A stretch of 64,000 nucleotides of DNA from Apostichopus japonicus (Eukaryota; Echinodermata; Holothuroidea; Aspidochirotida; Stichopodidae): the NCBI RefSeq assembly GCF_037975245.1, contig NC_092575.1:20721841-20785840 (forward strand), written 5' to 3'. Of this stretch, positions 1 to 64,000 are shown piece after piece. The translations under genes and the position numbers were made by a program. A model generated the notes under the pieces. It made no database searches. It saw nothing but the letters and a program-made list of their open reading frames with translations, and was not told where the DNA came from. Within the stretch, counting starts at the first letter, position 1, and each line of letters begins with the position of its first letter.

Positions 1-749
1 CGCAAATCGAAACCAGTTGGTCAAGTGATCATGACAAAAGTTTGCTTAGTTGGCGTTTTGCTGATTAAAGTTGAAGTCACTGTCTGTTTGTCTGTGTGTT
101 GGTTTTTATGTCCGTAAACAAGTGCCTTTATATTGAATGGAAAAGTTCACATTATAATAAAACAGCGGAATATAGAAAAATAATGATTTTTGGTCTGTTG
201 GTGAGATTAACTATACTTCTACTACCCAATTCCCATCCCATTCAAACCACACAACCCACCACCCAACCCCTCCGTATCCCTGTTATTTTCCCCCACCGTC
301 TCCTGACCTCATGTAACATTGGTTTCTCGGTACTGGGTACCCGTACATATTTTTTAGTCATTGCTATTAAGTTTTCATCTGTTTTGATATTTGTTTTTCT
401 TTTTCTTCCTAAATTGACAAATATCGTATATCATGATCCATCATTTCCTGATATTTAATATTAAAAAGGGAATAAAACAGAGAGAAAAGAGAGAGAGAGA
501 GCTATAGGGAAATAAAAAACACATAATTTGATAAAGAAATTTAAAGACAAAGCGTTATAAGATGTCTGCATTATATCCAAACTATTATACTGTATTTACA
601 CATAAAAGTTTACATATAGTATAGTCATCCATGCACTTGTATGAAATATCATGATAAAGCAACCACACATATTATAATGTACACACATTTATAGTCGATA
701 TGAAATATATATATGTCTATCAATTTACCTCAAAAATGTTTGCTTTTAA

Positions 750-800
<51 letters not shown>

Positions 801-846
801 GAAAATCGTAATGAGTTGGAAAATCAAGAACAGTGAAAAAACTTTC

Positions 847-920
847 AGCCTCCACCGGGATTCGAACCACGGGCCTCCCGCTCTGTACGCGGACACCCTA
901 ACCACTAGGCTATGGACGCT
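847..920 (-). pseudogene. tRNA-like sequence (decayed tRNA or SINE head)
   Basis: On the minus strand there is an A box (TAGCCTAGTGGTTAGGG), a B box (GGTTCGAATCC), a near-complete acceptor stem (AGCGTCC with GGAGGCT, one mismatch) and an anticodon stem TCCGC/GCGGG around a 7-nt loop whose anticodon position reads ACA. The T stem has two mismatches and no 3' SINE body was recognised. It sits between two (TA)n runs. It is probably a tRNA pseudogene or the 5' part of a tRNA-derived SINE, but the pol III boxes look intact. Confidence 0.55.
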
Positions 921-1061
921 GATTGTATGTCCAGAGGTTCGAAACCGGTAAGGAAAGATCGTAATTCCACTGTAGGCGTTTGTCACCTATATCGAACAAT
1001 ACTAGTTCTGTTTTTGGTGACATATTTTGCCCTACTCTAGAGATCAAACATGATGCTATCC

Positions 1062-1066
<5 letters not shown>

Positions 1067-1135
<69 letters not shown>
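1067..1135. repeat. (TA)n microsatellite
   Basis: About 68 bp of uninterrupted TA. Similar runs lie at about 753-797, 42769-42808, 42957-43033 and 49247-49345. Confidence 0.95.
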
Positions 1136-1138
<3 letters not shown>

Positions 1139-2572
1139 GCTGTATAGCTGTCTTAATGGAAGGGTCAGCCGACATGTGAAATATATAAGCTTTACTAACT
1201 GATCAGATTTTCCATGCATGCATACGTGTAACTGCATAACCCTACATAACCGGGTAAACCAAAATGCCAATATCAAGGATTTCGACAATGTCATCTCTTT
1301 CGTGAATTCAATTTTTGCTTCAATTTTCACAATTCCATTGTCCTTGTCCGCCGTTGTCAAGTACACCCGACTGTCACATATTATGATTATTGTTATTATT
1401 GGCCTTTTAATGCTCTGTAATTGGGTAAAGCATACATAGTTCCAAGTAAAGGTCATACACATGTGACCTTTGAAGATATTCTATACGGTGACAGAAATAT
1501 TGGTGCCCTGAAAATACAGCAATGATGTGAAAATATTTTAACATCAACAGGTTTGACCCGAATTCAGTTTGATGTCATTTGACTAGCTTAAAGAATGAAG
1601 TATAGCGAGCTCAGAAATTCAAGTGAAGGTATGGTAAGGGGTGGGGTGGAGGGTGGCGGGAGAGTAAATTATAGATTTCAGCGACTGATTAAAGTATAGC
1701 ACCATGAACCTGTATGGAAGGGCCAGAGGCGAGTGAGTATTTTTTATAAAAGAATTAAGAGGGGTGGCAACGAGGTCGTTGTAGCCGACTACCATCAAGT
1801 GCGAGGTCTTCCCAGACAAAGAGTAGACGTTTATACGAGAAATGGTACATCCAAAGGCATATTAAGACTAAAAATTTGTTTTTCTTGGTATGTAAATGTT
1901 AACGAAAGTTGTGCTAATAAATACTTAAGATGTTTTGTGTGAGGTTGAATTGGGACGGGTGGTGGTGGGGGGGGGGGGAGGGGGTATGTTACATCCAGAC
2001 GAGTAGTTTAATACTTTTCGGAATTACTGTAAAATTCCCGGCTGAACCATTTTCGCCCCACGCCCCCCCCCCCCTTTAACCACCATACACGCAACTGACT
2101 GAGAACGAGTTTGATTTTTAACTTTCCAACATATTCGTTTGAAGTAAAGGCGACTGACCATACATGTGCCAATACTGGAACCATTCTTACCCATAATATA
2201 TCCATAGAAATATATTTATGAATAAACACATACCTAATGGAATATCACATTTCCTATAAACTGTGAGAAATTGTCCTACCCCCCACCTCAGACCACGTGA
2301 CACATGGCATTCCGTAATATTCCTTAAGGCCTAATAATTTCCTTCACTAGAAATTTCGCAAACTCATCTATTGAAATCAGATCTTTCCTCACCTTTCAAA
2401 GGATTAACCTGCACGCCTCGATATATGGTGAAAGAAACTAAAAACATAATAAAAATCAAAATAAACGGTCTTATCATTTCCTAGCCGGAGAAAAATATAC
2501 CAACTTTATTTATTGAAGCAAGTGGGTGTGAATTACAACGGTCATGGCGTGATAATGCTGGTTGTGAACTGT

Positions 2573-2578
2573 TATAAA
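2573..2578 (+). promoter_or_regulatory. Possible TATA box of the FCGBP-like gene
   Basis: TATAAA lies about 120 nt upstream of the start codon at 2699, at a plausible distance for a short 5' UTR. There is no other support; this AT-rich sequence produces such hexamers by chance. Confidence 0.25.
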
Positions 2579-2698
2579 CCGATGTTAACCTCAATAACGA
2601 TTTAGTCTCTTTCTTGCCAGAAGAGGAGAAGAAGAAGGAGAAAGAATTTTTGATAAACAATATTTCTTTTCTAGATCATTAGAACCAGATTAATTGTA

Positions 2699-2810
2699 AT
2701 GGGGGCCAAATGGGACATCGGTCCAATTTTCAGCCTTACAGTGTTGTTGGTCGTAAGCTGCTGTGTTCGAGCCAGCGAAAACGAATACACCCAAACGGAT
2801 GACTACAGAC
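2699..2810 (+). CDS. Exon 1: start codon and signal peptide of the FCGBP-like gene
   Basis: ATG at 2699 opens a frame with a charged N-terminus (MGAKWD) and a hydrophobic core ([14 protein letters not shown]), with likely cleavage after VRA/S near residue 25. The exon ends in phase 1 at a GTAAGT donor (2811) and joins exon 2 at an ACACAG acceptor. The join gives ...DDYRPIQQRYVF..., which runs straight into the IgGFc-binding domain. This start was preferred over upstream in-frame codons of exon 2 because it supplies a signal peptide and a matching phase. Confidence 0.8.
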
Positions 2811-5800
2811 GTAAGTAATTAAAAAAAAAAATTTGGTAACTTTTAAGAACGCCCATTGCATTTTTTAATGTCTTTTTTGTCTCAATCAAGAATGTACGTG
2901 AATGGTATGTGTGTGCGTGTGTGTGGGGTCTGGTGGTATATTTTCAGGTTTCTGTCTTCTCCGCTTTACATAAATATGGTTATTAGAAAACTCAAAAAGG
3001 CATGTCAAAGGCGTTGTGTTGTACTGCTCGATTGAGACAAATATGTGTTTGCTGGGAGGGGAGAAGGAAATGTGGAAGGGGCGAGAATACATGTTTCCGT
3101 ACATTTTAGGGATCATATCACCCATAGGTTATTCCCTTGTATAAATCGCTAAGCTATTTTTTATCTCTTTCTCTCCACCTTTGGTCAACTAATCCTCTAA
3201 CATCAATCTCCTTTGCGTCACCCTGCTCCTATCTGAGACCTATCTGTATTTTGTGCTTGTGTTTTGTCCCTTTTATTTTCTGTTACTTGTCATTCAGCCT
3301 CTGAATTGCAGTTTACACAAGCACTCTTTTTGATCCAATAGAATTATTTGTTCACTTGAAAATGAAACAATTTAGCTAGGTAATTTTCTTTAATTTAACA
3401 AATAAATGTCATTACAAATGATAAAAAGAGGAAAAGGCAACGCGTACAATTTGCAGTTGTGATAACTATATGTTGAAAGTAGAATTAAATTTCTGTAGTA
3501 TTCTGTCATTAAGTGACTAATGTAGATCGAGAAAGAAAAAAATTCGCATATTAAATTTGCTTAGAAGTATAACAATGTTTTTTTGCTATAAACGCATTAT
3601 ATAATACCACTTGTTGTTCCAAAAAGTTATAAGCATTTCATGACGGAGGTATATCTAGTTACGAAAATATTGGTTCCAACGGGACGGGAGGGGGGGGGGT
3701 GGGGTTGGAGGGCAATTATCTGTAGGTGCCCGAAAAGCTGGGCATATGAAAAACATCGGTGAAAAGAAAAGAATGACTGCAAGCGAATTTAAATACGTGC
3801 ACCCTGTACCTCAGTGTTTTGAGCCAAATTATATATGTTGTCAATTGTTAGTTCAGAAGGTTCAGAAGTTATGAGCAATTCATGACGGAGGTATATCTAG
3901 TTACGAAAATATCATTCTTTGCAAAAGTTCACGTTTTCTATCTAAAATATTTTCGAATTGATTCCAACCAATTATGCAAATCTTAAAACAAAAGTTTGAC
4001 CAGTTTTAAGCTTAACATATACCTAAATGTTGACAAAAAGTAAGTACGATTTACTTCTATTTAATATATAAGTTATTGTGAATAACACAATACATCCCCC
4101 TTTCATGCTTCAACGTTCACATCAGTTTACAAACAGTACGTACGGGTTGCTACGGATGGGTGCAGCTGCTCTAAGACCTGTGTACGTTATTCTGTTGTTC
4201 TCAAGGCGTTCGGACCCAGGATTTCTCGAGAGTGGAAGGGGGTTATGGAGACGGGACGGGAGGGGGGGGGGGGTGGGGTTGGAGGGCAATTATCTGTAGG
4301 TGCCCGAAAAGCTGGGCATATGAAAAACATCGGTGAAAAGAAAAGAATGACTGCAAGCGAATTGAAATACGTGCACCCTGTACCTCAGAATTTTGAGCCA
4401 AATGATATATGTAGTCAATTGTTAGTTCAGAAGGATTGGGGGAGGGTGAGAAGGGTTATGTCGGACCCCATTCCCGTATGTTACTCCTATATCCGTATAG
4501 CCAAACTCCCCCCCCCCCCATGCACTGGCGTCTCAGGCGTTTTTCTTCTCGTGACCATTTCTTTGATTTGTTTTTCTGCTATGTTTTCTGCTACACAGCT
4601 ATTCAACAGAGGTACGTCTTTAGTTTCTTGTCCAATGCTTTCTATGAAGAGACCTTCGGTCAGGTATTTATAGCACCGACCACAGACAAACCTACCAGTG
4701 GCTTCCTATGGCTTCCGTACCTTAACTTTGAACGTTATTTCTACAATGTGGCATTCGGTAACTTTACCGTTATCGATCTGCCCTACGAAGCCAACCCTCT
4801 TGGCACCGGGGAACAACCGTCAACCGTCGTGGTCGAAACCGATGCCGATGTTGTCGTTTACGGTATTCATCTCCGACCTCAGCATTTCACCCAGGACAGT
4901 TTCACCATTGTACCCAAGAGATCTCTCGGCACAGAGTATTACGTCGCTTCTTACAGTCCTTTGCAGTCCTGGAGTCCGGTATTTACTGTAACCGCGGTTG
5001 ACAACGACACTGATGTCCGCATTGCGTTTTCGAACCGTTTTAGCTACGAGGGCGGTATTTACCACAGAAACCGACCATTGACCTTAAACCTGGAACAGTA
5101 TCAAACCTACCAATTTGAAACCCGTTTTGACCCAACTGGAACCTACATCTCTTCTAACAAACCGATAAGCGTCAGTTCCGGTTCGGAGTGTTCCTACGTT
5201 CCGCATGAAATTGGTACTTGCGATAACCTTCTCGAGCATCTCATTCCAGTGACGTCATGGGGTACTACCTACGCCCTAGCACCATTTCGAGGTCGAGAAA
5301 CAGCCGGTTACATTATCAGAGTAATATCGGCATACCGTAACACAAGGGTTCGTTTGAGTAATTCAAAGACCCCGAGAGTTCTCCAAAATGGTCGATTCTT
5401 CGAACTGAGTATCACCCATAGAGGAATTCTCGAGATAACCTCTAATAACCCCATCTTGGTTCTACAATATCAGAAGGGTAACGACGTGAATGATCTTGAA
5501 AATGGCGACCCATCTATGGTGATTGTTCCCTCGAACGAGCAGTCTAGACGAGGTGACATCATATTTCCTGTCTACGAGATCGAATCTGCACACGTCACTG
5601 TTCGATTGGTCAACGGTGACCCTCGCTCATTGCTGCTAAACGGCCAAAATGTAGAATGGGAAGTCCTCGATACCGATTACGCAGGTGCGAAATTACTACA
5701 GAGAGATGTTCCTTCCGGTTACCACGTGATAAGTCACCTGTTTCCCAAGGCAGAAATGTCAGTGTTGGTGTATGGTAATGAACATCAGAAATCCTGGGCT

Positions 5801-8800
5801 CACCCTGGAGTATATCGATTTGAAAGACGACCACCAGGTAGGAAACTAGTCATATTGTAAATGGTAAAACTACGCTTATTTGTATGTATGTATGTGTACT
5901 TATGTGTATGGATGTATATGTCTGTGCGTGTGTATGTTTCTATGTGTGTATGTATGGGTGTATGTAAGTATGTGTGTATGCATGTGTGTATGTGTCATAG
6001 AAATTGATCCTTATTAATTTCTATGGTATGTATGTTTTCATGTGACTAATTACATCAGTATTTGAGATAATAATGCATATATGTTTACCATTTTGCTTGA
6101 CTATCACACTTACTTGATTGCAGGAGGAGGAGGAGGGGGGGGGGGAGGGATTAGTAAAAATAATTGTCGGGCTTGCGATTTGGTTTTGTGCTGTAGTCAA
6201 TCCCCCGCCCACCCCCCACCCCCACTACACACCCAGAGTCTACCCTGAGCAATCCAGACTCGTCCCTCGTAATATTGGTCACACCTGTCTGTCTTCTGGA
6301 CATTTATGTTCGTTAAATATTTAACTCATTTATTCTACTTTCTATCTTTAGTGGAAGCAAGGTGTTCGATCTGGGGAGATCCACATTACATTACATTCGA
6401 CGGCAGAAAATACAGTTTCCAAGGAGACTGTGAATATACACTTGTAGAAACATGTGGAAAGTACGGCGACTTGTACCCCTTCAGAATTATCGGTGATAAC
6501 TTTAAGTTTAGACCCTCTCATATGTTCTCACTTCTGGGATCATTGAAGCTCTTTATCTTCGGGAAAGTCTACGAACTAATGCCTAATAACGAAGTACGAG
6601 TAGATGGTGTGATCACAAAGCTTCCGTACTCTGACCGTTTCGGTGTCTCCATATATTACAACATGCCGCACCGGGTAAGACAATGATTACGGAAATAATA
6701 AACAGACTGTTCATTCATACTTAGTAAAGATTCCTAAATCCTATTGGTCCATTCAGGTCAGCTGACCGTGGTTAATCCTGTGAGTAACGCACGGTAAAAT
6801 TACGGGGCATCACTTTAATAAATCAATGGTTATAAGTAACCAAAAATGTTTTGTTTTATGATTTTTCCCCCACACAAATGGTAGTGTATGAATGAACGGG
6901 GTTAATCAACGGTCTAGCGTGCGTTACTCACATGATTAAGGCACTCCGGGTGTTAATGCAATCGCTGGATGCACTCGGGCTCCGCCCTCGTGCATCGCTT
7001 GCATTATCACCCGATCGTGCATTAATCATGTGAGTAACGCACGCTAGACCGTTGATTAACTCCTTATTTAAAACAGCATTGTATAACCTCCTAGATACAG
7101 TGTTGCGTCTAGTATAATGATTACCATTAGGCTACGAGGGAGCGAAATCCGCCCTCCCAACCTCCCCCTCCAACCTCATCCCATCGAGCTTGTAATAAAT
7201 TGATAAATTGTCCCGTAAGGACTTAAACTATCGTAAGATATTGGTTCTCTCAACCAATGCTTCTTACTTTAAGTGTAGCCCTCGGACAGAAACTGAATTG
7301 AGAACCCACTGGTTGAGGGCCTTCTTGCCGGGCGTTGGGACAGGGGGTGGGGGGGGGCTCGATTCTGTCTAAAAGGAAAAGAAAGGGAAAGCTTACTTTA
7401 GGAAAAGTTGGATCCATTTTGACATTTGAGTATACAGTTATTAAATCTAACTAACACAAATTTTCAACCTATTATTGCCAAGAAATGACGCCTTGATTCA
7501 GTGATAAAGACAAAGACGTAAGGACAATTGTGTATATCTTAGTAACAGTTCGCTTATTTTCTCTATAATATATTTATTATTAAAGTTATTTTTTCGTGAA
7601 CAAAATTTTCATTTATTACAGATTTTGATGACAGAGTTTGGATTAGCTATTCGCATTGATAATAAATACAATGCAGAAATCGGGCTCCCCTCAAGTTACC
7701 AAGGTGCAGTCTGTGGTCTCTGTGGGACCTACGACGGTGATTCTTCAAACGACTTTGTCTCACCCAGGGGCGATCAGGTAAGTGATCTCTTTAATACGTG
7801 CTAAGAATATCAGAGTCGACCTGACAACCTGTTGAAAGAACAAATGGGAAGATTTACCATCTCAAAGGATAGAGAGATTAGGGAATAATATGGAAAACTT
7901 TTTGAAGAAAACCCAACTATAGGAGGAGAGAAGAGAGTGGTTAACAAAAGAAACAAGGGAACGCGCATACAGCGATATAAAATAATAGCATATAAGTTAA
8001 GGAACATTAATGTAATTGTGTGTGTCATTGCTATGTTATGCCACTAGCCAGGTCTAAACAATCATGCATACGCAAGGACAGAAAGAGGTATAGAGAAGAG
8101 GGGTTGCACAATTTTGTATCACGCTATTTGCTTTTCTAGAAAAACGGGGGCCTATAAATTCATGTTAATTTGGGGTAAGGTGAATTTAGGGATCATTCGA
8201 GTGATTCTTCCTTCAACGTGAGAAAACTCGAATACATATAGCTTTTATCCCATAGAACAAAAGCTATAGTCACATACTCAAGTAAGTCCATATAGTGGTA
8301 GAAAGAAATAAAAAATCTTCTAGTAGTGTCTCGACCTTCCGATGAAGCGAATCTTCACAAGTCTGTATAACAGGCCAGAAACATTTTACAATTTTCCGAA
8401 CAAAGCGAGAGCAATTAACATTACGTATACATGCCTAGAGAACTTTTGTAACAGTGTTGTTGTACCCTACCAAATGTAGCGCAGTTCAAAACGTTTGAGT
8501 CGGATGGCACAAGTCTTCCTCTGACGAACCTATGACTAGGAGGCTCATTCTTGAGTTATCTTCTTCTTCCAGACATAATGCTGTGATTAAGCTTAAAATA
8601 AGATTTTTACAGTTGTACTGGAAGCATTGATCTCTTTGAAGACATCAAAACCGTCAGCACGCTTGGTAGGTCATTTCTTGCAGTCATTGAAATAACTATG
8701 GTATTAATTATGCGAAATCCGTCGCTGTGAGTAGCCACTCTTGCGCTATGCTGCTTTAGGCGTAAAGACAACTGCACTAGTGTAGTACTACTACTACGTG

Positions 8801-11800
8801 CTAGGACAGTCATATATAGGAACCACTGAGACCTGAACACAGTAGTTCCTGAACCCATGCCTACGTGCGGCAGTATGCTTGCCTTATTCAGGCCACAAAT
8901 GATATAACTAACTTAGCCTAGGCAGGCATTTTTGTGCTTGTTAATTCTGACACTTGGATTTTTTTGCTGGCCAGACTTGTTATCTCCCATGACAACCATA
9001 AGACCATGCCAAATTTACTTGTTGGTTCCATTGAATTATTTTAAAAATTTAAATGTTCTTGTCAGATTTCCTCAGTTGACAATTTTGCGACCAGTTGGGT
9101 TGTGAATGTTAGAGAAACCTGTGAGGCGTACAGACCAGTGGAACCCTGTGATGATGGTGGCGGCTCACCAAACCTGCCAAGAGCCAGACGACTCTGTGCA
9201 ATTCTACGACAGCCGAGAGGTACTTTCGCAACTTTTCTGTTCTTTTAGAAGACTTCTAGAGCTAGGTTGAAAACTAGATGTTTCCCTTTTCAACACATGT
9301 CCTCATTCATGACTCTTATATGTAATATTGAATTGTCAAATTATGCATATTGCCTAGTATTCATCCATCTACATTCCTCCCCACCTCCCTCTTTTGCACA
9401 ACCTTTTGTTACATTGACAATGATGTGGGGACCTACCTTAATCCATAAAAGAAAATCCTGTTCCCTAATGTAGCAATAAACTCATCCCTAGCTTTATATG
9501 TTGTAAAGAAAGTACAAATGGTATCAAAATATATATGCCAGTATATATATCTAAAGCATATAAGACTAGCAAAAAGTATTTTTTTCTTTGTCTCTGATAT
9601 ATTGTAAAATGGCCTTGAATTTTTTACTTTGTGAGTTCAATGATTGCTCTCTTTCTCCCTGCAGGTCCTTTTGCCGATTGTTTGGACGTCGTTGACTCAG
9701 ACCCTTACTATGAGACTTGCATCTATGATCTCTGTGCAATGCTTCCAGATGATAGTATGCTCTGTAACCACTTTGAGCAGTATGCACAGGCTTGTCGTAA
9801 CTCGGGAGAGAGACCAGGGGATTGGAGGGCGACAAGAAATCAATGTGGTAAACATAAACAAGACTACAATGCCTTTAGAAGTATAAAACTCTGAAATGTA
9901 GCTTTTTATTATCTGTTTTATTTTTGAGTTAAAAAGTTTTAATAAAATAGGAATGAATTCACACATACAAAGAAAAACTCATCACTCCCTCTCCACCTTG
10001 GCAAGTATGAGCGATTTTAGTTTCTTTGGAGAGTATTTCACTGATTTCTTTTCATGACAGAATTTTAGTGAGCACTTTAATGATTAGATCATTTTGTAAC
10101 CATGGTTAGCTGGCAAATATACAGGGTGTGGGAAAGAACTTTAAAAAAATATAGAAAAAGAAAAGAACAAAATATATACAGAAAAGAAGAGGAAATCATA
10201 GGAAATATTCATGAAAAATGATACAAAATAATTGTTTTTAAAGCATAGTGATGTGTACTTGTATGGCCATCTGAATTTTAATTTTTTTTTAAGCAGGAAT
10301 TTGTTACTTCCCCTTATTTAAACCAAACAGACTATAAATGGTAAAATGCTAAGAGAAGTTATGTTTCCATGCCATCATCTTCTCCCAATCCAAAACAAAG
10401 TTAATATTCATATGTTGTTTAGTAGACATTTTATTGCTAATTTAAATGATCTAAGGTTTCGTTTAGACCGTTCAGATAAAATTTTAATTAAGTCGGTCCA
10501 AGTAAATTTTGCTGAACATTATTCTTTGATCTTTGTTGTATGTTAGCCATTGACTGTCCAGAGGGCTTGGTATACAATCCATGTGGAACAGGATGCCCAG
10601 CTACGTGTGTAGACGAAAACCCATTGGATGATTGCCCAATGAGCTGTCTGGAGACCTGTGAATGTCCACCAGGTACGGTCCTAGACGGTACCAGGTGTGT
10701 CAACCAGTCCATGTGTGGTTGTCCACTACCCGATGGGGGATATGCATCGGTAAGTCATATGAAGTCATCTTAATTTCATTTCAAAGTTTAGTAATAACAG
10801 TAAAACTGACTGCAGACATCTATAAATAAAAATGAACTATGAAAGTATTTCACTAGAAATTATATGTAGTTTCCACTAGATTTTATTCCTTACTGTGGGT
10901 ATTTTAAAATGGAATCCTTCAATTTTTTTTTGTGGTTGTCAATATTAGTACCACTTTTTTTTACGACCGCTACCATTTTCTTTTATGACCCCTGGATACC
11001 CATTCCAGCTCCCAGCAATGCCTATTTTGTTTATCCTCGTCATTAGTTTTAATATTACTCAAGGATTAGGAATCGTTCAACAGCACTTTAAACCATATTC
11101 AATTAATGATTGTGGATAAAAGCACAAGCCTTATAAAGCATTCTTTTGTTTGAAGAGGGTGAACAACCCCATTCACCACTTTGTCAAATGCTGTGGCAGG
11201 TGAAATCACCCCAACTCAACATCACTGCAGTGCAGCTGTGGTGAACAAAGTTGTTTCTAGACAGTTGAAAAGAACAGAAGCAAATTTTTGTTAAAGATAA
11301 CTTTCACAAGTAACTTGGCGACTAACAAGAAAGTATTCTCGGAACCAAGAGATGTCCGGTTAGATAAAAAAAAATAACAGAATAGTTTCCTGTGTTTCTT
11401 GGGCTCCACAATACAAAGAACTGAAGCACACACTGCCATGGTCTCTTCTGTAATATTTGGAATTTCTTGTGTTACATAGTGAAGTCTGCAATTTGAATGG
11501 GCTGTAGCCTACATAATACAGCATGCTTCATTATGTTCAATGGCCATCAGTATTGCCCCAAATATGCTTAAAGTCAAATAATAATCAGCAATTTCAACAG
11601 CATTTTACTGCCTTTTTTTAAAGTAGTTACCCAACCTGAGATATTTAATTATCTATTTCAATAATCCTCAATAGTTATAGGTATTATATATGGAGGATCA
11701 GAGGCTGTAGAGCAGGGTTTCCCCTCACGTACCCCCCAGGTACCCCCTATGGATATCAGAGTTGTCCACGAACCCCCAACTGTTCGAGACACAATCTGAG

Positions 11801-14800
11801 TCATTATTATACTATAATACAATGCTTCGTAAAAGATCAAGTTCATAGTGTGATATTGTACTGTCATGCGTACACCACCTTCACCAAAGTCATGTGGCCT
11901 GTGTCTGTTTCATAATTCAGTTATTTATCACAACGGTACGGTACTACTATGGCAACATATGCATATGGAACGCCAAAAGAGTTTGTCGATATATGGGTAC
12001 GACTTTTGTACATAACTAAATTATATGATATATCAGATTTTAGTTCAACAAAAAAGTACTCTAGTTTTGACTTTCAGAAACGTCTCACGAATCCCCTGGG
12101 ATGGACTCACACACCCCCTGGGGGTTCATGCACCCCAGTTTATAAGGAACCCCTGCTGTAGAGAAAGTACTTTTGAAAAAAACCGAGCATCAATTTTTGA
12201 CACATTAACATTTTCGGCTAAGACCTGATGACTTATAAATACAGTAGTGTTAAGTAGTTAAAGTTAAGTTTGTCCCAACCTGTGAGCGACTTACAAAATG
12301 CCGATTGTCCACTACAATAAAAACAACGAATCGTTGGACATCTTATCTGGATGAGCCAAGATCTGGATTAAGAGAAATCCCAATGAGCCCAATTTTGCCT
12401 TGTTGTGCACAGGTTTGGTTTCTATGGAAACAAGATCACCTCAACATTCAGCGACATCATGTGAGATCTACAAGAGACTTGTGTAGATAAAGATAACGTA
12501 GTATTAAAATTTATCTATTTCCGACTTTAGGATGGAGAAGAAGTGATGTTTGAAGACTGCACCCTCACATGTTTCTGCCAAAACGGAACCTTAGAATGCA
12601 CAGAAATCTTCTGCGACGAGAATGCAGAATGCGATATCCGTGGAGGAGTCCGGAATTGTTTCTGCAACGATGGATTTGTCGGGAACGGTACTTCTTGCGA
12701 ACCAGGTAAGAATGACCTCAATCTTAACGTCTGTTCTTCAAATTCTTTTTATCAGCTCATATCTTCTGTTTATCAAGAAGGAAGAGTAGAGAATGACAGA
12801 GGAAGAGAGAGGGCGCTCTTACACTAGACCTGGATCTGATCTTGTGATCTTATCAGAAGATCGCATTACCAGTGAAAAACTTGATCTGGGCGCATTTACA
12901 CTTAAAGGTGTGAAGACTCGCACAAAAAGAAACGTCTAATGCCGGTATTCTGACCTAGTTTTGAATGAGGTGTAACAGAAGTGTTAGACACCACCATCTA
13001 TCCCAGAAAATACACACAGCTTGCTACCGTCTGTAATTAGACGCTATAGTGTACAGTCAGTACATACAGCTGTGGTCAATACCCACAGCACAGTGTATAA
13101 ACGATACAGCGATGGACATCTCAGGTCCAGCTAAAGATAACAAGGTATCACGTTTCATTACTGTCTGCATTTTGTAGTGACACGAACAAAACGTCACTTG
13201 CAAGCAACAGAAAGTTAACATTTTCAGATGGCCGCACGCGGTTTGTGGCCAGTCTTCAGTGCCTTCAATAGCTTGTACTCTGATCCTCCCTGTGTGCACG
13301 GCAAGTGCTTAATCGGAAGTGGCTTCCAGACTTGAGTACTTCAGTTTACACACTGGTTAAATTTTCAGCACTACATGCACTTCTTTACTGTGAAGTTTCA
13401 GTGAGGAAGTCGGCAAATGCATAATGTAAAGTTCCCTGATGATCTTGGGTCACTGACAATCTTAGAGCATTTTACATTCCAAGCATGATCTCATGCTTGG
13501 GTCAGATCCTCCCCACCCCCCTCCCCCCACCTTTGTCAGGATCCTAATTGGAGGGATCAGATCCGGCTCTGATCTGCATTTATAGTGCAACCTTAATCTA
13601 GAGCACAGATCTGATCCTGAGCAGGATCGAGATCAGATCAGGAGCTAGTGTAAAAAACATCCAGAGACAAGGACATTGGCATGTTGTGCAATATTCTGGT
13701 AGGACGATTTGTGTTGAGATATTCTTTGAGCTCTGCAGTAATTCTCTTGTTCTTTGTTGAAATATATGATTTTATACGATCCATAATGTAATCGAAGGTA
13801 TTTTGAGAAGATATATTAAAGTCGAATAAGACTAAGTGCGAACTACTAGTTTGTTTGTTATTCTCTCAAAGGTTAAAAATCCTGCACGTAAAAATTCAGG
13901 AGAAAGTCCTAACCTCTTGTTTGTTTCTCTGCATATTCTTTAGAGTTCCTTGTGAGATTGATAAGTTAATAACCACAAACAATTCAAAGATGTGCTCTTT
14001 TTTTATTAAACCTTTTTCAGCTCCAAAGTATTGCCAAATTTTTGGTGATCCTCACTACAACACGTATGATAATGTGATGTATAGATTCGCCGGAGAGTGC
14101 AGCTATAAGCTGACCGAGACCTGCGGAAGAATTCGTGGCGTGCCGACTTTCAGAGTCGTCGGAACTAACGAAAAGACCTTCGATGGCTACGAATCCACCA
14201 ATCTGAAATCGATACGACTGTCGGTCAAGGGAAAGACTTACGTGCTGGACAGCTCGGGTCAGGCAACCGTTCAAGGAAGCTACGTGGATTCTTATCCATA
14301 TGTGGATGAAGATAGTGGCATAGTGATCACTCTAAGTTACCCAAGTCTTGTGAGTATATTACTTATATTCATGGTATAGTTGTAAGTATTTGATTACATA
14401 TGCAGCCTTGTATTTAGTAATGTACCAAATGCAAAGGGAGATCATTTCAGTAAATTAGTAAATATATAGCTAAAAGTATCAATTTCATTAACATGTTTGA
14501 ATCTGGCAACTCTAGAGCAAAGGAAAAACTTGTCAAGAATTGAATTAAAAAAAATTATGATGGTAAACTAGCATTTTTTGGCCTGTTGAGTTCAAAGATA
14601 AGATAGAATAACCTTAATATTTCTGTTTTGCATCCGTTGACTCTACACTCAGATGATAATGACCGACTTTGGTGTGAATATCAAGTATAATATCTTGGGC
14701 AACGGCTCCGCATCGATTGAGGTACCTCCCTGGTATTTCGGAAAGCTGTGCGGTCTCTGTGGAAATGCTGATGGTGACCAGAGTAATGAGTATAAACTGC

Positions 14801-17800
14801 CAAATGGAAACATTGTGAGTACATGACACATACAGTGATATCGCATTGTGAATGTCTTGAACACAGAAGCTTTGATTCTCAAACTTGGTTGGCTACAATA
14901 CATGTGGGAAACTCTCTCTTATACACCAAACAGCAGTTGAAGATTGATAGAAGATAGAAATATTGATAAAGTTCCATAATTTATGGATATTAATTTGCAA
15001 TAGAAAGATGATTGCAGCATCTGTGGATTATTGTATATATTTACTTGCAGTCTTTTATATTAATTGTCATAATAGGGCTACAATAGTTACAAAGTTAATT
15101 ATGATAATAATAATACAGTAATTATAAACACAGTCATCTATCAAGAAAACCTGTTCCTGAAAAATAATTAAAATAATTAATTAAAAAGGCAACATGAATT
15201 AAGTGTGACATAGGACGAACCTCAAAGAAATCAAGACAAGATTGAGCGGATCAAAGTTTGCTCCAAAGTCTTGGTGTCACAACAGCTAAAGCATGCGTTT
15301 ATAATAATTGTGGAGGAAGATCGCTAAGCAAACCAAAAGAACTTTATTCAGAAGATCTTAATAACGAAAACACGATCGATAAATGATACATTTCTGATAT
15401 GTAATCATAGCCATAGATACATTATTTCATTCTGTATATCTTTTATATCATCAATGCTCTCACACATTTAATTGTATGGTTTCCATAAACCGTTCATGCT
15501 TTCTCAAAGTTATCCATTTTAACCTTACTCAGGTCACATCACCGGTTGCTTTTGCCAATGAATGGAATGTCGGTTTCTGTCCGACAGAGGCACCCATCAA
15601 CCCAGAGCCGTGTCAGGATAACCCAGAAGCCTTTGCAGCAGCCAAAGATAACTGTTACTTCCTGATTGCAGACAACGGTACGTTCAGCTCACTTTCAGAA
15701 TTCCAAAGAGTTTAACATAAATTTCTCTTATAGATGTTATACAGAGGACATTTTAACCCTGTCTGAACGCAATGTGAAAAACGATTCTTTCATTTGAAAA
15801 ACTTGCCTGTGATGAATATTCATTGGGTGGTAAATAACCAAGCTTAGTATCAATATAAAAAAAAAAGGAATATTCTCCAAGAGTAAGTTATATTAATTTA
15901 TAAAAATGAAAAACAAAATAAAATTATAAAATGACATTGGTGAATATTCATCACACATTTTGTGATTTCTTTTCAATTCTGTTTCCATAATTGCTCAAGC
16001 TTATTCTCAAACAAAATACAATCCCCATCCCACCTCATCATAAAAGAAAAGGATAATGAGAAGGACTAACCTTACATCAACCTGTTATTATAAAATTCTC
16101 CAAGAGTAGTTTTCTTTGAATATCTTTGGTACACATTTCTCATTTCTCAATGCTCTATCATTTTCAGGGCCGCTTTCGCAGTGTCATGATTTTGTCGACC
16201 CCTCTCCGTACTACGAGGCCTGCCTGTTCGATCTCTGCTCCATATACCCATACAGGGAGTTTATGTGTGACAGTGCTATGCATTATGTGGAGGCATGTCA
16301 ACACGCTGGAGGAAGACCAAGAAACTGGAGGAATCTGGTGCCTGATTGTGGTAAGAAAGTCTGGACATATTTGGTTTATAATTTTCAAGGTTGTAATATT
16401 GAAAATAGTGATCACTTTAATAAGCATTTCATTATTTTTTAACCTTGGAAATGGATTATTGATTCTCTCAGAAATGTTGGATTGTCCATTTTAACACTCG
16501 TCAATGTCCGGGGATGACCAGGGGTGCTTTACCGTTGAGGAACTTTTAGTTTTTGAAAAGTTCTATCATTTTGAGCAGACCATAAGTTGTTGACTATACT
16601 GATGAATATTACAATAGTACAATACATAATGGAACTACAATGGCTAACAGATTTACCTTATTTTAACTGATAAACATGCATATGCATGTTAGTTGTAGTG
16701 TTATGTCCCCAAAAATGGTTTATTGACTTTCCAAGTACTTTAACTTGCGTTGTTAAATATACATTTATAAAATAGTAGTGATTTTACTTGAGTGAGAACA
16801 TGTGATATGAGTCATAATGTCCTTCCTTATTTATTTGACTCACAGCACGCAGCATTTGTAGATCTTTAGAAACCTGCATTAAAGAAAGTTAAATTACACA
16901 TTCATACTTTGACTGATTCAAATGTCTACAACCCCTTTAATCTAATTCATCACATTGATGTTATTTAACACTCTTTTTGTAGCTGACAAAGTTGTATTTC
17001 ATTTTCTTCATTAATCCTTATCCCGGTACCAGATATGAGATGTCCAATTAATTCTACTTATGGTGATTGTAATACTGGCTGTCCAAAGACATGCTCTAGT
17101 CCCGAGGGGCTCCCTCATTGTCCAATGGACTGTCTCGAGACCTGCGAATGTCCACCTGGATACGTTCTCGACAACGACCGTTGTGTTCGTCTGTCTCAGT
17201 GTAGGTGTCCAGATCCTGATGGTGGTATGGTACAGGTAGGTTAAACATTCTAGTTGGGGGTGGGGGGGGGTGGGTGATGCTTGAAACAGGTAGGTCAACA
17301 GTTTATATTTAGTATGGAGAAGGTTGTTCATTATTGGGGGTGGGTGGGGTGGTGGGGTGGGTGTTGGTTGAAACAGGTAGGTCACCAGTTTATATGTAAT
17401 ATGAGGAAGGGGGATGTGAAAGAGCTACAGGTAGAATAAACAGTTTATTCATTGTTGGGGGTGGAGGTGGGCAATTGGGGGGGGGGGGTGGTTAGTGGTT
17501 GGTTGAAACAGGTTGGTCAACAGTTTATATCTAGTATGGAGAAGGGGGGTGGGGAAGAGCTACAGGTAGCTTAAACAATTTATTCACTGTTGGGGGTGGG
17601 TGGGGCGGTCGGGTGGGGCAGTGGGGTGGGTGATGCTTGAAACAGGTAGGTCAACAGATTTTATGTAATATGGGGAGGTGAAAGAGCTACAGGTAGAATA
17701 GACAGTTTATTCATTGTCAGGGGTGGGGGGATGGGGGTAGGGGGGTTGAAAAAAGTAGGCCAACAGTTTATATGTGATATAGGGAAAGGGGATGGGGAAG

Positions 17801-20800
17801 AGGTACAGGTAGGTTAAAAAGTTTATTCATGGTGGGGTGAGTTGTGGTTGGTTGATTAATATAGGTAGCTCAACAGGTTTTATTTAACATGGGGAAGAAG
17901 GACGGTGCAAGTAGGTCAAACAGTTCCTTTTTACTGGTGTCGTGTCCTGCATATATTGAACTCTTACATTGTATTCGTTATAGTACCGGAAGGACCAACA
18001 GTTTCTTTTAATTTATCTTCAATTTTCATTCTTTCTTCAGCCCGGAACCGTCCATGTGAACTCGGATTGTACGTTCCGGTGTAAATGCATCGATGGCGTC
18101 TACACTTGCTTCAATATTACCTGCAGTGAGAACGCTGTTTGTGAACTTCAAGGAAGCTTTCAGGATTGCTACTGTAATGAAGGCTACACAGGAGATGGGT
18201 TGGAGTGCTATGCAGGTAAACTACGTTTGTTTCTTTTTTTCAATTTTACGATAGCGAGGTTGGAATCACGAGTCCTGTGGGGTAATGAACATTCATCGTC
18301 ACTGACACTTTAAGAAGTACCACTTTACATTTGCAACACCATTTGTTAGCTGTGATTGTATAAGATGACACAAACCTCTGTTTATTTGAAGCTATAAATG
18401 ATCAATAAATATACAACACGACCATCTGAACTCAGTTTCTTGCGTGCTAGTGAAGGTGGTTAAAGTGGTTTCATACAAATGTTTTAAACTTACAGGCTTG
18501 GCCAGACTTGTTTCCAAAGGCTTGTTTCCAAAGAAATTCAGTAACATTTTTTTCTCTAAAGACCAAAGAGATTATATATGCTCGACCAATCCTGTTGATG
18601 AGTTGGCATGCGGGTGTTAATGTACGAGTCCCATAGAGTTCCAGTTCAAACAAATCACTATGCAAACAATATTATCCATTTAAAATTGACATTTTCAAAG
18701 CATAGCTGGAATTGATGGAAATAAAGTTATTTCTAGTTTAGTATGTCATACTGACAGTTTACGCAAGGGGAAGGTCACTTTAAAAGCTGGTTGTGTTTGC
18801 TGTGTAAATCTTCTGTTTCGTAAACACGGAAGGTAAATAATCTTGAGCCCAAAAAATGTATACATAAATGGCACAATGATAATATGGTGATAAATATCAC
18901 TTTCTTGTTAAAGTTTCCTTTGTTAGTGTTGGCAAACCCCAAAGTATGTGATTAATCTGTTTCAGAATCACGACACGAAGGAAGGTGCGACCCATCGTGG
19001 TACACACCGAGAGATGGTAGTTGCTATGGTTACTATGCTCAGCCAAAGTCCTTTGAAGATGCTGCAGCTCTGTGTGAGAGGAACTACGGTTACCTCGTCG
19101 CTATCTCAGATGTCACAGAAAATGCCTTCGTGACTCGCCTCTCGAACGGCGAAAGAGCTTGGATCGGAGGATTACGTAACACTTCTCTGGGTGAGTCTAT
19201 ACTGGTAACATGATCGATGCTAGAGGGCGGTAAACCAAATGTGGAGCCATGGCTTATATCGGTAGATAGGCAAAGGACACAGTGGGGACAGGGAGAGGTA
19301 TATGGGACCGTAGGGGGAGTTGTCTTTCTGACAGATTTTAAATGTTCAGTTTGATCTCAGGAAATAGAATGATATCTGTTATAAAGCGTTTAGCTCGTTT
19401 TCCAACGTTTGCTTTTGAGTGATCGTAAACAAGCAGATAGTTGTGAATTGTACACAAAGCTGGGATGTGAGTGGTAACTAAAAGAGTAAAAAGCCATAAA
19501 TTGGACAAGTTGGCTTCTTATCAAAAGTTGGCTGGACTGACATATTTATTCTGACAGGATCATCTGTTAGGTTGTTTTATATTGAAATTTATTTTCTATT
19601 TTTGTTTTGATAGTCTTATTGTTGCTATTTCTTCGGCTGTAATAGTTTAGTATTTTAGTTTTATTGTATGCTGTCATATTTTATTGCTTTTGTCTTTAAT
19701 TTCTGAATTTTATTGCTTTTTAATAATTATTGTTAAGTTATTTATTTCTGTAATTCTTAGGATGCAAGATTTTTAAGCTGTAATATTTTTTAAGTTGTAT
19801 TATTTTATGCGTTTCTGTGAAGCTGCTTTGAGATCAGTCTTTTGATGTAAAGCGCTATATAAGAATAAATTATTATTATTATTAGAGGCAGAGTAAACCA
19901 AAATGAGAAAACAGGTCACATGAAAATAGATTGGACAGACAGGTTGAAATATTGAACAATGAATGGAGTTGAACTAGACAAAACTTAGCAGTGAGGAGAA
20001 AGAAAGTGGGAGATGGGGCAGGGAAGGGGGGAGGGGTGTGAGGTGGGCTGTAGGAGATAAACTTTGCAGAGGTGTGTATAAGAGGAAGAGAAAGTTAGCA
20101 ACTTTAGATTAAGGAGAGAAGAAGATTAACGAAACAGAAAGAAGCCTAAAACAGGAGTGTTGCATATTATACAAACTTGTCATTTTCTGGTTTTAGATTC
20201 TGCTTGGCAACGGACTGGTGCTACATACTCATTCCGTTACATAAGAAAGCAGATGCCCGAAGGCATCCATAGAATGGAGTTCAGCGTGAGAGCTCGCAAG
20301 AATGCCCACATAGCCCTCAGCCCTTACGACAGTGACAACCCGGACATGTATGAAATCGGTAAGATTGGTTTTATCTAATAAATTAAAATAGTTTGTAATC
20401 AATTAATTAAGTAATTTAAAAGACTATTAGTGAAGCAATGTCAGCCTCACTAAGGCCTTAGTCTGCTCCTGTGTAAAATATTCCACGATCGTACTTAAAA
20501 ATCTTGGCAAATTTTACCTGAGGTGAAATAAGAGATAAACTAAACCCTCTGAAAACAGCATCTACTTTTTGAGAACTAGATGCATTAATAATCTCTCAAA
20601 TTTGCAGCCAAAATGATAAGATGAGGATGAAAATTTTGTCATTTTCTTTTGTTTATTTGGAGTTTTGATCTAAAAAGCCCTGCCTTCCAAATTTTTACCT
20701 CCGTGACCAATATCCTAATTTCTTTGGGCTAGCTGAAACCCCGTAAAAAATTCTTTTGAGACCTAAAACCACCGTATGTACAAACTTCCATGTGACTAAC

Positions 20801-22111
20801 TTATTAAACTACGCATTGATTTGATTTGATTGTAATTGGTTGAACACTGACTGAAAGTGAGTCAACAACAGCACAGACACAGACACACATTTATCAAAAT
20901 GTAAGAAAGAATTCACTGCACAAACAGGGAGGATATTTACAATAACAGATTCCATCGAAAACATTGTTTACCAATCAATTTCTTGAGGTTTCTGTTACCT
21001 GCCCTTTGACCCCTCATAAAACGCTTGGCAACCCATAGTAGGGTCATGCCTCTTTAATATGTATAATAGTCATTTTTGCATCAACTTCACCCTTCCATGG
21101 GAGAGCTAACCAAATTTCCAACTATGATTAATAGCGTGCACAATTCTTGTTACATTGCGACATTGCAGTGATCGGAGGTTGGTCAAACACTAAATCTGCA
21201 ATCCGTCGGTGTAAGGGATGCGATTCTGAAGTCGAGGTCGATACTCCCGACATCCTGAATCCAAGACTTGATATTCGTTTCTACATCACCTTCCTGGCCG
21301 GTACGATAGAGGTCGGTTTGCTCGGTGAAGATCCGTTCATGAGCTGGACCGACTCCGATCCCGTAGAGTGCAACTACATCGGATACACTACTGCACTCAA
21401 TGGCGGACGCTGGAAGTTCTACAGTGAGTAATAACTAGATAGTATCTCGTCTTCTGATGGGGGAGGGGAATGAGGTTATTGATGACGGTGAGATTTCATT
21501 TGGAGGGTGGTAGGGTGGGGGGAGAGGCAGGTAGCATGGGCCTACCTACATTGCAACTGACAGTACTCCAATGAAAAGGAGACAAAAAATGAATTCTGCT
21601 TACTTCCAGTAAGGCAGGTATTAATTAACACAGAATATTTAACAATATATGGCAATTTTTGGAACAGCTAGGATTCCCAAGCTAATTCAAAAAAATTAAG
21701 CTTTTGCTCATGTATTTTTAGGGAGATCTTACATTGCAAGTGTGAAAAGCTTCCTGAAAAACCTGAAACTAAACTTAACTTATTTTTTTCCTGAATTTTT
21801 TTCTAAAGATGAAAAACCATCATTTCATTAAAATTTTATCTCAACCTTCAACGTTTTTTTTTGTAACGCCACCTCCCGCTTTGCAATTTGCCCTCTTTTT
21901 AGATGAATTTGTTTGGTTGAGCGGAGAGCCTTGGATATTCGAGAACTGGAGACGTGGAGAACCTAGCAATCACCAGGGTAACGAGGGCTGCATAGAAACC
22001 AACTTTGTGACGGAAGGACTGTGGAACGATCACCAGTGTTCCGCCCGAAAACCGTTTGTCTGCGAAATTCCGCAGGATCCCCATTACGTCGACCAAGACT
22101 TGCTCCCTTAG
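2699..22111 (+). CDS. Secreted IgGFc-binding / VWD / C-type lectin mosaic protein (FCGBP-like), 18 exons
   Basis: Coding exons: 2699-2810, 4599-5837, 6352-6674, 7622-7777, 9066-9219, 9665-9847, 10547-10749, 12531-12705, 14021-14349, 14653-14814, 15533-15677, 16168-16350, 17033-17235, 18041-18215, 18966-19190, 20197-20358, 21169-21423, 21903-22111. All junctions are GT-AG and in phase; the total is 4593 nt, 1530 residues plus TAG. Order: signal peptide (1-26), IgGFc-binding domain (about 45-440), VWD-C8-TIL-EGF (451-848), a second VWD-C8-TIL-EGF (849-1247), C-type lectin N-half (1250-1322), FAMeT domain (1323-1461), lectin C-half (1462-1525). There is no transmembrane segment, so the product should be secreted. 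By family analogy (FCGBP, zonadhesin, gel-forming mucins) it should be a disulfide-linked extracellular or mucosal protein; adding a lectin domain suggests glycan or microbe binding (inference). AATAAA follows at 22218. The exact orthologue is uncertain, so no symbol is given. Confidence 0.9.
3625..4435. repeat. Local duplications in intron 1 of the FCGBP-like gene
   Basis: A ~175-bp block starting at a G tract (3687-3862) recurs nearly identically at 4258-4435; both contain GGTGCCCGAAAAGCTGGGC and ATGACTGCAAGCGAATT. A second ~46-bp block (3625-3670) recurs at 3867-3912; both contain CATGACGGAGGTATATCTAG. The later copy of the large block lies just upstream of exon 2. Confidence 0.85.
4599..5837 (+). 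CDS. Exon 2: IgGFc-binding N-terminal domain
   Basis: One 1239-nt exon carries the whole IgGFc_binding (FCGBP N-terminal) region, about 413 residues. Family-like features are the repeated beta-rich segments with 'TSGFLWLPY', 'VYGIHLRP', 'GTEYYVASY', '[13 protein letters not shown]', '[17 protein letters not shown]' and '[13 protein letters not shown]'. In vertebrate FCGBP this region precedes the VWD array, as here. The open frame runs back to 4436, but 4436-4598 is intron: it contains a C tract and a pyrimidine-rich acceptor. IgG does not exist in invertebrates, so the name is only a family label; the ligand is unknown. Confidence 0.88.
6352..12705 (+). CDS. Exons 3-8: first VWD-C8-TIL-EGF module
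   Basis: Exons 3-4 encode a von Willebrand type D domain: it starts [14 protein letters not shown] and ends with [11 protein letters not shown]. Exon 5 links it to the C8 domain, which continues through exon 6 ([20 protein letters not shown]...). Exon 7 is a cysteine-rich TIL domain ([18 protein letters not shown]...CECPPG). Exon 8 is a VWC-like start plus an EGF-like domain ending [14 protein letters not shown]. The GDPH tetrapeptide is the site of Asp-Pro cleavage in several mucin and FCGBP D domains. CGLC is the disulfide-isomerase-like motif associated with multimer formation in VWF. Both functions are family knowledge and are not shown for this protein. Confidence 0.9.
6901..7060. repeat. 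160-bp palindrome (foldback/MITE-like) in intron 3 of the FCGBP-like gene
   Basis: The arms start GTTAATCAACGGTCTAGCG and end with its exact reverse complement. About 42 bp per arm are perfect; the inner part pairs imperfectly around CTCGGGCTCCGCCCTCG. A related single arm (GTGAGTAACGCACGGT) lies at about 6780-6796. No coding capacity and no clear target duplication. Confidence 0.85.
11713..12155. mobile_element. Non-autonomous hAT-type element, intron 7 of the FCGBP-like gene
   Basis: Terminal inverted repeats are CAGGGTTTCC at the left and GGAACCCCTG at the right (typical hAT-like CAGGGGTTCC). Both sides are flanked by the identical 8-bp duplication CTGTAGAG (11705-11712 and 12156-12163). 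At 443 bp with no transposase, it is a MITE. Confidence 0.88.
12819..13653. mobile_element. DNA element with inverted termini, interrupted by a MITE
   Basis: The termini are TTACACTAG...GGATCTGATC at the left and GATCAGATC...CTAGTGTAA at the right; the interior is rich in GATCTGATC-type words. The TTAA-flanked MITE at 12902-13268 lies inside it, so the larger element is older. No flanking duplication is visible and there is no coding capacity. It lies in intron 8 of the FCGBP-like gene. Confidence 0.6.
12902..13268 (+). mobile_element. TTAA-flanked MITE, family A, copy 1
   Basis: It begins TTAAAGGTGTGAAGACTCGC; the right end AGTCTTCAGTGCCT is followed by TCAA instead of TTAA. About 360 bp, the same body as 29176-29536 and 60299-60667. 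TTAA target use is typical of piggyBac-type elements (inference). This is the copy with the damaged right flank. Confidence 0.82.
14021..18215 (+). CDS. Exons 9-14: second VWD-C8-TIL-EGF module
   Basis: Same order and same splice phases as the first module. VWD spans exons 9-10 ([21 protein letters not shown] ... [11 protein letters not shown]), C8 exons 11-12 ([20 protein letters not shown]), TIL exon 13 ([18 protein letters not shown] ... CECPPGY), EGF exon 14 ([14 protein letters not shown]). The exon lengths 329, 162, 145, 183, 203 and 175 nt compare with 323, 156, 154, 183, 203 and 175 in module 1. GDPH and CGLCG are both kept. Intron 13 starts inside a minisatellite (17233-17930). Confidence 0.9.
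17233..17930 (+). repeat. G-rich minisatellite containing repeated 5' splice-site copies (intron 13)
   Basis: About five imperfect units of roughly 120-140 bp. Each has two ACAGGTAG(G)T..AACAGTTTAT motifs separated by GGGGTGGGTGGGG stretches. The first ACAGGTAGGT is the real exon 13 end and donor (cut after 17235). Copies of CAG|GTAG recur with GT at 17290, 17377, 17431, 17566, 17646, 17693 and 17809; degenerate copies lie between and after them. Confidence 0.85.
18966..22111 (+). CDS. Exons 15-18: C-type lectin domain split by a FAMeT domain
   Basis: Exon 15 encodes the first half of a C-type lectin fold: [17 protein letters not shown], then [18 protein letters not shown] and AWIGGL. Exons 16-17 encode a domain resembling the farnesoic-acid O-methyltransferase-like family (Methyltransf_FA): [15 protein letters not shown], then [14 protein letters not shown] and GRWKFY. 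Exon 18 resumes the lectin: [20 protein letters not shown], then GLWNDHQC and PFVCEI, and ends at TAG (22109-22111). Exons 16 and 17 both begin and end in phase 1, so they can be removed as a cassette without a frameshift. WND is present; the usual EPN or QPD is EPS here, so canonical calcium-dependent sugar binding is uncertain. FAMeT domains in animal proteins are generally regarded as binding or structural modules. Confidence 0.85.
19560..19884 (+). mobile_element. 3' end of a non-LTR retrotransposon or SINE
   Basis: AT-rich 3' region ending GTAAAGCGCTATATAAGAAT followed by (ATT)n. The AAGCGCTATATAA-(ATT)n end is typical of CR1/L2-type tails and the SINEs that use them. No coding part is left. 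Lies in intron 15 of the FCGBP-like gene. Confidence 0.6.
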
Positions 22112-22217
22112 TTAGTTCCAGTCGTCACTCAACGCTGAGACCCTCATGAAGATCTTGTATGAATGGAATTTAACAGTAGACTTACATCAAACTCCCAGAA
22201 AAGTGAGAGAGGGAGAG

Positions 22218-22229
22218 AATAAAAATAAA
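22218..22229 (+). terminator. Polyadenylation signal of the FCGBP-like gene
   Basis: Two adjacent AATAAA hexamers (22218-22223 and 22224-22229) lie about 107 nt after the stop codon, which would give a short 3' UTR. Confidence 0.55.
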
Positions 22230-23795
22230 AGACTGGTTAGAAATGTAGTATAGTTCATAGCAAAAGAGCTTTTGTGTAAAAGATTTATTTTCAATTTTTA
22301 TTTACAGGTATTAAAACATATATAGATATATACATCTGTCAAAATCATCAAGGTTTGAGAGAATGATGCATGTCGGCATTACTGTAACTTTCACGAAGGG
22401 CACAGAGATAGCAGGTTAAGTGTCTGATAGTTTAACAAGCGACTAGGTCTGGTGTTGGTTGGAGTTTGTCTAAGATTGGTATCTTTCTAATACCTTTGCC
22501 ATTGAGCTGAATCACAAGACTAATCTTCTCCTGTGTCTTTTATTGTTGATTCTCAATGTCATGTTCAATAATGATATCAAATTATTACTTTGAAGTAACA
22601 TATTGAATGAAATTGTTTACTACAGTTTGTACAGGTTACATGTTTTGTTTTTGGTTCGTTTTTTCAACCTTTGTGACCGAGCAAAGAATTGTCTGTGGGC
22701 GTCAGGACTTCCCGAAGGCAAACTTGGTACATCCTTATAACGACCGATAACCATATAGTATAATCCACAAAAGATATTTTCAATAATACAGGGCATAATA
22801 CCTCCTTCATGTACGATCATAATCTATGAATTAATCCGTTTTATTTATAACTAGATCACATTTAACACTACTGGACCTCTCAAGGAAATCAAACATCTGA
22901 GCTGCAAAGGTATACATGCATTTAAGTTAATTTATTCAGCACTTTACCTTAACCTGAAGCACAATTAACCAAATTCTGATAATAAACACATATTTTCTGC
23001 ATTTAATCTGATGTGCATGTGTCTTTCTTTTTTTTCTTTTGTTTTTGGGAACAGAAGGGGGGGGGGTGGGGGTAGTTGTCAGATGCATAATGTCACTTTC
23101 AAGCACACATTATAATTTCATTTGAATATTATCCCACTTTTTACATTTTGATGGTTGGCATTTATATATTTTTTAAACAACAATCTGTTTGACATTTTAT
23201 ACTGGAATAAACAAGCAAATAAAGAGCAAGACTGTGAGTAGAACCATCGTCTGCAAACTTCATACCAGACTTTGAATATTCATAAAGAAAAAACATAATT
23301 TTGTTGCGGTCTCAGAATACAAAAGTGTAACCGCATAAAGTTGAAATTTCAACAGGAAATCTTTTGTTTAATCAATCAGTTTTGATGTCAACTAAAATCG
23401 GCTTGAACTTGATTAATGCCGATATAACCAGAGAATATCATAATACAATTTTTTTCCAAAATCGAACGCAAAATAAATGTTACTTGTAGGTTACTACTAC
23501 ATGGGCTTAGAAAGCTCTTTTTTTTTGTATACGATCCTAAGGACCCGCATAAGAATGTGGATTAAACATGAATGGTTTGTAGCTTACAGGTCACATTAGC
23601 TGGCAATCCAATTGATAATATTAGCTTATAATTAGTAACCTTTGAGTGAAAAAACCCCAATAACTTGCAGTCAAATATTTGTTAATCAATACTTGAAGCA
23701 ATTGAATCAATTGTTGGAAAGTCATCAGTAATATATTTATTCTACAAATAAAAGTCCTCACAACTATATTACACAGTTTGCAGACTACCTGTAAA
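22230..23795. other. Tail-to-tail spacer between the FCGBP-like gene and CFAP73
   Basis: No gene or repeat family recognised. One G tract at about 23057-23073; otherwise AT-rich, unstructured sequence. Confidence 0.5.
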
Positions 23796-24160
23796 CAGTC
23801 AGGGGGGCGGATGCCCCCCCCCCCTGACGGACTCAAATGGACTGCTGGCGCCCTTTTCAGCTCTTTACCACTTTTTACTTATTAGCGATTATTGACTTTT
23901 TTATTGCGCTCTCATCTACCTATTGACATTTGTCACATTTTGTTGGTGTAATTTGGCGATGACACCTATTTATTCTTCGTTTATCTGCAAATTAGCCAGG
24001 CCCGGAAAGGGTCATTTCCGGCGATCTAGGGATTATCTTTACTCAAAAATTTCTGTGCGCTACGCGCCAACCTGTGGTGGCACTCCGCTAAGATAGTGTA
24101 GAAAGCGCTCCTACAGACCATTCTCACCCCTCCTGACCAATACCCCTAGCTCCGCCACTG
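23796..24160. mobile_element. Non-autonomous hAT-type element with 8-bp duplication
   Basis: The left end is CAGTCAGGGGGGCGGATG and the right end CTAGCTCCGCCACTG. Perfect 8-bp flanking duplication CCTGTAAA (23788-23795 and 24161-24168). 365 bp, no open frame. It lies about 400 bp beyond the CFAP73 stop codon. Confidence 0.85.
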
Positions 24161-24483
24161 CCTGTAAATTTTCTCTTTTCCTTCTAAAAAATCTCATTTG
24201 AACAAATCCTGTACCCTGCATCAACTTCCTAACTTTAAATTTTGTTTACACACAATAAAAAACATCACATGTAGCTTCGGACTTATTGTTCTTTATCTTA
24301 TTTCATTTCTCTAAGTGTATTTCATAGAATGTTTACTCCCATCGAAAATAACAAACAGAAATCACACCGACTCCTCCAGTCAACAGTTGCTTTCATATCC
24401 ACGGACAAAGGTGTTATTAATCGCAGGAGATTGTGATCTTCTGAAAATGTGTGACGAACGAGTTAATATTTCTGAGTTTTGTT

Positions 24484-24489
24484 TTTATT
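24484..24489 (-). terminator. Polyadenylation signal of CFAP73
   Basis: AATAAA on the minus strand, about 72 nt beyond the CFAP73 stop codon. It is the nearest canonical hexamer, so the 3' UTR is probably short. Confidence 0.55.
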
Positions 24490-24560
24490 AGTTTCTCGCA
24501 TCCACTCCAAGGATGTCGGTGTTTAGCTGTTCCATCTTTAGATGAGGGAGGACGGACATT

Positions 24561-27500
24561 TTACGAAGCACCCGACGCAGTGGTTCCAACCGCCTCTGCT
24601 CGCTTTATCTCCGTGGTGATCTGGGTCAAGTCCATGATGAACATTTGAATCTGTTAAAGAGAGGATGAAAAAGGGTCAACCAGGTATTTCCTTCGAAATG
24701 GTGAAATAATTCATGTTTTGTGTCAAGACCAATATGAAAAGATTACAAGGACGTTATATATAAAAGTAATATATGAAACAGTGCTTTCAACATTTCAATA
24801 TGGATCCATTCAAGGGACAAGCCATTGCTGATGTCAAAGCTGCAATATGACACTTGCCACTTTACTGGTGACTGAAAAGGCATTCCTACATGCATCAATC
24901 GAACATTCACTGGAAGCTCCCGCTAAAACTACTTAAGCAGTTGTATTTGATTTTTTTTTTTCCTCCGTTTATTCAGATTGCATATAATATTTACAGTGGT
25001 TCCTAAGTAACAGATACAATGATTCGCAGATTTACAATTATAGTTCACCTACACCCTTGCAGTGTTCTGACAGAAAAACAAACACAACTAATAACCGGAG
25101 CCGACGACCAGCATATAAGTTGGGTATATGTTTAAAACAAATCGTTTAAAGCAGTTCTATTTGATAGTAGCAGTTTTAATTTTAATGCACATACTATTTA
25201 TTTACTACCAGCCCATAAGGAAGAATTATGAGAAAAATTCACTGATCACATTTTGTGTAGCAATTTGAAACATCTCTCATAAAGGGAACTGGTGCCTGTG
25301 CACAAGAACTGCTATACCTTACCAGCGTAAAAATTTCATCACTACATGATGACCATAGTTTCAACAAAACAATAATAACTTTATAACAACACTATGATAT
25401 CTTCACACAGGTATGTCAAAATTTAATTTCGTTACCGTAGTAGACAAATTAAATGTCCGTACGAAGCTATTTCAAAGCGACTTACCTTGGTGAGTTGTTC
25501 CACTGTATTGTCACCATCAGAGCTGGACTGCTTCAAATGTCGGTTTACTAACTGGAATAGATTATGTGTTGCCCTGTCAAAAAGAAAATGTAGAAAGTGG
25601 TTTCCACTGACTCTACTTTTGCAGCGGTTTTTGGGAGGAGCGGGGTTAGGGGGGGGGGGTGGGTTCTATGTTAATCCTTGATTCCATTTAAATGCACTAT
25701 ATACAGACATATTCTATCAACTTCCTTATACATCATTTTCAGTGAATGGGAGGGTTAACAATCAATGTAAGGTTCTTAACTTTCTTTCTTTTTATACAAA
25801 TGTTAGATCATGCCAATTTTTCTGCGCAAAAGTCGATGCTGTTTAAGTAACACTTTACCATTATCTCCATAATAATGTTAGCAACTTCTCTCATTATCCA
25901 AATTTATTTTTATTTTTTTATAAACAATATATCTGATTTTGGGGGAAATTTTTAATATTTGTGGATTTGTTGATCTGGCAATAAATGAAAACATGACAAT
26001 ACCAATACAAATATCAAAAACACATCTTTCAAAATGTACTCAATGTCAAGAAATAATTCATTGTCCAAAATTTTGGCATAGCAACTTTGATATTTGCAGA
26101 GTTTGTTATACAATATTTAGTCAATTATTTCAAGAAGAAAAGGCAAGGATTTATTTCCATGAGGGTGGAACATGTGCAGGGCAAATTTTGTAATGATTTT
26201 CCCTGGTTTGTCCCTTTGAACAACCAGGTCTTACCTTTCAGTTTGCCTAACAGTAAATTTGGTTGTTGAATAGAACACCAATTTTATGGGCCAGTCAAAC
26301 TCCCCTTCTGGTGGATCATAGGCTTACTACTATCTTTGTTTTATTTCGGTATCTCCAAAGTGATGAAGGGTGATACCAATTTATCATTTTATGTATTTGG
26401 GTTTACTTAGTTACAATGCAATCTGACTTTGATGTAAGCGACTAGTTGTCCCTCTGACGACCTCCAAAGCTGAGTTTGGTTGCCATCCGAGCAGAAATTT
26501 GGTCGTGATGTTGGACACAGTTCTACAGCTAAAAGACAATCCGCATTTCAGCCACATAGAGGGACTGAATTATGCAGGCGACTCTGGTAGGGAAAGGGGA
26601 GGGAACCACATGAGGGTGAAGGGTGCGAGAATATATAGCCTTGGAATCTATCTGGACTTACATTTTAATTCTACCAAGTAAGAGAGTCTTCTTTGCTGCT
26701 GTGTTCTTGATATGCGTCCAGACAGACTCCCTGATAAAGAAAATAAAATCAGACATAAAGTAAAATAACATTGATGAGTTTCCAAGACAAATATTGGGGG
26801 GGGGGGGGGTGGGGTGGGGTGGGGGGTGTCATGGTCAAATGGCTAAAGCAATGGACTTGAAATATAAGAACTCCAGGTTTGATTCCTGATTTGTTAAGTT
26901 GTGTCATTGGGCAAGGCACTTTATCTCCATTGCCTCTCTTTACCCAGGTTTATAAATCGGGACCTGCGGAATAATTTGTAAATAGAGTTGTCTGTGCTGG
27001 TTTTTGGCTGCACCCTATGGAGCACAGCAATTCCCCAGGAGCGACCATTTGAATTGTGCACTCTTGGGTATGTGGGTGTGACAAGTTACCAATGACAAGG
27101 GGTTTAATGTTGTAAGTCATGTGAGAAGGCCTTGATACTAGACTGTAAACCTTGAAAATTTCTTCAAATTTACAAATTGATTCTGGATTTTTTAAAAACA
27201 GTCATTAAGTAAAGCTCTCTTATGTTGGATAGAATACTGTGATTGAAAAGACATTAAATTAATCATTTGTTTTAAGGACAGAATTTTTTAAAACTTTCCA
27301 AACAAATGGGTTGTTTTAAATAAAAGAAAAGAGAAGAATTGAAAGGAAACGGTTTACTTTTATACTAAGATGAAGCACATCTCATACAGTACTTGTTTCC
27401 ATTTATAAATGTCATTTCAGGTATGTGAAAGTTAATTTAGCAGAAAATCCTGAAAAATAGTTAGGTGTCTTTGACACAGAGTACCACGTATTAGTGTCAT

Positions 27501-30500
27501 TATAATTAAATTTTTGAAACAAAGGGAACTTTGTAATTACAATATTTGGAAATAATTCTTTTTTACTCAAAATGGGGAATGTCTTGTTAAAAGGAGCATT
27601 TTACATTGATGTTTTCACAAACTGGGGAACAAAACCCTCTTGTTCATCCCCGCCCCCCCCAAATCCTCTTGTTTCTCCCGCCTTCCCACCCCCCCAAATC
27701 CTATTGGTCATCCCCCTCCCCCTCCCCACCCCTGTATTTATTCTAGTAGGCTTACCATTTAACTGCTTCACTTTGGGCCTTGTCTAGTCTCGTCTGTAAC
27801 ATAGCTAATTGGTTATTGAAGTTGAGAATCTCATTGTTTTTGTCTTCTGTAAACTTGACCAGCTGACTCTTTTGATAGTCCACTGCATCTTGAGTTTGAT
27901 TTGACTTGTCAACCAGATCCTACCACAGAGAAAGGAATGAAGATAGGTATGAATTGTCTAGTAGGCATTAATCCTTAAATGTGATGTTTCAATTAAAGTA
28001 TTCAAAGGTTTTAAAGAATATAAAATGTCCCATTTTAAACCATTGGAGGAAGTGTCATAGACAAAGTGGAGAAGCATCTTAATTTTTTTTTGGCACTGAA
28101 GAAAAGAGGAGGAGTTCCCCTTCATTAATTTAATAATAGAATAAAATATTTTTCTTTTGTAGAGGCAGAATTCTTGTCAGCAACTACTATGTCTCATACA
28201 TTAAAGTGGGAAAAAGTGAAAATGGAATTTTCTAGGCTACAAATGTGCTAATGGTAAAACACAGAATAAGACCATGTTTTGACACAGAATCAACATACTT
28301 AAACCATCGCACCACCTATTCCCCCTCCCCCTGTCATTCAGACAAAGATGTGGTGGGGAAGTAAGGCTCCCTGATCACATGGTGGTCATAGTTTGTAACG
28401 TATTTCAGAGTACTGTTTCTCTAAACACTGTTGGAAACTTTTGCTTCTGGCAACTTCAAAGACATTTCGAGTCATTGTTTCTACCTACAGAAACTTACAA
28501 ACCAGAAATAAACTAAAAATGAAATGAGCGATTACCTGGTGAGTGGCTACAAGGGTTTCATATCTGGCGATGATTTCACGGATTTCCTGAAACTCTTCGG
28601 CTGTTTCCAGAGTTCTCTCCAAGTACCTGTGGTAGATTCGGTGCTTGTCGAGACGTTTCATCAGCTTCTTCTTCTTACTCTCTAACTCTCCGATGTCTGT
28701 GTCTAACCTGAACGTGAAAATGAAACAGCGGAAGATGTAAAGATACATTGACCGATCAGCACAAATTAATACAAAAAAAAAGAGAAGAAAATAGTTCAAC
28801 TTGGTTGCATTTTATTATTCAAACTGAGCTAAGAACTTTGTGAAATTCTGGAACCACCACAAACAGTTGTTTTGTAGAATCATCATAGGGAGAGAGGATG
28901 TGGGGGAGGGGGTCATGGCCCCCCAACTACAATATCAGTCAGGGGAAAAAAGGATGTCAGGGATTTTTTCAAAACTTTGTCAAAGCATTTTATAGCACAA
29001 CCTTACATTTAGACCTAATTTATAGCCTAAATTTGCCTCAGAAGACCATTTCAGATGGAAAAAACCATAGCTTCTATAGATAAAAGGGGGGGACGGAATC
29101 TTACCTTAGCCAACCAGAGCTCGATTCCGCAACCTCCCAAATGCCTAGTTTCACTACTTCTACATGCCACTGCCTTTAAAGGCATTGAAGACTCGCGAAA
29201 CCGCGTGCCGCGCTCTGAAAAAGTTAACTATCCGTTGCTTGCAAATGACGTTTTCTTCTTGTCGCTACAAAATGCAGACAGTAATGAAACGTGATACAAT
29301 ATATCTTTTATCTAGACCTGAGATGTCCACGCTGCTATGTACACTGTGTTGTGGGTATCGACCGTAGCTGTATGTATTGACTGTACACTAGTGTCTAATT
29401 ACCGACGGTAGCAAGCTGTGCGTGTATTTTCTGGTATTGATGGTGGTGTCTTACACTTCTGTTACACCTCATTCGAAACTAGGTCAGATTACCGGCATGA
29501 GACGTTTCTTTGTGCGCGAGTCTTCACACCCTTTAACTAATTGACCATAGTCATGATACTTTCAAAGGGTTTATTATAAATTAATGAAACTTCATTAAAA
29601 AAACAGCTCACCTTGATATTTCCATCTCCTTTGTTTTTCTCAGGTCAGTTTCATCATGAGCTTTCTTCACAGCTCTAGCTCTCTTTGAGTCATTTTCCTA
29701 GGGATGATCAAAATTTGAAAAAAAAACTTTAAAATGTTAAAAACTTTGTCACATTTTTCATTTAATACAATTAACGGAAATTGCTAACCTGGAGGAAAAA
29801 AAATTAGATCATGCAATTTATCTTAATTTGTTAAGTTCAGATATTCTGCTTTAAATATTCCTCAAGGAACTTACCTATTTGTAATTTACATTGTGTATAG
29901 GTATTATAAGACTATACATTTTTTTTTACAGTTTCTTCATGGTTAGTGAATTAAGATGAGCAAAATAAAGAGTTCTTTTATATAATAATCATAATGCTCT
30001 CTTTCTATAAGATCATTGAAATGCTAGTCTTTGAAACAGAAAGGTACACCTCAAAGGCTTGTTTGTGTAGTACAAAGTGTAAACAAATTTACTATGAATG
30101 ACATCAATAATCCTCACCTTTAGAAATTTATCAAATTTCTGCAAGGACTCTTTTAGTTGGAATTCCTTCCTCTCTAGTTCTTCTCGCCTCTGTTGAAGAC
30201 TCTCCATTTTCATTTGGAACTCCTTAAGACGAAAATAAAATCAATTAACAATTAACAACTACCGTGGTCATAGCAATAGTACAGTTAAACAGTACTTTGA
30301 TAACATTATGACGGAACATCAGTCTAAAAACTCACACAGAATTACAGGGATCCATTTTTATTTGCTATAAATTTCAGCAGAAGCATAAAAATATAATATT
30401 TTCTTTATGAAACTGGGTTGATTCTCACCTCTTTTTGACCACCCAAAGCGGATTCAACTTCTGCCATCTCCCTCCTCTTCTCAAGTAACCTCGTAGCTGG

Positions 30501-33500
30501 TGTCAGGTGATCATCTTCTCTTTCTGGCATTTTCCTTTGTTACAAAAAAACAAAAGAAAGACTGATTGATATATAATGGAACACAATGGCAAAATATAAC
30601 TATATAGCCTAATAGGATGATGGAGTGTTTAGTTTGTGGCTTCTGTTTTGAAAAATTGTCATTTTATATCAGGCCTAGACTACTATACGCAACATGCCTA
30701 GGCCTATTATAAAGGATGGTTTCAGCACTTTGGTATAAAACATACTGTAGATGTTGCTGATCCAGAACTTTTATTGACATAAAAACTTTAAAAAACTTAA
30801 GTTGCCTAGCTGAGACCTAATACCAGCAATTACCCAAAGCAGCATTCAAATGAGTTAGCCTAATCCTAGCCTAGGCTTTAACTTAGATTTAGGGCCTTAT
30901 GCCTAGGTTTCATTTTTATTGTAGTTAAGGGACATATTATGATGGAGGATCTATTATGATGCACTTTTGGAAGTTTCACGATTTTACAATAGCAATGGAA
31001 AGTAAACCAAACTTGAAGTGTGCAAGCAAGTGTTCCCATGTGATTTTTCACAAACATGGAGCCAAAACTTGCCAAGTGCTAACTTACTTCCCCCTGCTAG
31101 ACTTGTGTTTGTCCAACGTCAAATCTAGAAGAAAATAATCCCAAATTTTTCTTTCTAGAACTTTCTTCTTATAGGCTACTTGTTACATCTGAAGTAAAAC
31201 TAGAAAGTGAATTCTGGATGCTTTACAGTTCTTTTTAAGTAGACTGCATCATAACAGGTGTAATTTTTTATGAAGATACTGCCACAGATATTGCCCATAG
31301 CTTCATCAAAATTTTGTCAATATACGTAAAATGTAGATGGTCATTACAAAGACATACTGCAAATACTAGATATGTATCTATATTAAAGAAATTTATTCGA
31401 CCATGAATATATACTTTCCTGGTTCAAAGTCTTAACTGTTTCATAATTGGACCCAACATGCTAGAAATGTGCAAACCTTAAAAAAGGGAAGTTTTAGTGA
31501 AAGGTTTTGCCTATTTTTTCATATTTGCTCTGCAGCAGGGGGAATATGAAGCAAAGCACAATCACTTCTCATCTGACTACTAAGAAAATTTCATATTTGT
31601 CTCTCATATCTAAAGAGAAATGCACAAAAAACATTTTCTTCAGGTGCTGGGCAAATAACATGAAGCATTTTCTTATTGGCTGTGGCTATTTAACTGATTG
31701 TTGGATAATAATAATAATAATAATATATGAGATTTATATAGCGCCAACTCAGTAGACAAAAGCCACTGCTCAAGGCGCTTTACAAAGAAAGCAGATTATG
31801 TCTTTTGTCTTATTATCAAGATAATTGCTCATCAGGCTGATTTTCCTCAGTTGCTAATTAGCAGAACGACAGAGATATGTAACATGATTTTCAAGTGCCA
31901 TGGATGAATAAACTTGTTTACCCGATCAATGTCTGTGAGCTGAGAGAAAATTCTAGCCAGAGTGGAACAATTTTCACTATAGATGCATCCCATCTAAACA
32001 GTCAAACTGATGCTACAGTAACTGAGTAAGTGTTCAGATGCATTATAATATCTGAGTGTAGTATAGTCAGTATTGCGAAGTTTGGAACACTGCGAAGTTC
32101 GGACACCCCTAAGAAATACACGATTTCACCATGACAACCTATAGCAATAGCCAATTTCACGAAAAACTACGAAGCTACAGATACTTTCTCTCCAAAATGA
32201 CCCGTGTGCAATTAAGTACTCACATATTTGTCAATAAAATGACGGAGATCTATGAAGCCTGTTATAATTACTGAAGAGCAACTGCGCCACCAATTTTATC
32301 ACCAGCGCCACACTGTGGGCCGGGTGTCCGAACTTCGCAATACTCTAGCAAAGAAATACCAGTTCCACAATCACAAAGAATCTTCTTGGAATACATGTGA
32401 AAACAGTTTGCAGGAAAGAAAGTTTGGCCGTGTATCGTAATATAACACAATTCTCCCACCATATCAAGTATATTTTCAGGTGATTTATACCAGAAGATAT
32501 AGTTTTGGGGTGTTTTAAGGCTTAGGTGTCCGAACTTCAAGGTGTCCATGCTACTGTATTGTAGAAAAGACCATGGAGAGTACCCAAAGAAATTTAAAAT
32601 GCTATGTCAAATATACTTGTAGCACTTGGAAGTTAGAGAGGGTTTGGCCATGAGGTCGTTGAAGCCGACTCTAGTGCAGAGGATTATGCAGCCTCCCAAT
32701 AAAAACATGGATGTGAAGTGCTGCATTCGGCATATTTAGGCAACAAATTAGTTAAATACTTAGGTTACAAGCAAGGTTGGGCAAATAACTACTTTAATTT
32801 ATTTTGCTTACACCCGAACCTCTGGATCCATTATCTCCAAACGGTCAGCTAAATTATTGTTACATCAGGCATATTAAATCTATGAGTACAATTGGGTAAA
32901 TAAGCACTCCTTATTTAACAGATATTGGGTAAAGAAGCACTAGTGCATCACCACTTATGTAACCAACAATTTGGGGAAATATGTAGGCTAGGCCTACTAA
33001 CGTATTACTTAAATAAAGAAGAACCGATAAATTGCTTTTTCAGTGTGCAGTAAGCTGCTGGTTTCTTACTGCAAGTTATTCATGTATTCGTTCATTCCTA
33101 AAATGAGCCGAGCCTAGTTAATACTAGTAGGATGGTGACTTCGAAGTTCGCCCACTTAAGACTTAAAACACCCCAAAACTAAATCTTCTGGTATAAATCA
33201 TTTGAAAATATACTTCATATGGTGGGAGAATTTTGTTATAGTACGATACACGGCCAAACTTTCTTTCCTGAAAACTGTTTTCACGTTGTTTTCCAAGAAG
33301 ATTCTTCGTGATTGTGGAACTGGTATTTCTTGCTAGAGTATTGCGAATTTCGGCCACGCAACCTACAGTGTGGCGCTGGTAAAAATTGGTGGCGCTGTTG
33401 CTCTTTCAGTAATTATAACAGACTTCATAGATCTCCGTCATTTTATTGACAAATATGTAAGTAATTTCTTGCACACGGGTCATTTTGGAGAGAAAATAAC

Positions 33501-33818
33501 TGTAGCTTCGTACTTTTTGGTGAAATTTGGCTCTTCCTGTAGGTTTTCATGGTGAAAATCGTGTATTTCTTAGGGTGCCCGAACTTCGCAGTATGGCGAA
33601 CTTCGCAATACTGACTATATGTGTAACACAAGTAACATAGTTGCAGCAAATTTCGTGTAACTGGTATATATGCAAACGTCCATTACGTTAGATGATAGTT
33701 ACGGCAATCAGTGTCAAAGAACCAAAACAAACAAGGCTCACGAAAACGACAGTTATACTTACACGAGGAGTTTATCCTCAAAGGTAGTGCGGAAATACTC
33801 TTCTAAGCTGACAGACAT
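24561..33818 (-). CDS. CFAP73: CFAP73 (CCDC42B), cilia- and flagella-associated coiled-coil protein, 9 exons
   Basis: Exons in transcript order on the minus strand: 33818-33763, 30534-30429, 30222-30118, 29697-29612, 28707-28536, 27919-27756, 26730-26662, 25573-25486, 24650-24561. All junctions are GT-AG and in frame; the total is 936 nt, 311 residues plus stop, the usual size for the family. The protein starts MSVSLEEYF and has TPATRLLEKRREM, a DUF4200-type coiled coil (about 30-150), YETLVATHQ, DKNNEILNFNNQLA and HIKNTAAKKTLLLGRIKM. These match the CFAP73/CCDC42 family; the start and the RLLEKR segment point to CFAP73 over CCDC42. Known role: with CFAP100 it forms the MIA complex that ties inner dynein arms (I1/f) to the doublet microtubule of motile cilia. 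Introns hold a SINE, a MITE and inverted repeats. Intron 1 is about 3.2 kb. Confidence 0.93.
26829..27120 (+). mobile_element. tRNA-derived SINE in CFAP73 intron 6
   Basis: An A-box-like head (TGGTCAAATGGCTAAAGCA), a B box (GGTTTGATTCC), then a body with GTCATTGGGCAAGGCACTTT and CCAGGTTTATAAATCGGGAC, words typical of tRNA-derived SINE central regions in marine invertebrates. It is inserted antisense to CFAP73. The 3' limit is approximate. Confidence 0.65.
29176..29536 (-). mobile_element. TTAA-flanked MITE, family A, copy 2 (reverse orientation)
   Basis: Same ~360-bp body as copies 1 and 3, inverted, in intron 4 of CFAP73. The left end is TTAAAGGCATTGAAGACTCG and the right end CGAGTCTTCACACCCTTTAA, so both TTAA duplications are intact. 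No open frame of element origin. Confidence 0.85.
31704..31790 (-). mobile_element. Fragment of a non-LTR/SINE 3' tail
   Basis: (ATA)n followed by GAGATTTATATAGCGCCAACTC and CAAGGCGCTTTACAAAG: the reverse complement of an AAAGCGC...TATAA(ATT)n tail, as at 19560-19884. It lies in intron 1 of CFAP73. Confidence 0.6.
32062..32557 (+). repeat. Left arm of a large inverted repeat in CFAP73 intron 1
   Basis: About 0.5 kb, starting TATAGTCAGTATTGCGAAG. It recurs in reverse orientation at 33127-33619. Each arm itself has inverted ends: CAGTATTGCG...GAAGTTCGGACACC at one end and GGTGTCCGAACTTC...GCTACTG at the other. They are therefore probably two copies of one MITE in opposite orientation. No coding capacity. 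Confidence 0.8.
33127..33619 (-). repeat. Right arm of the large inverted repeat in CFAP73 intron 1
   Basis: Reverse-complement copy of 32062-32557 with small indels, ending CTTCGCAATACTGACTATA. Its edge lies only about 140 bp beyond the CFAP73 exon 1 donor. The spacer between the arms is about 570 bp. Confidence 0.8.
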
Positions 33819-33958
33819 TTTGAAACTGGTCAAATATTTAGCCCTAAGAGAAAATTGGATAAATCTGATTTATGATAGGTTGCGCTATGGTTCTTGTAAT
33901 ACTCAGCTAGCCAGCTACACAATTCGGGCAGTGTGTAGGCCTAGGTATCCGAGACGCT

Positions 33959-33971
33959 GTTGCTAGGATAC
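33959..33971 (-). promoter_or_regulatory. Candidate RFX X-box upstream of CFAP73
   Basis: On the minus strand this reads GTATCCTAGCAAC, two RFX half-sites (GTATCC and AGCAAC) with one spacer base. It departs from the loose X-box consensus at about one position. It lies about 140 nt upstream of the CFAP73 start codon, where X-boxes of ciliary genes usually occur. RFX factors (with FOXJ1) control motile-cilium genes in animals, so the placement fits the gene's role. Binding is inferred. Confidence 0.5.
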
Positions 33972-34780
33972 GATAGAACATGGACAGTGCACGACTCGTA
34001 TTTGCAGGTAGACAGTGCATTCAGTATCTGTTACCTGGGATCAGGAAGTTGGCGAAGGAGAGGTTAGCGAAATACGGTACTGGAGTCGGTGAAGGGAAAA
34101 GAGCCCACCCCATTTTCAGATCGGTGAATAAACGACTCGGTGTATAGCTACGTTTAGGGAAATACACATATAATTATAACACACGGACACACTATTAAAT
34201 TGCAGCGATCAGAGAAAGGCAAACTCGAGTGGCATGTATCGCTTTGCTGGTCAACTACAGTATGTGTCAGGTTCAAGGATATGGCTATCCGTGACGTCAA
34301 ATCTATTTATTGTTGGAACCAAGCAATTGTGCAACAAGAACTTTCTCTACCTATGTACAACACGATTTAGGGATTGTAGGCTACATATGTTCTCATGGTC
34401 AGCCGATATCAAATGGGACACATTATTATTCATTAATTTGACTCATTCGTATATTTCGAGCAAACGTCAAAATGTGACAGAATTATCACAAATAAAGTGC
34501 AGTGTGTTTATATGGTACAAATAATATTTACACGCTATACTGTTACCTTTTCTTACTGTATTGTTGTTGCATGGGAAAGGAGAAAACACTGAGCACAATA
34601 GGCATATTATATATATCGTTTCTCCCCTAAGTTCTTTTCAATATTTTTTTTTTCTGGAAACAACAAAACACACATAGTGATACTGTATACACTGGTAAAT
34701 GATGAAAAAATGGAGGAGACATCAGACTAATCATTTACACACGTCTTTTGGATAGCAGTTTAGTTTTTCATGCTGACTGC

Positions 34781-34800
34781 TGACGTCATGCTGACGTCAT
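34781..34800. promoter_or_regulatory. Two adjacent CRE-like palindromes (TGACGTCA)
   Basis: TGACGTCA occurs twice, 12 bp apart, in the spacer between the divergent CFAP73 and NRF-like genes, about 970 nt from the CFAP73 start and 1.4 kb from the NRF start. It is the consensus CREB/ATF site. Function is inferred from sequence only. Confidence 0.4.
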
Positions 34801-35055
34801 ACAATTTCAGTGATGTTTGTATCGTATAGTGGGGTTATTCGTTATAGTGTCCATTCTCTCATCAACCCTTTCATTTATGCATTTGTTAGGAATACATACA
34901 TACATCGGTATAAATTAATGTTTAGATGTAAAACGACGTTAATTTCTTCGATAATGATGATTATTTCGTTTGAAACGTCAATTTTGTCCATTTTTCGGAA
35001 GTGTAGATGGATGCAATTAGTTCGCTATAGCATGGTAGACGATGCGGAAACCTAG
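34800..35055 (+). pseudogene. Possible remnant of a rhodopsin-like GPCR last exon
   Basis: After a TTTCAG acceptor-like site at about 34805-34810, the open frame reads SGVIRYSVHSLINPFIYAF and then VRNTYIHRYKLMFRC. This resembles transmembrane helix 7 with the NPxxY motif (here NPFIY) followed by helix 8 of class A receptors. No other helices were recognised upstream in the same frame, so it is either a decayed fragment or the last exon of an unrecognised gene. It sits in the divergent spacer between CFAP73 and the NRF-like gene. A chance match of a hydrophobic frame cannot be excluded. Confidence 0.35.
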
Positions 35056-36232
35056 CTTGAATATCTTTTGATGGTTTTTGCATGGATTCTCAAAAGTGTA
35101 TGATAACGGTTGTCGGCAAAAAAAAACCTTCAATGTAAATTGCTAATATTTGATATCCTTCTTATGTAGGCCTAACCATATGCGAACCCATGAATTTTCT
35201 TATACCTGCATGCATAACAAAGCACAGAGGTGATATTTTCCAATAACTTTCCAAAGAATTAAGGTATTGTCTAGGGACCAAATTTCACCTTGAAACAAAA
35301 CCCCAAAAAATCATCTCTTTATGATTATTTAACATGATTAATTAATAACATAATTAATTAATTAAATATAACATGATTAATTCATATGATTAATTAACTT
35401 GATATTGACTTCAAAGAGTTAAATGACACTTAACATTGAGTTTATAGCAGATACTTTTTTTTTGGCAAGCCATTGTATTTTGTTTAACGTAATTGTGACA
35501 ACATACGTTCGGACCATGCGACACAAGGCCATGCGTGATAAAAGACAAAGCACAAACAGATTAAAACCAGAGGTCGTTAATAGGTTCTTAAATTTCTTCT
35601 TAAAGGCTATAAATAAACATAAACACTTTAGCGTATCACATTAATGTACTTCCGATATAAATCTAGTAGTTACCGTCACTATAATGAGGGTATATGTTTG
35701 GTGAAATTACATACCAACTTTATGTAATCAACTTACCGAGCTATAAATACGCAGATCATTGAATAAGTAAAACACATTTATCTGCGGCGGTATCTCTTTG
35801 AGCAAATTAAGGTTGACCATTTAGCATCAAAGATAATCGAATTATACAAATTGTCTTCGGCTTATTTATTCATCGGATCTGTTGTCTATTTGAGAGCAAA
35901 GTTTCGGAGGGCTTTGGAAAAGAATTATGAGGATGGTATACATAAGCTTATACTGTAATTAAGCTAACATAATTAAGCTAAACGCGCAAATCCGTTGCGT
36001 TCATAGCAAATGACCACGCACGTCTTGAAAAAAGAACAGCCGAAACAGTCATATGCAGTTTCGTTTTCCTATAGCAGAGGTAAATTGGTCCCATTTCTCG
36101 CCGAGCGCTTCAGTTACATGGACTAAGTCTGTCTAAATTAATTTGTTAGTATATACTGACGTTTCTGAAAGATCGTATAGATATATGCGAAGGTAACGAA
36201 TCTGTACTTTTTATGGTATTATACGGGGCAAG

Positions 36233-53448
<17,216 letters not shown>

Positions 53449-53576
53449 ATCTCTGGATAACGAGGTCATGCATCGAGTTTACTTGTTTATTTCGTCTCTA
53501 TAACCGTATATCAATTCTTTAATGCGTAGCTTACAGTAATAACATATTTTAAGCTAAGTAGGTTACTCTTTTTCTT

Positions 53577-53582
53577 AATAAA
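53577..53582 (+). terminator. Polyadenylation signal of the NRF-like gene
   Basis: AATAAA about 129 nt after the TAG at 53446-53448; it is the first canonical hexamer downstream. Confidence 0.5.
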
Positions 53583-55649
53583 TTTGACGATCATCAAAAA
53601 ATTTGAATGATCAAAGTGTTTTCATACACTGAATATTTAAATATACATCATTAGATGTTCAATTTCTAATTGATATGATGATTTGATCAAATGTTGAACA
53701 TGCAGATCATGATATGCATATCCAGCCATGTTGGGACAATTTCGTACTGCTAATGCCTCTCTAAAATGTCCTCCCATATCATGCTTCAAAGCACTCGTAT
53801 GGACAGTACAAACAGTTCCTATAACCTTTATCTGATAGAAACATGATATTCATACTGCTCGTACTGACACTACGAGTGCTCTGAAGACATGACAGTACAG
53901 TTTAGAAAAAAACAAATTGTCCCAACTGGGGGGTATATCATAATGATACAAACTCATGTAAAATACAGCGTATATATATGACATATTTGTCTTCATGTTT
54001 TGTAGTACCTACCGCTTGTTGGTTTCAGTAGTACTTCCTGAAAACAAATCAGATTTATTGATTGCGACATTTCCTTTTTTATTTCTGGAATTCACAACTG
54101 ATTATATAATCTACAACTGTTGGACACTTTGAGATAACAACTTCACATCAACAAATTTTCTGAATTTTTATCTTAAGGATTAGTTTTATATCAGAATCAT
54201 AGGCTTAAAGATATAACATATATAGTTTCATTCGTCATTTCATGTTTACATTTATAGAAACGTAAAATCGAAATAATTTAAAGTTTCAAAGGATAAGTGT
54301 CAGTTGCAAATACTCTTTCTTGTATGCTCTTTTTTGGTGATATCATTTTCAATCAAAATACAAGAGCGGAAAAACAATGGTAATTCAGTATACCCATTTC
54401 TTTTTTTTTTTTGCATTTTCGAATAACTCCGATCTCTCAGGTAAGTTGACGAAACTAAATCATGACATTCATGAATACTTCTCAATTTCTTAGAGAAATT
54501 TGGGGTAGATAAAAGACGAAAAGCACTTTTGAAAATTATAAGCAATTTCAGCATATTAGGGCCAGTACAAATGACCTTGAATCGTTAAGTTCTAAATATA
54601 TGTATGTTGGATTTAGTACGGTTATTTCAGAGGTTATATAATCTTCCACTTAAAAAACAAATCTTGAATATAAACAATCTATTTACAAAACGTATCTACA
54701 AACTTAGTTGTCAACAGTTAAATTTCCATTGTTCCATCCAACCATGTGTTAGTGAGTTGAAAAACAATAAAGGTAGCTTGTTTGTTTTACAATGTTTTTG
54801 TTATTGTTGTGTGTGTTCGGTATAGTTACCTTCGAACAACTTCTGCTCTCCTACAGCACCCAAGACAAGGTGGGGGGGGGGACCGGGTTAGGGGGTCATG
54901 GTCACCAATAATTATCATATTAATGATGTTCACGAAGTCACTTTGCGGCCTATTGGCGATAGTTTCAACACCACTGAACATATATCAGAATTCTGCCGTT
55001 CACCTCCAATCCAATAACTAAACCTGTATCTGGGCCCGGGCCCTCTCCTGTTTTACTCCTCTTATAATTGGGACCTTTAGGAGGTGGCATTGAGAGAATG
55101 ACGTGACTTCGATTACGTGCATGGGTAGTCTGTGACTGACTGACACTCGTGGAGAATAGATGGTTGGAGAGTGATCGTGCAGTGTCGATTCGGGTTAAAG
55201 TAAAGTACCGGTACATACATATTAGGACTTGTGTTCCGAAGGTATATACTGCAACTTCCTACCGGTGTCCCATTTTGAATCGATTATTCCTTTATTATTC
55301 TAAATGTTTGTGTACGTTTTTCCATCAATCAGTATAGTTCCCGTATGCCTACGCAGGTGATAAATTGTACATTGATTTGAATATATCACTGGCAAATTAC
55401 GGTAAAATTTAAACGGATTTTGTTAGTCAATACATACAATTAGTGTATGGTGAGCGCTCTGCAGTAAATTTTAAGTTTTGAAACACACACACATTGCACA
55501 CTTACACAAAGAAAACACACAAAAACATCAAGAACAACAACACACATTTAGGTGTAGTAAAACAGGTTAACGGTGACTGAATGGATTAGGGGTAAGTTAG
55601 GGATGGGAAGGGTTGGCATTTAAGTTGGTCTTAATACCGTATATATATA
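53583..55649. other. Spacer after the NRF-like gene
   Basis: No gene recognised. AT-rich; one poly-G tract at about 54872-54880. Open frames on both strands (up to 84 codons) have no recognisable domain. Confidence 0.5.
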
Positions 55650-56013
55650 CAAGGGCGTAGGAACCGGGGGGCTGGGGGGCGCCAGCCCCCCCAGTGAAAA
55701 ATGTGGAGGGGCGGAAGTATCATTCCGCCCCCCCGGTTCGCAAGTCAGAAAACCCCTTTTTCATTTCCAAATGAGAAAAAAATCTCATTTGGAGCACCAA
55801 ATTGCATCTAAGGCCAGGTGAAAATACAAAATTAAGTTTACAAAATGGAGTGGGTGTTGTAGTGTGCTATATTGCACCAAATTGCATCTGAGGCCACCTG
55901 GAAATGCAAAAAATTCCAAAGGGGAGGGGGACACCCCCTCCCCTTAGACCCCTCCCCCAGGCTGGCCATCAGTCTTCAGCCCCTCCACTCAAAAGTACCT
56001 TCCTACGCCACTG
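55650..56013. mobile_element. Non-autonomous hAT-type element with TATATATA duplication
   Basis: The left end is CAAGGGCGTAGGAACC and the right end GTACCTTCCTACGCCACTG; the flanks read TATATATA on both sides (55642-55649 and 56014-56021). 364 bp. It shares an interior G/C-rich motif (GGGGAGGGGGACACCCCC) with 43701-44566. The TA-rich target makes the duplication weaker evidence than in the other copies. Confidence 0.72.
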
Positions 56014-57372
56014 TATATATATATGAAAGTTCATTTGAAGATATGAAAATCAGGAGACTGATGGATACCTTTAGTGGTCCTTAAGCTGACTGTCTGCTGG
56101 CATTTCAGAATAAATTGTTCGAAGTATTAAATTTATAGTTTTTTTGTTTGTTTATTGATTGTTGATTATTGTAAAACGTTGATGTAAGGTACATGTGCGC
56201 AAAATGCACGTCCCGCAGGCAATTTTATTTTGAGGTGCGAGATAAGCGGCCTTTTGTCTTGAAATAATCAGGGCCGTGAAATCGAGGAAGAACATGAAAT
56301 ACATTGCCTATACTCTGAAGAAGTACTCAATCAGTTCAAAGTTTGTATACTTTATGGCCCACCTACAGACTGACCGTTGACTAGAGCTTGGGTAGTTGAG
56401 GGGTCAGGAGGATACAGCCCGGGACCGCCGTCCATTGTAATAAGAGGGCCCGGAAAAAATGGCGGGTCCGGAAAACTATAGTATAAATAATACTGAAATT
56501 AAGTGTGTGTTTGCGTGTGTGTGTGGGGGGGGGGGGGGGTGAGGGCAATATTCAGCATTATGAGCTCGGAGCCATGTCTGCGTGGGGTTCAGGGGCCCGT
56601 TATATGGCCCACGGTGAGTTTTGCGTGTTTTATAACTTTTTTAGAACCTTGAACTGATTCAAATCAGCAGTTTTGATGTAGACCTGTCTAAGTATTTTTT
56701 GTTTTAGTTGGACATGACCAATTTCATTTGTGCCACCGAACACGGGGGAGGGGGGGGGGGAACATGTCCCCTTTGGCGACGCCACTGAACTGGTGGTGTA
56801 ACTAGCTGGACAGACCATAGGTTTTCGACTTACTTCTCTACATGCCTACTTGTGATATTTCAACATAACAGATGGACAATGCGCATCTACAACCTTCTGA
56901 TCTTTTATTTCCCACTGAATAGGTTCCTTAATTGTCAATGTGTGGCCCGCAAATATAAATACCGTGCCAACCCCTGATGTTAGTGACACCTTTGACTACT
57001 GTTGTACATGGCTAGGTGGAAATTTCAAGAAATAAATAAAAACAGCGATAAGTAGGTGCCCTACATATTACCAATCGGAAGTCGTGACACAGTTGAAAAA
57101 AATCCCTTCCGTCAAGTTCGAACTCATCGCGTAACACGTAAGGCACACACTGATATGCCTGCATTCAGTTTATTGCTGTACTCCCTTCGACCTGCATACA
57201 TTCTGTGATTAAACCACACAGCTGTCATTCACTCTACAGCAGATCGTTCCAAAAAATAGTTGTTAACCAGAGCAGATGAGAGGTCGTTAGGCAGGACGGA
57301 TTCGGTGAATTATCTATTTTTAATCCTTACCTCTGAATATCTTTTCGATATTAATTTATATCTTAAAATTTC
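56014..57372. other. Upstream region of the nucleoredoxin-like gene
   Basis: Likely contains its promoter and 5' UTR; no clear TATA box was identified. G tracts at about 56525-56540 and 56747-56760. No other gene recognised. Confidence 0.4.
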
Positions 57373-57684
57373 ATGCAGATGGCAGGTCCGATAGCAACCC
57401 TCCTTGGCGCTGTTGTGCAAAACGGATCGAAAGATGAAATACAAGTTTCTTCTTTTTCGGGCGAAGGCAAGGTGATAGGTCTATACTTCTCCGCACATTG
57501 GTGTCCCCCCTGCAGGGCTTTTACACCCAAACTCGCTGACTTTTACAAGAATTTCAAGCAATCGCCGCGGGGAGATGAGCTGGAAATTGTTTTCGTGAGC
57601 TCAGATAAAACCCAGACAGATTTTGACACCTACTTTGGTGATATGCCATGGCTTGCATTGCCATTTGAGAAAAGAGACGTAAAG
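57373..57684 (+). CDS. Nucleoredoxin-like protein, first coding exon (partial gene)
   Basis: 104 codons from ATG to a GTAAGC donor at 57685 (phase 0). The sequence contains IGLYFSAHWCPPCRAFTPKL, with catalytic Cys44-Pro-Pro-Cys47, then LEIVFVSSDKTQTDF and MPWLALPFEKR, all hallmarks of the nucleoredoxin/tryparedoxin-type thioredoxin fold. The second half of the fold (the IPTL-type segment) must lie in a later exon. It was not found in the remaining 6.3 kb, so the gene runs off the window. A second in-frame ATG at 57379 could be the real start, and the TGCAG before it could be an acceptor joining a 5' UTR exon. Family role: cytosolic thiol-disulfide reductase. Whether it is the multi-module nucleoredoxin or the short single-domain kind common in invertebrates cannot be decided here. 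Confidence 0.85.
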
Positions 57685-58858
57685 GTAAGCACATCTATTA
57701 TAACTTCCAAGGGAACATGATGCAGTAGTCGAGCTGGCTGTAGGCCTAGTCATATCCCAAATTAACTTGGGCTTGGCCCAGAAGGTAGCATATTCCCAAC
57801 GTTAGGCTAGTCAATTCTATATTCCAATAGCTGGTTATAGATTTGGCTGTATCCAGTAGACCAATGAAAATTATTCCTAATTTTATTGATGAAAGTGAAA
57901 CTTAGTTGTTGATTAAAGTATGCACTGGCTTATAGAGTAAACAGACCAGGCTGTCTGGGTATAAATTACGGTCCTATCCTAGACATAGGCCTATGTGATT
58001 TAAAACAATTACAGCAACATATGTTGTCAGTTTCTATGATTCCAAGTTTAATTATGCCTTGATTTCACACAAAAAAGGGAAGAAACAAGGAAGAAACCCA
58101 TGCTAGATCTTGGATTGACAACAAATGCAAATATTGGAGCCCAGAAGAAGCCAAATTGCAAACACAATATTGACATTGGTAACTAATGTAGCCTACTTCA
58201 GGGAAATACACTCATTACATATAATAGAGTTAGCTTTGTCTGGTTTGCACAGCTTTATTACAGGTATAGTTATCTGTATCATTTTCCACGCACTGTTCGA
58301 CATGTTTCCCAGAGAGAAGATGCTGTGAAGAATTTGTTTCATGATCAAGCTGATAAGGAAATATATATGTTACAAACATATCCCTGTGCCCTACAGTACT
58401 GTATCTGTACTCAACAAAAAGCTCTGTTCTTATTCAAAACATAATGACACAAATGCTTGTATTTACATTTGTGTATATGTATATCTATGTATATATATAC
58501 TGTATTGTAGACCGAGTAATTCTGGGTTTTGACTTTCACTTGTAAATCTGTTTCGTTTGCAAACATTCCAAATGGATGAGGTTTCAATGATTAATCTGTA
58601 ACTAAAGCTCTTGAAAAGCATTTGCCCAGATGACTTCACAGACCCACTCCCCTCCCCTCCCCCGCCCTGTTACTATGATCCAAAATCCTGGAGTAGCTGG
58701 AGGTTTTAGCCAGTCAAAATAGGTTTCATTCAATCATTCATATCTAGAATTACAGTAGGGGCAAGATCTTGACTTGGAGTTATTCAACTAGCAATGTGGT
58801 ATATTTGTTTGTCTTCAATATAAGTTTCACAAATGTTGTTTGTCACAAGAAAATCCTT

Positions 58859-59106
58859 TTAAAGGGAAGCTGTATTGGCACCAAATATGCTAGATATTAA
58901 AAAATAGTCACCTTTGGTCAAAATTCTTATTCTTTTATTACAACCTTGGAGGAAATTTTCCTCACTGGGACATTCTGTCATCTTGTGTGTGCCTTAAAAA
59001 TGTCTGAGAACAATTTAGAGAGTAAAGACCTCCAGGAAAGTACTTTTTGAAAACTTCTAGCAGTTATGGCGTGCTATAATGTGAGGCCTATACATACTAC
59101 CTTTAA
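58859..59106 (+). mobile_element. TTAA-flanked MITE, family B, copy 1
   Basis: 248 bp, TTAAAGGGAAGCTG at the left and ACTACCTTTAA at the right. The body (CACCAAATATGCTAGATATT, TCACTGGGACATTC) is shared in reverse with 45734-46000. The termini AGG...CCT resemble family A, but the interior does not. Confidence 0.7.
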
Positions 59107-60298
59107 GTTTATTTTTTTGTCATAACCAAGATATTGCTTCCTGTATTAGGAATCAGTACGAGTGGAATAATCAATTGGAAATTACAAGAGCTGTGTATAG
59201 CAGGAAATGGTTTATAATCCGGGTATATCGCATCCCAAAATGTGTACTGCATGCAAAATGGTCAAATTGCATATATACAGTATACAAGTATTTATGATGT
59301 ACAGTATAACAGTATACTGAAAAACCATATTTACATATATGGTTGTTACTTGTTTTTGTCCCCTTTATATTTAAAAAATTTAAAGCCGTCAAAAACTGCT
59401 GCACCAAATGTGAAAACTGATTCCTTATCTAGTGGACAGACAACTGTTGTAATTTTTAAAGAGTAAAATGTAAACACTGTGTGTTAGATATCATTGCCTT
59501 AACTTACACTTAACAAGTGAAATGTCCAGCTTTTCCTAAACAGTACACATTTTTTCTCTCGATGTGACCATTATAGCATTTCTAGCACAATCCATTCTCC
59601 TGGTACTCATTCAAGTGTTGCAATACAAGGAGGATATCAGACTTGGCAGGAGGAAGTGACTGAGTAGAAAGCATTAATTAGTGAACAGGAATTACTTATT
59701 CGTAGTAGCTGTTTATTTTACCCAGAATTTTATGGAGCCTTTAACGTGGAAAAGGTATCCTGTTTGTGATTAGACATGCCCTAAATTACAAAGCTTAGCA
59801 AATCTAAAACCTCTTGTTTTATAGTACTTTATCTCTCAAGGATTTTTGGTTTAATCCTCATCTTCCCCTACCATTTAATACATGTAGCAAAGTGCTTCAT
59901 ATTATCCTTGAGCAGGGATAATCCTTCTTGCCCCATTTTTACAACCAGAATGTAACTGTGATACTGTCCATTCGGATGGGTAAATGCGTATAAGTGCATT
60001 AGTTGAATCAATTCCCACATACACTTACCTATCTCCTCACAATGTTAGCACTCTCTATTTACCAAATACATGTGAAGAGTGATCTGCTCTTAGCATTCTG
60101 ACGGCCTGATGAACGGTCACCCAGTGCCATTCTGACCTTGTGACTGATCGCTTGCAACTTGAGGCTAACGTCCCCCTTTCTCTACCCGCCAAAGTATTTA
60201 GGCCACATAAATATTCTAGAAATATTTTCCGTTCATGTATGGACTTGTTCATGTACAGTGATTTTGTGATTCTGTTAGACAAGTTATGATTTCACAGT

Positions 60299-60667
60299 TT
60301 AAAGGGTGTGAAGACTCGCGCAAAAAGAAACGTCTAATGCCGGTAATTTGACCTAGTTTCGAATGAGGTGTAACAGAAGTGTTAGACACCACCATCGATC
60401 CCAGAAAATACACACACAGCTGGCTACCATCGGTAATTAGACACTAGTGTACAGTCAGTACATACAGCTGCGGTCAATACCCACAGCACAGTGTATAAAC
60501 GATACAGCGATGGACTTCTCAGGTCCAGCTAAAGATAACAATGTATCACTTTTCATTACTGTCTGCATTTTGTAGCGACACGAACAAAACGTCACTTGCA
60601 AGCAAAAGAAAGTTAACCTTTTTCAGATGGCCGCACGCGGTTTGGGGCGAGTCTTCAATGCCTTTAA
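60299..60667 (+). mobile_element. TTAA-flanked MITE, family A, copy 3
   Basis: TTAAAGGGTGTGAAGACTCG at the left, CGAGTCTTCAATGCCTTTAA at the right; both TTAA sites are intact. It lies in intron 1 of the nucleoredoxin-like gene. Confidence 0.85.
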
Positions 60668-63600
60668 TAACAATTCTGTAGTTTCTTTGCTTCGTTGCTA
60701 TGATTTGGTTTTCAGCAAAAAGAGGACGGTACAAAGTAGTGACATTGTACATTTGAACAGTGATAGGAAATGACACAGCGTGCATAGGAAGAGGGTGTAT
60801 GGTTGTACCGTCAGCACTAATACCCTACACAAATACCAGTAACACTTTTAGACTTGAAATTCATTTTGTGTCAGGCGGTTAATGTCTTGTCTTACTGTGC
60901 AAAGCACAATTTACAACAAGAAACGAGGAGTTTCCATGTTTGGTGATGTGTGTTTAATTAAAGAGCGAAGGGAACGTGTGTCCCACTGTAGACCATTTAG
61001 TTGTTGTTTTAGGAGCTGTTACATTGCAAGAAATTTACTCTTTTGTCATTGGGTGAAACTTGATCTGGAAGAAGAGAGGGTTCAAGTAGATCAGGCTAAC
61101 TGTAAAAACAACCAAATATATATGTACATATTAACATCCTCTACAGGTCACCATGTTTACCTCTTTTCACTCCTCTCATCCCTTCGCCATCCCAGTTTTC
61201 TTTGTACAGTAGTCCTCTTATCTGCCAGCTGCTATCCACACCTACTGTACTACGCTTCCACTAATGTGTTTACCTAACAGATAAATCAGTTTGTCTAGCT
61301 GTCCATTTATGTAGCAAATCATTTTGTCTCCTGCAACAGCTCTCTGTTGCACCTCGGAAGAGGATCCTTTCAGGATCGTAACGTCGGGCCCTCTAAACTG
61401 AACGACTGATGTCTTAACTCTGAACTGAGATTATCGGCATATATACATCATATTGTCACCTTAGAAGCAAAACAAAGAAGAGAAAAAGAAAGAGAAAAAC
61501 ACTTCCAAAAACAACAACTCGTTAGGCTAATTATGAGTGACTCAAGCCCATGAACTGTTGTGTGGAGTATATAAGTGACATATGATCAGAGGGTGAAAGA
61601 ATAACAATGATAATCCAAAATTATTTTGGTTGGTAACTTGGTAACCTGCAGTACATTACATTCCAGGATTATAGTATTAACAGATAAACAACACAAGTTC
61701 ATTGCAACTGCGGCTGTTCCCCAATCCTGCAGTCACTTCACATAGACTACAGTAATATGCTGTGTTATGTACATTGTGATTGATGAACTATGTGCTGCGG
61801 GCGGTGAGGGTATGGTATTGGCATCTGCCCCCCACCCCCCTTGCCCTTCTGCACGGTCAATATAATATACTCGTCCTGTAATAACAAAGTCCCTAGTGGT
61901 TAAAGCTCAGGACTGTACAGCCAACACATCAGAACTACTGCACTGTACCACAATACACTGGAGACCCCTGGCACCAATTAAATACAGTCAGTGATACAGT
62001 TATGCTAGAGGTTGGTGTAAACAAAGAGCTTGTACAAATATTAATGTTGCTAGAAGAACTCGTCGAGCAGCAGCTTAACGGTCCAATTAATATCAATTAA
62101 ATGTAATGGACCTCATCTATTATATAAAAAGAAAACAGTTGATAATAAGGTCTGAGCTAGCATACTATCCTAAGTTATTGTGATGTTATTACAAGGTACA
62201 GTGTATGTACGGGGGATATTTTTTTGTTAAGATGGGTGGCATCCTTTACATTTATGATACTGCATGGAGCTGATATTACTAACTGGATGCACGCTGAATC
62301 TTAAAGGACAGTATCGATGTTGAAACAAGTCTCACAACAAACTGATATGCATAATTGGCAAAGAAAAAAGGACCATGTCATGCGCTGTTACATATAGCAT
62401 TCTTAATTAGAACTGTTATCTTTCAGAGTCGAAAGAGATTGCAGATCTGTACAAACTGTAGATATACAATCATATTCCGCTGTAGCCTAAGATGTTGATA
62501 GTAAGCGAAATACTGTACATTGACTCTTTGCAACGATCTAAAATACAGTATTGGTCATAATACAATTAAAAAGTTTGGCTTTTAACCTTTATAAGCAGTT
62601 ACTTTTCTCTTTTACAAATTTTGATTAATCTGATAAAAAGAATAAAAAAACAAATTTTCTATTAAGTTTAATTTTTAAGTACCAATCAGACACATGATTT
62701 TCAGTGTTGTTGGTACTCTGTTCTTGCAACCTTGTAACCTTCACGGCAGGTACTGTGTACTGTATATATACGTTACTCTTCTAGTGCGAGATTCCGCACG
62801 TTAGCATAGATTCTTGTCTCTTCTTGTACATTTCATCGCGGAAGATGTGTTAGTTATGCATCGGCAGGAAGCTGCGGTCTATTGGTGTTAGATTCCCACA
62901 TAGGGACCGACACTGCCGCAATTGTAAAGGTACATTTTGTACCTCTGCCCCTGGTGGCATTTATTTGATTGAGAGTGGCAGGCTCTAAGACCTCATGTGG
63001 TGGAGGCACGTGGATGACTGTTGGGCGCATTTTTGGTATACTCGATAAAAAGGATGCTTGTTGCTGGTAGTTTCTGCTTTTTTGGGGGGTTCCCCTAGAG
63101 CTTTTCTTTTTGGTCTTGTTTCTAGGTTGCTTGTTTTTTTGTTTCTTGTTTTTTTGTGTGTGAGCTTGTTAGGTTTCTAAAATGATATAGAATACTGTGA
63201 ACAGGGTAGTTTGCTCTGTTGCATTGTAAGGTATACTGTACATGTATATGTCGTTACAAAGAAATGTTACAGAAACTGAGATTAAGTTAGGACTTGGTAA
63301 AAAAGTGAAGTGGTATTAACTACAGAGCTATGATATGTTGACAGTATTAGTACTAACTTTGTTACTACTCTCAGATCTCTGACATGTATACACTGTACAT
63401 GGAATGGCAATCCATTAACAAAAGCAGGCCAAACATTTTTAACAGTTGTCGGGTCGTCTGAGATGACCAAAGTTTTTGTTGCAACAACCAAATTCAGCTT
63501 TGGAAAAAGACTGCTCATTGTTTATCATCAAATTCATGAACATATGTTTTAACCCCCAAAAAAGTAAAATGATAAGTTGGTATCTTGCTCTATCACTTTG

Positions 63601-64000
63601 GAGATATTGAAATGAAATAAAAAATAGTGGTATTTATAGCCCTATGATCCACCTGAATTGGAGTTTTACTTGTCAAAAGCTGGTGTGCTATTCATCATCA
63701 AACATACCTTAACCCATATCTCCCACAGTGTACATATTGGTGGTTCTTTGTTTATTTCACTACATATTTTCAGAAAACCAAATTTGCTGTTTGGACAAAC
63801 AAACAAAGAATAAGAGCTGGTTGTCTAGAAGGAACAACCAGAAAAAAATCCTGAAAAACTTTTCCCTGTGTAACTAAAAATATTTCCATAAATTTGTTTC
63901 TTTGCGGCTGTTTATTTCATGTGACATATGTTCTCATTGAATGATCTGACCTCACTTGATGTCTGGAGATGTGTTTCGGTGAAAGAAAATCTGGAATTAT

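Follow-up and report, generated by a model that had tools for sequence, protein, structure and literature searches.

A C-type lectin domain enclosing a FAMeT domain, and insert-free lectin relatives in the same genome

The locus described here raises the question of whether a single C-type lectin domain can hold a complete FAMeT domain within its fold, how such an arrangement arose, and whether the gene makes the lectin both with and without this insert. A sequence-only reading of the window, by which we mean the whole 64-kb stretch of DNA that was analysed, had proposed that two FAMeT exons interrupt one lectin and that they form a skippable cassette. Exon borders, GT-AG sites and phase-1 junctions of exons 15–18 are as that reading had drawn them, with all four exons joined by GT-AG introns in phase 1:

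18966..19190, + strand, exon 15: first part of the C-type lectin (Lectin_C profile 2–46), containing the WIGG strand as well as the first of the canonical cysteines
19191..20196, + strand, intron 15: 1006 bp, start of the insertion interval
20197..20358, + strand, exon 16: first half of FAMeT, 162 nt, both ends phase 1
21169..21423, + strand, exon 17: second half of FAMeT, 255 nt, both ends phase 1
21424..21902, + strand, intron 17: 479 bp
21903..22111, + strand, exon 18: remaining C-type lectin (Lectin_C profile 54–106), with the motifs EPS and WND and the stop codon

Profile searches identify both partners. Exons 16–17 match the FAMeT profile (PF12248, Methyltransf_FA) over positions 4–138 of 140 at E 6e-32, and their 110.7 bits, set against the Pfam curated cut-off of 24.2 bits, bear out their earlier assignment to FAMeT. 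Lectin_C (PF00059, cut-off 22.6 bits) likewise matches both forms: with the FAMeT left in place it does so in two pieces, and once exons 15 and 18 are joined it gives one unbroken match over positions 2–106 of 107, the score rising from 63.8 to 70.5 bits. The insert amounts to 139 residues between Lectin_C profile positions 46 and 54, directly after the WIG strand, and the whole spliced domain to 282 residues. At E ≤0.001 the joined lectin has matches to 160 distinct PDB sequences, the best ones including collectins and the mannose receptor family. Half profiles built from relatives, with the window's own copy left out, find, across all six reading frames of the 64 kb, a single lectin half A, a single half B and one each of FAMeT halves 1 and 2. 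Neither these profiles nor tblastn found a second lectin half in the window, the remaining matches having E ≥0.6, and the same two kinds of search found no lectin half in introns 15 and 17 and no FAMeT half in intron 15. Intron 15 also carries a T-rich stretch (window 19540–19890) whose tail, GTAAAGCGCTATATAAG...ATTATTATT, presumably resembles the tails of invertebrate retroposons; the FAMeT exon lies ~300 bp further on.

The arrangement recurs elsewhere in the window's genome (671.6 Mb, 35 contigs), which was searched with the FAMeT and with the lectin. The lectin search gave 69 matches, from which 20 loci were taken, and among the other 49 only matches inside nested loci were followed, so that the order half A, FAMeT 1, FAMeT 2, half B is present at at least six loci, of which C15 holds five and C17 one:

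C15:20.74 Mb, + strand: nested locus of the window
C15:1.00 Mb, + strand: nested locus
C15:19.79 Mb, − strand: nested locus
C15:0.93 Mb, + strand: nested locus
C15:0.94 Mb, − strand: nested locus
C17:5.85 Mb, + strand: nested locus

At all six, the joined frames are open and stop shortly past the lectin, and the FAMeT scores above the Pfam cut-off (weakest 26.4 bits versus 24.2). With all phases allowed, a phase-1 site scores highest at 35 of the 36 inner borders, the exception being the exon-17 acceptor at C15:0.94 Mb, where a site in another phase scores better. Because pairwise identity among these loci is low (28–54% for the lectin, 19–44% for the FAMeT), the arrangement is old and kept, and the same order of parts at five loci besides the window argues that the nesting is not due to chance. 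The lectin–FAMeT–lectin nesting is thus real and old, as the claim of a FAMeT inside one lectin domain had it.

Insert-free relatives provide a view of the state before the insertion. The 20 loci merged into four nested genes (six loci), eight plain genes with both lectin halves (nine loci) and one single-exon lectin (L029); four further loci (L026, L034, L037 and L041) have no visible half A and were left uncounted. In all eight plain genes an intron interrupts the lectin at the position seen in the nested ones, with a phase-1 site scoring highest at 16 of 16 borders, and no FAMeT was found in these introns (472–1328 bp) in any of the eight, the best E in any run being 0.16; in a sensitivity control on five nested copies, a model built without the copy in question recovered every one of them at E ≤1.8e-15 (stronger match). 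In the lectin tree, in which several rows are long branches and all relatives come from one genome, the six nested lectins lie on one side of a branch with support 96/89 (81/92 with five nested rows), and rooting on L029 as outgroup makes the plain state older than the nested one. The phase-1 intron shared by the plain relatives, together with the single nested lectin clade, points to one FAMeT insertion by exon shuffling followed by copying, so that the FAMeT was probably inserted once into an old lectin intron and the compound domain copied later. The repeats around the FAMeT cassette are just short, weak ones and hence leave no trace of how it moved.

The FAMeT copies themselves are less telling about this history. 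In the best FAMeT tree, which holds five of the six nested copies, these copies are ungrouped, lectin and FAMeT distances show no clear correlation (r 0.25, p 0.21), and the window's FAMeT shares more identity with two stand-alone FAMeTs on C4 (45%, 48%) than with the remaining nested copies found (30–38%). Several insertions or swaps could produce this pattern, the FAMeT having entered the lectin intron repeatedly or having later been replaced from other FAMeT genes. However, unequal rates would yield the same picture, the tree test does not reject a single clade of the five nested FAMeTs (p-AU 0.256), and the nested lectins form one clade; the FAMeT tree neither supports nor rules out a single insertion, and we consider repeated insertion or swapping unlikely. 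A mistaken gene model would be another explanation: exons 15 and 18 could be parts of two lectins, or the FAMeT could be an independent gene or a dead insert. Such a mix-up is conceivable because two single-exon FAMeTs, L009 and L010 (C4:0.43 and 0.57 Mb), sit amid exons from adjacent lectin genes, beside these and not nested. Against this, one half A goes with one half B in the window and also in L012, L017, L018 and L044, and the same order recurs at six loci with every frame open, making such an error extremely improbable.

Whether particular tissues or a challenge lead to joint skipping of exons 16–17, giving a plain and a compound lectin from one locus, is a separate matter. In the proposal of a skippable cassette, the part that stands is that the phases permit it, the joining of exon 15 to exon 18 keeping the frame. 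In its favour, the joined form scores better in Lectin_C here (70.5 versus 63.8 bits) and at four of four other nested loci tested, the eight plain relatives with the same intron manage without a FAMeT, and, of the three acceptors in the cassette, that of exon 17 ranks lowest at all six loci by a crude, hand-set score, which might favour skipping. Yet phase 1 is the state of 10 of the 16 assignable introns in the gene model (phase 0 in the other 6), with phases mostly taken from the top-scoring site by a hand-set matrix, so matching phases are weak evidence for alternative splicing and are ordinary for an exon-shuffled extracellular protein. Moreover, exons 16 and 17 are each a multiple of three in length and either could be skipped alone, while the FAMeT frame stays open at six of six loci despite only 19–44% pairwise identity, so that at least one form of the protein probably requires the domain. 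The plain relatives, being separate genes, make the plain form plausible as a fold and are not evidence that the window's locus makes one. We therefore regard a regulated cassette as quite improbable and prefer the reading in which the normal protein would include the FAMeT.

The probable shape of the insert comes from a relative. The single-exon FAMeT L009 is predicted to form a beta-sandwich (pLDDT 89), all beta and free of helix, resembling CBM66 and galectins, a likeness in fold alone that implies no function, the galectins listed having 6–13% and CBM66 11% identity to the model. This fold is thus shared between galectins, CBM66 and the model of L009, which is not the window's own domain; the window's nested FAMeT probably has a galectin-like fold as well. 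An all-beta, lectin-type sandwich does not suggest a Rossmann-type methyltransferase, and the fold of this relative, as modelled, suggests binding rather than methyl transfer. A search by sequence for a solved FAMeT structure returned one match at chance level (E 0.47). Cysteines at both ends of the FAMeT are found in L009, L010 and L011; they are absent in the nested copies, no such cysteines were recognised in the copies examined from C11 and C23 either, and they therefore do not generally separate nested from stand-alone FAMeTs. Among further FAMeT relatives, L014–L016 (C11:2.62–2.65 Mb) are a row of diverged half exons, apparently a tandem array, whose halves are split close to the same YEI border as in the nested FAMeTs, and L020 and L021 (C5:2646781 and C5:2704329) are fragments with an identical translated match ~57.5 kb apart, reflecting either a recent duplication or an assembly duplicate.

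On the lectin side, the loop past the WIG strand belongs to the flexible, calcium-binding side of the C-type lectin fold, and the loop that bears the insert presumably also carries ligands of a second calcium site in mannose-binding protein. Canonical cysteines of C-type lectins pair in disulfides, and all four are present in the alignment at all six nested loci. EPN or QPD together with WND are the calcium- and sugar-binding motifs of these lectins; the window's lectin has kept WND and has EPS instead of EPN. At the third position of EPN the six nested loci have S, S, S, S, D and N, whereas eight of eight plain relatives have N; because the nested lectins form one clade, the change may have been one event. 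This replacement hints at a shifted specificity of the nested lectins.

The lectin is preceded, on the same strand, by an IgGFc-binding domain and two VWD–C8–TIL–EGF sets:

4601..5837, + strand: IgGFc_binding exon (PF17517, 2.2e-61), exon start uncertain
6352..7777, + strand: first VWD (PF00094), exons 6352–6674 and 7622–7777
9665..9847, + strand: first C8 exon (PF08742)
10547..10749, + strand: first TIL exon (PF01826), acceptor 10547 or 10562
12531..12705, + strand: first EGF-like exon (PF12947)
14021..14814, + strand: second VWD, exons 14021–14349 (PF00094) and 14653–14814 (by likeness to the first VWD)
15533..15677, + strand: short exon leading from the second VWD to C8, placed by open frame and splice sites alone
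16168..16350, + strand: second C8 exon (PF08742)
17033..17235, + strand: second TIL exon (PF01826)
18041..18215, + strand: second EGF-like exon, by likeness to the first EGF exon; joins exon 15 in phase 1

One exon of this gene model, expected between the first VWD and C8, could not be located. The product is a large, probably secreted animal protein. The intron preceding the second EGF exon contains a 135-bp tandem repeat of 2.9 copies (window 17342–17730). Elsewhere in the window, the search for RNA families and tRNAs gave one tRNA, a tRNA-Cys at 846–920 on the − strand (Rfam tRNA 47.2 bits; called by ARAGORN, which outputs the anticodon as aca). Several open frames of the + strand at 36197–51670 resemble what we take to be an acyltransferase membrane protein of the NRF-6 type; on the − strand, the frame at 37430–37921 looks to us like the end of a LINE reverse transcriptase; and a frame at 57367–57720 has a WCPPC motif that we assume to be thioredoxin-like, the frame itself presumably being nucleoredoxin-like.

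Altogether, we favour a model, which we hold to be rather probable as a whole, whereby a compound lectin that arose from one exon-shuffled FAMeT insertion and was copied later forms the end of a mucin-like scaffold, and whereby the protein normally contains the FAMeT and is two-headed. In this model, a two-exon FAMeT module with phase-1 ends would have been shuffled once into a pre-existing phase-1 lectin intron, and the compound lectin–FAMeT domain would then have been copied into other genes. The FAMeT would fold independently into a sandwich of the galectin/CBM66 type whose two ends lie near each other, and the lectin would close round it with a disulfide spanning the insert. Two adjacent binding surfaces might thereby be shown on a possibly polymerising scaffold with a role in mucus, adhesion or microbe capture. 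We thus read the locus as a two-headed lectin, with putative sugar binding, at the end of a VWD/C8/TIL scaffold. Going further, it is tempting to speculate that there is a family of two-in-one lectins in which a galectin-like graft in the C-type lectin loop was copied onto several mucin-like scaffolds and in which binding is switched by inclusion or skipping of the graft, or by its contact with the calcium/sugar loop; this extension we think doubtful.

Exon shuffling usually puts modules between domains. Here, unlike in that usual case, one domain is enclosed whole by another, on the side where the C-type lectin has its loops, and the insert-free relatives in the same genome offer a built-in comparison of before and after. 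Domain insertion by exon shuffling is itself known; no description of a C-type lectin with a nested FAMeT was found among the titles and abstract openings listed by searches of the open-licence PMC literature, and the architecture is undescribed as far as these searches reach. In a paper on sea star adhesion, FAMeT is reported in the footprint proteins Sfp1, 3, 4a, 5, 7 and 8, a VWD–C8–TIL arrangement in the similar Sfp1 and Sfp2, and the role of FAMeT outside arthropods is termed unknown (PMC9382459). The present locus offers a setting in which to ask about that role. In that paper, the term "C-type lectin" is absent and FAMeT is drawn beside other domains, whereas in the window's gene it lies inside another domain (PMC9382459). 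Compared with C-type lectin proteins (PF00059), the window's lectin is the same domain once the insert is removed and differs by the 139-residue domain inside it. Upstream, the gene follows the IgGFc-binding and VWD–C8–TIL mucin-like proteins, with the same order of IgGFc_binding, VWD, C8, TIL and EGF, and departs from them in its C-terminal compound lectin.
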